Source of the DNA: Eubacterium sp.
GTDB lineage: Bacteria; Bacillota; Clostridia; Lachnospirales; Lachnospiraceae
Length of the DNA stretch: 57,297 bases
NCBI GenBank assembly: GCA_021769425.1
Contig: JAETSX010000040.1
Span: 1 to 57,297, forward strand
Direction of reading: 5' to 3'
This document shows, in pieces, positions 1 to 57,297 of this stretch (the first letter of the stretch is position 1; each line of letters opens with the position of its first letter). A program made the translations under genes and the position numbers. Under the pieces are notes generated by a model. The model saw only the letters and a program-made list of their open reading frames with translations, was not told the origin of the DNA and ran no database searches.

Positions 1-105
1 GAAGTCTGCCCATTTTTAGGCTGTTTTGTGGCAGAGTGGGGTATTGGAAGAGGTTGTAACGGTAACTACGGCAAATTTTATGCCTGCTCATACCGCCGTG
101 AATAA
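1..105 (+). CDS. possible 3' end of a truncated gene
   Basis: Frame 1 is open from the first base to a TAA at 103-105, giving 34 residues with four cysteines (EVCPFLGC near the start, then GRGC and YAC) and ending SYRRE. It could be the tail of a gene cut by the window edge, because no start is required here. I do not recognise the family, and 34 codons can be open by chance. It ends 25 bases before the next gene. Confidence 0.2.
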   Translation, partial: EVCPFLGCFVAEWGIGRGCNGNYGKFYACSYRRE

Positions 106-130
106 TTCAGGTTAATGGAGGATTTTACCT

Positions 131-457
131 ATGAAAAAATTTGACGCAGATTACAAGCTTCTTAATGATATGTACCAGGACGGATACTTCCCGGATTTTC
201 TGGTGGACAAAGTAAAAGATCTGATTCAGGATGTGATCGCATTTCTGGAAACCGGGGAAAATGATTTAGAAAAAATACAGAAAAAATTTGATTGCATGAC
301 CCTGGCCATCAATGATTTGCAGGAAGAATTCGAAGAAAATGACAGCGAACTGGAAACCGGCGCACGGGAAAGCATTGGGGATACGGTTGCATATATTCTG
401 CAGTGGTTTGAGATTGGCCTTGGCGTGGAGGACGCTATCAGAGAGAGGGAATGGTAA
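131..457 (+). CDS. DUF5713 family protein
   Basis: Small acidic, probably cytosolic protein of 108 residues and unknown function. The opening, with LLNDMYQDGYFPDFLVDKV, and the middle, with TLAINDLQEEFEEND, match what I know of the DUF5713 family, which is short and all-helical. The start is supported by a GGAGG at 117-121, nine bases upstream. It converges on the methyltransferase gene, and the two stops lie 25 bp apart around a shared hairpin. No catalytic motif is visible, so no function is proposed. The family call is from memory of the pattern, not a search. Confidence 0.6.
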   Translation: MKKFDADYKLLNDMYQDGYFPDFLVDKVKDLIQDVIAFLETGENDLEKIQKKFDCMTLAINDLQEEFEENDSELETGARESIGDTVAYILQWFEIGLGVEDAIREREW

Positions 458-465
458 ATACTGTC

Positions 466-497
466 AAAGAGAGGGAAAACGCTACCCTCTCTTTTTT
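466..497. terminator. bidirectional hairpin terminator
   Basis: AAAGAGAGGG (466-475) and CCCTCTCTTT (485-494) form a ten-base-pair stem. T-rich runs follow on the plus strand and precede it as A-rich sequence for the minus strand. It serves two converging genes and overlaps the last codons and stop of the methyltransferase. Confidence 0.75.
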
Positions 498-1249
498 GCG
501 GCCAGAAGAAACCGGTGAATCCGGCCCTCTATTACGCCTTCCCGCTCCAGTATTTCCTGAGCCCGGTAAAGATTATCCAGGCAGCCCTCCACCTGAAAAC
601 CCGGAAATTCCCACTCAATAATACGAGCAAACCAGACAAGAGCCCCCACATCCCAGAACCGAATGGGACGAAAGGCTTCCTCAGCTTCCAGCACACAGAA
701 ACCGCTTTTTTCGAAAGCCCTTCGCGCTTTCTCCAAATACTGTTCCGGAAAGGGAAGCTTCGGCACATCCTTCAATAATAATGCCACCAGCTCCCGGTCA
801 TTTTCAGCGCCTACCTGCTCTGTGACAAAGATGCCGCCGGGTTTTATCACACGGCTGATTTCTTCCGGATTAAAATCCCCGTGGCGGTTTATAATCATAT
901 CAAAACTCCGGCTGTCAAAGGGCAGCCTGCCGCCGCTGTCCGCCTGACGGAAATCAATTCCCAAAGGCAGTAATCTTTCTTCGCACAGCGCGGCATTGGG
1001 CGGATAATTTTCTGTTGCAGCCAGATTCTCACAGGGATGGCCTAAAGACAGTAAGAATTCTCCGCCGCCCGTGTCCAGATCCAACAGTTTCATATCCGGC
1101 TGCAAATACCGCTCCACCGCTTCCCTGTAGTTCCACGGCAAATCCCGTTCCTCGTCATATTTTCCATGGATATGGGAAAAATCCCATCCATGGATATGCG
1201 CCGCCTCTTCTTCCTGAAGCCAGATTTTTTTCAGAGCCTTTTTATCCAT
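482..1249 (-). CDS. class I SAM-dependent methyltransferase
   Basis: A 255-residue cytosolic methyltransferase. The Rossmann fold begins near residue 75 with motif I, LLDLDTGGGEFL, the glycine-rich loop that holds S-adenosylmethionine. The post-II segment is PFDSRSFDMIINRHGDFN, and motif III is VIKPGGIFVTEQVG. The HMM family is of the generic Methyltransf_11 type, and the substrate cannot be told from sequence. Related proteins are often annotated only as SAM-dependent methyltransferases. An AGGAG about eight bases upstream supports the ATG start. It is a single gene, converging on the DUF5713 gene. Confidence 0.8.
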   Translation of the reverse strand: MDKKALKKIWLQEEEAAHIHGWDFSHIHGKYDEERDLPWNYREAVERYLQPDMKLLDLDTGGGEFLLSLGHPCENLAATENYPPNAALCEERLLPLGIDFRQADSGGRLPFDSRSFDMIINRHGDFNPEEISRVIKPGGIFVTEQVGAENDRELVALLLKDVPKLPFPEQYLEKARRAFEKSGFCVLEAEEAFRPIRFWDVGALVWFARIIEWEFPGFQVEGCLDNLYRAQEILEREGVIEGRIHRFLLAAKKRG

Positions 1250-1390
1250 ATTTAACGCTCCTTTATCTTTTTACTGGTTTCAGTTTAACACGGTTCCTGC
1301 GGTTTGTCACGGACTTTTACGCCTGTGTTTGCAGTTTGTATTACTGCCGTATAGTTGTCAGCGCCAGAATATGCAGCGTTTTTCCCATTC

Positions 1391-2605
1391 CTATTCCCAA
1401 TTCAGCATATTAATCTCCACCTGAAACGCCTGCTGCACCTCCTGATTATAGGCGTCCGGAAAATCCCGGTAAATCCGGTACAGGCTGTGGTTATGGCTGC
1501 CCAGGGAAATATAACTGTTTGTCACATCAATCCCATGCTCCCGCTGCAGTCTTTCCGCCGTTTCAGCCAGATCCGCCGTAAGCCGTTTTTCTATTTTTTT
1601 CTCTAACTGATATTGTTCGGAGACAGAACTGATCTGCCCCGTCTTCAAACGTCCTTTCCCTGTAATTTTAACTGTTACAACTGGAAGTTCCCCTTCCATT
1701 GCGATGGTCTTTTTCGCCCGGATATTTGAGATTTCCACTGCCAGGTTTTTTGCCGGCTCACAAGTGAATTTCGCCAGAAGATTCTGACAGAGAAAAGATT
1801 TCATGGCGTCCTCTACACTAAGAATTCCCTGGTAATTAAAGTTGGAAATTGCCGCATATCCGGTAATCACCGGACGGTTTCCCTTTTCGGTCAGCACAGG
1901 AATCAGCAGAAGTTCATCCTGATTGTGCCACTGGTTCATGAGATTTCCCACCGTGGCAATCTTGTTCTGTTTAAAGTCCTTCTGGCTTTCCAGCATTTCC
2001 TCCAGATAGGTTCCCATGGAACCCTCTGTTTCCTCCGTAAGGCTTAAAATCTCCGCCGCAGAGCCGCTGCCCACCAACAGGCTGGTATTTCTTGCAGAGG
2101 CTTCCCGCTGCTCCCAGGCGGAAAGAATTCCCCGAAGCTGCACTGTATCCGAGAAAACATTTTCTCCAAGCACCACTGCTTTCATATGATTATAGTCCAA
2201 TACACGATTGGTGTTATTCTCATAAGCTTTCTCCACATGATACATATCTGCGCCCTCTAACGACAGGCCCATGGCCGTGTCCACGGTCTTTCCCTTTTCC
2301 GAAATCTGGGCAAGATCCGGAAAATCATAGCTTACTGCCAGATCCGGCGGATTTCCCGCCTCCCGGCGGAACACATCCTCCCCCGTCTCTTCTTTTGCAC
2401 TGATTTCGGAATCCTCCGTACCGATTTCGGAATCTTCCGCCTGCAAGTCAATTCCCACAGCCAGCGGAAAACTGCGCTGCTCCAGTTCTGTAGATGCACA
2501 GCCTGACGCATTGAGTATTCCAATTATCAGAAGCAGCGCCGTATTGCGCCTTGCCACAGACTTTTTCCGCCGGCTCCTCTTCCTCTCATTGCTTATTTTC
2601 TTCAC
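1391..2605 (-). CDS. gerC: Ger(x)C spore germination lipoprotein
   Basis: Third subunit of a GerA-type germinant receptor, 404 residues, expected to be a lipoprotein on the outer face of the spore inner membrane. The N-terminus is basic, then a hydrophobic stretch leads to the lipobox LNASGC with the lipidated cysteine at residue 36. The mature part begins with ELEQRSFPLAVGIDL, typical of Ger(x)C proteins. The start is GTG at 2605, overlapping the end of the permease gene by 20 bp, which suggests translational coupling. An acidic segment (about residues 58-80) is unusually rich in Glu/Asp/Ser. The function of the operon is to sense nutrient germinants. Confidence 0.9.
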   Translation of the reverse strand: MKKISNERKRSRRKKSVARRNTALLLIIGILNASGCASTELEQRSFPLAVGIDLQAEDSEIGTEDSEISAKEETGEDVFRREAGNPPDLAVSYDFPDLAQISEKGKTVDTAMGLSLEGADMYHVEKAYENNTNRVLDYNHMKAVVLGENVFSDTVQLRGILSAWEQREASARNTSLLVGSGSAAEILSLTEETEGSMGTYLEEMLESQKDFKQNKIATVGNLMNQWHNQDELLLIPVLTEKGNRPVITGYAAISNFNYQGILSVEDAMKSFLCQNLLAKFTCEPAKNLAVEISNIRAKKTIAMEGELPVVTVKITGKGRLKTGQISSVSEQYQLEKKIEKRLTADLAETAERLQREHGIDVTNSYISLGSHNHSLYRIYRDFPDAYNQEVQQAFQVEINMLNWE

Positions 2606-3713
2606 GTTCTTCCCGCCCCTTTCCTGCGCCGGATCGGCGTCTGATACAGTTTGCCAGAAGCAGAATCAGCAAAATCCCTGTCATTCCCGGCAGCACAATC
2701 CATTTCTGATAAATCTCATACACTTCCATCAGAAATGTATTTCCGAAAAATCCCATGCCGATAATAAAAGCCAGAACCAGTGAAATCCACATACTGTAAC
2801 GGTTTCCAGTTTCATGGAACAGATCTTTTAAAATCAGCGTGCTTTGAAACACCCCGGTATGCATCAATGCAAACAATGCCAGAAACCACACAGAAGTCAT
2901 AATCACGTCCTGTCTGGTGAAAAATCCGCCCGGCAGGTTAATCATGCTCATCAAGGTAATTACCGGACGTTTCAGCGCTCTCATGGTATTCCTTCCGAAA
3001 ACCCCCAAAAGAATCAGATAGATCAGCCCGTTTAAAACCATAACTTCCGCCAGCGCCCATCTGCCGCAGCCGGCAAGCCCCTCCGGTTTCCGGCAAAAAG
3101 GCTTTAGAAATAAAACCGCTGTCAGAGGCAGCAGAAACACCCAGCAAGCCGCGCTTCCCTGAAGGAAATCTCCGCCCCTGGAATACATCAGCGGAGCCCA
3201 GTAATCCGTCCGAACCTCCCTCAGGGCAAGAAACAGCATCACCAGCAGCGGAATCCCCAGAAACCAGAAAATGATTTCATAGACTCTCGCCCTTCCCTCA
3301 ATGCCCCGCACCGTCCCGTAAGCCGCCAGAAGCAGCAGCAGAATGCTGATCCAGAAATAAGATCCCTCCGGCAGCAGCCAGGTCAGAACCAGAGTGGTAA
3401 CCTGATACAGCACAAATCCGCAGAGCGTCACAAAATACAGATAGTAAAACACCATAAAAGCATCTCCGGCAATCTGACCTGCCGCATCCTTCATATAATG
3501 ATAGTAATCTCCCTCCGCATTCTGAAGATTTTTCTGTATCAGCCACAGAAAAAACCAGCCGCCGGCCGCTCCTGCGGCCAGACAGAACAAGCCGTCCGCC
3601 CCTGTCAGAGAAGACAGGATTCCCGGAAGCATCAGACTGCTTAAACCAAAGATATCCAGGATTAGAAGCCGCCTGACCTGCCGTAATGATATTTTCCAAT
3701 TATCCGCAAACAT
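2586..3713 (-). CDS. gerB: GerAB-type spore germination permease
   Basis: B subunit of the germinant receptor, 375 residues, an integral membrane protein of the APC-superfamily endospore germination permease family. It shows about ten hydrophobic segments, beginning LLILDIFGLSSLMLPGILSS and ending WIVLPGMTGILLILLLANCI. In known receptors this subunit binds the germinant. The AGGAGG ten bases upstream decides the start. It lies 15 bp after gerA and overlaps gerC, so the three form one operon read on the minus strand. The C-terminal tail is very charged (REEREENKQ). Confidence 0.9.
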   Translation of the reverse strand: MFADNWKISLRQVRRLLILDIFGLSSLMLPGILSSLTGADGLFCLAAGAAGGWFFLWLIQKNLQNAEGDYYHYMKDAAGQIAGDAFMVFYYLYFVTLCGFVLYQVTTLVLTWLLPEGSYFWISILLLLLAAYGTVRGIEGRARVYEIIFWFLGIPLLVMLFLALREVRTDYWAPLMYSRGGDFLQGSAACWVFLLPLTAVLFLKPFCRKPEGLAGCGRWALAEVMVLNGLIYLILLGVFGRNTMRALKRPVITLMSMINLPGGFFTRQDVIMTSVWFLALFALMHTGVFQSTLILKDLFHETGNRYSMWISLVLAFIIGMGFFGNTFLMEVYEIYQKWIVLPGMTGILLILLLANCIRRRSGAGKGREEREENKQ

Positions 3714-3728
3714 AACGATTGAACCTCC

Positions 3729-5231
3729 TTATGATTTCCCCTTATCCTGCTGCTTAAATCTTAATCTGGTACGCGCTCCCTCTCTGGTATAGATGGGACG
3801 CTTCCTCAGAAAGCCCAGGGGAAGCCGCAGAAATGTGTCGCGCTCATCCCGGTATCCGTTCAAATCCGCCCCCACAAAAGGCGAAAGATAGGGAATCCCG
3901 AAACTTTCCAGATGGGAAAGGTGGATCAATATCCCCAGCGTCCCCACCAGAAAACCAAAAAATCCTAGATAGCCGCAAAGGAAAATAAACAAAAATTTCA
4001 GAATACGAAAGGCCGTGGCAAATTCCTCATTGGGCACTGCAAAGGAACACAATGCCGTCAGAGCCACCACAATCACCACAATGGGGCTGACAATATTCGC
4101 ATCCACAGCCGCCTGGCCGATAATCAGGCCGCCCACAATTCCGATGGTATTCCCATTCGCACCCGGAAGCCTTACGCCGGCCTCCCGCAGCAGTTCAAAG
4201 GCTACTTCCATCAGAATAATTTCCACCACCGCCGGAAAGGGAACTCCCTGTCTGGCCGCCGCCAAAGACAGCAGCAGATCCGTGGGCAGAATCTGGGTGT
4301 GAAAATTGGTCATGGCAAGGTACAGCCCCGGAAAAGTCATGGCAAGAAAAGAAGCCAGATACCGGAGCATTCTTGTAAAAGAAGCAATTTCCCAACGGCT
4401 GTAATAGTCATCGCTGGTCTGGATAAACGTGTTGTAAGTGGCCGGAAGGATCAAAGCCACCGGAGAATTATCTGACAGCAGCACAATTCTTCCCTCCAGA
4501 ATTGCCATAGCCGCCCGATCCGGGCGCTGGGTGGTCTGAAACTGGGGAAAGGGAGAATACGTCCTTTTTTCCGTCAGCTGTTCAATAATCCCGCTGTCCA
4601 ATGCGCCGTCAATTTCAAATTCTCCCAGACGCTTCTCAATCTCTTCCAACATCCCCGGATGAATCAAATCTTTCATATAAACCAGATCCACATTGGTATG
4701 GGTTCGTTTTCCGGCAAAGCTTTCCTTCACTTTTACATGGGGGCTGCGGAGCCTTTTGCGGATTAAAGCGGTATTCAACTTAATGGACTCTGAAAAGCCT
4801 TCATTGGATCCCCGGATCACCTTCTCCGATTCTGTCTCATACACGCCCCGGCCCGGATAGCCTTTATCGGGAATCTTAAGAGCCTTGTCATATCCATCCA
4901 GGAAGAAGAGCACATCTCCGGTGAGCATTCCCTGGGCTGCATCTTCTATGGTGGCAAAAGGCTGGGAATCTGATATATCCTCCACATTCTGCTCCACATA
5001 ATGCGCCAGCTCATCCTCCGGCAGTTCCCGCAGGGTCTTTAAGATTTTGCCCACTGCCGAATCCTTCCATTCCGTACTGCTGACCGCCACTTCAATATAA
5101 GCAATGTAGCACTCCTTTTCTAAATTCTGTCCTACCTTCACTTTTCTCTTTTTTATATCTGCGCAATCAGAAAACAGTTCTTCAAACTGACTGATATTTT
5201 CCTGCAAATCTGAAGTAATTTGAACTGCCAT
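3729..5231 (-). CDS. gerA: GerAA-type spore germination protein
   Basis: A subunit of the germinant receptor, 500 residues. The N-terminal half (to about 240) is a soluble domain. It is followed by the conserved SPFPQFQTTQRPDRAAMAIL segment and then four to five membrane helices up to about residue 455, with a short cytosolic tail. The family is GerA/SpoVAF. As first gene of the operon it is expected to be made in the forespore under sigma-G, but I could not pick out a convincing sigma-G promoter. A GGAAAGGGG precedes the ATG. It could be a SpoVAF paralogue, but the adjacent B and C subunits argue for a true receptor. Confidence 0.9.
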   Translation of the reverse strand: MAVQITSDLQENISQFEELFSDCADIKKRKVKVGQNLEKECYIAYIEVAVSSTEWKDSAVGKILKTLRELPEDELAHYVEQNVEDISDSQPFATIEDAAQGMLTGDVLFFLDGYDKALKIPDKGYPGRGVYETESEKVIRGSNEGFSESIKLNTALIRKRLRSPHVKVKESFAGKRTHTNVDLVYMKDLIHPGMLEEIEKRLGEFEIDGALDSGIIEQLTEKRTYSPFPQFQTTQRPDRAAMAILEGRIVLLSDNSPVALILPATYNTFIQTSDDYYSRWEIASFTRMLRYLASFLAMTFPGLYLAMTNFHTQILPTDLLLSLAAARQGVPFPAVVEIILMEVAFELLREAGVRLPGANGNTIGIVGGLIIGQAAVDANIVSPIVVIVVALTALCSFAVPNEEFATAFRILKFLFIFLCGYLGFFGFLVGTLGILIHLSHLESFGIPYLSPFVGADLNGYRDERDTFLRLPLGFLRKRPIYTREGARTRLRFKQQDKGKS

Positions 5232-5278
5232 TATTTTCCCCTTTCCATACGGCCGGATTTTCTGTCTAAGATCTCCGC

Positions 5279-5313
5279 GAAAAAAGGATAAGCAATCTTT
5301 GCCTATCCTTTTC
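5279..5313 (-). terminator. rho-independent terminator after the GntR gene
   Basis: On the minus strand AAAAGGATA and TATCCTTTT flank a loop of about 13 bases and are followed by a run of six Ts. It lies between the GntR gene end and the gerA start, so it closes the ispE-GntR transcript and isolates the germination operon. Confidence 0.75.
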
Positions 5314-5350
5314 TTGCATTTATTATTATCTTTTCCCGAATTTTCCTTTT

Positions 5351-5530
5351 TATTCCTGTTCCTGAACCATATTTTTCACAGACAGCCCTTTCTAAATCAT
5401 ATTTTCTGCAGGGGCCTGTCCTATTATTCCTGTTCCTGAAGCATATTTTTCACAGACAGCCCTTTCTGAATCATATTTTCTGCAGGAGCCTGTCCTATTA
5501 TTCCTGTTCCTGGATGATATTTTTTACCAC
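5351..5530. repeat. 74-bp tandem repeat matching the 3' end of the GntR gene
   Basis: Two nearly identical 74-bp units (5351-5424 and 5425-5498) sit directly downstream of the GntR stop. A third, partial match (5499 to about 5525) is the last codons of the gene itself. Read on the minus strand, each copy would encode the same end, QEQE then TAA, as the gene (VKNMLQEQE versus VKNIIQEQE). The period is not a multiple of three, so the copies are not in frame with the gene and lie after its stop. The first unit also carries an internal TAG. Confidence 0.8.
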
Positions 5531-6172
5531 AATCTCCTGATTTTCCACATGATGGCTCACAATCTCCACCACCGCTTCCTTATCCTTGCGTTTCAGTCCG
5601 TCATAAATCCCCTGATGCTCCTCAATGAGCCTTGGATAAATGCTCTCGTTTTTCAGATATTCCACCCGGTAACGGTACATCTGCTCCCGCAGGTTATTCA
5701 GCATGGTTACCAGCTTCGGATTATCCGCCGACTGATAGATGGAATCATGAAATTCCACATCGGCCTGGGCGATCTGCTTCACATCGCCGCTTCTGGCGCT
5801 TTCTTCAAAATTCTTCAGCGCCACATACAGCTGTTTCAGCTCTTCTTCCGTTATATTGTCGCAGGCCAGCCCCACTGCCAGTTCATCCAGCGCCTTGCGT
5901 ATCTTAAGCACATCCTCCATATCTTTTTCCGTCATCCTGGCAACCTCCGCCCCTTTTCTGGGCTTAGTCACCGCCAGTCCTTCCAATTCCAGCATGCGGA
6001 TGGCCTCACGGATAGGGGTGCGGCTTACTCCCAGCTTCGATGCAAGCTGCAGCTCCATCAGGCGTTCTCCCGGCTTCAGTTCCCCTTTTAAAATCGCTTC
6101 CCGCAGGGTATGGAATACAACGTCCCGCAGCGGAAGGTATGCATTCGTATTTAATACCAGCTTGTCCGTCAT
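5498..6172 (-). CDS. GntR family regulator, FadR/FCD type
   Basis: DNA-binding repressor of 224 residues. A winged helix-turn-helix (about 12-75) with LGVSRTPIREAIRMLELEGL is the GntR signature. The FCD ligand-binding domain follows (about 85-215), with the expected metal-ligand-like D/H positions in DVEFHDSIYQSADN and HQGIYDGLKRKD. Its start overlaps the ispE stop by four bases (ATGA), so it is translationally coupled to isoprenoid biosynthesis. The ligand is unknown. The 3' end has been copied twice downstream (see the repeat). Confidence 0.88.
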   Translation of the reverse strand: MTDKLVLNTNAYLPLRDVVFHTLREAILKGELKPGERLMELQLASKLGVSRTPIREAIRMLELEGLAVTKPRKGAEVARMTEKDMEDVLKIRKALDELAVGLACDNITEEELKQLYVALKNFEESARSGDVKQIAQADVEFHDSIYQSADNPKLVTMLNNLREQMYRYRVEYLKNESIYPRLIEEHQGIYDGLKRKDKEAVVEIVSHHVENQEIVVKNIIQEQE

Positions 6173-7077
6173 GTTCTACCTCGCTTTTTATGATTCATCC
6201 TCTCTTTTCCCGCGTTATTATAAATGTCCGTCAAATATACCTGTTTCGCCAAATCTCCTCTGCGCAGCTTCTGATATGCCTGTTGGGCCAGCCCTTCCTC
6301 TTCAAACAGTCCAAATACTGTGGGGCCGCTTCCGCTCATCATGGCATTCAGTGCACCTCCTTTTATCATCTCCTCTCTGATCTGGGCAATCACCGGATAA
6401 TTGGGAATGGTCACGCTCTCCAGCACATTGCCCATATGCGCCGCCGCGCCTCTCAAATCCCCTGCATTGATCCGTTCAATCAAGCCGTCAATATCGGGAT
6501 GCAGGGTGTCTTCATCCAGTTTCAGATTTTCATATACAAATTTCGTTGATACGCTGATGGGAGGCTTGGCAATCAATACCTTACACCTGGGCATAGGCTG
6601 CAGCGGCGACAGCTGCTCTCCGATCCCTTCTGCCAATGCCGTTCCCCGCATAATGCAGTAAGGCACGTCTGCTCCAATCGTTACCCCCCGCTGCATCAGC
6701 TCTTCTTTGGAAAGCCTTAAAGAAAACATCCGGTTCATTCCAAATAATACCGCAGCTGCATCGGAGCTGCCTCCTGCCATGCCTGCCGCCACCGGGATAA
6801 ATTTCTGCAGATCAATAAATACGCCGTTTTTAATTCCAAACTCGTCCATCAGAAGTTTTGCAGCCTGATACACCAGATTATTCTCATTCTCCGGAAGATA
6901 ATACAAGTTCGTCTTTACCCGGATTCCAGGCTTCCTGGTCTTTTTCAAAATGATTCTGTCATAGAGCCCTACGGTCTGCATAACCATCCGCACTTCATGA
7001 TAACCATCTTCCCTGCGCCTTAGGACATCCAGTCCCAGATTTATTTTCGCAAGGGCCTTTAACCTTAATTCCAACAT
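6169..7077 (-). CDS. ispE: 4-diphosphocytidyl-2-C-methyl-D-erythritol kinase
   Basis: GHMP-family kinase of the MEP pathway. It phosphorylates the 2-hydroxyl of CDP-methylerythritol with ATP in the cytosol. The opening LKALAKINLGLDV holds the active-site lysine region. PVAAGMAGGSSDAAAVLFG (about residues 95-113) is the ATP-binding glycine loop, and MMSGSGPTVFGLF near 265 is the third GHMP motif. The open frame reaches 7104, but an AGGAG seven bases before the ATG at 7077 and the normal MLEL opening favour that start, giving 302 residues. The GntR regulator follows with a four-base overlap. Confidence 0.93.
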   Translation of the reverse strand: MLELRLKALAKINLGLDVLRRREDGYHEVRMVMQTVGLYDRIILKKTRKPGIRVKTNLYYLPENENNLVYQAAKLLMDEFGIKNGVFIDLQKFIPVAAGMAGGSSDAAAVLFGMNRMFSLRLSKEELMQRGVTIGADVPYCIMRGTALAEGIGEQLSPLQPMPRCKVLIAKPPISVSTKFVYENLKLDEDTLHPDIDGLIERINAGDLRGAAAHMGNVLESVTIPNYPVIAQIREEMIKGGALNAMMSGSGPTVFGLFEEEGLAQQAYQKLRRGDLAKQVYLTDIYNNAGKERMNHKKRGRT

Positions 7078-7183
7078 ATTATTTCTCCTGTATTTTGTAT
7101 ACATTTTTTCTAATAGTTAACCATTTTTTCCAAAAAAAGTCAATATTCCAGGCGCATTTTGACACTTTTTACCATATGTTGTC

Positions 7184-7212
7184 TTGCACCGAATCCCCCT
7201 TCCTGCTATACT
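7184..7212 (+). promoter_or_regulatory. sigma-A type promoter
   Basis: TTGCAC at 7184-7189, a 17-base spacer and TATACT at 7207-7212, about 50 bases before the chemoreceptor-like gene. The spacing is ideal and the two boxes are each close to consensus. Confidence 0.7.
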
Positions 7213-7262
7213 GAGCTTGATATATCAACTTTTCCATACCACTGATGAAAGGAAAGAATCCT

Positions 7263-9035
7263 ATGTTTAAAAAATTTTTGCCGAAATCAAACCGTACAGC
7301 AGCAGATCCCCCTGCGTCTGAAAAAAATTCACGCCTTGCGGGAGAACGCCAGCAGATCCTTTCAGAAATCAGCGACATGATGGAAACTCTCGGCTTTGAC
7401 ACCGAGCATCTTCTCTGGATTGCCAAACAGAATAAAGAAGCCTTTTCCACCCTGGTAAACCACAATCAGATGATTGCAAATTCCTCTGCCGAGAATCTGG
7501 AGCAGGCCGCTTTCGTAGAAGAAAAAATCCAGCAGGCCAACAGCAACAGCGAGACAATGAATGAACATATCCGGTTGGTGGAAGAAAAAGCTGATACTGT
7601 GCTGAATCATATTACCGGGAAAAATGATACCATCAAAGAAACCTATCACATGCTCCATGATCTGACAGAAACTCTGCGGATCACCCAGGAGACGAACCTG
7701 AAACTGCTGGAATCATCCCAGAGCATCCACAAGATTGTAGAATATATCAAGAACATTTCCGAAGAAACCACGCTGCTGTCGCTGAACGCCTCCATTACTG
7801 CCGCACATGCCGGTGAAGCAGGCAAAGCATTTGCCATTGTGGCCGGTGAAGTGGGAAAGCTTTCAGATGAGACAGATTCTTTTATCAATGAGATCGAAGA
7901 TATTGTAAAAGAATTAGAAGAAAATATTCACAGCAGCCATGCATCCGCCAAACATTCGGAAGAATCCATTGAAAAACTCAGCGGATTTGTAGAAAGCACG
8001 GTAAATATCCTGACGGGAACCTACGAGTCCCTTACTGACATCAAGAAAAACATGGGGAATCTCACTGCCCTTTCTCAGACAAATGTTGACGTATCTTCCG
8101 ATGCAACGGAGGCTTTGGGTCTTTTGGCCAGCACTATCTCCACTTCCGCCAGCCAGACTGAAGATTCTATTGAAATGATTGCCCAGCATCAGAAGAAAAC
8201 CGACACCCTGTTTTCCTGCTGCGACAGCATCAGCTCCATGTGCGAAAAGCTTCAGTACAGCATGTGCGCCGTCAGAGGCGAGAATGATATTGTAATCGGC
8301 ATCAACCCCTTTACCTCCCCCAGTGATATTAAAAATATGTATCAGCCGGTACTGGCCCGTATTTTCGACAGCCTGGGCCTGAAAGTAAAAATTATTATTG
8401 TAAAAGATTACAATGCTCTGGGCGAACAGATCCAAAGAGGCAACATGGACGGCGGCTGGTTCTCTCCCTTTGCTTATATTACTGCGGCAGAAATGACTCC
8501 GCTGATTCCGGTAGCCACTCCGCTGATCAATGGCAGGGACTACTACAATGGATATATTATCACCAGAAAAGATTCCGGAATCGAAACCTTAAAGGATCTG
8601 CCCGGCAGAACCTTCGCCTATGTGGACAAGAACAGCGCTTCCGGCTACCTGTATGCAAAACACAGCATCAAAGAAGCCGGCCTTGATCCGGAATCCATCT
8701 TCTTAAACGTCACTTTTGCCGGCAGCCACGATCAGGTAATTCAGGGCGTCCTAAACGGTGAATTTGAGGCAGGCGCCACTTACAATGAGGCATATGACAA
8801 GGCCAGAAACGCCGGAACGGATATGTCAGACATTCAGATTATTTCCACCACCGGCAATATTCAGAAAGACGCCATTGCTTTCAGCCGGAATATGGATCCG
8901 GAACGGGTCCGACAGATTCAGAACGCCTTTGTGAATTTCAAAGATTTCTCCGGCATTACCACTCCGGTAACCGGTTTTGTGGAAGCCAAAGACAGCAACT
9001 ATGATTTAATCCGCCAGGTGCAGAATGCCGGATAA
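7263..9035 (+). CDS. soluble chemoreceptor fused to a PhnD-like binding domain
   Basis: A 590-residue protein without a signal peptide or membrane segment, so probably cytosolic. Residues about 40-330 are helical and coiled-coil-like with a methyl-accepting chemotaxis hairpin tip ([20 protein letters not shown], about 168-187, then [14 protein letters not shown]). The canonical EEVR at the tip is GEVG here. From about 340 the sequence becomes a phosphonate/phosphite-type periplasmic binding protein fold ([49 protein letters not shown]). This reverses the usual order, with sensing at the C-terminus and inside the cell. A GAAAGGA upstream favours ATG 7263 over 7245. It stands alone behind its own promoter. 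Confidence 0.8.
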
Positions 9036-9042
9036 ACATTGC

Positions 9043-9128
9043 GCCGGATGCCTTCGCTTATCACATGACAGCGCTCTAAAAACAGCTTTCACTCAGCGAT
9101 AGGCGCCGTGCCGGATGCCTTCGCTTAT
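9043..9128 (+). repeat. 19-bp direct repeat pair
   Basis: The same 19 bases, beginning GCCGGATGCC, occur at 9043-9061 and 9110-9128, just after the chemoreceptor-like gene. They have no coding role that I can see. The surrounding gap (9036-9304) otherwise holds only the promoter of the next gene. Confidence 0.7.
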
Positions 9129-9207
9129 GAGCCCCAATACTGCGCAGCAGGATGCACAGTCCGTGAAAAGCAGCGAACTTCCTGCTAAGAAAATACAAAA
9201 AAAGTGT

Positions 9208-9233
9208 TAATTATTTCCTGCAGCTTCCGATAT
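9208..9233 (+). promoter_or_regulatory. sigma-D (sigma-28) like promoter
   Basis: TAAT, exactly 15 bases, then CCGATAT matches the motility sigma factor consensus TAAA-N15-GCCGATAT at all but two positions. It lies about 70 bases before the start of the next gene, which fits a leader of normal length. Confidence 0.55.
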
Positions 9234-9304
9234 AACTGATAGGAGTAACGATACCATCAGGTTACGGACAACCAAATCAATTTTTGCCAAGGAGGGACAA
9301 TACT

Positions 9305-9928
9305 ATGAGCATAAACAGTGTAAATAATGTAAATACCAGTACTGCAGTTTATAACAGCACATCCGTTCAGCAGAATGCACAGACTGCTGAGAAAACAGAT
9401 ACTTCCAAGAACACCGCCAGCGACAAAGGCGTTGTATACGAAAAGGGCACATCTTCCAGTTCTTCTACTAAGGGCATCTATTCCAAGGATGAGATTGTAG
9501 CCCGTCTGAAGAAAGATGCAGAAGCCAGAACTTCCCAGATGAGAAGCCTGGTAGAGAAGATGATGACCAGCCAGGGCACGAAAATCGGCCAGGCTGACGA
9601 TATGTGGAAATTCCTTGCCAGCGGTAAGTTTACCGTAAGCGCTGATGTGAAAGCACAGGCGCAGGCTGATATCGCTGAGGACGGATACTGGGGCGTAGAA
9701 CAGACTTCCGATCGTATCCTTGAATTTGCTAAGGCTTTGACCGGCGGAGACTCTTCCAAAGCAGAGGAAATGCGTGCAGCTTTTGAGAAAGGCTTCAAAG
9801 CCGCTACCGGCGCATGGGGTTCCAAATTACCGGATATTTCACAGAGAACTTACAAGGCCGTTATGGACAAATTCGACGACTGGGCAGGCGTAAAGAAAGC
9901 CGAAACAGATACAGAAACGGAATCATAA
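9305..9928 (+). CDS. unrecognised 207-residue protein, possible motility regulon member
   Basis: The strong Shine-Dalgarno AAGGAGGG eight bases upstream picks ATG 9305 rather than the in-frame TTG at 9284. The N-terminus (about 1-65) is rich in Ser, Thr, Asn and Lys and likely disordered (MSINSVNNVNTSTAVYNSTS). The rest is helical (KDEIVARLKKDAEAR, QADIAEDGYWGVEQTSDRIL, AFEKGFKAATGAWG). There is no signal peptide and no cysteine. Low-complexity Asn/Ser starts of this kind are common in flagellar export substrates, and the promoter resembles sigma-D sites, so a link to motility is inferred. I do not know the family. Confidence 0.7.
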   Translation: MSINSVNNVNTSTAVYNSTSVQQNAQTAEKTDTSKNTASDKGVVYEKGTSSSSSTKGIYSKDEIVARLKKDAEARTSQMRSLVEKMMTSQGTKIGQADDMWKFLASGKFTVSADVKAQAQADIAEDGYWGVEQTSDRILEFAKALTGGDSSKAEEMRAAFEKGFKAATGAWGSKLPDISQRTYKAVMDKFDDWAGVKKAETDTETES

Positions 9929-10008
9929 TCTGCCAGATATCTTCTCAGGCCATGTATGCAGCCGATATCTTTGCTGCCTGAGAGAATACACTCATAAAAA
10001 ACTCAAAG

Positions 10009-10042
10009 AAGAGGAGCCGGAAGTTTCCGGTTTCTCTTTTTT
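10009..10042 (+). terminator. rho-independent terminator
   Basis: AGAGGAGCCGGAA and TTCCGGTTTCTCT pair around a two-base loop, followed by six Ts. It closes the transcript of the 207-residue protein. A second inverted repeat, TCTCAGGC/GCCTGAGA, lies just upstream at 9943-9983. Confidence 0.8.
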
Positions 10043-10151
10043 CCGCTGAAAAATTCATGAAACATTGCAGAACTGGAACTTCCGGAAAATCTGCTGATTG
10101 CCCTGATTAAACGGCAGGAGGAGAATTTGATTCCCCAGGGAAGCTCCCGAA

Positions 10152-10178
10152 TGCGATATTTAACCGCCGGAGTAATAT
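10152..10178 (+). repeat. copy of a 27-bp interspersed sequence
   Basis: These 27 bases, whose core is TAACCGCCGGAGTAATAT, are repeated exactly at 16476-16502. The 18-base core is found again in inverted orientation at 16338-16355. It lies between two terminators in an otherwise empty 400-bp gap. Confidence 0.75.
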
Positions 10179-10185
10179 ATAGAAA

Positions 10186-10248
10186 AAGCTGCCGGGAAAT
10201 AATTTCCCCCGCTCTATGCGGCAGGCAAATTTGATTTCCCGGCAGCTT
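10186..10248. terminator. long-stem bidirectional terminator
   Basis: AAGCTGCCGGGAAAT (10186-10200) pairs perfectly with ATTTCCCGGCAGCTT (10234-10248). T-rich tracts follow on both strands. It closes the secDF transcript on the minus strand and backs up the terminator at 10009 on the plus strand. Confidence 0.7.
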
Positions 10249-10330
10249 CCTTTTTCGGCCTGTCAGCCTTTTCCTAATTTACAGGGGTTCTCTGTACAGA
10301 CATCCAGCCGTACAGAGAACATGCTGTCCT

Positions 10331-12475
10331 TTATTTCTTTGCAAATTTCACTTTAAATTCATACCACAGCGCACCGGTAATGCATACCGAAGAGTAACCG
10401 CCGCAGATAATTCCTGCCATTAACGGAAGGGCAAATTCCCGAATGGAGCTGACGCCCAGAATGAACAGCACAAAAACCATAATAAAGGTGGTCAGTGAAG
10501 TATTGATGCTTCTGGACAAGGTCTGCGTAATACTCCGGTCAGCAATTTCCATCAGAGCCTCCGGATCTTTCTTCTTGCTTCCTCCCAGATTCTCGCGGAT
10601 TCGGTCAAAGATAACGATGGTGGCATTGATGGAGTAACCCACAATGGTCAGCATACATGCAATAAAGGTATTTCCCACGGAAATCCTTGCCACTGCATAG
10701 AAGGCAAGCACCACCAGCACGTCATGCAGAAGGGCAATGACCGCGCTGCCTGCAAACCGGATATCCTTAAATCGGAACCAGATATATATCAGCATACAGA
10801 TGGTAGCAATTACCACCGCCCAGATTGCGTCTGATTTCATCTCATTACTTACTGTGGAACTGATATTCTCAGCAGTGATTCCGTCTTCGCTGACGCCGAA
10901 CTTATCAATCAATGCCTGATTCAAAGATTCACGTTCCGCCAGTTCCAGAGAACGCGTCTTAATTACCACCTGATTGGTTCCCTCAATCTTCTGGGTCTGG
11001 ACATTGGGATCGCCTGTCACATCTTCTACAACCGGAACAATGTTCTCATCAATTTCATTGATGGAATAATCTTCGTTAAAAGTCACTGTGGTGGAAGTTC
11101 CGCCTACAAAGTCCAGACTGTAATTGAGAATATTTCCGTCTTTTGACTTATTGATTCCCATTCCTACAGCTCCCGCCAGAATCAGCAGCCCTGAGACAGC
11201 AAAAAATATCATGCGTTTTCCCAGAAAATGGATGGTATTGCGCTCCGTTGTGGAACCGTAAAATTTAGCGTCCTGCACACCCAGTGCATAGAAGCATTTC
11301 ATCAGCCAGCGTGTCACTACCAATGCGGTAAACATAGATAATACAATACCGATTCCCAATGTATAGGCAAAGCCTTTGACAGAACCGGAACCACGGGTGC
11401 CCAGCACGACTGCCGCAATCAATGTGGTGATATTGCCGTCCACAATAGCGGAAAGGGCTTTTTCATATCCAAGCTTAATGGCTGTGCTTACGGTCTTTCC
11501 TGCACCGATTTCTTCCCGGATACGGGCAAAAATAATGACATTTGCATCCACCGCCATACCGATGGACAGGATAATGCCTGCAATACCCGGCAGGGTCAGC
11601 GTAATATCAAAAATCCACAGCGCCCATACCGTCAGAGCAGAATAAAGCACAAGGGCAAGGCTGGCGGTAAATCCAGGCACACGGTACATCACTATCATAA
11701 ACAGCATAACCAGAATCAGGCCGATGAGAGCCGCCTTCAAACTGGTGGAAATCGCTTCCTCTCCCAGCTGAGCCCCAACTACCTTGGAGTGGAGTTCCTC
11801 TAACTCCAGAGACAGGGAACCGATACGGATGATGGAAGCCAGCTCTTCTGCCGCCTCAAAACTTTCCATATGGGTAATCTGCGCTTTTCCGCCGGTGATG
11901 GCTTCATCCACCCCCGGTTCGCTGATGGTCTGGCCGTCATATACAATAGGCATTGTTTTGCCCACATTGTCTGCCGTTGCTTTGGCAAATTTCTCCGCCC
12001 CTTCATCTGTCAGGGTCAGATCTACCACATACTGGCGGTTTCCCATATTATCTGTGTAAGTGCCGCCCTGGGCATTCTGGATATCGGTTCCCGACACCAG
12101 TGTTTCCCCGGCTTCGTTCTGGAATTCCAGGGAACCCGGCTTGCCCAGTTCCTCTAATATGGCATTTGCATCGGAAACGCCTGGAATTTCAATATTAATT
12201 CTGTCATTTCCTTCCTGATATACGGTAGACTCTGTACTGTACACTTCCACACGCTTCTGCAGCTTGTATACGGTATCTTTCATGTCCTCTGCCGAGGGAT
12301 TCTCGTCCACCGCCCTGTAAGTGATGCTGACACCGCCTGCAAGGTCAAGTCCCAGCTTAATATTACGGTTCTCTCCTACGCCAACCGTTGAGATAATGGT
12401 TCCTGCATACCAGGTCATACCTACCATGATTGCCAGAATCAGGGCCAAAATCCCCGTAGCTTTACTTTTCTTCAT
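10331..12475 (-). CDS. secDF: protein translocase SecDF fusion
   Basis: Membrane component of the Sec translocon that uses the proton gradient to pull exported proteins outward. A single 714-residue protein carries SecD (about 1-400, with the P1 domain before six helices) and SecF (about 420-714, six helices). The conserved motifs are DVNVIIFARIREE in the SecD half and NATIVIFDRIREN in the SecF half. The frame is open to 12541, but ATG 12475 has GAGAGGAAGAG before it and the normal MKKSKATGI start. SecD and SecF are separate in many clostridia and fused here. It follows the SCIFF maturase, its usual neighbour. Confidence 0.93.
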   Translation of the reverse strand: MKKSKATGILALILAIMVGMTWYAGTIISTVGVGENRNIKLGLDLAGGVSITYRAVDENPSAEDMKDTVYKLQKRVEVYSTESTVYQEGNDRINIEIPGVSDANAILEELGKPGSLEFQNEAGETLVSGTDIQNAQGGTYTDNMGNRQYVVDLTLTDEGAEKFAKATADNVGKTMPIVYDGQTISEPGVDEAITGGKAQITHMESFEAAEELASIIRIGSLSLELEELHSKVVGAQLGEEAISTSLKAALIGLILVMLFMIVMYRVPGFTASLALVLYSALTVWALWIFDITLTLPGIAGIILSIGMAVDANVIIFARIREEIGAGKTVSTAIKLGYEKALSAIVDGNITTLIAAVVLGTRGSGSVKGFAYTLGIGIVLSMFTALVVTRWLMKCFYALGVQDAKFYGSTTERNTIHFLGKRMIFFAVSGLLILAGAVGMGINKSKDGNILNYSLDFVGGTSTTVTFNEDYSINEIDENIVPVVEDVTGDPNVQTQKIEGTNQVVIKTRSLELAERESLNQALIDKFGVSEDGITAENISSTVSNEMKSDAIWAVVIATICMLIYIWFRFKDIRFAGSAVIALLHDVLVVLAFYAVARISVGNTFIACMLTIVGYSINATIVIFDRIRENLGGSKKKDPEALMEIADRSITQTLSRSINTSLTTFIMVFVLFILGVSSIREFALPLMAGIICGGYSSVCITGALWYEFKVKFAKK

Positions 12476-12566
12476 GATCTCTTCCTCTCTTACTTTATTC
12501 TCCTGCCTGCCGGACCTGCTCTGTCTGCCCGGGGCCGGCACATGTTCTGCTATTATGCCCAGGCAG

Positions 12567-13934
12567 TCAGTCTTCTGCCTCTTCTGCCAATGCAGCTTTT
12601 ATCATAATGGCGCATTCTATCCGCTTTTTCTGAAGCTCACAGCCAATTTCATAAGTATCCGTAATGCTTCCGTGAAAATGATGGGAATTGGCTGCGCAGC
12701 CGCCGCTGCAGTAGAATTTTGCAAAACAGTTCCTGCAGTTTTCTTTCGCATATACGTTGCAATGTTTAAATTCATTCTGCAGTTCTGTATTTTTCACGCC
12801 TTCAAGAACATTTCCCATAAGAAATTCTTCATTTCCCACAAACTGATGACAGGGATACAAATCCCCCCAGGGAGTGACAGCCAGATATTCTGTTCCGGAA
12901 CCACAGCCGGAAAGCCGCTTTGCCACACAGGGACCGCCCTCCAAATCTATCATAAAATGAAAGAAATTAAAATCACGCCCTTCTCTGTGCCGGCAGATCA
13001 TCTCTGCCGCCAGCCTGTCATATTCTTCAAACAGCTGAGGCAGATCTTCCTTCTTCAGTGCGTATTCTTCAGAAGGCGGCGCCACCACAGGCTCCACGGA
13101 AATCTGCTGAAAACCCAAATCCGCCAGATGCAGCACATCCCGGGAAAAATCCAGATTGTTGTGGGTAAAAGTTCCCCGCACATAATACTTTTCCTGATTT
13201 CTGCTCTCAGCAAACTTCTGAAACTTCGGCACAATCAAATCATAACTGCCTGCGCCTTTGCGGAAAGGACGCATTCTGTCATTGACTTCTTTTCTTCCAT
13301 CAATGCTTAACACTACATTTGCCATTTCCTGATTGGCAAATTCCATAATCTCATCATTCAGCAGTACGCCGTTGGTTGTCAGGGTAAACCGGAAATTCTT
13401 ATTGTGAATCTTCTCCTGCTCCCTTCCGTATGCAACCAGCTTCTTTACCACATCAAAGTTCATTAACGGCTCTCCGCCGAAGAAATCCACTTCCAGATTC
13501 CGCCGGTTTCCCGACGATGCAATCAAAAAATCCAGCGCCGCCTTCCCCACTTCAAAAGACATCATGGCTCTTCTTCCGTGATATTCCCCTTCTTCGGCAA
13601 AGCAGTAACGGCAGGCCAGATTGCAGTCATGGGCAATATGCAGACACAATGCTTTTACCACTGTGGGCCTGTCCTTAAACTGCTCCATGTAATTTTCATA
13701 TTCATCACTGGTGAAAAGCTGCTGAGCGTCTGCCAGAGTTTTCACCTCTTCATAGCTTTCCTCAATCTCCTGTTTCGGATACTTCTGTTTCAGAAGGGAG
13801 ACGATTTCCTCTTTTTCAGTCTTTTTCTCAAACAGGGGAATCACATCATAAGTCACATCATCCACAATATGTATAGCTCCGCTGTTTACATCCAAAACAA
13901 TGTTGTACCCGTTATTTTTATACTGGTGAACCAC
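12567..13934 (-). CDS. SCIFF peptide radical SAM maturase
   Basis: Radical SAM/SPASM enzyme that makes thioether (sactionine or ranthionine) cross-links in the SCIFF peptide encoded just upstream. The cluster-binding CNLACRYC puts cysteines at about 104, 108 and 111. FFGGEPLMNF follows, and the C-terminal SPASM cysteines are in CGSGTEYLAVTPWGDLYPC and CRNCFAKFYCSGGC. I prefer a GTG start at 13934: AGG lies nine bases upstream and the protein then begins (V/M)VHQYKNNGYNIVLDVNSGA, as relatives do. The open frame runs on to 13985 without a ribosome site. Family, peptide and SecDF context all agree. Confidence 0.93.
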   Translation of the reverse strand: MVHQYKNNGYNIVLDVNSGAIHIVDDVTYDVIPLFEKKTEKEEIVSLLKQKYPKQEIEESYEEVKTLADAQQLFTSDEYENYMEQFKDRPTVVKALCLHIAHDCNLACRYCFAEEGEYHGRRAMMSFEVGKAALDFLIASSGNRRNLEVDFFGGEPLMNFDVVKKLVAYGREQEKIHNKNFRFTLTTNGVLLNDEIMEFANQEMANVVLSIDGRKEVNDRMRPFRKGAGSYDLIVPKFQKFAESRNQEKYYVRGTFTHNNLDFSRDVLHLADLGFQQISVEPVVAPPSEEYALKKEDLPQLFEEYDRLAAEMICRHREGRDFNFFHFMIDLEGGPCVAKRLSGCGSGTEYLAVTPWGDLYPCHQFVGNEEFLMGNVLEGVKNTELQNEFKHCNVYAKENCRNCFAKFYCSGGCAANSHHFHGSITDTYEIGCELQKKRIECAIMIKAALAEEAED

Positions 13935-14056
13935 TGCCGGTTTCCTCGCTTTCCATCCTTTTGTGTTCCTTCCGCCCTTCCTCATGCAAAACGCACAAAT
14001 GACCGCTCGTTTGATGCGAACGGTCCGGTTTCATTCTTATGCTTTTCAAACACTCT

Positions 14057-14197
14057 TTATTTGTTCTCACAACTCTGGTTCCCTACGGTGCAGCTTGTCT
14101 TGCATGCAGACTGGCAGGAAGTCTGGCATTCTCCGCAGCCGCCTTTTTTCACTGTGTTCTGTAATCTTTTTGTATTTAATGTCTTTACATGTTTCAT
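14057..14197 (-). CDS. SCIFF family ribosomal peptide precursor
   Basis: A 46-residue precursor of a ranthipeptide. The leader MKHVKTLNTKRLQNTVKKGG is followed by a core with six cysteines at 21, 24, 28, 32, 36 and 43, spaced within the last 26 residues. These are the signature of six cysteines in forty-five residues. The ATG at 14197 has AAAGGAAG nine bases upstream; the longer open frame to 14254 lacks a ribosome site. The cross-linked product of this family is conserved across Clostridia and has been linked to quorum-type signalling, though its role here is unknown. The maturase lies 122 bp downstream. Confidence 0.95.
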   Translation of the reverse strand: MKHVKTLNTKRLQNTVKKGGCGECQTSCQSACKTSCTVGNQSCENK

Positions 14198-14232
14198 TTT
14201 GAAATACTTCCTTTCTGATTTAATCATGTCAA

Positions 14233-14241
14233 AGTATATCA
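14233..14241 (-). promoter_or_regulatory. extended -10 promoter for the SCIFF gene
   Basis: On the minus strand TGATATACT fits an extended -10 element (TGn then TATACT), about 36 bases before the SCIFF start codon. No good -35 box is seen. It lies directly after the histidine kinase stop, so SCIFF can be transcribed separately from the two-component genes. Confidence 0.5.
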
Positions 14242-14264
14242 CAATTTTTCTCAAATGAAAAGCA

Positions 14265-15497
14265 TTATTTCAAAAATTCCACGGTTGCCCGGAACTGATC
14301 GCAGTCGATGGATATGTCGAACTGCCCGCCCAATGCCGCTGTATAGGTGCTTACGATGGCAAGTCCCAGTCCGTTGCCTTCTGTGGTTCTGGATTCATCG
14401 CCTCTGGCAAAACGCTCCATAATCTGTTCTTTGGTAAATTCCATGGGATACCCTGCAGTGTTAGTGAGCTCAAAGCGCACCTTTGTCCCTTCTTCTGTTA
14501 CTGATGTTTTCAGGAAAATTCTCGTATGCTCCTGGGAATATTTCAATGCATTTTCCAGTAAATTCTGGCAAATCCGGTACATATAGCCGCTGTCTGCCGT
14601 AAAATCCGTGGGTTCTTTTGTGAGCATCACCACAAATTCCCGTCCGCTTTCTGCAATCCGGTCTTCCATATCGGCCTTTACCTGCTCAATCAGCCGGTTC
14701 AGTTCCATGGATTCCATTTTCAGTTCCACATTTCCGCTGCTGGTCTTCGCCAGATCAAAGAGACTGTCTATCATTTCTTTTAATTTCTGGGCCTTTCGGG
14801 AAAGCACTTCGATATAATCAGACAATACGTCGCTTAATTCCTCTTTTTTCATCAATTCCAGATAACCTACCATAGAAGTGAGAGGCGTCTTTAAATCATG
14901 AGACACATTTGAAATCAAATCCACTTTCATCTGCTCGCTGCGCAAAGCAGCCTCTAAGCTTCTTTGATTGATCATCTCCAGATTCTCCATATGACGCTTT
15001 AACTGCGCCTTCATATAGGAATCCAGAGTTAAATTGCAGACAACCCACTGAATGCCCACAGTTCCCAGCGGAATATATGCCCCGCTTAAGTTGCCGTACA
15101 TCCAGGTGTCCTTCAATCTGAAACTGAAATTTACAATGGCCGCAATCAAAGCAGCGCCGGCAATCACGCCCAGCGTCAACTGCCATTTTCGCTGTTTCCG
15201 CTCCCATTCCCGGAAAAAATTCTTTGACTGGATGTCCCAATTCCGATTTTCATAAATCAAAATAAATTTTAAAAAACCTGCAAAGCCTGCAGCAAAGCAG
15301 AGGTTCATCAGGAAACCTTCCTGAATATTGTATCTGGTGGGCGTATACCGGTAGGAAATAATATCCGACAGCATCATAAATCCCAGGATGCAGCCTGCTG
15401 TTCCGGGAACCAGCCAGATTTCATTTCTTTTTATAATTTTTTTCAGCCATTGCCGGACTTTGTTTCCCGCTTTAGAATTTTTCCATTTTATAGCCAA
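14265..15497 (-). CDS. membrane sensor histidine kinase
   Basis: 410 residues. About four membrane helices lie in the first 160 residues (WLVPGTAGCILGFMMLSDII, then AAGFAGFLKFILIYE, LTLGVIAGAALIAAI and IPLGTVGIQWVVCNLTL). They are followed by a HisKA domain with SNVSHDLKTPLTSMVGYLEL, His200 being the phosphorylation site. The ATPase domain has the N box NLLENALKYS and G box GNGLGLAIV. There is no large extracellular sensor, so the signal may be in the membrane. The gene overlaps the end of the response regulator gene by 26 bp, so they form one operon. Confidence 0.9.
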   Translation of the reverse strand: MAIKWKNSKAGNKVRQWLKKIIKRNEIWLVPGTAGCILGFMMLSDIISYRYTPTRYNIQEGFLMNLCFAAGFAGFLKFILIYENRNWDIQSKNFFREWERKQRKWQLTLGVIAGAALIAAIVNFSFRLKDTWMYGNLSGAYIPLGTVGIQWVVCNLTLDSYMKAQLKRHMENLEMINQRSLEAALRSEQMKVDLISNVSHDLKTPLTSMVGYLELMKKEELSDVLSDYIEVLSRKAQKLKEMIDSLFDLAKTSSGNVELKMESMELNRLIEQVKADMEDRIAESGREFVVMLTKEPTDFTADSGYMYRICQNLLENALKYSQEHTRIFLKTSVTEEGTKVRFELTNTAGYPMEFTKEQIMERFARGDESRTTEGNGLGLAIVSTYTAALGGQFDISIDCDQFRATVEFLK

Positions 15498-16176
15498 TGC
15501 CCCACACCACCTTTACATACTTTGGATTTTTTGTGTCTATCTCCAGCTTTTCCCGAATATGGCGGATATGCACCATCACCGTATTTTCTACCGTGTAAGT
15601 TGCCGTCTCTTTCCAGACTTTTTCGTAAATCTTTTCTGCGGAAAACACCTGGCCCGGATGCTCCATCAAAAGTTCCAGAATCTTATATTCGGTGGCCGTC
15701 AGCTTCACCTCCGCACCATCCACAATGGCTTTCTTGCTTTTCTTGTCCAGAACCAGGCTGCCGTTGACAATCATGTCATCCTGAACCTTGGGCGCGCTGC
15801 CTCCCCAGGTATGATACCGCCTGAGCTGCGCCGCAACCCGTGCCGTCAGCTCCGCCGGGTTGTAAGGCTTGGCGATGTAATCATCCGCTCCCATCACAAG
15901 ACCGGAAACCTTGTCGCTTTCCTCTGTCTTGGCTGACAGGATAATCACCGGAATTTTGTTGGTTTCCCGTATCTTCATCAACGCTGACAATCCGTTCAGC
16001 CTGGGCATCATTACATCCAGCAGAATCAAATCCACCGGATTCTCTCTTAAGATTTCCAACGCCTCCAGCCCGTCATAAGCTTTCAATATCCGGTATCCTT
16101 CATATTCTAAGAGTTTTCCCAGAGAAAACACAATCTCTTTGTTGTCATCTACCACCAAAATGGTTTGCTGTTCCAT
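15472..16176 (-). CDS. OmpR/PhoB family response regulator
   Basis: 234 residues. The receiver domain (1-120) has DDNKE near the start, the phospho-acceptor Asp54 in LILLDVMMPRLNG and Lys near 104 (YIAKPYNPAEL). The winged-helix effector follows (about 135-232) with TATEYKILELLMEHPGQVFS and VMVHIRHIREKLE. It is the first gene of a two-gene operon with the overlapping kinase. The target genes are unknown. Its position upstream of the SCIFF gene is not part of the usual SCIFF neighbourhood. Confidence 0.92.
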   Translation of the reverse strand: MEQQTILVVDDNKEIVFSLGKLLEYEGYRILKAYDGLEALEILRENPVDLILLDVMMPRLNGLSALMKIRETNKIPVIILSAKTEESDKVSGLVMGADDYIAKPYNPAELTARVAAQLRRYHTWGGSAPKVQDDMIVNGSLVLDKKSKKAIVDGAEVKLTATEYKILELLMEHPGQVFSAEKIYEKVWKETATYTVENTVMVHIRHIREKLEIDTKNPKYVKVVWGIGYKMEKF

Positions 16177-16337
16177 GTCCTTTTCTCCTTGTCATTTATA
16201 AAAACCTTGCTGCGTCATGTTTCAGGATACAGACATTATAATAGTGATTTCAAAAAGAAAACTCAAGAAATTTCTTAAAAAAATATTAATAAAACAAAAT
16301 TCAGCCCTGTACGGCAAATCTTTTTGCCGTGCAGTAT

Positions 16338-16502
16338 ATATTACTCCGGCGGTTATACTCAAGAGCATACTTATTTGCCAAATGATTTGGTTGTTTTCTT
16401 GAAACAGCGAAAACTTGTTGGCAAATCATTTCGCTCATGGGTATAAATATCGCAGTTTTTACTTGTCTAAATTTCTGCGATATTTAACCGCCGGAGTAAT
16501 AT
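16338..16502. repeat. inverted repeat pair flanking the 92-bp element
   Basis: ATATTACTCCGGCGGTTA (16338-16355) and TAACCGCCGGAGTAATAT (16485-16502) are perfect 18-bp inverted copies. Copy 1 of the 92-bp palindromic element lies between them, plus a hairpin AAATATCGCAG/CTGCGATATTT (16445-16485). The right arm extends to the 27-bp sequence also present at 10152. The 458-bp gap 16177-16634 holds no gene, only this structure and a small stem (about 16304-16331). Confidence 0.8.
16354..16445 (+). repeat. 92-bp palindromic element, copy 1
   Basis: It begins TATACTCAAGAGC and ends GCTCATGGGTATA, near-complementary ends. The inner arms are built on AAATGATTT and AAATCATTT. This copy differs from the others in the middle, with the inner palindrome half reversed. 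It matches copies at 23.9, 27.5, 38.8 and 46.5 kb. Confidence 0.85.
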
Positions 16503-16634
16503 TTGCATATCGAAATATAAACCATCCCTTGCCATGCAAAACTGCATTTCAACTGTTTATGCTATGTATCATGCTAAGAGCATGTTTGAAAAATGCTCTT
16601 GCGCCGTATTCTTCGGACTTATCAGAATCTGTTT

Positions 16635-17048
16635 TCAGCTTGCCATTCCGCCGATCATCCCCGACGCCGTGCACAGAACCAGCGTGGTTACAAATCTGGA
16701 CATTTCCATATTGATTCCCTTCTGGAATACAATAGAACCCAATGCCAGAATCAGGAAATAACATGCGCCCATTGCCATTCCCCAGATAAAACGCTTCCGC
16801 TTCATCACTTTTCCGCTTAAAAAGCCTCCCAAAAGCCCGGATATCACATAAATCAGCACTATCCCTATGGAGACAACGCTTTCACTGAGCTGCATCTTAT
16901 AAAGCATGGCAGACAGAATCAGCAGCATAATCCCCGTTACCATATACATGGCGAGTAAAATTTTCAATATGGATAACAGGGAAACTGCCGTTTTTCCTTC
17001 CCCCTGGTTTTTGCCGGGCGCGGGCATTCTCCGCAATTTCTTTTCCAT
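16635..17048 (-). CDS. TIGR04086 family membrane protein
   Basis: 137-residue protein with four predicted membrane helices (LLSILKILLAMYMVTGIMLL, SIGIVLIYVISGLLGGFLSG, WGMAMGACYFLILALGSIVF and FVTTLVLCTASGMIGG). The conserved GGFLSGKVMKRKRF fits TIGR04086, a family of unknown function found next to yajC, SCIFF and secDF genes in Clostridia. GGAGGGAGGAAAAGGG before the ATG supports the start. Its presence 2.8 kb upstream of the SCIFF gene is consistent with a conserved cluster that has been split by the two-component operon and repeats. Confidence 0.8.
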   Translation of the reverse strand: MEKKLRRMPAPGKNQGEGKTAVSLLSILKILLAMYMVTGIMLLILSAMLYKMQLSESVVSIGIVLIYVISGLLGGFLSGKVMKRKRFIWGMAMGACYFLILALGSIVFQKGINMEMSRFVTTLVLCTASGMIGGMAS

Positions 17049-17157
17049 CCCTTTTCCTCCCTCCTGTGGATGTCCCTTTCACTGTCATTTTATTCCGCTT
17101 TTCCCGGAACTATTACAACTGTTTTTTCTAAAATTTCCCTAAACTTCCTGGAACTTC

Positions 17158-17186
17158 TTGCAAATTCCTCCTGTTTCCGTTATATT
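17158..17186 (+). promoter_or_regulatory. sigma-A type promoter
   Basis: TTGCAA (17158-17163), 17-base spacer, TATATT (17181-17186), ending about 25 bases before the CNNM gene start. Confidence 0.65.
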
Positions 17187-17210
17187 AAGGAAGTGAAAGG
17201 AGAGATGTAC

Positions 17211-18482
17211 TTGGACTCAGGTGACGTCATACAATTAATTATTATTATTATTTTACTCATGTTATCTGCATTTTTTTCTTCCGCAGAGACTGCTTTGACA
17301 ACTTCTAACAAAATCCGCTTGAGAAGCATGGCGGAGGAGGGCAATAAACGGGCCAAAAAGGTTCTGGAGATTACCGACGACTCCGGTAAAATGCTCAGCG
17401 CCATCCTGATTGGAAACAATATTGTGAATTTGTCATCAGCCTCTCTTGCTACAACTTTGGCTACAAAGATTTTTGGAAATGCAGGAGCCGGAATTGCAAC
17501 CGGAATCTTAACGCTGCTGGTGCTTATTTTCGGTGAGATTTCACCCAAAACTTTTGCCACCATTCATGCTGACAAAATCTCGCTGGCTTATGCAGGAACC
17601 ATCGGCTGGCTGATGAAATTACTGACTCCCGCTATTTTCATTATCAATAAACTGGCTCTCGGCTTTCTGATACTGCTGCGTGTGGACGCTTCCGGCGCCC
17701 AGAGCGCCATAACGGAAGACGAACTGCGCACCATTGTGGATGTGAGCCACGAAGAAGGGGTCATTGAAACAGAAGAACGGGAAATGATTAATAATGTATT
17801 TGATTTCGGCGACGCGCAGGCCAGAGAAATCATGGTTCCCAGAATTGATATGACTTTTGCTGACATTAACAGCACCTATTATGAACTGCTGGAAATTTTT
17901 CGGGAGGATAAGTTCACCCGCCTTCCTGTATATGAAGATTCCACAGACAATGTGGTGGGCATTATCAATATGAAGGATTTATTGCTGTATGAAGACAAAA
18001 ATCAGTTTTCCATCCGCAATATCCTCCGCAAGCCTTATTACACTTATGAACACAAGAATACCTCTGAGCTTCTTCTGGAAATGCGGAAATCATCCATCAA
18101 CATCGCAATTGTACTGGACGAATACGGCGCAACCGCCGGTTTAATCACGTTAGAAGACCTGTTAGAGGAAATTGTAGGGGAAATCCGTGATGAATATGAT
18201 ATGGATGAAGAAGATCCCATTCAGAAAATCAGCGAGTTGGAATATATGGTGCAGGGTTCTACCAATCTCAATGTTCTTCATGACAGGCTGAATCTGGATC
18301 TGGTTTCGGAAGACTATGATTCCATCGGAGGCTATCTGATTGGACTGCTGGATCACCTGCCTACCGTGGGCGAATCCATTACCACGCCGGAAAATATTTA
18401 TTTTCGGGTAGAAGATATGGAGAAGAACCGTATCCATAAGATTTTTATCCGGCTTCCAGAGCCCTCCGAAGAAGAAGAGTAA
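17211..18482 (+). CDS. CNNM/CorC (HlyC) family transporter-like protein
   Basis: Membrane protein of 423 residues, of the family thought to move magnesium or other divalent ions and often misnamed hemolysin. The DUF21/CNNM domain (about 1-185) has AFFSSAETALTTSNKIRL and four hydrophobic segments. A CBS pair follows (about 200-330, EIMVPRIDMTFADINSTYYE and VVGIINMKDLL), then the CorC_HlyC C-terminal domain ending in RIHKIFIRLPEP. I prefer a TTG start at 17211: AGGAG lies seven bases before it, whereas the ATG at 17205 is only one base from that site, and the protein then begins DSGDVIQLI as in relatives. Confidence 0.88.
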   Translation: MDSGDVIQLIIIIILLMLSAFFSSAETALTTSNKIRLRSMAEEGNKRAKKVLEITDDSGKMLSAILIGNNIVNLSSASLATTLATKIFGNAGAGIATGILTLLVLIFGEISPKTFATIHADKISLAYAGTIGWLMKLLTPAIFIINKLALGFLILLRVDASGAQSAITEDELRTIVDVSHEEGVIETEEREMINNVFDFGDAQAREIMVPRIDMTFADINSTYYELLEIFREDKFTRLPVYEDSTDNVVGIINMKDLLLYEDKNQFSIRNILRKPYYTYEHKNTSELLLEMRKSSINIAIVLDEYGATAGLITLEDLLEEIVGEIRDEYDMDEEDPIQKISELEYMVQGSTNLNVLHDRLNLDLVSEDYDSIGGYLIGLLDHLPTVGESITTPENIYFRVEDMEKNRIHKIFIRLPEPSEEEE

Positions 18483-18548
18483 CGGATTTACGCAAATGGA
18501 TTAGACTTGTGCTTTGCATGATTCGTGCCAGTGAAAGGCAAAATTTCG

Positions 18549-18588
18549 GCGGCGTTTTGGTTCCATCGACTGGACATTTTAACGCCGC
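18549..18588. terminator. hairpin between convergent genes
   Basis: GCGGCGTT (18549-18556) and AACGCCGC (18581-18588) pair around a 24-base loop and reach into the sfsA stop region. It is a likely, modest terminator for the two converging genes. Confidence 0.4.
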
Positions 18589-19373
18589 AATGGTGCGAAG
18601 CAGGCAGAGCAATAGTCTAATTTTATTTCCACCGGCTGATCCAGTTTTATCTCATCAGCCGTCACCAGACAGTCATAAGCCAAAATCCCCACCCCTGCCT
18701 GCCGCACCCGGCGCAGCGTTTCCCCAAACTGGGGATGCGTGCGGTCGTTTGGCTCAAACCGCCGGATTCCCTTCATCTGAATCACAAACAAAATCCATGC
18801 TTCATAGCCTTCTCGCACTGCTTTTTCCAGTTCCAGCATATGCTTAATGCCCCGCTCTGTAGGCGCATCCGGAAAACGGGCAATTCCGTCTTCTTCCAGA
18901 GTCACTCCCTTTACTTCCATCAGGAATTTCCGTTCACCGTTCCTTCCCGCTTCTCCATAAAAATCAATCCTGGAATCCCCGTACTTATATTCCGGCCTGA
19001 CGCAGACAATATCGGAAATCGGACAAGCCGCACCCGGCCCTTTGGCTCCGGAATTTCCTGCAGACTGATGATTGGGCCGTTTGGCAGAGACAATTTCCTG
19101 CTCTAACCATTCCCGCACCGCCTGATTCGGCGCCTGGGAATCCATATTAATTATCTGCCCCTGCTTACTGACAGCCACCAAATCATAAGCGGTTTTCCGG
19201 TTGGGATTAGAACTTCCCTCCAGCCAGATCTGGGTTCCCGGTATCAAAAGTTCCCGGCATCTCCCGGTATTTTTTACATGGCATTTTTCAATCTTTCCAT
19301 TGATTTCCGCCATTGCGATAAAGCGGTTGGGGCGTTCTAAGAAACGCCCCTGTGTGATCTGTTTATATTTCAT
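18579..19373 (-). CDS. sfsA: SfsA family nuclease
   Basis: 264-residue protein of the SfsA family. It is described as a sugar fermentation stimulation protein and more recently as a DNA/RNA nuclease with a PD-(D/E)XK-like fold. The N-terminal OB-like part has RFLERPNRFIAMAEI and HVKNTGRCRELL. The nuclease part has SRIDFYGE and FLMEVKGVTLEEDG, with the D and E/K catalytic pair, then FPDAPTERGIKHMLEL. Length is normal. It begins 5 bp after the glycogen phosphorylase gene, so the two are probably cotranscribed. Confidence 0.92.
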   Translation of the reverse strand: MKYKQITQGRFLERPNRFIAMAEINGKIEKCHVKNTGRCRELLIPGTQIWLEGSSNPNRKTAYDLVAVSKQGQIINMDSQAPNQAVREWLEQEIVSAKRPNHQSAGNSGAKGPGAACPISDIVCVRPEYKYGDSRIDFYGEAGRNGERKFLMEVKGVTLEEDGIARFPDAPTERGIKHMLELEKAVREGYEAWILFVIQMKGIRRFEPNDRTHPQFGETLRRVRQAGVGILAYDCLVTADEIKLDQPVEIKLDYCSACFAPLRR

Positions 19374-19378
19374 TTTCT

Positions 19379-21640
19379 CTAATTCAATTTCCAGATATCT
19401 TTGTTATATTCTGCAATGGTTCGGTCAGAGGAGAAAAATCCTGCCTTAGCTGTGTTCACAAGCATCTTCTTGGCCCATGCGGTTCTGTCTTCATAATCCT
19501 TGTACATTTCTTCTTTCTTAGCCGCATAATCTTCATAATCCAGCAACGTCATAAACCAGTCTTTGTTCAGCAGTTCATGATACAGACGCTCCAGATGTTC
19601 TCTGTGTCCCACCTTCATCATCTCTTCGCCGACAATAAAGTCCATCGCTTCCTTAATATCTTCATTTTCTTCATAAAATTTCCGCGGAACATAATCTGCT
19701 TTCTCATAATGCTCAATGACTGTGTCGGAACTTTCGCCGAAGATATAGATATTGTCTTTGCCAACCAGATCTGCAATTTCCACATTGGCGCCGTCCATGG
19801 TTCCCAAAGTCACTGCGCCGTTTAACATAAACTTCATATTTCCGGTTCCGGAGGCCTCCTTGGACGCCAGGGAAATCTGCTCGGAAATATCGCAGGCGGG
19901 AATCAGCTTTTCCGCATTGGTCACATTATAATTTTCCACCATAACAACCTTCAGATAAGGGCTTACCTCAGGATCGCTGTTCGTCAGCTCCTGGAGACAT
20001 AAAATCAAATGAATAATATCCTTTGCGATTACATATGCCGGCGCCGCCTTTGCACCGAAGATAACAGTGATGGGCGTAGCAGGCTTTATGCCTTTTTTAA
20101 TTTCCAGATATTTGTGAATCACATACAGCGCATTCATTTGCTGGCGTTTGTACTCATGAAGCCGCTTGATCTGAATATCGAAAATGGAATTTTCATCAAT
20201 TTCCAATCCCTGATACTCTTTCAGGTACGCAGCCAGATTCTTCTTGTTCTCATGTTTAATATTCAATAATTGTTCCAATACTGCCTTGTTATCTGCAAAT
20301 GCCAGAAGCTTCTCCAGCTCATCCGCATTCTTATGCCAGCCTGTTCCGATTATCTCGTCCAGATAATGGCTCAGTCCTTTGTTGCAGTGCATCAGCCAGC
20401 GGCGGAAAGTAATTCCGTTGGTCTTATTATTGAACTTCTCCGGATAAATCTTATAAAAATTATTCAGTTCATTTTTCTTCAAAATCTCTGTGTGCAGATA
20501 TGCCACGCCATTGACGCTGTAACCGTAGTGAATGTCCATATGAGCCATATGTACACGGTTGGCATCGTCAATAATCGCTACGGATTTGTCCTCAAATTTA
20601 TCTTTTACGATGGTATCCAGCTCGCGGATGATGGGCATTAACTGGGGAACAACCTGGTTCAGATAATCCATGGGCCATTTTTCCAGCGCCTCTGCCAGAA
20701 TCGTATGGTTGGTGTATGCGCATGTTTTGGATACGATGTCAATGGCGTCGCTCATTCGGATTCCCCGTTCCATCAGCAGGCGGATCAGTTCCGGAATCAC
20801 CATGCTGGGATGGGTGTCATTAATCTGGATTGCCGCATAATCCGGCAGATCGTACAATTTACAGCCCTTTGCCTCACATTCTGCCAGAATCAGCCTTGCC
20901 GCATTGCTCACCATGAAATACTGCTGATACACACGCAGCAGCCGTCCTGCGTCGTCGGAATCGTCCGGGTATAAGAACAGAGTCAGGTTCTTCATAATAT
21001 CCCCTTTATTAAAATTGATTCCGTCTCCCACCAGACCTTCGTCTACGGTTTCGATATCAAATAAATGAAGCTTATTGGTTCTGTTCTCAAATCCCGTCAC
21101 ATCCAGATCATACATTCTGGACCAAACGGTGAAACCGCCGAACTGAATGGGATATACGACATCTGTTCTGGTCAGCCAGCTCTCCGGCTGCAGCCAGGGA
21201 TTCTTATTTTCTTTCTGAAGCCGATTCTCAAAAGTCTGCAGAAACAGGCCGAAATGGTAATTTAATCCGATTCCGTCTCCGTTCATTCCCAATGTAGCCA
21301 TGGAATCCAAAAAACATGCAGCCAGACGTCCCAAACCGCCGTTTCCAAGAGACGGTTCCGGCTCCACCTGTTCAATCAGGTTGATGTCCTTGCCGTACTG
21401 CTTTAACATCTCTGCCACTTCATCATAAATCCCCAGGTTAATCAGATTGTTGGAAAGCAGCTTTCCAATCAAAAACTCTGCCGAAATATAGTAAACTTTC
21501 TTCTTTCCTTCGTTGCTTTCTTTTGCTTTGGCCAGATCTTTTACAATTCCCAAAAGTCCGTAGTAAATCTGTTCATCGGTGCAGGCTGCAATATTATTGC
21601 AGCATTTCTGTTCCAGCAATTCTCTTACATTGACGCTCAT
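19379..21640 (-). CDS. glgP: glycogen/starch/alpha-glucan phosphorylase
   Basis: 753-residue GT35 enzyme that releases glucose 1-phosphate from alpha-1,4-glucans in the cytosol. Motifs include [33 protein letters not shown] and the pyridoxal phosphate site [20 protein letters not shown], whose lysine holds the cofactor. A longer frame reaches 21712, but AGGAGGAG before the ATG at 21640 and the normal [11 protein letters not shown] opening favour this start. It is slightly shorter than the usual ~800 residues, as in other clostridia. sfsA follows at once. With the nearby GH13 enzyme it suggests alpha-glucan use. Confidence 0.95.
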
Positions 21641-21825
21641 GTTATCTCCTCCTGATTCTAAAACTATATGCTCCGAACGCCTGTCACGGCCATAGGCCGC
21701 TTCCTCTCCCATTCGAAAGCCCGTTTATCCTAATCTTTCCCAATTTTCTGCCGCTTATTCCAAGTCTTCCATATGTTTCCTTGATGTTTTACAGCTATAG
21801 TATACCCTCTTTATTCCGATTTTTC

Positions 21826-21855
21826 TTGCAGTATGATGGCAAAATATAGTACAAT
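21826..21855 (+). promoter_or_regulatory. sigma-A type promoter for the AraC gene
   Basis: TTGCAG (21826-21831), an 18-base spacer and TACAAT (21850-21855). It lies about 30 bases before the start, so the leader is very short. It faces away from the glycogen phosphorylase gene. Confidence 0.6.
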
Positions 21856-21884
21856 ACTATCAAATAATGAAAAAGGATACAGCT

Positions 21885-22763
21885 ATGAATATTTTAGAAT
21901 ATGAAAACACACAGGAACTGAAATCCCACGGACAGGACAGTTTTCCCTTTAATATCTATCTCTGCAGCATTCCTCTGGACTTTTCCGTAGTGCCCTTTCA
22001 CTGGCACAATGATATGGAAGTGATCTATATTAAAAAGGGACGGGGCAGGATCACCGTAGATCTGATGCCTTTTTTGGTCCGGGGAGGAGATATTGTCATC
22101 GTTCCCCCGGGACAGCTCCATTCCATTGAACAGTTTGAAGATTGTTCCATGGAGTACGAAAATATTATTTTCCAGCCCGCCATGCTCATACCTGCGCAGA
22201 ATGACGCATGCAGCGAGCAATTTCTCCTGCCGCTGATGCAGGGACAGCTTTTGCTTCCCAATTATTTTTCCCCGGATTCCCCCCTGCACCCCGCTCTGTC
22301 TTCCTGTCTCGGCGCCATGGACGAAATCTGCAAAACCTTCCCCAACGGCTATCAGCTTGCTATCAAAGGCCAACTATTTTCATTCTTTTATGCACTGTTC
22401 TCTTCCGGGGATGCCCCGCCGCCCCGCAGAAACAACAAATCTCTGGATCGGCTGAAAGAAATCCTGAAATATGTGGAGATCCGTTATTGCGAGAAGATTT
22501 CCATTTCTGACGCTGCCAAAATCTGCGGGTTCAGTGAATCCCATTTTATGAAATTCTTCCGGAACAATATGGGAATTTCCTTTACAGATTATCTGAATGA
22601 GTACCGGCTGACCATGGCGGCGCGGATGCTTTTGTCCTCCTCTGATTCCATTGCGGCAATCGCCGGAGAAACGGGATTTGACAATCTTTCCTATTTTAAC
22701 CGGAGGTTTAAAAAGAAATACCATTGCACTCCCTCTGAGTTCCGCAACAGAAATTTGGTTTAA
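21885..22763 (+). CDS. AraC family regulator with cupin sensor
   Basis: 292-residue regulator. The N-terminal cupin (about 10-110) has PFHWHNDMEVIYIKKGRGRI and VIVPPGQLHSIEQF, the sugar or small-molecule pocket. The C-terminal pair of helix-turn-helices (about 190-290) has ISISDAAKICGFSESHFMKF and IAAIAGETGFDNLSYFNRRF. AAGGA seven bases before ATG 21885 decides the start over the one at 21867. Orientation is divergent from glgP, so glgP is one possible target, though nothing in the sequence proves this. Confidence 0.9.
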   Translation: MNILEYENTQELKSHGQDSFPFNIYLCSIPLDFSVVPFHWHNDMEVIYIKKGRGRITVDLMPFLVRGGDIVIVPPGQLHSIEQFEDCSMEYENIIFQPAMLIPAQNDACSEQFLLPLMQGQLLLPNYFSPDSPLHPALSSCLGAMDEICKTFPNGYQLAIKGQLFSFFYALFSSGDAPPPRRNNKSLDRLKEILKYVEIRYCEKISISDAAKICGFSESHFMKFFRNNMGISFTDYLNEYRLTMAARMLLSSSDSIAAIAGETGFDNLSYFNRRFKKKYHCTPSEFRNRNLV

Positions 22764-22776
22764 TTCGCTTTCCTTA

Positions 22777-22805
22777 TTGACAAATTTTTATCAAAGTAAT
22801 ATATT
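22777..22805 (+). promoter_or_regulatory. strong sigma-A promoter for the crotonase gene
   Basis: A perfect TTGACA (22777-22782), 17-base spacer and TATATT (22800-22805), starting 14 bases after the AraC stop. The predicted transcript start is about 22812, right before a stem-loop. Confidence 0.8.
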
Positions 22806-22815
22806 TAAAGTACCA

Positions 22816-22872
22816 GGGAACTGTAAAGAAATGGCCTGTGCAAGGCGCGCAGGATTTTTCTTTACAGTTCCT
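22816..22872 (+). other. 5'-terminal stem-loop in the crotonase leader
   Basis: GGGAACTGTAAAGAAA and TTTCTTTACAGTTCCT pair with one bulge to form a ~15-bp stem around a 25-base loop. It has no U-run, so it is not a normal terminator. It sits within a few bases of the predicted start of the crotonase transcript. Such structures can shield mRNA from 5' decay. Confidence 0.6.
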
Positions 22873-22914
22873 AAGAAACCATTATATTACATATTTTTCA
22901 GGAGGGTTCTACAC

Positions 22915-23709
22915 ATGAACAATTTAAAGTTAGACGTAGCGGATCAGATTGCAGTTTTAACCATCAGCAGACCGGGCGCATTGAATGCCTTAAACAGTGA
23001 AACATTGGACGAACTGAACGCTGCATTAACGGAAATCGAAGCAAGAGACGACGTTAAAGTAGTAATTTTAACCGGCGGTCCCGACAAGAAGGACAACCCC
23101 TACAAATCTTTCGTAGCCGGCGCTGATATCGCTGAAATGGTGAATTTCTCTGCTGCAGAAGCGCGCGCATTCGGCATGAAGGCTGCTGAGCCGTTCTTCA
23201 AGCTGATGAATATGCGTCAGGTTACCATTGCTGCCGTAAATGGATTCGCTCTGGGCGGCGGATGCGAAATCGCTATGGCATGCGACATCCGTATTGCTGC
23301 TGAAAACGCTACTTTTGCTCAGCCGGAAACAGGTCTCGGCATTATCCCGGGCTTTGGCGGAACACAGAGACTTGCTCGCCTGGTAGGCATGGGACGCGCC
23401 AAAGAACTGATCTTCACCTGCGATAACATCGACGCAGCAGAAGCATACAGAATCGGCCTGGTAAACAAAGTTGTTGCAAAAGAGGAATTAATGGATACCG
23501 CTAAGAAAATGGCTTCTAAGATTATCTCCAAAGGAAGCTATGCTGTTTCTATTGCAAAGGCTGCCATCAACAATGGATATGACATGGATATCAAGAATGC
23601 AGTGGAAATGGAAGCCAACCTGTTCGGCATTACCTGCTCCACTCATGATAAGACAGAAGGCATGACTGCTTTCCTTGAGAGAAGAGCTGCTGATTTGACA
23701 GACTTCTAA
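22915..23709 (+). CDS. enoyl-CoA hydratase (crotonase)
   Basis: 264-residue crotonase-family enzyme that hydrates short-chain 2-enoyl-CoA to 3-hydroxyacyl-CoA. The oxyanion loop is SFVAGADIAEM, the second one is VNGFALGGGCEIAMACDIRIA, and the catalytic glutamate segment is PETGLGIIPGFGGTQRLARL. AGGAGG before ATG 22915 fixes the start. The usual clostridial partners (acyl-CoA dehydrogenase, etfAB, thiolase, hbd) are not in this window, so it may be a stand-alone butyrate-pathway hydratase. It has a strong promoter and codon use that looks highly expressed. Confidence 0.92.
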   Translation: MNNLKLDVADQIAVLTISRPGALNALNSETLDELNAALTEIEARDDVKVVILTGGPDKKDNPYKSFVAGADIAEMVNFSAAEARAFGMKAAEPFFKLMNMRQVTIAAVNGFALGGGCEIAMACDIRIAAENATFAQPETGLGIIPGFGGTQRLARLVGMGRAKELIFTCDNIDAAEAYRIGLVNKVVAKEELMDTAKKMASKIISKGSYAVSIAKAAINNGYDMDIKNAVEMEANLFGITCSTHDKTEGMTAFLERRAADLTDF

Positions 23710-24922
23710 TTCTTGCAGAATGGAACAAAGGGGCTGTGAGGAAATGGAATTGCATACAATATATGGTTGTGATACTGAAAATTACAACCATATATTGTAG
23801 AAATCCACCATTTTCCCACAGCCCCTTTTTGCATACAGGCGCTCCGCCTGGATTTGCCAGAAGATCGTTCTTAGCTTTGAGGAAAAAAGCAAATGATTTG
23901 GCAAATAAGTATGCTCTTGAGTATATACCCGTGAGCGAAATCATTTGCCAGAAGATCGTTCTTAGCTTACGATGGTCATCCGGTTTTTCCCAGACGCTAA
24001 AGCTCACATGCTTTTTCAGTGCTTCCGCCTGACTGTCTTCCAGTATGATAAACTGCTGATTAGTGGGAGATTCCAGATAAAAGGAACATCCCTTCTCCTT
24101 TAAAACCTTTTTCAGGCGCTCTGCCATCTCTATCCCATGACGGCCCGCCTCCAGGTACAGACAATCGGTAAACAAGGTATCAAACTGTATCCCCAGCAGA
24201 CGCCCCTTTGCCAGCAGAGCGCCATGCTGCTTTACTGCAGTGAGAAAATGATTCGGCGCATTTTTGTGGGGAAATACCACTGCTTCCCCGCACAAAGCCC
24301 CCACCTTGGTGCCTCCGATATAAAATACATCGCAGACAGCCGCAATATCCTGCAGCGTCATATCGCTTTCTTCACTCATCAGCCCATACCCCAGCCGCGC
24401 GCCGTCCAAAAACAGCGGCATATGATATTTTTTACAGATTTTCCCGATGGCTTCCAGTTCCTCTTTTCGGTATAACGTCCCATATTCAGTGGGATGGGAC
24501 ACATACACCATCCCCGGAAACGCCATATGTTCATAAGATTCATCCTGATAAAATTTCTGCAAACATCCCTCCAGTTCCTCTGGATCTATTTTCCCTGCAT
24601 GCGCCGGCAGCGCAAGAACCTTATGGCCGGTACACTCAATGGCTCCTGCTTCATGTACATTGATATGGCCCGTCTCAGCAGCAACCACTCCTTCATATCC
24701 CTTCAGCATGGAAGAAATCACAACTGCATTGGTCTGGGTGCCTCCCACCAGAAAAAACACTTCGGCCTCCGGGCAGCCGCATGCATCTCTAATCTTTTCC
24801 CGTGCGCTTTCACAATAGGGGTCCATTCCATATCCGGCGGCCGCCTGAAAATTTGTCTCAGATAAACGCTGCAGTATTTTGGGATGCGCCCCTGTGTTAT
24901 AATCATTTTCAAAAGAAATCAT
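23630..24922 (-). CDS. low-specificity threonine aldolase with replaced C-terminus
   Basis: Pyridoxal phosphate enzyme that splits threonine or allo-threonine to glycine and acetaldehyde. Residues 1 to about 319 are normal (SFENDYNTGAHPKIL, AETGHINVHEAG, FLDGARLGYG, FYIGGTKVGAL with Lys206). After VWEKPDDHRK the frame enters the 92-bp element (LRTIFWQMISLTGIYSRA, LFAKSFAFFLKAKND). It then reads through the crotonase terminator and into the crotonase 3' end, reaching 430 residues instead of about 340. The last ~25 native residues have been lost. The protein may still fold, but activity is uncertain. The ATG at 24922 is preceded by AGGAGG. Confidence 0.8.
   Translation of the reverse strand: MISFENDYNTGAHPKILQRLSETNFQAAAGYGMDPYCESAREKIRDACGCPEAEVFFLVGGTQTNAVVISSMLKGYEGVVAAETGHINVHEAGAIECTGHKVLALPAHAGKIDPEELEGCLQKFYQDESYEHMAFPGMVYVSHPTEYGTLYRKEELEAIGKICKKYHMPLFLDGARLGYGLMSEESDMTLQDIAAVCDVFYIGGTKVGALCGEAVVFPHKNAPNHFLTAVKQHGALLAKGRLLGIQFDTLFTDCLYLEAGRHGIEMAERLKKVLKEKGCSFYLESPTNQQFIILEDSQAEALKKHVSFSVWEKPDDHRKLRTIFWQMISLTGIYSRAYLFAKSFAFFLKAKNDLLANPGGAPVCKKGLWENGGFLQYMVVIFSITTIYCMQFHFLTAPLFHSARIRSLSNQQLFSQGKQSCLLSYHEWSR
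23727..23828 (+). terminator. long nested hairpin terminator of the crotonase gene
   Basis: The outer stem is AAAGGGGCTGTG (23727-23738) with CACAGCCCCTTT (23817-23828). The inner stem is ACAATATATGGTTGT (23756-23770) with ACAACCATATATTGT (23784-23798), a perfect 15-mer. A T-run follows. A similar nested design occurs at 47077-47176. Confidence 0.75.
23852..23968 (-). repeat. 92-bp palindromic element, copy 2, tandem 1.3 units
   Basis: A 26-bp end segment beginning ATTTGCCAGAAGATCG occurs at 23852-23877 and again at 23943-23968, exactly 91 bp apart, which is the element length. So this locus holds one full unit and a partial second one in head-to-tail order, circularly permuted relative to the other four loci. 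It lies inside the threonine aldolase reading frame. Confidence 0.85.
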
Positions 24923-24965
24923 CGGTTTTCCTCCTGGTTTTTCTTATATTATTCTCATATTCATA

Positions 24966-25126
24966 CTATAATTCATTACTGTTCACGCTTATGGCGCTCA
25001 CAGTAACAAATCCGTCCTGTTTAAAGTTGCCTTACGGCAAGGGGCCGGATTCTGGCTCCAATACTGTATTGGCCTGTGACCGTGCAGCATAGCGAACGGC
25101 CCAGGAGTGAACAGTAACTATAATTC
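24966..25126. mobile_element. MITE-like element with 9-bp target duplication
   Basis: The inverted ends TTACTGTTCAC (24976-24986) and GTGAACAGTAA (25107-25117) bound about 143 bp of non-coding DNA. CTATAATTC flanks it on both sides (24966-24974 and 25118-25126) as a direct repeat, as expected for a target-site duplication. No ORF inside could be a transposase. It lies between the divergent threonine aldolase and proC genes, and the rest of that 395-bp gap is the 29-bp repeat. Confidence 0.65.
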
Positions 25127-25200
25127 TTCATAAAGTACAGCCCGCGCCCTTTATGCCCTTGCGCAATCCTGTCTCTGCTGTTATCATAGAGATCAGATTG

Positions 25201-25287
25201 CAGTCATTTCATATATAGAAATCAGATCGCAGTCATTTCATATATAGAAATCAGATCGCAGTCATTTCATATATAGAAATCAGATCG
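25201..25287 (+). repeat. 29-bp tandem repeat upstream of proC
   Basis: Three 29-bp units starting at 25201, 25230 and 25259, each like CAGTCATTTCATATATAGAA, followed by a degenerate fourth from 25288. They end about 15 bases before the proC ribosome site, so the proC leader or promoter includes them. Confidence 0.85.
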
Positions 25288-25317
25288 CAATTATTTCAAA
25301 TCAGGGAGGTACAGACT

Positions 25318-26133
25318 ATGAATAAAATCATCGGATTTATCGGAGGCGGCAATATGGCCAGCGCCATCATCGGGGGAATCCTCCAATCCGGCCTTGCCGC
25401 AAAAGACCAGATTATTGCCAGTGACAAACTGGAGGGGGCCCGCCATTTACTGCAGGAACGGTTCGGCATCCGCACCACAGAAAACAACCGGAAAACAGCC
25501 GAAATGGCCGATCTCTTATTTCTGGCAGTAAAACCGCACTTTTTTCCGGATGTGATCGCAGAGATCAAAGGCAGTATCCGCAGTGACACCCTTCTGGTAT
25601 CCATTGCCGCAGGCCAATCCATTGCCTCCATTGAAGGCCGCTTCGGCAGAGAAATCCGGCTGGTGCGCGCAATGCCCAACACCCCGGCTCTGGTAGGCGC
25701 AGCCATGAGCGCTCTCAGTCCCAACAAAAATGTAAGCGAAGAAGAGCTGACGGAAGTAGTTACTATCTTTGAAAGTTTCGGCGCCTGCGAAGTTATTGCC
25801 GAAACTATGATGGACGCCGTAGTGGGCGTCTCCGGCTCCTCTCCCGCCTATGTTTACATGTTTATCGAAGCCATGGCAGACGCTGCGGTGGCAGACGGAA
25901 TGCCCCGAACCCAGGCTTACAAATTCGCTGCCCAGGCTGTCCTCGGCTCCGCCAAAATGGTTCTGGAAACCAATACCCATCCCGGCGCATTAAAAGACGC
26001 TGTCTGCTCTCCCGGCGGCACTACCATTGAGGCTGTGGCTGTCCTGGAAGAGCAGGGAATGCGCAGCGCTGTCATCAAAGCACAGCGGGCCTGTGTGGAA
26101 AAATCCAGAGAGATGGGAAAAGCGAACTCCTGA
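25318..26133 (+). CDS. proC: pyrroline-5-carboxylate reductase
   Basis: 271-residue enzyme that reduces 1-pyrroline-5-carboxylate to proline with NAD(P)H, the last step of proline synthesis. The N-terminal Rossmann loop is GFIGGGNMASAIIGG (about 5-19). The NADP/cofactor region LVRAMPNTPALVGAAM is in place, and the C-terminal dimer and substrate domain has VVGVSGSSPAYVYMFIEAMAD and the signature PGGTTIEAVAVLEE near the end. AGGGAGG precedes the ATG. It ends one base before the stop of the convergent DUF3878-like gene. Confidence 0.95.
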   Translation: MNKIIGFIGGGNMASAIIGGILQSGLAAKDQIIASDKLEGARHLLQERFGIRTTENNRKTAEMADLLFLAVKPHFFPDVIAEIKGSIRSDTLLVSIAAGQSIASIEGRFGREIRLVRAMPNTPALVGAAMSALSPNKNVSEEELTEVVTIFESFGACEVIAETMMDAVVGVSGSSPAYVYMFIEAMADAAVADGMPRTQAYKFAAQAVLGSAKMVLETNTHPGALKDAVCSPGGTTIEAVAVLEEQGMRSAVIKAQRACVEKSREMGKANS

Positions 26134-27162
26134 TCATTCCTGTACAAACGCACTCAGCAATTCTAACTCGATTTCTGAAATATCCGCTTCCACCGGGTAC
26201 TGGATAAAGCAGACCTTCATCTTTTTTCCATGCATCCCTTCCTTTCTGGCGGATCTGCCTGCCAGAAAGAAAGCGGTTGCCCCGGTATTGATTTTCACCT
26301 TTTCCTGTAACTGCTTCTTCATATAAAATTCCAGAGAAGCTTCCTCACACTCATATTCTATCTGCAGATTCCGCATTCCCGGCGGGCAGATTTCCTGCAG
26401 ATAACCCATCAGCATTTCATAATCCTTCTGAGTAAAATCCAATTCCCGAGAGGCCTGTTCTGCCCTCATTTTATCATATTTTTCTTTCATTTCAGAAAGA
26501 GTGTCTGCAAGTTCAATATGGTTGATGCAATATTGGATTTGCCTCTGCAGCTTTTCACAGTAAAATTTCCGGATTTTTCCATCCTGCGCTCCCACTGCCG
26601 CTTTTATTTTCTGCTTTACCGGAATATGATAATGCCGCGGCGCTGTGATAATTTCCAGAGTTTTCAAATCGTCTTCTGAAAACGGCATCTTCTCGTATTC
26701 CCCTTCCAGTTCCATCAGCAGATACTGCACCATGGACATAGGGCGTTCCTCCAGAAACCCAAACGAAACCCCATGATAAATCAATTGATACACCAGCCCT
26801 CTTCCCTCCAGGTTATACTCCTCCATCCTGCCTCCGCTTCCGGAAGAAAATTCATACTCCTCTCCATTGACCCGGATTCCCCGAATAACCTCCAGCAGGC
26901 TGCCTCCTCCTTCTTTCAGTTCCGCTAGTTTCTCCTCCCGCAGCGTAAGGGTTCCCCTCCGGCGTTTCTTTTCCATTCTTACACGTTCTTCCTGCAGTTC
27001 GGCCACGTCCTCATCTTCCGCAAACAGGCATGCTGTAATCCTGTTTGCTTCCCGGAAGATAACTGCCAGCAGAGCCGCTTCTCCGGAAATCTCCAGTTCC
27101 ATTGCCGGAAACAAAGCCTCTTCAAAATTGTGCGCGCAGGAACGAATATCCTGTATTGTCAT
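26134..27162 (-). CDS. DUF3878-like protein
   Basis: 342-residue cytosolic protein without signal or membrane segments. It is rich in Glu and Lys with a helical middle (QASRELDFTQKDYEMLMGYL). I believe it belongs to DUF3878, a Lachnospiraceae-biased family of unknown function, but this rests on memory of the overall pattern. Its ATG overlaps the TGA of a nuclease-tail remnant (ATGA), so it was probably once a downstream member of an operon. AGGAGG about nine bases before the start gives good translation signals. It is convergent with proC. Confidence 0.55.
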   Translation of the reverse strand: MTIQDIRSCAHNFEEALFPAMELEISGEAALLAVIFREANRITACLFAEDEDVAELQEERVRMEKKRRRGTLTLREEKLAELKEGGGSLLEVIRGIRVNGEEYEFSSGSGGRMEEYNLEGRGLVYQLIYHGVSFGFLEERPMSMVQYLLMELEGEYEKMPFSEDDLKTLEIITAPRHYHIPVKQKIKAAVGAQDGKIRKFYCEKLQRQIQYCINHIELADTLSEMKEKYDKMRAEQASRELDFTQKDYEMLMGYLQEICPPGMRNLQIEYECEEASLEFYMKKQLQEKVKINTGATAFFLAGRSARKEGMHGKKMKVCFIQYPVEADISEIELELLSAFVQE

Positions 27163-27329
27163 GTTTCTGTTCCTCCTATCAGTACTTTTTTACCGCAGAA
27201 TTCAAATCCATATTTCCGTAGATTCTCTTTGGGAATCCCTTCGGCTGTCAGAAACCCTTCGCAGTTTTGCCGCTCTATCTGCTGCAATGCCTCGCCCACT
27301 GTATCAGACAAAGTTTTTTCTTGCCATTG
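27159..27329 (-). pseudogene. 3' remnant of an AAA-ATPase/PD-(D/E)XK nuclease gene
   Basis: Between an in-frame TGA (27330-27332) and a TGA overlapping the next start, the minus strand encodes about 56 residues, including DTVGEALQQIE and IPKENLRKYGFEFCGKKVLI. This is the typical C-terminal end of the large AAA-ATPase-like proteins with a DUF1703-type PD-(D/E)XK nuclease, which are abundant in Lachnospiraceae. The ATPase part and start are missing, so it is a relic. The assignment is by pattern memory. Confidence 0.5.
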
Positions 27330-27471
27330 TCATACCTCTTTTCTGATCTCTCCATGCATATTATACTGTATTAGCCCCTGGAATACAATTTTTTCCTCCG
27401 AATTTCCGGCAGCGCAGTAAGCCTGACAACACTTTATGAAGTTTCGGAAGAAAATTTTGTAATTTTTCCCA

Positions 27472-27500
27472 TTGTCATCCAACTGATTTCTCTTTATAAT
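27472..27500 (+). promoter_or_regulatory. sigma-A promoter for the amylase gene
   Basis: TTGTCA (27472-27477), 17-base spacer, perfect TATAAT (27495-27500). The transcript should start near 27507, at the first bases of the 92-bp element, so the amylase mRNA leader (about 200 bases) begins with that hairpin. Confidence 0.75.
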
Positions 27501-27505
27501 GGAAT

Positions 27506-27597
27506 TATGCTCACGAGCATACTTATTTGCCAAATCATTTGCTTTTTCCTCAAAGCTGTGAAAAATCTATCGGCAAATGATTTCGCTCACGGGTATA
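27506..27597 (+). repeat. 92-bp palindromic element, copy 3
   Basis: It begins TATGCTCACGAGCATACTT and ends TTCGCTCACGGGTATA. The complementary inner arms AAATCATTTGC and GCAAATGATTT make a long stem. The 541-bp gap between the DUF3878-like and amylase genes holds this copy, the promoter and the nuclease remnant. Confidence 0.85.
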
Positions 27598-27703
27598 TCT
27601 TGTTTCACTTGGAAAATTCTGATTCGTTACGAGATATGCCGCCTTTTGCCGTGAGCCCTGAAGGGAACTGGCAAAAGACAGTAAATAGAAAGGAGCTTAT
27701 ATT

Positions 27704-29014
27704 ATGTGGGCTTACGAAAGTGTGTTTTATCAGATTTATCCCCTGGGATTCTGCGGCGCGCCCTTTGAAAATGACGGCGTCAGCGCAAACCGGATCTTAA
27801 AAGTGAAGGACTGGATTCCCCATCTGGAAAAATTAGGGGTGAACGCCATTTATTTTTCCCCGCTGTTTGAATCAGACACCCATGGCTACAATGCCAGAGA
27901 CTACCGTAAGATTGACGTACGTCTGGGCACAAACGAAGATTTTAAAGATGTGTGCACGGCGCTCCATAAGGCCGGTATCCGCGTTGTGTTGGACGGCGTG
28001 TTTAACCATGCCGGACGGGGATTCTTCGCATTTCAGGATGTGTTGCAGAACCGTGAAAATTCCAGATACCGTGACTGGTTCCACATTGATTTCAACGGCA
28101 ATTCCAACTATAATGACGGGTTGTGGTATGAAGGATGGGAAGGCAATTACGATCTGGTTAAATTGAATCTCAGAAATGAAGAAGTTATCCAATACCTTCT
28201 GGAAAGTATCGATCTCTGGGTGAAAGAATGGGACATTGACGGACTTCGCCTGGATGTTGCATATTGCCTGGATCATGATTTTGTCCGGAGACTGCGCAGC
28301 CACTGCGACAGCCTGAAAGAAGACTTTTTCCTGGTGGGGGAAATGCTTCACGGAGATTACAACCAGCTTGTCAATGACGCTATGCTGCATTCCGTCACCA
28401 ATTACGAATGCTACAAAGGGCTTCATTCCAGTTTCAATTCCATGAATATGTTTGAGATTAATCACTCTCTGCTGCGTCAATTCGGACCGGAAAACTGGAC
28501 ATTGTACAAAGGAAAACATCTCTTAAGCTTTGTGGACAACCATGACGTTTCCAGAATTGCCACGATTTTGGGCAATCCTTCCCATCTGCCGCTGATTTAT
28601 GCGCTGGCTTTTGGTATGCCGGGCATTCCCTGTGTCTATTACGGCAGCGAATGGGGAGCCGAAGGGGATAAGAAGAACGGCGATCCAAGCCTGCGCCCCA
28701 GTTTCGATGCGCCAAAATGGAATGAGCTGACCGACTGGATTGCCAGTCTGACGGCTGCAAAAAAGAACTCCAATGCCTTGAATTACGGCGATTTCCGCTC
28801 TGTGGCGCTGACTAATAAGCAGTGTATCTTCGAACGGAAAACAGACAGTGAGCGGGTGCTGGTTGCCATCAATGCAGACAGTGAACCTTATATGGCGCAT
28901 TTCGATGCAGGGTGCGGCATGGCGGAAGATTTGATTACCGGAAAACCCCATGATTTCGGGGGCGGAAGTGAACTGCCGCCTTACAGTGCATATTTCTGGA
29001 AATGTGAGAAATAG
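27704..29014 (+). CDS. GH13 alpha-amylase family glycosidase
   Basis: 436-residue cytosolic glycoside hydrolase; the lack of a signal peptide points to maltodextrin breakdown inside the cell. The (beta/alpha)8 barrel motifs are DGVFNHAG (region I), GLRLDVA (II, nucleophile Asp184), LVGEMLHG (III, acid/base Glu213) and FVDNHD (IV, His280 and Asp281). It resembles neopullulanase or cyclomaltodextrinase enzymes but lacks their N-terminal domain. A short beta domain ends the protein. AAAGGAG precedes the ATG. With the glycogen phosphorylase 6 kb away it suggests alpha-glucan metabolism. Exact specificity cannot be read. Confidence 0.88.
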   Translation: MWAYESVFYQIYPLGFCGAPFENDGVSANRILKVKDWIPHLEKLGVNAIYFSPLFESDTHGYNARDYRKIDVRLGTNEDFKDVCTALHKAGIRVVLDGVFNHAGRGFFAFQDVLQNRENSRYRDWFHIDFNGNSNYNDGLWYEGWEGNYDLVKLNLRNEEVIQYLLESIDLWVKEWDIDGLRLDVAYCLDHDFVRRLRSHCDSLKEDFFLVGEMLHGDYNQLVNDAMLHSVTNYECYKGLHSSFNSMNMFEINHSLLRQFGPENWTLYKGKHLLSFVDNHDVSRIATILGNPSHLPLIYALAFGMPGIPCVYYGSEWGAEGDKKNGDPSLRPSFDAPKWNELTDWIASLTAAKKNSNALNYGDFRSVALTNKQCIFERKTDSERVLVAINADSEPYMAHFDAGCGMAEDLITGKPHDFGGGSELPPYSAYFWKCEK

Positions 29015-29029
29015 CGTGTAAACAAATTG

Positions 29030-29102
29030 CCGGGGCTGCCGAGAAATGAAATTTATACACAACCATGTATTGTGTATAAATTTCATTTCTCGGCAGCCCC
29101 GG
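29030..29102. terminator. perfect 33-bp stem-loop
   Basis: Two 33-base arms (29030-29062 and 29070-29102) are exactly complementary around a 7-base loop. The base of the stem is CCGGGGCTGCCGAGAAATG. It follows the amylase stop by 15 bases and so probably acts as its terminator or an mRNA 3' end stabiliser, although the U-run is poor. Its G/C-rich base resembles those of the hairpins at 10186 and 23727. Confidence 0.7.
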
Positions 29103-29118
29103 TTTGATCGTATCAACA

Positions 29119-29235
29119 TCATTGCGTATACTTCATACTAAACAACTGCATGAAACCATCTTGAAGCGCCTGCGAACAATTGACTCCGCGTTTCTCAGCC
29201 AGCGCCGCTATCCAGGCAGGCAAAGATAAATGCAT
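29119..29235 (-). pseudogene. fragment of a HicB-type antitoxin
   Basis: 38 codons encode MHLSLPAWIAALAEKRGVN followed by CSQALQDGFMQLF. This is the ribbon-helix-helix C-terminus of HicB antitoxins (LSLPAWLAALAEERGVNFSQ in family members). The N-terminal RNase-H-like part and the hicA toxin gene are absent nearby, so it is a relic rather than a working module. No ribosome site fits. Assignment by pattern memory. Confidence 0.55.
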
Positions 29236-29296
29236 CTCTTATCATTTCTATCATCTTTTCAAGAGTATCAACAATACACATTGTTTCAAGAAGAAT

Positions 29297-29743
29297 TCAT
29301 AATTTTCTATTCCAAACTTTTCCCAACTGATTAAACCAGCTCTGGGGCAGCATCAGTCCGAAAATAATTCCCAACACAATCGCCCCTGCGATCTTAAAGG
29401 TCTCCATTCCTTTTGCCGCGCACTGCTCCAAATCATCCATAATCAGATAATAGGATGTATAATAGATTCCGGACCCCGGCACCAGCGTAAAAATCCCCGT
29501 AATCAAAAACACCGTGCTGGGCATTTTCCGAACCGCCGACAGAATTCTGGCAATCAACGTAAGCGCCAGCGCAGCCCAAATGGAGGCAAGCGCCGTGCCT
29601 GTCCCTTTAGACATGCAGAACAGATACACCATCCAACCAAAAGCCCCATTAATTCCGCACAGCAGATACTCTGATCTAGGCACATGAAACAACACAGCAA
29701 AAGCAATTGTGGCAGCCATAGATACTGCAATCTGATCTATCAT
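29297..29743 (-). CDS. ThrE-type exporter, small subunit (DUF3815)
   Basis: 148-residue membrane protein with about four hydrophobic helices. It is the C-terminal half of a threonine/serine exporter of the ThrE family, split off as its own gene. SKGTGTALASIWAALALTL and ITGIFTLVPGSGIYYTSYYL fit that domain. Its ATG (29743) overlaps the stop of the larger partner by four bases (ATGA), so they are translationally coupled. The function is export of threonine, serine or related compounds across the membrane, inferred from the family. Confidence 0.85.
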   Translation of the reverse strand: MIDQIAVSMAATIAFAVLFHVPRSEYLLCGINGAFGWMVYLFCMSKGTGTALASIWAALALTLIARILSAVRKMPSTVFLITGIFTLVPGSGIYYTSYYLIMDDLEQCAAKGMETFKIAGAIVLGIIFGLMLPQSWFNQLGKVWNRKL

Positions 29744-30519
29744 AACAACAAGGCTCCTCCTCCCATCATCTGAAATATTTTGATGGCAGCGCCTACGCCA
29801 ATGGCGATGCACATCCCGGTCAGCAGCGCGTCAATGAGCCGGATGCTTCCCGAAAGATAATCTCCGTTAAACAAATCCCGAATGGCAGTGGTCAACGCCA
29901 CCCCCGGCACCAAAGGAATAATTCCTCCTATAATTACTTTATCCGACAAAATGCCTGCTCCGGCCACAAACAGCAGTAAACTTCCGGCAGTCACCAATGC
30001 GCTTCCCAGAATATTCATGATAAATCTGGAGGCATGGTATTTCGCTGCAAGAATCAGAAAAATTTCCAGAAACACTCCCAGAAAGAAAGATACCATACTG
30101 TCATAAGAACGGCCTCCCAGCAGATAACAAAACCCGGCGCTTCCAACGCCGCAGGCAAAAACCAATGCCAGGTTCCCGGCGCTGGATGAATTGCGGCACT
30201 GTTCCAACCGCTCAAAGGCTTCCGAATTACTGCACTTTTTTTCACAGATCTCCCGGGAAAGCTGATTAATTTCCGCCACCCGTTTTAAATTGACTTCACC
30301 GATGGGCACATAGCGTACCATGCTCCCGGCGTCCTCCCGCTGTTCATAGACTGTGGCAAAGATTCCGTTGGTGATTACAAATACATGGTAGTCTTCAATT
30401 CCATAAGCTTCCAGGATGCGGCTCACTGTCTCCTGCACCCGGTAGATTTCACCGCCGTTTTTCAATAATACCTCTCCAACCGATATGGCAAGATTTAATG
30501 TCTCTTTACTTTCCGGCAT
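29740..30519 (-). CDS. ThrE-type exporter, large subunit (DUF1212)
   Basis: 259-residue partner of the above. The N-terminal soluble part (about 1-115) has LLKNGGEIYRVQETVSRIL and VFVITNGIFATV, the DUF1212/ThrE signature. Five or so helices follow, including IIGGIIPLVPGVALTTAIRDL. It lies seven bases after the O-antigen-ligase-like gene, so the pair may be cotranscribed with it. The substrate is inferred only from the family. Confidence 0.88.
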   Translation of the reverse strand: MPESKETLNLAISVGEVLLKNGGEIYRVQETVSRILEAYGIEDYHVFVITNGIFATVYEQREDAGSMVRYVPIGEVNLKRVAEINQLSREICEKKCSNSEAFERLEQCRNSSSAGNLALVFACGVGSAGFCYLLGGRSYDSMVSFFLGVFLEIFLILAAKYHASRFIMNILGSALVTAGSLLLFVAGAGILSDKVIIGGIIPLVPGVALTTAIRDLFNGDYLSGSIRLIDALLTGMCIAIGVGAAIKIFQMMGGGALLL

Positions 30520-30526
30520 GATACTG

Positions 30527-32137
30527 TTATCCTTTCAGAAAAGTTTTTTCTTTATAATGCCTCTGCAGGCTCTTCAATATTCCCAGGTACAAAAAAAGCG
30601 TCGGCGTCAAAAAAGCAGTGGGATTATTCACCATACTCTGCGCCATATAACTCAGGATCATTACTGTTCCCATCATCAATACCGGATAATGGCGGGACTG
30701 TTTCCCTGCCGAAACTGCACTGCTGATCAGAAGTCCGAAATAGCTGACTGCCCCAAAAATTCCCGTAATGGATAAAAATTGCAGCAATTCATTGTGAGGA
30801 TCTACAATGCGCCCTCCATAACTTGCCAGTTCCGCTCCCTGGTATTCATACAGGAACAAATGAAAGGTATTCAGCCCATATCCAAAAAATTTTCTTCCCA
30901 CAGGCAGCTTCTTCCATGCGATCCAGGTCTGTTTCCAAATCACGCCGCGGCCGCTTCCGAAATTATCCTGCAGTTTCAGACGGTTCATCCACTGAAACAT
31001 ACCTTCCCATTGTTTTTCCCCTGATAAGTTCGCTGCCAGAACTGCGGCTGCTGCAAATCCAAACAAAACTGCTGCGAAAATAAAAAATACCTTTCTTATT
31101 TTCAGATAGGGGATCCCCCAGCCTTTCTTTTCTGCTGATATTACCAAAAACAGCAAAAGAAACAGAAAAATTCCTTCTGCCAGAAGCACAGACTTGCTTA
31201 CCATAAAATTCTGTATTCTCAGTCCCAGAAACAACTGCTTCATAAAAGCATCCGTTTTCTCTGCTCCTGCAACCAGAGTCACTTTCAAAATCAAACTTGC
31301 GCCCCAGAACATCAGGCACACTTCCAGAAAACGTCTGGCATAATCATGATTCTTCAGGGAAAACCACAGCATTACAAAAAAAGACGTCCCTACACCCAGA
31401 ATCCAGCCATCTGTATTCGATGCATAGGCCCCGTAGAATCCCAGTGTTAAAAATATACCATAAAGGACTCTGGACAGCAAGCCGTCTGACAGATAATAAA
31501 GCACCATTCCCACCGGAAGAATCATACAAAAGTATGTGCCGCAAGCATTTACATTCCCAATGGTGCTGGCGAACATCCCTATCTGTTCAGGCAGCATATC
31601 ATCCCACAGATGAAATACATTCACACCCCAAAACTGCAGGATCAACACCAGGCTTACCAGGCAGCCGGACACCAGGAAAATCCAGGCCATCCAAATTCCC
31701 GGCCTCAAATACTTTCCCAATATCACATACACCGCAATACAGAGAGCGAACATAATTGCCCCCAAATGCCTTCCGTCTGTCCCGTAAAAGGATTCTGACG
31801 GATTCACCGAACATACTGTGGCAATGACAACCGCCAGCGCCAGGCCAATGGTAAACCAGGATTCCAGCGGGATCTGCTTCAGTCTTTCTTTCAGATCTTT
31901 CTTATCGCTTCCTGCCGCCTTCTTCCCTGTATTTATAGCCTTTCGCTCCTGCAGGTACCCGGTTCCGGCAAGCACTGCAGTCAATACTGTTAAGCCGGCT
32001 CCGCAGAAGTAGAAAAACATCATTTTCGCTTCTGCAATATTAAAGTAACCGTCCTGGAAAAACAGGGGGAAGAATCCCAGCATAAGGATGACGAAAAGGG
32101 AGGCTATGGTTCCTTCCATTTTAGTTATGGATTTCAT
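30527..32137 (-). CDS. O-antigen ligase/polymerase family protein, paralogue 1
   Basis: 536-residue membrane protein with about eleven helices. The Wzy_C-like segment is FGSGRGVIWKQTWIAWKKLP, followed by VDPHNELLQFLSITGIFGAV, a short loop-helix region typical of O-antigen ligase and polymerase proteins that join or extend surface glycans. AGGAAGGAATAAC before the ATG supports the start. It is a close paralogue of the gene directly upstream (GTDGRHLGAIMFALCIAVYV versus GTDGRQLGAVIFLFCICTYA) but with the higher G/C content typical of this genome. The substrate glycan is unknown, and no glycosyltransferases are nearby. Confidence 0.8.
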   Translation of the reverse strand: MKSITKMEGTIASLFVILMLGFFPLFFQDGYFNIAEAKMMFFYFCGAGLTVLTAVLAGTGYLQERKAINTGKKAAGSDKKDLKERLKQIPLESWFTIGLALAVVIATVCSVNPSESFYGTDGRHLGAIMFALCIAVYVILGKYLRPGIWMAWIFLVSGCLVSLVLILQFWGVNVFHLWDDMLPEQIGMFASTIGNVNACGTYFCMILPVGMVLYYLSDGLLSRVLYGIFLTLGFYGAYASNTDGWILGVGTSFFVMLWFSLKNHDYARRFLEVCLMFWGASLILKVTLVAGAEKTDAFMKQLFLGLRIQNFMVSKSVLLAEGIFLFLLLFLVISAEKKGWGIPYLKIRKVFFIFAAVLFGFAAAAVLAANLSGEKQWEGMFQWMNRLKLQDNFGSGRGVIWKQTWIAWKKLPVGRKFFGYGLNTFHLFLYEYQGAELASYGGRIVDPHNELLQFLSITGIFGAVSYFGLLISSAVSAGKQSRHYPVLMMGTVMILSYMAQSMVNNPTAFLTPTLFLYLGILKSLQRHYKEKTFLKG

Positions 32138-32199
32138 TCATGTTATTCCTTCCTATGAAAAGTTTCGATATACTCTGTTATCATTCTGGTAACAGACTA

Positions 32200-33855
32200 T
32201 CATACCCTTTTTTCTATTTCAAGATCTTTTTCTTTATAATGCCGTTCCATACTTTTTAGAATTCCCAAATAGAGAAAAAATGTAGGAATAATAAAGGTTG
32301 TAGGACTGTTCACCATACTACAAGCTAAGTAACTACATATCATGACAGTTCCCATCATCATTACAGGATACCGACGAGACATTTTCCCCGACGATATTGC
32401 AGTGCTGACCAATAACCCTGCATAACCTATGAAACCAAAAATTCCTGTTGTAGAAAGGAAATACAAAATTTCATTGTGAGGATCTATCCACCTGACTGCC
32501 CCTTGTACCAATTCTGCCCCCTGGGAATAATAAAATTGATGAAAACAATTCACTCCATAACCAAAAAATTTCCGCCATAAAGGCAGTCTCATCCAAACCC
32601 AAATCGTATGTTTCCAGATAGCTCCCCGTCCACTGCCAAATTCATCCTTCAATTTCAAACAATTCATCCATTGCAAAGAATCCCCCATTACTTCGTTTTG
32701 AAAACAATTAACAATAATAACCATTACTGCACCAATAACTCCTATGATTGCCAAAAAGAAAAAGATCATATTCCGTATCTTTTGATAAGGTATTTCCCAT
32801 ATTTTCTTTTCCGCATTTTTAATCAGGCACATACATAATACCAATAAAACTGCTTCCACTAGCAGTGTATACTTATGAATCATCAAATTTTGTAAACGTA
32901 ATCCCTGAAAACGCTGGATCAAAAAAGAACTGGTAATATTATTTCCAATCGTAATTGACAATTTTAAAGCCAGACTGCTAATCCAAAATAACCCGCATAG
33001 TTCCAAAAAACGTTCCATGTCATGATGTGCCTTCATAGAAAACCAAAACATTGCCAAAAATGCAACTCCGATCCCCAAAATCCAACTATCTGTATTTGTA
33101 GCATAGGAAGCATAAAAGCCCATCACCAAAAAAATTCCATAAATCAATCTGGAAAAAACAGTTTCAGAACAATAATATAGCACCATCCCCACAGGAAGAA
33201 TCATACAAAAATAACTGGAACAGGCATTTATATTTCCAATTGTAGTTAAATACATCATATCTATGCTCGATGGTATTTCATCCCACATATGCAGAATATC
33301 TTTTCCCCAAAACTGAAATATCAGAATTCCAAACAATATGCCATTTGCAACCAGAATAATCCATGCCATCCAGATACCAGGCTGCAAATATTTTCCCAAA
33401 ATTGCGTATGTACAAATGCAAAACAAGAATATGACTGCGCCCAACTGTCTTCCATCTGTTCCACGAAAAGACTCTATAAAATCTACAGAAAGAATAGCAG
33501 AAAGAATAACTGCTATAATAAAAACTCCTGCAAACCAAGAAGCAATAGATATTTTTCTAAGATAGCTTTTGCAATCCTTTGGTATGATAAAAAATTTCTC
33601 TTTTAACGAATTCCTTTTTCTCAAATTCTCTAAGCCTTCCAGGAGAATAAGCGCCAGAATCAAAACTGTTAATCCCAAAGCACAAAAAACAAAAAAATAC
33701 TTTTTTGCTTCCATTATATTATAGTAAGCATTCTGATAGTATAAAGGAAAGAATCCCAACATAAGAATAACAAATATCCCTGCCACAGCTTTCTGAAACT
33801 CATAGATTATTCCCTTATCTTGTAAACCTTTATTCCTATTTGCTTTCTTCTTCAT
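32200..33855 (-). CDS. O-antigen ligase/polymerase family protein, paralogue 2
   Basis: 551-residue multi-helix membrane protein, paralogue of the following gene, 62 bp apart. Matching segments include VILMLGFFPLYYQNAYYNIM, WIDPHNEILYFLSTTGIFGF and MGTVMICSYLACSMVNSPTT. Its codons are strikingly A/T-rich compared with the paralogue (many AAA, ATT, TTA), which suggests a separate history, such as transfer followed by juxtaposition, rather than a recent duplication. AGGAG before the ATG. It lies downstream of the Ig-domain protein terminator, so it may have its own promoter. Confidence 0.8.
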   Translation of the reverse strand: MKKKANRNKGLQDKGIIYEFQKAVAGIFVILMLGFFPLYYQNAYYNIMEAKKYFFVFCALGLTVLILALILLEGLENLRKRNSLKEKFFIIPKDCKSYLRKISIASWFAGVFIIAVILSAILSVDFIESFRGTDGRQLGAVIFLFCICTYAILGKYLQPGIWMAWIILVANGILFGILIFQFWGKDILHMWDEIPSSIDMMYLTTIGNINACSSYFCMILPVGMVLYYCSETVFSRLIYGIFLVMGFYASYATNTDSWILGIGVAFLAMFWFSMKAHHDMERFLELCGLFWISSLALKLSITIGNNITSSFLIQRFQGLRLQNLMIHKYTLLVEAVLLVLCMCLIKNAEKKIWEIPYQKIRNMIFFFLAIIGVIGAVMVIIVNCFQNEVMGDSLQWMNCLKLKDEFGSGRGAIWKHTIWVWMRLPLWRKFFGYGVNCFHQFYYSQGAELVQGAVRWIDPHNEILYFLSTTGIFGFIGYAGLLVSTAISSGKMSRRYPVMMMGTVMICSYLACSMVNSPTTFIIPTFFLYLGILKSMERHYKEKDLEIEKRV

Positions 33856-33877
33856 TTTCTCTCCTATACATAAAAGC

Positions 33878-33905
33878 GCACCTGAACAGTCTCCTGCTCA
33901 GGTGC
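33878..33905 (-). terminator. terminator of the Ig-domain protein gene
   Basis: GCACCTGA and TCAGGTGC pair around a 12-base loop and are followed on the minus strand by GCTTTTAT. It lies 48 bases after the Ig-gene stop and just before the second O-antigen-ligase-like gene. Confidence 0.7.
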
Positions 33906-33952
33906 ATCTCAAAATTCATACTTTTCAAACAACAATGTGCTCAATAAAGACT

Positions 33953-35542
33953 TTATTTCTTCTTTACAGTTACTTTAAATATCGCTACTTTACCTTTCTT
34001 AGTTACTACAGTAATATCTGCCTTACCAGCTTTCTTTCCTTTTACAACACCTTTCTTGGTTACAGTTGCTACTTTCTTATTAGATGATGTACAGGAGGTA
34101 ATGGAATCTCCTTTTCCTTTTAAAGTAATCTTAAGGGTCTTTCCAACTTTTACAGTTCCTTTTGTCTTGGAAAGGCTAGCTTTTCCTTCGGATACAGTTA
34201 CTACACATTTTGCTGTCTTCTTTTCAGCTTTTACAGTGATAGTTGCTACACCCGTACCTTTAGCAGTTACAACACCATCTTTTACAGTTGCTACTTTCTT
34301 ATTGGAAGTAGACCATTTCAAGGTGCTTGTAGCTTTCTTCGGGCTTAAAGTTGCCTGTAATGCAAGCGTTTCGCCTTTCTTCATGCTTGCAGTTTTCTTT
34401 AATGTAACTTTTGTTGCTTTTTTTGCTTTTTTAACTACTTCTACCTTTACAGTTGCTTTCTTGCCATCTGCTGTTGCTGTAATCGTAGCTTTTCCTGTTT
34501 TGCCTTTCTTAGTAGAAACTACACCCTTGCTGTTAACAGATGCAACGCTGGATTTACTGGACTTCCATGTAACTTTATTATTTGTAGCGTTTTTCGGTGC
34601 AACAGATGCTCCGATTGTAACCTTCTGGCCTGCTACTATGTAAACTGTTGACTTTCTGCTAAGCGTTACTTTGCTTACCCGAACTACGGTTGGCGTTGGT
34701 GTTGCTGTAGTCTCTGTTACAGTAACCTTACAGGTTGCCTTCTTAGACTTATCAACCTGGCTTGTTGCCGTAATAGTAGCTTCACCTTTTGCAACTGCTG
34801 TAACCGTTCCGTCTGCCGCTACTGTTGCTATTGTTGCAGCGCTTGTGGACCAATCTACCTTTGTATTAGCATTGCCTTTTACGGTTGCTGTAAGCTTCTC
34901 TGTCTTACCTTTTTCAATAGAAGTAGAAGTCTTATTCAAACTTACTGTTATCTCTTCTGTTTTGCCACCGTCAGTATTATCTTCTACCGTTACTGTATGT
35001 GTTGCTTTGCCTTGCTTTCCATTGCTGAATGTTACACTTGCTGTTACAATCGCAGTACCTTTAGCTGTACCTTTTACTGTTACTTCGTTTCCATTTGCCT
35101 TTATTGTTGCATTCTTATCCACAGACCATGTTACCGCTGACATTCCGGCTGCTTTTGCACTACTATTGTATGTTTTAGCAGTAGCTTCCGGGTTATTGGT
35201 ATTTGAACCATCGCCCGGCTTATTGGTATCTGAGCCATCGCCCGGCTTATTGGTATCTGAGCCATCGCCCGGCTTATTGGTATCTGAGCCATCGCCCGGC
35301 TTATTGGTATCTGAGCCGTCATCTCCTGCTTGGGAATCTGTTAACTCTGCCTTCAGAGTTATAGTCTCTCCTACCTTAACTTTTGTTGAACCACTGATTT
35401 TAATGGTTCCATCTTTCGCTTCCGCTGCCTGTACAAATGCCCCATCCACAAAAACAGTGGTTACGCATACACAGAAAGCCAGAAACATTGCAAGAAACTT
35501 TTTCAAGCTTCCTTTTTGGGTTTTCACCTGTAATTCTGTCAT
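33953..35542 (-). CDS. secreted multi-Ig-like (Big_2) surface protein
   Basis: 529 residues. A signal peptide (1 to about 39, cleaved near FVQA-AEAK) is followed by five Big_2-type Ig modules, each recognisable by WSTS or WKSS and then V-A-T-V or ASV and a G-x-A-x-I-T pattern (about 43-190, 195-285, 290-370, 372-455 and 456-529). The first module has a 45-residue insertion of nine-residue repeats, DGSDTNKPG, after AELTDS. The mature protein is very rich in Lys, Thr and Ala. There is no LPXTG, S-layer or transmembrane anchor, so retention may rely on charge. AAAGGAGG before the ATG. A strong promoter and palindromic sites lie upstream. Confidence 0.85.
   Translation of the reverse strand: MTELQVKTQKGSLKKFLAMFLAFCVCVTTVFVDGAFVQAAEAKDGTIKISGSTKVKVGETITLKAELTDSQAGDDGSDTNKPGDGSDTNKPGDGSDTNKPGDGSDTNKPGDGSNTNNPEATAKTYNSSAKAAGMSAVTWSVDKNATIKANGNEVTVKGTAKGTAIVTASVTFSNGKQGKATHTVTVEDNTDGGKTEEITVSLNKTSTSIEKGKTEKLTATVKGNANTKVDWSTSAATIATVAADGTVTAVAKGEATITATSQVDKSKKATCKVTVTETTATPTPTVVRVSKVTLSRKSTVYIVAGQKVTIGASVAPKNATNNKVTWKSSKSSVASVNSKGVVSTKKGKTGKATITATADGKKATVKVEVVKKAKKATKVTLKKTASMKKGETLALQATLSPKKATSTLKWSTSNKKVATVKDGVVTAKGTGVATITVKAEKKTAKCVVTVSEGKASLSKTKGTVKVGKTLKITLKGKGDSITSCTSSNKKVATVTKKGVVKGKKAGKADITVVTKKGKVAIFKVTVKKK
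35186..35320 (-). repeat. 27-bp tandem repeat coding for DGSDTNKPG
   Basis: Five 27-bp units; four encode DGSDTNKPG and the last DGSNTNNPE. The units are nearly identical at DNA level, so the copy number could change by slippage or recombination without breaking the frame. They encode residues 75-119 of the Ig-domain protein. Confidence 0.9.
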
Positions 35543-35604
35543 TACAAATCCTCCTTTAAATATTGTTGTTTTTCAGACATCCTTCGTTTTCTGTCTTGTC
35601 TATA

Positions 35605-35668
35605 AACATACCACTTTTTTTCAAATTTGTCAATTCTATTGAATAGATTAATGTGCTCTATTGAATAG
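35605..35668 (-). promoter_or_regulatory. promoter with two palindromic operator-like sites
   Basis: On the minus strand TTGACA (35628-35633), 17-base spacer and TATGTT (35605-35610) make a good sigma-A promoter for the Ig-domain gene. Just upstream of the -35 box lie two copies of CTATTGAATAG, each a perfect palindrome around one base (35636-35646 and 35658-35668), 22 bp apart, about two helical turns. This is the layout of a bound regulator dimer pair. The regulator is unknown. Confidence 0.65.
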
Positions 35669-35816
35669 TTTTTGCCATGGATATTTCTGGTATTCTCAGA
35701 TTTTTCCGTATTTTACAGAAAACAATGCTAAATTTTATTGACAATTCAAATTTTCCGCTTTATAATTCTGCCATACAGAAAAGCATGCTTCTGCCTTTAC
35801 ACATTTTATATTGGCA

Positions 35817-35862
35817 AACAAGAATTTTGTCCAGAGAATACTTTCTGGACAAAATTCTTGTT
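35817..35862. repeat. perfect 19-bp inverted repeat
   Basis: AACAAGAATTTTGTCCAGA (35817-35835) and its exact complement (35844-35862) are separated by eight bases. It stands in the 496-bp gap between the divergent Ig-domain gene and the Rpn relic and has no U-run. Nothing else is seen in this gap beyond the promoter. Confidence 0.7.
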
Positions 35863-36038
35863 AGCCATTCGGCAGGCTTATGGAATTCTGGACCTATTCG
35901 TCCGCTGCACACATATTGTAATATCGTCATATTGTCATGAAACATCATAATTTTTGTTTGATGTTTCCCAAATTTACAAGCAGCAAGATTATCTTTTGCT
36001 TTTCTCTCTGCATTTCTTTACACAAAGGAGGTTTTCTC

Positions 36039-36994
36039 ATCGAAACAAAACCCTATACCACATGGCAGGTCTATGACACTATTTTCAAACGTATCTTCAC
36101 CCTCTCCGCCCCTGCTGTCATCCGCCTCATTAACGGCCTTTTCTCACGCAGCTTTCCGCCAAACAGTTCCGTCACCTATCCAAACACAGAAATTATCCGC
36201 CCGGATCTGAAACGCAGATCTCTGGATATTCTTGTGACTATTGCCCAAAAGGAAACTTTCCACCTGGAAGCTCAGATGACAAGAAATGATATGATTGTCC
36301 TCCGGGTCTTCGAATACGGTTTCCTCTATGCCATGGCTTCCAGGGACGCTCCCAACATGCTCTGCTTTCCGGAAGCCGCCGTCATTTACTTAAACCGCAA
36401 AAACGCCATCCGCAAAAAGGATATCTTACATATTTCTTTTGGCAGTCAGGGCAGCTTCGACTATCAGGTGAGGAACTTCTTCTACTTGAAGCATACTGTG
36501 AAAGAACTGGATCAGATGGGCATGGCTATCCTGATCCCCTTTCAAGCTCTCCGGCTCCGCAGGCTCTTAGAGCGGCAGTATCCCAGCGGCCCTCTGAAGC
36601 GGCCCGCCGCCTTTTCTCCCGAAGAATTTTCACGCTTGCAGGATGAGATCCGCCATGATATAATCGAAAGCATAAATACGAATCTGCAGGCAACATTACG
36701 GAAGACGACGCCGGTCAGCTGTTAGACTTGACCTCGCTTCTATATGAGCATATACAAAATCATTTTTACGAAAAGCAGAAAGGAGAAGTGATTGATTTGA
36801 AGCCATTATTTCCCGGTACCATTGAACTTCCCAATGACAAATACAGATTTCAGATTGCGGAGTTAAAGGAAAAGATCTCCAAATACGCAGATGAAAACGC
36901 TAAATATGCAGATGAAATTATCCGCTATGCAAATGAAAATGCCATGTTAAAAGCACGCATTGCCCAACTAGAGGCCAGGCAAAGCGGTCATTAA
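36039..36994 (+). pseudogene. decayed Rpn family nuclease/transposase gene
   Basis: Relic of a PD-(D/E)XK protein of the Rpn (recombination-promoting nuclease) family. YTTWQVYDTIFKRIFTLS, DILVTIAQKETFHLEAQM (the D and E-x-Q core) and NDMIVLRVFEYGFLYAM are intact. AAAGGAGG lies seven bases before codon 36039-36041, which is ATC where ATG is expected, so the start seems lost. Near 36690 the frame shifts: the natural continuation (NITEDDAGQLLDLTSLLYEH) is in another frame and runs on as the 88-codon frame 36728-36994 with YADENAKYADEIIRYANENA repeats. Two lesions make function unlikely. Confidence 0.75.
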
Positions 36995-37079
36995 CCTGTA
37001 CAAAATCGTGCACGGCACGAAAGTGTGGGTTATAAGGCACAGCAATCTTTAACTGTCCCATAAACTGCTATGAAATACA

Positions 37080-37112
37080 GGCAAGGCAGAACATATTCCG
37101 TTTTGCCTTGCC
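37080..37112 (-). terminator. probable hairpin terminator after the MBL gene
   Basis: GGCAAGGCA and TGCCTTGCC pair around a 15-base loop, 68 bases after the MBL stop. The U-run is weak, so this is a guess. Confidence 0.4.
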
Positions 37113-37179
37113 CGATAAAAGGATCCTCTTTCAGTCATTAAAAAATGCATCGCTGATCCACAGCCCATTCCCGGTCTTT

Positions 37180-38157
37180 CTACAGCACAATAGTTTTCCC
37201 AACTTCCGCCAACACACACTGCTCTCCCATTGCTTCCCTGATAGCCGCAATGGCCAGTATTCCGGTGCAATGCAGAGGAACTGTCACATCTATCTTCAGT
37301 TCCTGTAGAGAATTTACGGTCCTCTCCAACTGCTTTGAACTGCAGCCTTTCAGATGCATTCCCGCCACAAGGCTGTGTATGTGTTCCCCCGGAAAGGAAT
37401 ACTGCACATAATTCAGGCAATTGACAATTCCAGGATGCGCACACCCTGCAAATACGCACAATCCCTGTTTTTCCCGGATTACAAGAAGCTGTTCGTCCTC
37501 CATTGTATCCGCTGTTAGTCTGTCCGCTGTCGGCTTCTCACTTTCTGACCCAAAAGCCTTCCCTCCCGGACAATTCTCCGTAGACGTTTCTTCTGAATAT
37601 TTCAGCTCCCTACTCTCTGAACTACAAGCCTTCCCTCCCGGACAATTCTCTGCAGACATTTCTTTCAGGAATCTGGCGGGCGCAGATTCAAAATCTGTTA
37701 CACAGGGAATTTCTGATAAAAGATAAACATCTTTTGCAATTTCCGTGCATCCTGCACTGGTGCAGATGAGATTTGCGCTTTCTTTCATCCACTGCTCTGC
37801 ATCTTCCGGAATTCCGCCGAACAGTAACTCTCCTGTGGCCGGATTCCTGGAATATTTTTTATCAAAAGCTCTCTGATTAATATAAATAGGAATCTCCAGC
37901 GCTCTCCCACCGTCTTCCTGCCTTATTGCCCACTCCGCCATTCCTCCGCAGTGATCATAATGCCCATGGCTTAAAATAATGCCGTCCAGACGTTCCGGAG
38001 CCAGCCTCATCTTTCCGGCATTCTGTAGAAACACCCCGGACTGCCCTGTATCAAAGAGATATTTCTTATCTCCTGTTTCAATCCACAGGGACAATCCGTG
38101 TTCTCCTAAAAAACCTCTTTTATATACTGTATTTTCCGTCAGAATCTTTACTTCCAT
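37180..38157 (-). CDS. MBL-fold metallo-hydrolase
   Basis: 325-residue metallo-beta-lactamase fold protein. The metal motif SHGHYDHCGG (about 63-72) is complete. VFAGCAHPGIVNCLNYVQ holds the later His, and PLHCTGILAI the last. The pattern (WIETGDKKYLFDTGQSGVFL) resembles the RFAP-synthase-like or dihydropteroate-synthase-like MBL group, whose substrate is unknown. A Ser/Glu/Gly-rich insertion with a duplicated 24-residue unit (about 165-215) is unusual. It overlaps the stop of the alarmone synthetase gene by 10 bp, so they are coupled. Confidence 0.82.
   Translation of the reverse strand: MEVKILTENTVYKRGFLGEHGLSLWIETGDKKYLFDTGQSGVFLQNAGKMRLAPERLDGIILSHGHYDHCGGMAEWAIRQEDGGRALEIPIYINQRAFDKKYSRNPATGELLFGGIPEDAEQWMKESANLICTSAGCTEIAKDVYLLSEIPCVTDFESAPARFLKEMSAENCPGGKACSSESRELKYSEETSTENCPGGKAFGSESEKPTADRLTADTMEDEQLLVIREKQGLCVFAGCAHPGIVNCLNYVQYSFPGEHIHSLVAGMHLKGCSSKQLERTVNSLQELKIDVTVPLHCTGILAIAAIREAMGEQCVLAEVGKTIVL
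37554..37650 (-). repeat. 72-bp direct repeat inside the MBL gene
   Basis: A 25-bp sequence beginning AAGCCTTCCCTCCCGG occurs at 37554-37578 and 37626-37650, 72 bp apart (24 codons). The protein repeats are AENCPGGKACSSES and TENCPGGKAFGSES. The reading frame is kept. Confidence 0.85.
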
Positions 38158-38807
38158 TCTTCCTTCACTCTCTGCTGCTCTTTTGCCTGTATGATCGCTT
38201 CATTCAAAGAAAGCATCTTGGCATCCAGCATGGACACGATACCTGCACATTCCTGCAAATCCCGGCTGATGTATTCCGGGGCGTTTCCCTCGAATTTATA
38301 ATAAATCTTATGCTCCAAACTGGCCCAGAAATCCATGGCAATGGTTCTGATTTGAATCTCAACCTTGGTGTCCACAACCCCGTCTGTCAGAAAGATCGGA
38401 ACGGTCACCAACATATGGTAACTTTTGTACCCGCTTTCCTTCGGATTCTTAATATAATCTTTAATAGAAACTACAGTTAAATCATTCTGTCTTCCAATCA
38501 TTTCCGCCAAACGGTAAATATCGGAAGTAAAAGAGCATACTACACGAATTCCGGCAATGTCATTAATATGCTTTACCATATTCTCAATGGTGCTTTCATA
38601 TCCATGGCGTTTCAGTTTCTTTACAATGCTTTCCGGCGACTTAATCCTGGACTTTACATATTCTATGGGGTTATACTTATGTACATGTCGGAATTCGTCA
38701 TTTAAAATATCAACTTTGGTACCCACTTCTTTCAAAGCCGAATTGTATAAGAAAATAACCGTTTCCCAACTGGTTACCCCTTCATTAAACTTAACGGGTA
38801 CTTCCAT
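38148..38807 (-). CDS. small alarmone synthetase (RelQ/YjbM-like)
   Basis: 219-residue GTP pyrophosphokinase-type enzyme that makes (p)ppGpp from ATP and GDP or GTP. The synthetase core is present: VKSRIKSPESIVKKLKRHG, then DIAGIRVVCSF, then SGYKSYHMLVTV and VEIQIRTIAMDFWASLEHK. There is no HD hydrolase, TGS or ACT domain, so it is a single-domain type. The open frame extends to 38864 and would start MANKYAREYN, but those codons come from the 92-bp element; ATG 38807 (MEVPVKFNEG) is the likely start. It is coupled to the MBL gene and lies downstream of an element copy. Confidence 0.88.
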   Translation of the reverse strand: MEVPVKFNEGVTSWETVIFLYNSALKEVGTKVDILNDEFRHVHKYNPIEYVKSRIKSPESIVKKLKRHGYESTIENMVKHINDIAGIRVVCSFTSDIYRLAEMIGRQNDLTVVSIKDYIKNPKESGYKSYHMLVTVPIFLTDGVVDTKVEIQIRTIAMDFWASLEHKIYYKFEGNAPEYISRDLQECAGIVSMLDAKMLSLNEAIIQAKEQQRVKEEWK

Positions 38808-38836
38808 TTTCTTTTTTTTCCATCCTTTCCGTTTAT

Positions 38837-38928
38837 TATACTCACGAGCATACTTATTTGCCAAATCATTTGCTTTTTCCTCAAAGCTGTGAAAGCTCTG
38901 TCAGCAAATGATTTCGCTCACGGGTATA
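38837..38928 (+). repeat. 92-bp palindromic element, copy 4
   Basis: It begins TATACTCACGAGCATACTT and ends TTCGCTCACGGGTATA, almost identical to copy 3. It sits immediately beside the aminotransferase stop (38929) and 29 bases from the alarmone synthetase start, so it fills their entire spacer and lies in the transcript or promoter of the synthetase. Confidence 0.88.
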
Positions 38929-40224
38929 TCAGGACGCAGACTTACTCTCCAGAACTTTCTCAATTGTCACTAATTTCACGCAAATCACAAAAATATCCGT
39001 TGCTATCTTCAGATCATCCAGAGTAGGATAAGTAGGCGCAATACGGATTGTGCTGTCTTTCGGGTCTTTTCCGTAAGGGTAAGGCGCCCCGGCAGGCGTC
39101 ATTGTCACGCCGGCCTTCTTTGCTTTTGCCACAATAGACTTTGCGCAGCCTTCCAGCGCTTCAAAAGCAATAAAATATCCACCCTTGGGCGCAATCCAGC
39201 TTCCAGCGCCTTTTCCTTCCAGTTCACGCTCAAAGGTATCAATAATCATTTCGAATTTCGGACGCAGAATCTCTGCGTGTTTTCTCATATGCTCTGTCAT
39301 GCCGTAAATATCCTTGAAAAACCTCACATGACGGAGCTGATTTACTTTGTCATGGCCTATGGTTGCTATCTGCATCTGTTCTTTGATCTCCACCAGGTTA
39401 TTGGCTGATGTCGCAATGGCTGCCACTCCGGAACCCGGAAAACTAATCTTGGAAGTGGAGCAGAATTTGTACACCATATCCGGATTGCCTGCACGCTTGC
39501 ACTCTGCCAGAATTTCCACCAGATTATCCTGATCGATATCATACAGATGATGTACGCCGTATGCGTTATCCCAGTAAATACGGAAATCTTTCGCTGCCGG
39601 TTTCAGCCTGGCAAAACGGCGGACTGTTTCATCAGAATAAGTGATTCCCTGGGGATTGGAATATTTCGGCACGCACCAGATTGCCTTGATGGCATCATCT
39701 TTGCTGACTAAATCTTCCACCATATCCATATCCGGGCCTGTAGGAAGCATAGGCACATTAATCATCTCTATCCCAAAATACTCTGTGATAGCAAAATGCC
39801 TGTCATATCCCGGCACTGGACATAAAAACTTCACTTTATCCAGCTTACACCAGGGAGTGTTGCCCATTACCCCGTGGGTCATGGATCTGGAAACCGTATC
39901 ATACATAATATTCAGACTGGAATTTCCATAAATAATAATATTATCCGGATGGCACTCAATCATATCCCCCAGCAGTACCTTTGCCTCCCAGAGTCCGTCC
40001 AGCACGCCGTAATTCCGGCAGTCTGTTCCATCTTCACAGCTCAGATCTGTATTGCTGTTCAGTACATCCATCATTCCCATTGACAAATCCAACTGTTCTG
40101 CAGAAGGTTTTCCTCTGGACATGTCCAGTTTTAAACCGCTCTTGGCATATTTCCGGTAAGCTGCTTCCAGAGCTGTTTTCTCTTTCATCAATTCTTCTCT
40201 GCTCATTTCCTGATATGACTGCAT
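38929..40224 (-). CDS. class Ic aspartate-type aminotransferase
   Basis: 431-residue pyridoxal phosphate enzyme of the group typified by the aspartate transaminase of corynebacteria (Pfam PF12897 type). The opening KLDMSRGKPSAEQLDLS is characteristic. WCVPKYSNPQGIT and YWDNAYGVHHL are cofactor-site segments, and Lys259 in CSTSKISFPGSG is the aldimine lysine. It swaps amino groups between aspartate (or similar) and 2-oxoglutarate. AGGAGG-like GGAGGAATG precedes the ATG. It ends one base from element copy 4. Substrate range cannot be fixed from sequence. Confidence 0.85.
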   Translation of the reverse strand: MQSYQEMSREELMKEKTALEAAYRKYAKSGLKLDMSRGKPSAEQLDLSMGMMDVLNSNTDLSCEDGTDCRNYGVLDGLWEAKVLLGDMIECHPDNIIIYGNSSLNIMYDTVSRSMTHGVMGNTPWCKLDKVKFLCPVPGYDRHFAITEYFGIEMINVPMLPTGPDMDMVEDLVSKDDAIKAIWCVPKYSNPQGITYSDETVRRFARLKPAAKDFRIYWDNAYGVHHLYDIDQDNLVEILAECKRAGNPDMVYKFCSTSKISFPGSGVAAIATSANNLVEIKEQMQIATIGHDKVNQLRHVRFFKDIYGMTEHMRKHAEILRPKFEMIIDTFERELEGKGAGSWIAPKGGYFIAFEALEGCAKSIVAKAKKAGVTMTPAGAPYPYGKDPKDSTIRIAPTYPTLDDLKIATDIFVICVKLVTIEKVLESKSAS

Positions 40225-40458
40225 ATTTCATTCCTCCTGAACTTCCAATTTTGAACTGACCACAACAGTCTTGTTTCCTCTTCTCTCTTTTCTCAACATT
40301 CCTATTATGCACTATTCCGTTCAGATTGTAAAGTATTTTCTTTCAGAAATTTACAGCTGTCCGCGAGCAGAGGACTTTTCCAAATTTTTGTCTTTTAAAA
40401 AATTAGGGGGAACCCTTGCATTCTACTGTCCGTCTTTTAAAGGACAAAGGGAATCTCT

Positions 40459-41787
40459 TTACTTCTCCTGTATCTTTTTTAAAAAATCAAGGTGGGACTT
40501 TATCTGCTTTTCATATCCGTTTTCTGTAGGTTCGTAGAATTTTTCCTGGGTCAAGCCGTCCGGCAGATACTGCTGCTCCACATAATGATTTGGAAAATCA
40601 TGAGCATACAGATATCCAAGACCCCGGCCCAGCTTCTGTGCGCCCCGGTAGTGAGAATCCTTAAGGTGTGCCGGAACCGGCGCCGTCTTTGTGGTTTTGA
40701 CGATGTCCAGGGCGCGGCCGATTGCCAGGCAGGCGGCATTGCTCTTGGGCGCGCTGGCCACATAAATGGCCGCCTGGGACAGAATCAGCTGAGCCTCCGG
40801 CATTCCCACCCGTTCCACGGCCTGGGCTGCGCTGACCGCCACAACAAGGGCATTGGGGTCAGCATTTCCCACGTCCTCAGAGGCGCAGATCATAATCCGC
40901 CTGGCAATAAATTTAATATCTTCCCCGGCATAGAGCATTTTGGCCAGATAATAAACAGCCGCATCCGGATCCGATCCCCGCATGCTCTTGATAAAAGCAG
41001 AAATCACGTCATAGTGGTTATCTCCTGTTTTGTCATACTGTACCACTCTTTTCTGAATGCACTCTGAGGCAGCCTCCAGCGTAATGTGGATTTTCCCGTC
41101 TTCTCCCCGGGGCGTTGTAAGAACCCCCAGTTCAATGGCTGTCAGCGCCGCGCGGGCATCTCCGTTTGCCATGTCAGCCAGAAATTCCAGCGCATCTTCT
41201 TCCAGCAGCGCCTCATAGCTTCCCATTCCTTTTTCCCGATCGGTGACTGCACGCATCAGAATTTTTTTAATATCCTCTTTTTCCAGAGGGTTCAGTTCAA
41301 AAATAATGGAACGGGATAAAAGAGCCCCATTCACTTCGAAATATGGATTCTCTGTGGTAGCCCCAATCAATATCACCGTGCCGTCCTCCACAAAGGGCAG
41401 CAGATAATCCTGCTGAGATTTGTTGAAACGGTGAATCTCGTCAATGAACAGTATGGTTTTTTTCCCATACATTCCCTGATTATTTTTCGCCTGCTGCACC
41501 ACTTCCTCCATGTCTTTTTTGCCCGCAGAGGTGGCATTGATCTGGGTAAACTCTGCGCTGGTAGTGTTGGCAATGACTTTTGCAAGGGTAGTCTTCCCAG
41601 TTCCCGGAGGACCATAAAAGATAATGGAACTGAGCTTATCTGCCATGATTGCACGATACAGAAGCTTATCCTTTCCTATAATATGCTGCTGCCCTGCCAC
41701 CTCATCTAAACTGGCAGGACGCAGACGGCTTGCCAGCGGGGCTTCCTTTTCCTGATTCTGTTCCCGCATATACTCAAATAAATCCAT
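40459..41787 (-). CDS. rarA: replication-associated recombination protein A
   Basis: 442-residue AAA+ ATPase of the RarA/MgsA/WRNIP1 family, acting at stalled forks in the cytosol. Walker A is GPPGTGKTTLAK (about 59-70), Walker B is ILFIDEIHRFN, and the sensor 1 region is LIGATTENPYFEVNGALLSR. C-terminal clamp-loader-like domains follow with ISAFIKSMRGSDPDAAVYYL and KSNAACLAIGRALDIV. AGGAGG seven to eight bases before ATG 41787 fixes the start over 41814. Length is typical. Confidence 0.93.
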   Translation of the reverse strand: MDLFEYMREQNQEKEAPLASRLRPASLDEVAGQQHIIGKDKLLYRAIMADKLSSIIFYGPPGTGKTTLAKVIANTTSAEFTQINATSAGKKDMEEVVQQAKNNQGMYGKKTILFIDEIHRFNKSQQDYLLPFVEDGTVILIGATTENPYFEVNGALLSRSIIFELNPLEKEDIKKILMRAVTDREKGMGSYEALLEEDALEFLADMANGDARAALTAIELGVLTTPRGEDGKIHITLEAASECIQKRVVQYDKTGDNHYDVISAFIKSMRGSDPDAAVYYLAKMLYAGEDIKFIARRIMICASEDVGNADPNALVVAVSAAQAVERVGMPEAQLILSQAAIYVASAPKSNAACLAIGRALDIVKTTKTAPVPAHLKDSHYRGAQKLGRGLGYLYAHDFPNHYVEQQYLPDGLTQEKFYEPTENGYEKQIKSHLDFLKKIQEK

Positions 41788-41862
41788 CCGCCTTCCTCCT
41801 TTGTGCCTGAACAAAGCCCTTTGTTATCTCCCTTTATCCGGACGCACCCATGCAGAACTCTG

Positions 41863-43167
41863 TCATTGTGCATCTTTTCTATCAGTTTTTATCATCACAT
41901 CCAGCAAAAAATACCCTTCCTGGGTATAACAAACCATTTCTCCGCCCAGTCTTTTGGCCGCTTCCTGAATGGTGCGGAGGCCAAATCCGTGCTCCGCCCC
42001 TCCCCGGGAACTGGGCGGCAGTTTTCCTTTTTCCACGAAAAGTTCCGCATTGCAGCGGTTTTTCATCCGGATCATCAAATACTCTCTGCTGTAACGAAGC
42101 TGCACAGACACTTCCCTTTGTTCCCGCGGAAGCTGTTCCACTGCCTTCCATGCATTTTCCAGCCCGTTGGAAATAATCTGGCACAGTTCCATAAATGGAA
42201 GATTTTCCTCTCCTATTTGAAGATCCAGCTTTTGTTTTATGCCTGCCCGTTCAAATTTCTGGGCATAATGGCTGAATACGGAATTCAGATAAGGATTTAT
42301 GCAAAACTGCTGCTGTCTGGTTTCCTGTTCGTAATCATTGACCATATTCTGCATATATTCCTGCGCTTCTTCGATTTTTCCAGAGGAAATCAAGCCGGAT
42401 AACGTGATGGAATGGGCTTTCATGTCATGTTTTAATTTCCGGATGTTCTGCTGGCTCTCAAGCCTTGCCTCCAACTGTATGCTCTGCTCCTTCCAGATCA
42501 ATTCTTCCTGTTGTTTGCGGTATAAAAGCAGCTGCCGGTAAAGGGATGCAAAAATTGTAGCATAGGTCAGAGGCATCAAAAACAGAATCATCACCGCCTC
42601 CGGAACTGCCTCCGGCCTGCTGGTGACAACCGTTGGCTGGTTCAATGCCATATTCAGCAGAACATAGTAAAACGCTGACATCAAAGCAAACAAACCCCAG
42701 CCTCTGGAAACAGAGTCCTGCAATTCGATATAAGGCTTCCTCAGGTAGCGAAACGCCAGCCATTCCATCACAGGGAAGAGCAGCAGACGGCTTACAAGCA
42801 TGATTACGCATTTCCCGCCGCCCAGATAAAAATCCAACAGATTTGTCACTCCAAGCAGCCAATATGCCGCTGTATCCGCCAGACAGAAAGTAAACAGAAA
42901 CCTCCATTTCTTATCCCTGGAAATCCAGTAGAAAAAAAGCAGGCTGGGAATGGTACAGGTAAAGATCAGGATTCTTCCCATCCGATCCGCCCCCAGTATC
43001 GCCATTCCCGACACGTTCAGGATAATCAGCGGCAGCATGCCCACAAAGGTCAAAATAACTGTTTTCCGCTGGGAAAACCTGGATCGGTACAGCATAATAA
43101 AAAGAATCAATATATGAAACATGGACCATATCACAGAGAGTTCCCGCAGTAATTCTGAATTCATCAT
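41863..43167 (-). CDS. GHKL-domain sensor kinase, AgrC-like
   Basis: 434 residues. Six to seven hydrophobic helices in the first 210 residues are followed by a coiled region, then a HisKA_7-like part with His247 in IRKLKHDMKAHSITLSGLI and an ATPase core with the N box ISNGLENAWKAV and G box EHGFGLRTIQEAAKRLGG. This is the layout of peptide-sensing AgrC-type kinases. The start (ATG 43167) overlaps the stop of the regulator gene by four bases (ATGA). No peptide precursor or AgrB-type gene is near, so the signal is unknown. Confidence 0.85.
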   Translation of the reverse strand: MMNSELLRELSVIWSMFHILILFIMLYRSRFSQRKTVILTFVGMLPLIILNVSGMAILGADRMGRILIFTCTIPSLLFFYWISRDKKWRFLFTFCLADTAAYWLLGVTNLLDFYLGGGKCVIMLVSRLLLFPVMEWLAFRYLRKPYIELQDSVSRGWGLFALMSAFYYVLLNMALNQPTVVTSRPEAVPEAVMILFLMPLTYATIFASLYRQLLLYRKQQEELIWKEQSIQLEARLESQQNIRKLKHDMKAHSITLSGLISSGKIEEAQEYMQNMVNDYEQETRQQQFCINPYLNSVFSHYAQKFERAGIKQKLDLQIGEENLPFMELCQIISNGLENAWKAVEQLPREQREVSVQLRYSREYLMIRMKNRCNAELFVEKGKLPPSSRGGAEHGFGLRTIQEAAKRLGGEMVCYTQEGYFLLDVMIKTDRKDAQ

Positions 43168-43862
43168 TCCATCTCCTCAAACAGCACTTCCTGATAACGC
43201 CTCTTTATCTGTGCCAGATAACGCCTGGACACCGGCACACCCTGACCTTTCACTAAAAGTTCATTGCCGTGCATACTGCTGACATGGTACATATTTACAA
43301 TAAAACTCTGATGGCATCTGGAAAACACATCCCCGCAAATCTGCTCTGCGATTTCATTTAATTTTCCTGAGCATTCCTGCACGCTTCCGTCCCGGCAATG
43401 AATGTAAACGGTATGTTCTCTGCTGCTGACATAGAGAATTTTGCCATATGGAATCATTCCGTTCTGTCCCCGCCAGCGAAATGTTAAAGATTTTTCTTTC
43501 TCCCTGTGAAGCCGCTGGGAAATCCGTTTAATCAGGCCATCCAGATCTTCCTTTTTCACAGGTTTTAAAAGATACTGCACGGCATACAGATCATATGCCT
43601 CCCGGTAAAATGCGTCGCTGGAAGAAATAAAGCACAACGTGGCATCCTCCTCTTCTTCCCGAAGCTGCTCCGCCAGTTCCAGGCCGCTTATGGTATCCAA
43701 ATATATATCAATCAAATACAAATCGTATCGCTTCTTCTGTTTTCTTACTGATTCTAAAAGCTGACTGGCATTAGAATAAAGCACTGCATCATGATTTTCA
43801 CTCAGCAGCGCTTTCAGCCGCATGGCATCTTCGCGGCAGTCATCACATATTGCAACTTTCAT
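43164..43862 (-). CDS. LytTR family response regulator
   Basis: 232 residues. The receiver domain has acidic residues CDDCRED and Asp52 in LIDIYLDTISGLEL as phospho-acceptor. The LytTR DNA-binding domain (about 130-230) has ILYVSSREHTVYIHCRDGS and FSRCHQSFIVNMYHVSSMHG. Such regulators bind direct repeats about one helical turn apart. GAGGA eight bases before ATG 43862 decides the start. First gene of an operon with the coupled kinase. Confidence 0.9.
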   Translation of the reverse strand: MKVAICDDCREDAMRLKALLSENHDAVLYSNASQLLESVRKQKKRYDLYLIDIYLDTISGLELAEQLREEEEDATLCFISSSDAFYREAYDLYAVQYLLKPVKKEDLDGLIKRISQRLHREKEKSLTFRWRGQNGMIPYGKILYVSSREHTVYIHCRDGSVQECSGKLNEIAEQICGDVFSRCHQSFIVNMYHVSSMHGNELLVKGQGVPVSRRYLAQIKRRYQEVLFEEME

Positions 43863-43903
43863 ATTACTAATCCTCGCTTGTATATCATGTCTTAAGATAT
43901 TAA

Positions 43904-43983
43904 CCATAACCACTTCATGATATGATATGGTCACCGATGCGCACTTCGGCGCATATAATATCTTACAATATTATACCATAACC
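43904..43983 (-). promoter_or_regulatory. extended -10 promoter with repeated GGTTATGG
   Basis: On the minus strand TGGTATAAT (43970-43978) is an ideal extended -10 with no clear -35 box. GGTTATGG occurs twice, at 43976-43983 (just upstream of the -10) and 43904-43911 (in the leader), 72 bp apart. A small ATGCGC/GCGCAT hairpin lies between. A weak -35 with repeats is consistent with an activator, possibly autoregulation, but that is inference. Confidence 0.4.
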
Positions 43984-44135
43984 GCAATATAAAATTCTAT
44001 GGCAAATTATGTACATTTTAACGCGTATCAATCCTTTTGACATTGTATCACAATCACAGTATAATTTCCACCTGATTTTACAGCCATCTGTTTCCTCTGT
44101 TTCCAAATCATATGGGAGTCCCCATTTGCACCTGA

Positions 44136-44882
44136 TTATTCGAAGAGAATCTCATCTACCGTCACAAACTCATAGCCCTGTTTTTTCAGCGTGTCAATAA
44201 TCTCCATTGCCGCAGTGACGGAGGTTTCGTATCCGTCATGCATCAGAATAATGTCGTTTTCCTGAACATTTTTCATTACTTTTTCCACAATTTGGGCATG
44301 ATTCTGGCTGGACCAGTCCAGGGTATCCACATCCCAGAGCACTTCCACCATATTTACCTCACAGTCCAGCTTCTCGTGCAAATCTCCAAAAGGGGGCCGC
44401 AGATAAGAAGGATAAACGCCTGTAATGCCATAAATCAGTTCGTTGGTACGGCTGACCTGGCTGCATGCCTGCTCCATGGGCAGCTTGCTCAATTCTTCAT
44501 GCTTGTAGGAATGATTTCCAATCAGATGCCCCTCTTCCTGAATCTGCTTTACCACCTCCGGATATTTCTCCACTTCCTCTCCCAGCAGGAAGAAAGTGGC
44601 TTTCACTTCCCGCTCTTTCAACGCTTCCAGCATCTTTGGCGTATACTGAGGATTCGGCCCGTCATCAAAGGTAAGGGCCACTTTCTTTCTTTCTGAGGCT
44701 TTTGCACTTTCCTTAGCCGGCCCGGAAGCCTGCCGGGCCTTTTCCAGTTTTTCGGCTGCCGCCGCAAAGTTCTGTTTCATCTCCGCTCCTTTTCCTGTTC
44801 CGGTGAGGATCAGCCCGAATGCCAGGAGAAGGCAGCACAAATCAAACAGCAGGCACTTTTTCCAGAATTTCTTTCCTTTCAT
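44136..44882 (-). CDS. polysaccharide deacetylase family protein
   Basis: 248 residues, with an N-terminal signal anchor (about 8-30, CLLFDLCCLLLAFGLILTGT) then a NodB domain (about 65-245) outside the membrane. Motif 1 is TFDDGPNPQYT (Asp73 and Asp74), motif 2 is GNHSYKHEE with two His metal ligands, motif 3 is YLRPPFG, motif 4 is DVDTLDWSSQN and motif 5 is ILMHDGYE. All key residues are present. The likely substrate is peptidoglycan N-acetyl groups, as in PdaA-type enzymes, but chitin-like oligosaccharides cannot be excluded. Confidence 0.9.
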   Translation of the reverse strand: MKGKKFWKKCLLFDLCCLLLAFGLILTGTGKGAEMKQNFAAAAEKLEKARQASGPAKESAKASERKKVALTFDDGPNPQYTPKMLEALKEREVKATFFLLGEEVEKYPEVVKQIQEEGHLIGNHSYKHEELSKLPMEQACSQVSRTNELIYGITGVYPSYLRPPFGDLHEKLDCEVNMVEVLWDVDTLDWSSQNHAQIVEKVMKNVQENDIILMHDGYETSVTAAMEIIDTLKKQGYEFVTVDEILFE

Positions 44883-44995
44883 CCACTGAACGCTCCATAG
44901 AGATTTCCATAAAATATATGAGGTCAGGGATGTATTTTATTCAACGTGTTTCTGATTCCTTTGCTGAAAGAAATGACCATACAGCCTGATAAGCC

Positions 44996-46423
44996 TCAAT
45001 GCTGCATATCATCCAAAATATCCATGGTCTCCTCCCCGTCGCTTCCTCCCAGCAGATACCATTTTCCCTCTGCCGACTCAATCATAAGAAACGGCGGCTC
45101 TTTCGGATTGATGCAGACTTTAAAGTCCCGGCGGTATGTATCGCTGTAAAAGTCACCCTTTTTCACTGTTGCCATCCCGGTGCCGCTTTTACGCCTGATA
45201 TCCGGCTCTTCCTTAAGCAGCGTCACCTCTTTTATCTCTGACCGTTCTAACTGATATACCTTCTTCCAGTGATTTGCCGTCAGCGTCCCATCCTCATAGG
45301 CAAGGGACACCGGGGTAAATTCCTCCACAATGCTCCATCCGCAGACGCCTAACACAACGACTGCCAGAAATGCAAGGACAAAAACCGTAGTATATTTTAT
45401 GCCGGGCTTTGCCATATTTGCAGTCAATCCAAGGCCGGCCCGGGGCTCTACAAATGTACTGCTGTCATTTTTATTATAATAAATCATCCCCCAGATCCAA
45501 TATTTATCATCGTCTTCTTCTGCCGGAAGCTCCTGTTCCAGATACTTTCCGCTGTTTCTCTCTATTTGTTTCCAGCAGCGGAGCAATAATGCCGCAGAAA
45601 CCGCCCCAAACAACAGACTGAGCGCTCCTATCAGCCAGAGAAACCACTTTGCGGGCACATGAAAGGAACAAAGGATGCCCCAGTTAAACGCGCCTGTCGC
45701 CCAGGCCATGGATGCGCAGAGCCGTCCCATGTGATACCGCCGTATTTCTGCGACCTGCAGGTTGACCTGGCTGCTGTAGGTATATACTCTGGTCCGCTGC
45801 TTCTCAAACAGCCTTACATACAGCAAAAACAGACAGGACGCCAATGCAACGGATAACAGGGTGCATTCACTGACCCACAGTTCCGGCAGCCATGGGCGAT
45901 ACCGGAAGCGATACAGAAAAACCTCGGCGGCAGGCGCAAGGAATGCAACGAGACAGCCCAAATAAACAGCCTTCCTGGAATGCTTCATTTTTTCAGCGCC
46001 GGCCGCCGTCACATCAATCAAAATCTCTTCCTGTTCCCTGCAGCTCTCCTGTTCCTTCCGGGACGCCAGAACTTCCCGCTTCCGCTTTTTCATTCTGCTG
46101 TTAGCCCGCTGAAAGGGAATCAGCAAATAAATGATGACAAAAAATGTCCAGACTGTTGTTCCCGTTATAAGCAGTGATTCATGCTCCGGCAGCAGCGTGA
46201 GGGCTAATAACAGGAGAGAATGCAAGGCACAGCTCTTCAGTTCTTTTTTGTATCTCCTTTTAATTTCCTGTACCGCCGGTTCTTCTTTTGCCCCCTGCCA
46301 CAGAGCTACCCCAAAAAGGGTTCCATTTTTCGCATCTGCCAGAAACCAGCATGCCCCAAACATAATCGGCAGCGCCGGCAGCATGCATATTACCATAACA
46401 ATTTTCATTCCTGTCATTTCCAT
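44996..46423 (-). CDS. DUF5808 membrane protein
   Basis: 475-residue membrane protein of unknown function. It has about eight helices. A DUF5808-like stretch (about 300-345, DDKYWIWGMIYYNKND then FVEPRAGLGLT) sits between the last but one helix and the C-terminal one, and the C-terminal part resembles a PH-like fold (SLAYEDGTLTANHWKKVYQL). AGGAGG precedes the ATG. Directly upstream, across element copy 5, lies a small GntR regulator. Such pairs are common in Firmicutes as sensing or transport-linked modules, but no ABC transporter is present here. Confidence 0.7.
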   Translation of the reverse strand: MEMTGMKIVMVICMLPALPIMFGACWFLADAKNGTLFGVALWQGAKEEPAVQEIKRRYKKELKSCALHSLLLLALTLLPEHESLLITGTTVWTFFVIIYLLIPFQRANSRMKKRKREVLASRKEQESCREQEEILIDVTAAGAEKMKHSRKAVYLGCLVAFLAPAAEVFLYRFRYRPWLPELWVSECTLLSVALASCLFLLYVRLFEKQRTRVYTYSSQVNLQVAEIRRYHMGRLCASMAWATGAFNWGILCSFHVPAKWFLWLIGALSLLFGAVSAALLLRCWKQIERNSGKYLEQELPAEEDDDKYWIWGMIYYNKNDSSTFVEPRAGLGLTANMAKPGIKYTTVFVLAFLAVVVLGVCGWSIVEEFTPVSLAYEDGTLTANHWKKVYQLERSEIKEVTLLKEEPDIRRKSGTGMATVKKGDFYSDTYRRDFKVCINPKEPPFLMIESAEGKWYLLGGSDGEETMDILDDMQH

Positions 46424-46457
46424 AAAGATACCTCCTGAAATCTCCGCTCTATGCTGA

Positions 46458-46550
46458 TATACCCGTGAGCGAAATCATTTGCCAGAAGGTTGTTCATAGC
46501 TTTGAGGAAAAAAGCAAATGATTTGGCAAATAAATATGCTCGTGAGTATA
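46458..46550 (-). repeat. 92-bp palindromic element, copy 5
   Basis: In plus-strand reading it starts TATACCCGTGAGCGAAAT and ends ATGCTCGTGAGTATA, the reverse complement of copies 3 and 4. It fills most of the spacer between the GntR gene and the DUF5808 gene, within their likely shared transcript. Confidence 0.88.
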
Positions 46551-46580
46551 ACTCTGTGATTCCTGTGCACGTTGGCAATA

Positions 46581-46964
46581 TCATTCACTCCATCCGCCGT
46601 ATGCCTTCCTGCACAGTTCTGCAAATTCTTCCCCGGAAATTCCGGCAATCTTAGCCTCTGCGGCCAGCAGTTCCAATTCTTTCTCCACTTTCTTCTTCAC
46701 TGCCTTCTTCCTGCCGCCGCTGCACCGGACAATGGCGCCGTTACGCCTGTCTGTGACAATATAACCTTCCTGTTTCAAAAGCTGATATGCCTTATTCACA
46801 GTCATTGTATTAATCCCAGCCTCACCGGCAAGGGCACGGATGGTCGGAAGTCTGTCTCCGTCCAGGAATACCCCTTCTGCCACAGCCTGCACAATCTGGT
46901 CCCTGATTTGCTGATAAATAGGCACGCTGCTGGCAAAATCCAGTTTCATTATCACTGGCATCAC
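46581..46964 (-). CDS. GntR family regulator, YtrA type
   Basis: 127-residue short GntR repressor. The winged helix (about 8-80) has VPIYQQIRDQIVQAVAEGVF, then LPTIRALAGEAGINTMTVNKA and YIVTDRRNGAIV. Only a short helical tail follows, as in YtrA-like regulators that lack a ligand domain. The start is uncertain: ATG 46964 or the in-frame ATG 46949, neither with an ideal ribosome site. It probably controls itself and the downstream DUF5808 gene. Confidence 0.85.
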   Translation of the reverse strand: MMPVIMKLDFASSVPIYQQIRDQIVQAVAEGVFLDGDRLPTIRALAGEAGINTMTVNKAYQLLKQEGYIVTDRRNGAIVRCSGGRKKAVKKKVEKELELLAAEAKIAGISGEEFAELCRKAYGGWSE

Positions 46965-47076
46965 ACCTTTGCATTATTTGTATTATATACAATAATACAA
47001 ATAATGCAAAAAGTCAAGAAATTATGACGCCATTACCTGGAAAGCAGGAGTATACAGCACATGTTTCCAATAAAAA

Positions 47077-47176
47077 AGGATCTGCAGGAACGAGAACCGT
47101 TCCCGCAATATATCCTGCTGTTCTTTCTGCATCGCAGCAATATATTGCGGACAGGTTTCATTTCTCCACAGATCCT
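47077..47176 (-). terminator. nested long-stem terminator of clpB
   Basis: AGGATCTG (47077-47084) pairs with CAGATCCT (47169-47176), and inside it CGCAATATAT (47104-47113) with ATATATTGCG (47140-47149). On the minus strand a TTTTTT run follows. The layout is like the hairpin at 23727. Confidence 0.7.
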
Positions 47177-47184
47177 GTGTTATT

Positions 47185-49770
47185 CTATTGTTTACATTTT
47201 GCCGCTAACTTTCCATTCTCCACATCAATCAGAATGGTATCTCCGGCTCCCACTTCATCGGAAAGAATCAATTTCGCTGAAAGCGTTTCCACAGTTTTCT
47301 GGAGATACCGTTTTAAGGGCCTTGCCCCGTACACTGGATCATAGCCGTGCTCCACTGCAAATTCCTGAGCCGCCTGCGTCAGTTCCACAGACACTTCCCG
47401 ATCTGCCAGACGCTTGTTCAAATCGGCCAGCAACAAATGAATAATATTCCCGATATCCTGTTTGCTTAAGGGCTTGAATAAAATGGTTTCATCCAGGCGG
47501 TTTAGAAACTCCGGCCGGAAATTATTCTGAAGCTCAGCCATCACGGCCGCTTCGCATTCCGGCTGAATCTCACCGTTTTCCCCAATGCCCTCCAGCAGAT
47601 ACGAAGAACCCAGATTGGAGGTCATAATCAATATGGTGTTTTTGAAATCCACCGTACGCCCCTGAGAATCGGTAATGCGCCCGTCATCCAATACCTGAAG
47701 CAATACATTGAATACATCCGGATGGGCCTTCTCCACTTCATCAAACAACACTACAGAGTAGGGCTTTCTGCGCACCGCTTCCGTGAGCTGTCCGCCTTCT
47801 TCATAGCCTACATATCCAGGAGGCGCTCCAATCAGGCGGGATACGGAATATTTCTCCATATACTCGCTCATGTCAAGCCTTACCATATTATTTTCGTCAT
47901 CAAAGAGGCTGGCAGCCAATGCCTTGGCCAGTTCTGTTTTTCCTACCCCGGTGGGCCCAAGAAACAGGAAAGAACCGATAGGCTTGCTGGGGTCTTTGAT
48001 TCCTGCTTTGGAGCGGATAATGGCTTCTGTCACTTTCGTGACGCCTTCTTCCTGGCCGATGACCCGTTTATGCAGTTCCTCATCCAGGTGCAGTGTTTTA
48101 TTCCGCTCGCTTTCCGTCAGTTTTGCTACCGGAATTCCGGTCCAGCGGGAAATGATTTTGGCAATTTCCTCTTCGCTTACATTTTCATGTACCAGACTTA
48201 AATCTTTCTTTTTCACCTGCTCCTCTTCCAGTTCCAACTGACGTTTCAGTTCCGGCATTTTTCCGTATTGCAGTTCCGCCGCCTTTTCCAGATCGTAATT
48301 CTGCTGGGCCATGGCAATTTCTTTGTTGAGGGATTCCAGTTCTTCCCGGAGTTTCTGTACTTTTTCCACAGAATTCTTCTCATTGTCCCACTGGGCTTTC
48401 CGGGACTGGAACTCATTTTTCAGGTCGGCAAGCTCTTTCTGCAGAGTTTCCAGACGGTCTTTGCTGAGACGATCCTCCTCTTTTTTCAGTGCAGCTTCTT
48501 CAATCTCCATCTGCATTACCCGCCGCTGCAGCTCATCCAGTTCTGTGGGCATGGAATCCAGCTCCGTTTTAATCAGCGCACAGGCTTCATCCACCAAATC
48601 AATGGCTTTATCTGGCAGAAACCGGTCGCTGATGTAACGATTGGATAAGGTTGCCGCGGACACCAATGCGGAATCCGTTATTTTCACCCCATGGAATACT
48701 TCATAGCGGTCTTTTAAACCCCTTAAAATGGAAATAGTATCTTCCACTGTAGGTTCTGCCACCAGCACAGGCTGGAATCTCCGCTCTAAGGCGGCGTCTT
48801 TCTCAATGTATTCCCGGTATTCATCCAACGTAGTTGCGCCGATGCAGTGCAGCTCGCCCCGGGCAAGCATGGGCTTTAACAACTGGCCTGCGTCCATGGC
48901 CCCGTCTGTCTTGCCGGCGCCTACAATGGTGTGCAGCTCATCAATAAACAGGATAATCTGGCCGTCACTGCTCTTAATTTCATCCAACACGGCCTTTAAA
49001 CGTTCTTCAAATTCTCCCCGGTACTTGGCTCCTGCCACTAGTGCGCCCATATCCAGTGCAAAAAGCCGCTTGTCTTTCAGCCCCTCCGGCACGTCTCCCC
49101 GGACAATCCGCTGGGCCAGGCCTTCCACCACTGCCGTTTTCCCTACTCCCGGCTCTCCGATCAGCACCGGATTATTCTTGGTTTTCCGGGACAGAATACG
49201 AACCACATTCCGTATCTCGTTATCTCTGCCGATCACCGGATCAATTTTCTGCTCCCTGGCGCGCTCCACCATGTCATAGCCGTATTTTACCAGGGTGTCA
49301 TAGGTGGCTTCCGGATTATCGGACACAACTTTCTGGTTGCCCCGGACGGTGGCCAGCGCCTGTAAGAACCGTTCCCTCGTAATTCCATATTCTTTAAAAA
49401 TTTCTTTCAATGCCTGGTTGGGATATTTCAATAATGTGAGGAAGAGATGCTCCACAGACACGTATTCATCTCCCATTTTCCTGGCCTCATCTTCAGCGCT
49501 GACCAATACCTTGTTCAGGTTCTGTCCCATGTAAATCTGCCCGCCAGATACTTTCACCCGTTTGGCAAGATGATTTCTGGCATTGTCTGTAAAGTGTTCC
49601 AGGTTGATTTCCATTTTCTCAATTAATTTCGGGATCAGACCGTCCTCCTGAAACAGCAGAGACAGTAACAAATGCTCCTGCTCAATTTCCTGATTGCCGT
49701 ATTCATATGCCAGCTTTTCACAGCCATTGATGGCTTCGATTGATTTCTGTGTAAATTTCTGAATGTTCAT
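47185..49770 (-). CDS. clpB: ClpB-type disaggregase chaperone
   Basis: 861-residue AAA+ hexameric chaperone that extracts proteins from aggregates with DnaK. A Clp_N domain (1-145), NBD1 with GEPGVGKT (205-212) and [15 protein letters not shown], a long coiled-coil middle domain (about 400-520), and NBD2 with GPTGVGKT and [20 protein letters not shown], all intact. AAGGAGG-like sequence precedes the ATG. A sigma-A promoter with a CIRCE-like site lies upstream, so HrcA control is probable. Length and motifs are typical. Confidence 0.97.
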
Positions 49771-49862
49771 AAGGGTTCCTCCTTCCCTTCTGTATTATTA
49801 TGGGTAAATGGCCGCTGTGCCATTCGGACTTTGGCTATTTCCTTTGTTCTATGTCTGGTATA

Positions 49863-49905
49863 ACAATATCACTGTTTGTTAGCCATGTCAATAGGTGAGT
49901 GCTAA
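49863..49905 (-). promoter_or_regulatory. sigma-A promoter overlapped by a degenerate CIRCE
   Basis: On the minus strand TTGACA (49886-49891), 17-base spacer and TATTGT (49863-49868). The CIRCE-like site spans 49879-49905: the perfect half TTAGCACTC, nine bases, then CATGGCTAA, which matches GAGTGCTAA at six of nine positions. The half-site spacing is exactly that of the HrcA operator, and the site covers the -35 box. HrcA repression is thus likely but may be weak. Confidence 0.75.
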
Positions 49906-50002
49906 AATTGTATGAAAATTTTATGAATATTGTGTTTTATCACATTGCATCATATAATGGATGTACAGACGGAAACTCAAATTTGATAGGAGGATGATGC
50001 GA

Positions 50003-50365
50003 TTGAAACTGAAAAATGTACTGATTGTTGTGAAAGATATTGAAAAATCAAAACAATTTTATTACGATCTGTTCGGCCTTACGCCAATTCTGGACAATGA
50101 TGGGAACCTGATTCTGACAGAAGGGCTTGTCCTCCAGGAAGAATCTATCTGGAAAACTTTCATTGATAAAGAAATTATCCCCCGCAGCAATTCCTGCGAA
50201 CTGTATTTTGAGGAGCATGATATTGAAGATTTTGTGCAAAGACTGGAGGAACTCTATCCGGCAGTTACCTACGTGAATAAACTGATGGAACACAGTTGGG
50301 GACAAAAGGTAGTTCGTTTTTACGATCCGGACGGTAATCTGATTGAGGTCGGAACGCCTGTATAA
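50003..50365 (+). CDS. glyoxalase/bleomycin-resistance fold protein
   Basis: 120-residue VOC-superfamily protein. VLIVVKDIEKSKQFYYDLFG opens the first beta-alpha-beta unit, and VVRFYDPDGNLIEVGTPV closes the last with the usual metal-ligand glutamate. Such proteins are glyoxalases, dioxygenases or resistance factors, and the substrate cannot be told. The preferred start is TTG 50003, nine bases from GGAGG, giving MKLKNVLIVV as in relatives; ATGs at 49994 and 49997 are too close to that site. Single gene with its own terminator, convergent with the che operon. Confidence 0.82.
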   Translation: MKLKNVLIVVKDIEKSKQFYYDLFGLTPILDNDGNLILTEGLVLQEESIWKTFIDKEIIPRSNSCELYFEEHDIEDFVQRLEELYPAVTYVNKLMEHSWGQKVVRFYDPDGNLIEVGTPV

Positions 50366-50371
50366 TAAAAG

Positions 50372-50409
50372 AACTGCCGCAGGAAAGAAATTTTCTTCCT
50401 GCGGCAGTT
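50372..50409. terminator. bidirectional terminator of glyoxalase and che genes
   Basis: AACTGCCGCAGGAA (50372-50385) pairs exactly with TTCCTGCGGCAGTT (50396-50409) around a 10-base loop, with T-rich runs on both sides. Confidence 0.85.
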
Positions 50410-50435
50410 TTACTGTCGTCACTTCTACTGTTCTT

Positions 50436-51761
50436 TTAATATTTTCCAAAATCACCTTCCAGGGAAATAATCTTCTCATTCTCTTCCGGTTCATGATAAC
50501 TGTTTGCATCCGGCATTCTGCTGAATCCGCTGTCGGATTTCTTCAGCTTATAGTTGCCTACCAGACGGCGCAGAGTCGCTGCCTGATTAGACAATTCCTC
50601 ACTGGCAGCCGCACATTCTTCACTGGTCGCTGAATTGGTCTGAGTAACCTGAGATACCTGATTAATCGCCTGATCAATCTGAGTGACTGCGGTAGCCTGA
50701 TCATTGGAAGCCACTGCAATACTGTGGGTCAATTCCACCACCTGTTCGATCTTATTCATAATCTCAGACAGAGAACCGCTGGTCTCTTCTGCCAATTTGG
50801 AGCCAAGTACGACTTTATGAATCGAATCTTCTATCATTTCTGCTGTTTCACTGGCTGCAGACGCACTCTTTCCGGCAAGATTTCTTACCTCTTCCGCCAC
50901 CACTGCAAATCCTTTTCCGTGGACGCCTGCCCTTGCCGCTTCCACTGCCGCATTCAGTGCAAGAATATTGGTCTGGAATGCAATATCATCAATCACTTTG
51001 ATAATCTTAGAAATATTCTCGGAAGCCTCGTTGATGTCAGTCATAGCTCCCATCATTTCCGTCATGCTGTCATTGATCACAACAGCCTCTTTGCCCATAT
51101 GTTCCACCAAATCATTGGCTTCATTGATCTGCTCCGTGTTCACCTTGGTTCTCTCTGCGATCTCATTCATGGAAGCAGTAATTTCCTGAGTTGCGCTTGC
51201 CTGTTCAGTCGCACCCTGTGCAAGAGCCTGGCTGGCGTCTGACACCTGCTCGGAACCTACCGTTACCTGCATGGTGGATTCCCTGATATCAGAAAGCATT
51301 CTGTTGTTCTCTCTGATGATATCATCCAATGCATTGCCCAGTACGTCCTTATCTCCGTTAACTTTTACATCAGCCGTCAAATCTCCCTGTGCGATCATTC
51401 TGGAAATTTCGCCCTGATATTTAATATTATCAATGATGCTCTGGAATTCATCTACCACTTCGCCAAATTCATCATCTTTGTATTTGGTTAATGTAATGTT
51501 GGCATTTCCTGCTGCAATTTCCCTTGCCGCATTAATCAAAATATCCAAAGATTTGCGGATATCGCGCATAATCGTAACAGACATTGTCACACTGAAAATC
51601 AACGCAATCACAGTCACTCCCAACACAAGCGCTTCCTGAATTAGCGTCTCAGAATCCGTGCCGGATAAAAGCCGGTAACTCATTACTCCCAATGTCAAGA
51701 TCAGCAGAAAAATGATCCCAAAACCTGCATACAAACGTGTTCTTATTTTTACATTTTTCAT
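50436..51761 (-). CDS. methyl-accepting chemotaxis protein with minimal sensor
   Basis: 441-residue chemoreceptor. Two membrane helices (about 9-28 and 40-60) are separated by only about a dozen residues, so there is almost no external sensor domain. A HAMP-like part follows, then the coiled-coil signalling domain with the conserved tip [20 protein letters not shown] and [25 protein letters not shown] about ten bases before ATG 51761 decides the start. Last gene of the che operon, 41 bp after cheW. It may sense membrane state or partner proteins. Confidence 0.9.
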
Positions 51762-51802
51762 TCTTCCATATCCTCCTTCATGTATCACCCTGTTACCAGA
51801 CG

Positions 51803-52309
51803 TTATTCTAATGGAGCCGGATCTTCATCGCTGATAAGTTTTTCCGGGCTTAATAATAACTTCACTTCATCTGCCACCCTTACCAAGCCGATCACATATT
51901 TGTCTTTTCCATAACTGGTTTGATTCAACGATGGAGGCGGAATGATATCCTTCTCATCAATGGTAATCACATCTGCAATCTGTTCTACTATCAGCCCTAC
52001 CATTGTTCCCTTTACATCAATTACAATTATGCAGGTGCGATCCATATATTCAAAGGGTTCCTGCTTAAAACGTATTTTTACGTCAATTACCGGTATAATT
52101 TTTCCCCGGATATTAATCAAACCTTTGATGTAATCTTCCACTTCCGGAACCGGGGTAATCACCTGGGTACTGATAATCTCATTCACATACTCAATGCCGA
52201 TTCCATAACACTCTTCCCCAATCCGAAATGTCATATACATCCCTTTTTGTGAATCATCCTCTTCCAGATCATCCAATTCTTCCAATACATCCATCAATTC
52301 TTCCGCCAT
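51803..52309 (-). CDS. cheW: CheW adaptor protein
   Basis: 168-residue scaffold that joins chemoreceptors to CheA. The fold is one SH3-like CheW domain (about 22-160): [36 protein letters not shown] and [20 protein letters not shown]. An acidic N-terminal stretch ([13 protein letters not shown]) precedes it. It is in the che operon, three bases after cheA, with AAAGGAG upstream of the ATG. Confidence 0.95.
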
Positions 52310-52312
52310 GGT

Positions 52313-54448
52313 TTAACTACTCCTTTCCTGTCCGGCAATTAACCCTGCAATATCCAGAATCAATGCAATGCTTCCATCCCCAAGCTGGGTGCATCCGGAA
52401 AGCCCCTGTACTTTCTTAATGTAGGAAGGAATCGGTTTTACTACAATCTCCTGTTCTGCAATTAACTGGTCAATAAATACACCGATATATTTATTTTCAT
52501 GTTCTAATACCACAACAATACCGTCTTCAATATCTGTATTGGAACCTGGCAGATGATACATCTCATTCAGCCTGATAAACGGATAGCACTCGCCCCGAAG
52601 CATGACATACTCTTCTCCGTCCGGCTCCCTTACAATGGTATCCTTATTGATTCTTACGAATTCTTTTACCGCATTTGTCTCAATCACAAAAGTGGAATTC
52701 CCCACCTGCATTACAATTCCATTGATAATAGCCAATGTCAGCGGAATCTTCATAATCATCTCAGAACCGGCGCCTTCCATGCTGTCAATTTCCAGCTTAC
52801 CGCCAATTGCCTGTATATTCTTTACTACCACATCCATTCCCACGCCGCGGCCGGAATACTCCGTTACCTGTTCCTTAGTGGAAAATCCTGCAAATGTGAT
52901 AAACTGATAGATTTCTTTATCCGTAAAATCAGACATTGGACGGTTGCCGATCAATCCGTTATTTCTCGCTTTATTATAAAGGAGTTCCTTATTCAGACCT
53001 TTTCCGTCGTCCCTGACAATGATATACACTTTGCCGCCTTCGTTTTTCGCCTCCAGTGTAATCTTGCCTCTGGGATTCTTTCCTGCAGCAATACGATCTT
53101 CTTTTTCCTCAATTCCATGATCCACTGAATTCCGGATTAAATGCATCAGAGGATCGGAAATATGTTCAATAATATTCTTATCAACTTCTGTATTCTCGCC
53201 GATCACTTCCAGCTCAATATCTTTTCCAAGCTTTCTGGAAACGTCAAATACAATACGGTTCATCTTCTGGAATGTATTTGTCAGCGGCATCATACGCATG
53301 GACATAATTACATCCTGCAGCTCTGTGGTAATCTTAGCAAGCTGGCCGGACGCCTTCTGGAAATTCGTTAAATCCAGTCCCGGAACTTTCAAATCCGGAT
53401 TCTGAAGCACAACAGCCTCAGAAATGACAAGCTCTCCAATCATATCCATCAATGCATCCATCTTCTCCACATTGACGCTGATATAAGTCTGCTTGGGAGA
53501 GGGCTTGGGCTGGTTTTTCACCAGTTTCTTTCCTTTGCCGGTTTCTTTTCCCTTGATGACATAATCTCCAGGCGCAGGTTCCTTTTTCTCTTCCTTCTTA
53601 TCGCCTTTCTTATCCTTATCATCCATTTCAATGATAATCGGCTCCGGTCCATGGTCGTGGAAGCCCATCTCAAACTCCTGCTGGGTACAGTCATTAATTT
53701 CCACCCGATCCATACCGGAAGTATCGCCGATGGTGCTTAAGATTTCCTCCCTGCTGCACTGGCATTTAATCAGCATATGGAACCCATCTTCTAAGATAAC
53801 TGCTCCGCTGTCCTCATTGGAAATAATGTCATCCGGCATATATTCCATATCGTCGGTGATTTCTTTCAGCGAATATACTGCCGTATATGCCCGGATATTG
53901 CACATCTGAGTATCACTTCTGTAATAAATAGATGCTTTATAATATTTATAGCTTTCGCTGCCGGTAGGCGCAATATAAAATTGACTGGGCTCTACATAAG
54001 TATTCTCCGGAGGAAGCTCATTCCCTTTCTCTTCGATGCCCGACTTGATTCTTTTCAGAAATTTGTCAATTTCCTCTACAATTTTCGTCTCGTCTCCGTC
54101 CGGCGCCTCACCTTCCTTAATCTTATCCAACTCACCTGTAATAAAGTCAGCTACATCAAGGACATGATCCACCAGTTCCAAGTGCGGAACATTCTCCGGA
54201 TGCGACTCTCTTAAGTAATAAAATACATCTTCCAATTTGTGGGATACTTTGGTGATGTTTTCATACATCATAATCCCCGAAGACCCCTTTATGGTATGCA
54301 TGACACGGAAAATTTCATTGATAGAGGTTTCATCAAAGCAATCTTCATCTTTCTTTTCCAACACAGTATTCTGTAATGTCTCAAGCAACTGTTCACTCTC
54401 ATACAGAAACATATCCAGCATACTGTCTGTATTAAAATCTTCTGCCAT
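52313..54448 (-). CDS. cheA: chemotaxis histidine kinase CheA
   Basis: 711-residue kinase of the chemotaxis array. The Hpt domain (1-105) has the phospho-accepting His51 in RVMHTIKGSSGIM. A P2-like or second regulatory part (about 150-265) carries SESYKYYKASIYYRS. A charged linker (KDKKGDKKEEKKEPAPG) leads to the dimerisation helices. The ATPase has HLIRNSVDHGIE, RDDGKGLNKELLY and GRGVGMDVV, and a C-terminal CheW-like domain (about 570-711). AGGGAGG precedes the ATG. All catalytic parts are intact. Confidence 0.97.
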   Translation of the reverse strand: MAEDFNTDSMLDMFLYESEQLLETLQNTVLEKKDEDCFDETSINEIFRVMHTIKGSSGIMMYENITKVSHKLEDVFYYLRESHPENVPHLELVDHVLDVADFITGELDKIKEGEAPDGDETKIVEEIDKFLKRIKSGIEEKGNELPPENTYVEPSQFYIAPTGSESYKYYKASIYYRSDTQMCNIRAYTAVYSLKEITDDMEYMPDDIISNEDSGAVILEDGFHMLIKCQCSREEILSTIGDTSGMDRVEINDCTQQEFEMGFHDHGPEPIIIEMDDKDKKGDKKEEKKEPAPGDYVIKGKETGKGKKLVKNQPKPSPKQTYISVNVEKMDALMDMIGELVISEAVVLQNPDLKVPGLDLTNFQKASGQLAKITTELQDVIMSMRMMPLTNTFQKMNRIVFDVSRKLGKDIELEVIGENTEVDKNIIEHISDPLMHLIRNSVDHGIEEKEDRIAAGKNPRGKITLEAKNEGGKVYIIVRDDGKGLNKELLYNKARNNGLIGNRPMSDFTDKEIYQFITFAGFSTKEQVTEYSGRGVGMDVVVKNIQAIGGKLEIDSMEGAGSEMIMKIPLTLAIINGIVMQVGNSTFVIETNAVKEFVRINKDTIVREPDGEEYVMLRGECYPFIRLNEMYHLPGSNTDIEDGIVVVLEHENKYIGVFIDQLIAEQEIVVKPIPSYIKKVQGLSGCTQLGDGSIALILDIAGLIAGQERSS

Positions 54449-54505
54449 TTATAAGCCTCCCTTCTTCCTGATGGTACTTTTGGTAAAATATATCAACCGC
54501 TGTCA

Positions 54506-54898
54506 TCATATCAATTCCAATTTCTTCAGAATCAGTTCAAATTTCTGCAGGTCTATCGGTTTGCCGGAGTATACCGTACAGCCCATTTCAAATGCTTTTT
54601 TCACATTTCTTTCTTCATTCAACGCAGTGGTCATAATAATCTTTACACTGTCTTTTCCCTGGATTCCCCGTTCTTTCTCAATATCCCGGATTGCTTTCAG
54701 CGCCTGATAGCCATCCAACACCGGCATCATAACATCCAGGCAAATCAAATCATAAGGTTCTCCATCTTCCAATGCCATTAAAAAGGCGTCCACCGCTTCT
54801 TCTCCATCTACGGTAATGTCACAGTCTCCGTATTTCTCCAGATAATTTGTCATGAATTTGCGGCTGGCGAAATCATCCTCTGCCAGTAATATTTTCAT
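54506..54898 (-). CDS. cheY: CheY-like response regulator
   Basis: 130-residue single receiver domain. Acidic pocket Glu7, Asp8 and Asp9 (LLAEDDF), phospho-acceptor Asp55 (YDLICLDVMMPVLDG), Thr in MTTALNEE and Lys in VYSGKPIDLQKFEL. Its position between cheB and cheA implies it is the motor-binding regulator, but it could be an array-associated or phosphate-sink receiver. Codons show no abnormal use. GGAGAG precedes the ATG. Confidence 0.9.
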   Translation of the reverse strand: MKILLAEDDFASRKFMTNYLEKYGDCDITVDGEEAVDAFLMALEDGEPYDLICLDVMMPVLDGYQALKAIRDIEKERGIQGKDSVKIIMTTALNEERNVKKAFEMGCTVYSGKPIDLQKFELILKKLELI

Positions 54899-54914
54899 AT
54901 CCCTGCTCTCCTTT

Positions 54915-55937
54915 CTAGTTTGCCTTTAATACACTGTATATTTTATTTGCTATATTTGAAAGCTCCGTCTGATATTTCACTGCTCCAATATCAAACGCAA
55001 CTTTAGGCATACCATACACCACACAGCTTGCTTCATCCTGGCCGATAGTAACTGCTCCGGCTTTGCGCATCTCCAAAAGGCCTTTGGCGCCGTCTCCGCC
55101 CATTCCGGTCAGAATCACACCCACTGCCTCTTTTCCCGCCGCTTTTGCCACAGACTGAAACAGCACATCTACAGAAGGACAATGCCCGCTGACTTTCTCT
55201 CCATGTTTGCATTCTACCTGATATATTCCATTCACTTTCAAGAGACGCATCTGTTTATCCCCAGGCGCAATCAACACCTGCCCCGGCAAAACCCGGTCTC
55301 CCGTAACCGCTTCCTTCACCACCGCCTGACACTGATTATTCAGCCTGTTGGCATACATCTGGGTAAATCCAGGCGGCATATGCTGTACAATCACAACTCC
55401 CGGGATATCTTTCCGGAACTGACGCACCACATCATATATGGCCTCCGTTCCGCCAGTAGAAGCGCCAATGGCAATCACCATATTGCTTTTCACGTTAGAC
55501 GCGCTGTTTATCGGAAACGCTTCTGCCCGCTTCAGCTTTCCAACCTTCACTGTTGACGCAATCTTTATCTTCGTTCCCAGTTCTTTCCGTAAAAAAGCGA
55601 TTACCTTATTACGTTCCACTGTACTGGGCTTACATACAAAATCCACTGCTCCTGCTTCCATCGCGTCAAACACTTTCTCATCCATTGCGCTGATTACAAC
55701 CACCGGCAGCGGATACTGGGGCAGCAATTTTCTTAAGAATTCAATTCCGCCCATTCTGGGCATCTCCACATCCAGGGTCATTACATCCGGACGGTATTTC
55801 AAAATCGCATCCCTGGCCGCATAAGCATCCCCTGCCTGGGCCACTACCTCTATACATGGATCTTCACTCAGGCTCTGTACCAACAGATTACGAAACAGCA
55901 TTGAATCATCTACCACTAACACTCTGATTTTGCGCAT
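54915..55937 (-). CDS. cheB: chemoreceptor methylesterase CheB
   Basis: 340-residue enzyme that removes methyl groups and deamidates glutamines on chemoreceptors. The receiver domain has LVVDDSMLF and Asp56 in VMTLDVEMPRMGG. The C-terminal esterase (about 150-335) has the catalytic triad parts AIGASTGG (Ser), VIVQHMPPGFT (His) and TGMGGDGAKG (Asp). Full length. Starts 24 bp after the cheR stop. Confidence 0.96.
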   Translation of the reverse strand: MRKIRVLVVDDSMLFRNLLVQSLSEDPCIEVVAQAGDAYAARDAILKYRPDVMTLDVEMPRMGGIEFLRKLLPQYPLPVVVISAMDEKVFDAMEAGAVDFVCKPSTVERNKVIAFLRKELGTKIKIASTVKVGKLKRAEAFPINSASNVKSNMVIAIGASTGGTEAIYDVVRQFRKDIPGVVIVQHMPPGFTQMYANRLNNQCQAVVKEAVTGDRVLPGQVLIAPGDKQMRLLKVNGIYQVECKHGEKVSGHCPSVDVLFQSVAKAAGKEAVGVILTGMGGDGAKGLLEMRKAGAVTIGQDEASCVVYGMPKVAFDIGAVKYQTELSNIANKIYSVLKAN

Positions 55938-55961
55938 CCTGTTTACCTGCTTTCTTCATAC

Positions 55962-56765
55962 TTATCTTCGATAGATAGACGGCTCTACATATTGAAACTT
56001 CAACCCTTTCCTGTCAACAGCTTCCGTTGTCCCCACAAACAGATATCCTCCCGGCTCCAGGAAGTCATAGACTCTGGAAAGAAGCTGACGCTTGGTGGCC
56101 TCGTCAAAATAAATCATTACATTCCTCATGAAAACCACATGAAATTTCTTATGGAAAGGAAATTTATTCATCAGATTAAACTGCCGAAAAATCACTTCGC
56201 CTCTTAATTCCTTTGTGACCTGATATTCCAGATCATTCACCTTTTTAAAGTAACGCTTCTTCCAGCTTTCAGGCAAAGGCTCTATCTGCTCCTTCAAATA
56301 TTTCCCCCGCTGGGCCTTTTCCAACACTTTAGTGGAAATATCTGTGGCAAGCACCCTGGTATCCCAACGGCTGGGTTCCGGCCCAAAATAGTCTCTCAGC
56401 ACCATGGCAATGGTATATGGCTCTTCTCCTGTGGATGATGCGGCCGACCAAATCCTTACGTCCCTGGTGGCTGCCTCTTTCACCTTAATCTGCGGAAGTA
56501 TCACCTTCTTCATATAATCCAGATGTTCAAATTCCCTCATAAAATATGTATGGTTGGTGGTCAGCACATTAATCAGGTTCCGCGCTTCCTCTCCTTTGGG
56601 ATTATTCTCTACTTTGGTCATATACTCATCATATCCGCTGTAGCCATTCCGCAAAAGATAATTTTCCATCCTCCCGTTCACCAGAATTTGCTTTCCGCTG
56701 AGATCAATTCCATACTTTTGCTTTACATAAACTGCGATCCGACGAAATTCCTGTTCCGTAATCAT
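55962..56765 (-). CDS. cheR: chemoreceptor methyltransferase CheR
   Basis: 267-residue enzyme that methylates glutamates on chemoreceptors with S-adenosylmethionine. The N-terminal helical domain is followed by TNHTYFMREFEHLDYMKKVI and the SAM pocket RIWSAASSTGEEPYTIAMVL, then ARNVMIYFD-like FMRNVMIYFDEATKR and LEPGGYLFVGTTEAV. It is the first gene of the operon. Its ATG is at the end of a tandem-repeat leader and has only GGGGG as a ribosome site, which suggests weak or regulated initiation. Confidence 0.96.
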   Translation of the reverse strand: MITEQEFRRIAVYVKQKYGIDLSGKQILVNGRMENYLLRNGYSGYDEYMTKVENNPKGEEARNLINVLTTNHTYFMREFEHLDYMKKVILPQIKVKEAATRDVRIWSAASSTGEEPYTIAMVLRDYFGPEPSRWDTRVLATDISTKVLEKAQRGKYLKEQIEPLPESWKKRYFKKVNDLEYQVTKELRGEVIFRQFNLMNKFPFHKKFHVVFMRNVMIYFDEATKRQLLSRVYDFLEPGGYLFVGTTEAVDRKGLKFQYVEPSIYRR

Positions 56766-56783
56766 AGTAAACCCCCATCTTGC

Positions 56784-56843
56784 TCAATCTTCCGTCCGGC
56801 GGGCCGCATGGCCATCCTTACTATGGAAGTCGGGGACTTTCAT
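56784..56843 (-). CDS. leader mini-ORF 4
   Basis: Nineteen codons, beginning MKVPDFHSKDGHAARR and ending TED, stop at 56784, 18 bases before the cheR ATG. The start lies in the 5' arm of the unit hairpin. The sequence CATAGTAA inside it (minus strand, 56818-56825) is complementary to both its own start and the cheR start. Translation is hypothetical. Confidence 0.35.
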   Translation of the reverse strand: MKVPDFHSKDGHAARRTED

Positions 56844-56861
56844 AGTAAATTCCCATCATAC

Positions 56862-56921
56862 TCAACCTGCTGTTTGGCGGGCCGCATGGCCATCCTTACT
56901 ATGGAAGTCGGGGACTTTCAT
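56862..56921 (-). CDS. leader mini-ORF 3
   Basis: Nineteen codons reading MKVPDFHSKDGHAARQTAG, then stop, in the third repeat unit, with a purine-rich GATGG upstream. Nearly identical to mini-ORF 2. Translation is hypothetical. Confidence 0.35.
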   Translation of the reverse strand: MKVPDFHSKDGHAARQTAG

Positions 56922-56939
56922 AGTAAATTTCCATCATAC

Positions 56940-56999
56940 TCAACCTGCTGTTTGGCGGGCCGCATGGCCATCCTTACTATGGAAGTCGGGGACTTTCAT
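56940..56999 (-). CDS. leader mini-ORF 2
   Basis: Nineteen codons with the same peptide as mini-ORF 3. Its ATG overlaps the stop of mini-ORF 1 (ATGA), which would permit re-initiation. Translation is hypothetical. Confidence 0.35.
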   Translation of the reverse strand: MKVPDFHSKDGHAARQTAG

Positions 57000-57076
57000 A
57001 GTAAACTCCCATCTTGCTCAGCCTGTCGTGCAACGGGCCGCATGGCCATCCTACTATGGAAGCCAAGGGCTTTCAT
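56996..57076 (-). CDS. leader mini-ORF 1
   Basis: First short frame after the promoter, with AGGGGT upstream. A one-base loss in this unit shifts the frame, so the product has 26 residues (beginning MKALGFHSRMAMRPVA) and stops in the ATGA of mini-ORF 2. Translation is hypothetical. Confidence 0.35.
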   Translation of the reverse strand: MKALGFHSRMAMRPVARQAEQDGSLL

Positions 57077-57136
57077 AGTAACTTACCCCTATCACATAAA
57101 CTTAAACTTCTATCAGATATTTATTCCATATTATCT

Positions 57137-57165
57137 ATGGTACTATATTCGCCTCTATTTGTCAA
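57137..57165 (-). promoter_or_regulatory. probable sigma-A promoter of the che operon
   Basis: On the minus strand TTGACA (57160-57165), 17-base spacer, then TACCAT (57137-57142). It would start transcription about 55 bases before mini-ORF 1, giving a leader of some 370 bases before cheR. No sigma-D motif was found between it and cheR. I see nothing in 57166-57297. Confidence 0.6.
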
Positions 57166-57297
57166 TTCCGTTGCAACTATCCCAGAGATTTAGCTTTTAA
57201 CACTTTCGTTCATTTTATATTTATACATTCTATTTTTTGCACCATCAAATACCTTCTATTATTATAACCAGCCTTCATTTTCATAAGTTTCTGATAA

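Follow-up and report, generated by a model that had tools for sequence, protein, structure and literature searches.

A dispersed two-hairpin repeat inserted at the start codon of cheR in a Eubacterium sp. genome

The window, i.e. the whole stretch of 57,297 nucleotides of Eubacterium sp. DNA that was analysed, contains an array of four tandem repeat units directly in front of the chemotaxis gene cheR. This array is almost certainly one copy of a dispersed repeat that was inserted here. The account that we favour, with a probability of about 0.88, is that a two-hairpin repeat of 76-78 bp, which is dispersed and specific to the genus, was inserted once and then multiplied in tandem. The repeat very probably enters sites like TTACTATGAAA, and its target at cheR was the sequence TTACTATGA over the start codon. 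TRF placed the array at 56762-57081 with a period of 78 bp, 4.1 copies, 89% matches and 0% indels, and a 32-nt piece of the repeat unit occurs three times in the window, with none expected from 100 shuffles. Both TRF and the sequence agree with the first-pass annotation in that four units of 77-78 bp lie between a conserved promoter and cheR; the unit length of about 78 bp given there is correct for units 2 to 4 (78 bp), and unit 1 measures 77 bp. The genes downstream of the array encode domains of CheR, CheB, a response regulator, CheA, CheW and a chemoreceptor. The parts of the region are as follows:

57137-57165, minus strand: sigma-A-type promoter of the che operon, TTGACA-17-TACCAT (promoter scan; kept in the genus)
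57086-57090, minus strand: displaced native ribosome-binding site, AGGGG (comparison with relatives)
57005-57081, minus strand: repeat unit 1, 77 bp (sequence, TRF, covariance model)
56927-57004, minus strand: repeat unit 2, 78 bp (sequence, TRF, shuffle count, covariance model)
56975-57004, minus strand: hairpin 1 of unit 2 as an example, TTACTATGAAAGTC-CCC-GACTTCCATAGTA (folding, family covariation)
56935-56966, minus strand: hairpin B of unit 2 as an example, alignment columns 39-70 (family-level pairs)
56849-56926, minus strand: repeat unit 3, 78 bp (sequence, TRF, shuffle count, covariance model)
56771-56848, minus strand: repeat unit 4, 78 bp, second hairpin with some pairs lost (sequence, TRF, alignment, covariance model)
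56797-56804, minus strand: segment inside mini-ORF 4, predicted partner of GGGGG (pairing probabilities about 0.95)
56772-56776, minus strand: GGGGG from the repeat, presumed cheR ribosome-binding site, 6 nt from the ATG (sequence)
56763-56770, minus strand: target sequence TTACTATG, its ATG at 56763-56765 being the cheR start codon (empty sites in the relatives G015 and G023)
55962-56765, minus strand: cheR, 267 aa (PF01739 and PF03705)

cheR was found in 26 of the 29 genomes of the genus at the limit used, and the repeat family stands before only one of these 26 genes, that of the window. In G015, whose CheR is 98% identical, the site reads GATAGGAGTAAG-TTACT-ATGATTACGG, which is an empty site of the form GTAAG-TTACT-ATG, and the window reads GATAGGGGTAAG-(311 bp)-TTACT-ATGATTACGG. 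As the nearest relative has the empty site, the array is therefore an insertion of 311 bp whose target includes the cheR start codon. G023, with a CheR that is 96% identical, reads TTATT-ATG and is also without the array. The idea that the array is a leader belonging to cheR is not supported by these comparisons: 25 of the 26 genus cheR genes do without it, the unit is present at 79 genomic places and empty sites exist. The search for the same leader before other cheR genes of the genus, which the first-pass annotation had suggested, recovered it before none other than that of the window (1/26).

Differences between close relatives were also seen at other places. At C177:21341, no repeat is present in G023, one degenerate unit in G015 and four units in the genome of the window (G000); at C98:95030, the repeat is missing in G023 and present in the window's genome. 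The place C177:38318 is less clear, with an apparent remnant in G015 and a differing sequence in G023. A locus of G015 (L045) holds a single unit at TTACTATAAAA inside an open frame that extends 463 codons before and 504 codons after it (to the ends of the locus), and the 78 bp of this unit add 26 codons in frame. In G014 (L135), G021 (L137), G024 (L138) and G010 (L132), the stretch from the cheR promoter to the native Shine-Dalgarno (SD) sequence contains other repeat-like sequences. From these sequences, the cheR leader seems to tolerate insertions in several species. The family of the L137 repeat occupies 11 places in G021, 13 in G014, three each in G024 and G010, and two in G000.

The extent of the dispersal was first visible with the leader as BLAST query against the own genome, where 45 matches were obtained and 40 of the 113 candidates were scored. 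A covariance model built from an alignment of 74 units gave 155 matches in the same genome, 150 of which are listed (150 of 1822 candidates scored). At least 150 units are thus located at 79 places, 41 of them listed as single and 38 as arrays of two to six units (17 pairs, 13 triples, five arrays of four, two of five and one of six); the unit count is a lower bound, and some listed singles are longer arrays whose low-scoring units are not among the matches listed. BLAST over 61 genomes detected the unit in 14 of the 29 genus genomes (G009 among them only at E 8.9e-4) and in none of the 32 non-genus genomes, for which every first-look candidate was scored, and the repeat appears to be restricted to the genus. 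A draw of 250 genomes of the family matched the own genome and, weakly, G247 (33.6 bits); 18 candidates were scored per genome, so that negatives are weak in this draw, and only two genus members were included, one of which, G022, gave no match among its 18 scored candidates. The relatives of the cheR region that carry names are mostly labelled Lachnospiraceae. Phages, plasmids and IMG/VR gave no match to a query of one array or one 20-nt pattern.

Judged by a simple rule for open frames, the genes next to the 79 places are both on the opposite strand in 22 cases, both on the same strand in 11, convergent in 12 and divergent in nine; six places lie inside an open frame and 19 were not judged. 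A start codon in register is carried by 44 of the 79 right ends, but only three of the open frames exceed 250 codons and real start-codon junctions were judged to exist at two places, cheR and a gene whose translation looks AraC-like. This second gene has no clean empty site, the DNA upstream of it in G000 being unlike that of the relatives. In G021, one unit with an altered outer stem (TTCTTGTG...CGCAAGAA; L299) stands directly before this AraC-like gene, at the very start codon where G000 has an array, and is perhaps an independent insertion. L292 (C228:5292) was dropped as a third start-codon junction, as the frame runs through a decayed second unit. Reading through that decayed unit seems to continue in frame into a gene looking like citrate synthase. 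A search for half-elements around a gene with nhmmer, which covered the window, five complete contigs and part of another (828,704 bases in all), found no pair of halves. Of its matches, 39 were full and 37 partial or weak. Four of the partial or weak ones were solitary, each on a different contig, and the three that were inspected (about 240-270 bases each) look like decayed copies.

The consequences for cheR depend on its promoter and ribosome-binding site. The promoter TTGACA-17-TACCAT (57165-57137) scores 10/12, and the scan found two sites against a shuffle mean of 2.2. Despite this chance-level scan the promoter is believable, because a TTGACA...TA(C/T)NAT site is kept in 25 of the 26 cheR leaders of the genus, that of the window included; it is this conservation that speaks for the good sigma-A promoter proposed earlier. 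Since the array stands between promoter and start codon, as had also been claimed, it should form a 5' UTR of roughly 364 nt, with a transcription start expected at about 57129. An AGGAG motif lies within 22 nt of the cheR start in 24 of 25 relatives, and in the window the motif reads AGGGG and stands 311 bp further off. cheR probably uses an SD supplied by the repeat, in the arrangement GGGGG-6 nt-ATG. Pieces of AGGAGG were counted at 52 internal junctions between units, with at least four bases in 26, three in eight and none in 18, so that the SD-like unit end is common but not fixed.

Folding of the predicted mRNA was calculated from the putative start at about 57129. In these equilibrium estimates, which were made without ribosomes or folding during transcription, the cheR start codon is 97% unpaired. 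For the GGGGG upstream of cheR, pairing with 56797-56804 reaches about 95%; the TTACT next to the ATG is predicted to pair with 57083-57087, at the displaced native SD, with probabilities of 0.62-0.99. The pairing on which the first-pass annotation had built its model, between the cheR start (TTTACTATG) and the CATAGTAA of mini-ORF 4, has a probability below 0.0001 in the partition function; the CATAGTAA arm of unit 4 pairs with its own 5' arm (mean 0.99). Predicted exposure of the SD is 0.04 with two, three or four units and 0.38-0.40 with one or none. Unit 4 has lost pairs of its second hairpin, and the predicted pairing of GGGGG with 56797-56804 seems to be a chance product peculiar to this unit. 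Ribosomes translating mini-ORF 4 might in principle free the GGGGG, which would amount to a weak translational coupling.

Reading of the ORFs from the hairpin ATGs gave four mini-ORFs:

56996-57076, minus strand: mini-ORF 1, 26 codons, ATGA overlap with mini-ORF 2
56940-56999, minus strand: mini-ORF 2, 19 codons, peptide MKVPDFHSKDGHAARQTAG
56862-56921, minus strand: mini-ORF 3, 19 codons, peptide MKVPDFHSKDGHAARQTAG as in mini-ORF 2
56784-56843, minus strand: mini-ORF 4, 19 codons, peptide MKVPDFHSKDGHAARRTED, stop 18 nt before the cheR ATG

The lengths of 26, 19, 19 and 19 codons and the identity of two peptides are as previously described. The mini-ORF ending in ATGA exists as well, but it is the first and not the last, and it overlaps mini-ORF 2 and not cheR; similarly, the 3' hairpin arm CATAGTAA, which was attributed to all units, reads CATAGTAG in unit 1. 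Across the family, 114 of the 123 units parsed by script have a start codon at the hairpin position, and the ORF is 19 codons long in 76, 26 in 15, 21 in eight and of other length in 15. The 44 aligned 78-bp units have 38 different translations; the synonymous share of their changes is 0.43 against 0.265 expected, in units that are related and structured, and third positions showed no significant excess of variability (p = 0.144). The mini-ORF may be under some constraint in these sequences. Most likely, the mini-ORFs came along with the unit, whose end resembles an SD plus ATG, and were not built for cheR; their translation is possible, as is a modest effect on cheR in either direction.

A tandem mini-ORF leader that gates cheR through translation of mini-ORF 4 or through repeat number had been the original proposal, and it is consistent with the position of an array with mini-ORFs between promoter and start and with the roughly 95% pairing of the cheR GGGGG to a segment inside mini-ORF 4. 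It is nevertheless improbable, as the unit is found at 79 genomic places and before only 1 of 26 cheR genes, stands elsewhere in every orientation to its neighbours, and forms the named pairing with no measurable probability while the start codon is free. A selected role in CheR regulation, whether for repeat number or for translation of the mini-ORFs, is likewise highly doubtful.

The ends of the repeat bear on how it moves. The left edge is abrupt at TTACT (88-97% per base in 77 arrays), and outside it there is little preference except for a T just before the edge (47%). The right edge is TTTACT, after which ATGAAA is preferred (59-78% per base), in 54 arrays; the remaining 25 were set aside because they are followed by another hairpin, have an unrecognised tail or run to the end of the sequence. 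The left end reads ATACTATG or ATGCTATG at six of the 79 places (L219, L236, L253, L258, L259 and L293), and three of these (L236, L253 and L258) have CCATCC, the complement of the 3' side of the hairpin, before the left end; such ends look as if copied by fold-back. The terminal inverted repeats of a MITE are absent, the left end being a hairpin and the right end GGGAGTT, which are not inverted copies. With regard to a MITE-type target site duplication, sequences like TTACT stand on both sides, but they are much alike at most sites, so that the target is indistinguishable from the element end.

Some Y1 (IS200/IS605) transposases insert beside short fixed motifs such as TTAC, and a REP-type repeat mobilised by a RAYT or another Y1 transposase would agree with the palindrome, the dispersal and the TTAC flank. 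This remains an improbable source of the repeat, given that the high-copy genome G023 has no Y1 match, that G021 has one below the cut-off, and that GTAG is limited to 12 of the 74 units in the alignment, where it sits at the stem-GG junction on the 3' side of hairpin 1. The Y1 transposase (PF01797) was rejected as mobiliser: none of its five hits in G000 has the repeat in the fetched flanks, so that no Y1 transposase linked to the repeat was found at the own-genome loci, and G023 has none. IS110 was considered for a possible CT core and was rejected as well, PF01548 having two hits in G000, five in G023 and none in the high-copy genome G021 (83% complete). No mobilising enzyme was found among the Y1 and IS110 candidates of G000, G021 and G023.

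The two-hairpin structure that was scored consists of hairpin 1 (columns 2-14 with 18-30) and hairpin B (columns 39-51 with 56-70), both chosen by hand. In this structure 90.8% of the alignment cells pair, and changes on both sides occur in 9 of 25 pairs; there are 64 such cells against 18.9 in shuffles, a value that none of 500 shuffles reached, and 26 of 500 attained the observed number of further pair types. Slid versions of the structure have two to six pairs with changes on both sides. RNAalifold, when unaided, did not recover hairpin 1 and returned 10 pairs, none with a compensatory change. Minimum-energy folds of single units contained hairpin 1 in three of five cases, and two folded otherwise. 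The whole leader folds better than shuffles (z -3.59), and hairpin B of unit 2 pairs otherwise in that fold. A structured RNA family that acts in cis or trans at all places, with dispersal being secondary, would explain the compensatory changes in the two hairpins but is very unlikely, as a DNA hairpin element would show equal compensatory changes, an Rfam search with E as high as 1 left the array without a match, and the orientations of the neighbours are mixed (22/11/12/9, with 6 in frame and 19 not judged). Three Rfam matches at E 0.25-0.38, below curated scores and all inside cheR, were taken as chance.

The multiplication of the inserted unit is reflected in the arrays themselves. Successive parsed units are spaced 76-78 in 49 of 52 cases, and the edit distance among 123 re-parsed units averages 6.16 within an array against 10.19 between arrays, with 0 of 300 permutations as low. 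This likeness within arrays and the one versus four units at C177:21341 favour local duplication over repeated insertion, and tandem growth in place is considered likely. The right flank lies at a mean distance of 2.27 from the arm of the last unit and 2.40 from that of the first (30 arrays; 2 of 2000 permutations), a weak likeness that only hints at slippage.

An insertion with subsequent multiplication would have proceeded in four steps. Some mobilising activity would have placed a unit, with target-like sequence now on both sides; the empty site demonstrates the insertion as such. The TTTACTATG ends of the unit would then have undergone slippage or unequal exchange with one another, giving four units, a step proposed because arrays are homogenised and copy number differs at an orthologous place. 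Having been moved 311 bp away, the native SD would have lost its consensus by one changed base, presumably under relaxed selection. Finally, cheR would now most likely be started from the GGGGG-6 nt-ATG of the repeat. A selfish-looking repeat can take over the ribosome-binding site that heads a chemotaxis operon, and tandem repeats before one gene should not be equated with a dedicated regulatory leader until the rest of the genome has been viewed.

Tentatively, the outer stem arm may be a copy of the preferred target TTACTATGAAA, in which case base pairing may choose the site and insertion may rebuild the target. On the same speculative reading, arrays would grow via the rebuilt target and a novel activity would move the repeat in these gut Lachnospiraceae relatives. 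Hints for such a self-targeting hairpin come from the right flank, which resembles the target beyond the shared TTTACT, from the L045 unit at TTACTATAAAA and from the six odd left ends. If a circular excised form existed, its junction outside arrays would read GGGAGTT-TACTATGAAAG. A high-copy, target-specific family with empty sites in close relatives is a good system for finding a new mobilising activity.

Among known repeats, MIRUs (mycobacterial interspersed repetitive units) have a size of 77 bp and form tandem arrays. According to a 2025 review (PMC12548453), they seem mobile, insert at start codons and have an ORF coupled at -4 nt. The likeness to what is described there is that units are short and dispersed, that the ORF can end in an ATGA overlap and that a copy can sit on a start codon. 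A unit of about 77 bp with a short ORF in tandem is found here too. ATGA coupling at start codons is not found, with real start junctions at 2 of 79 places and the cheR copy uncoupled. The 77-bp units, whose ORF can extend over 26 codons to an ATGA, would fit MIRU coupling; with its last unit of 78 bp, the cheR copy falls outside this scheme. When compared by description and not by sequence, the present repeat differs from MIRUs in its two conserved hairpins and its TTACTATG-like target. MIRUs are the closest working analogue.

BOX of Streptococcus pneumoniae is dispersed and structured, has boxB absent or multiple and sometimes forms ORFs, according to PMC3049150. BOX is built of the modules A, B and C and is bounded by terminal inverted repeats, whereas the present repeat consists of like units plus TTTACT and has neither. 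With REP/RAYT systems as defined in PMC3733652, it shares the small extragenic palindromes and the high copy number, and no conserved GTAG or CGTC tag stands beside the palindrome in the 74 aligned units. In its workings it resembles a MIRU-type or BOX-type repeat, and it belongs to none of the families tested. Literature searches confined to an open-access library turned up no paper recognised as dealing with this repeat or with such a cheR leader.

The window holds three further tandem arrays, at 5350-5524 (period 74), 25186-25298 (period 29) and 35188-35317 (period 27). A second dispersed hairpin-repeat family (TATGGTATAATAT...) has a copy at 43883-43980 on the minus strand, at the start of a gene that resembles one for a LytTR-type response regulator; this copy is 83% similar to the tandem repeat that precedes cheR in G021.
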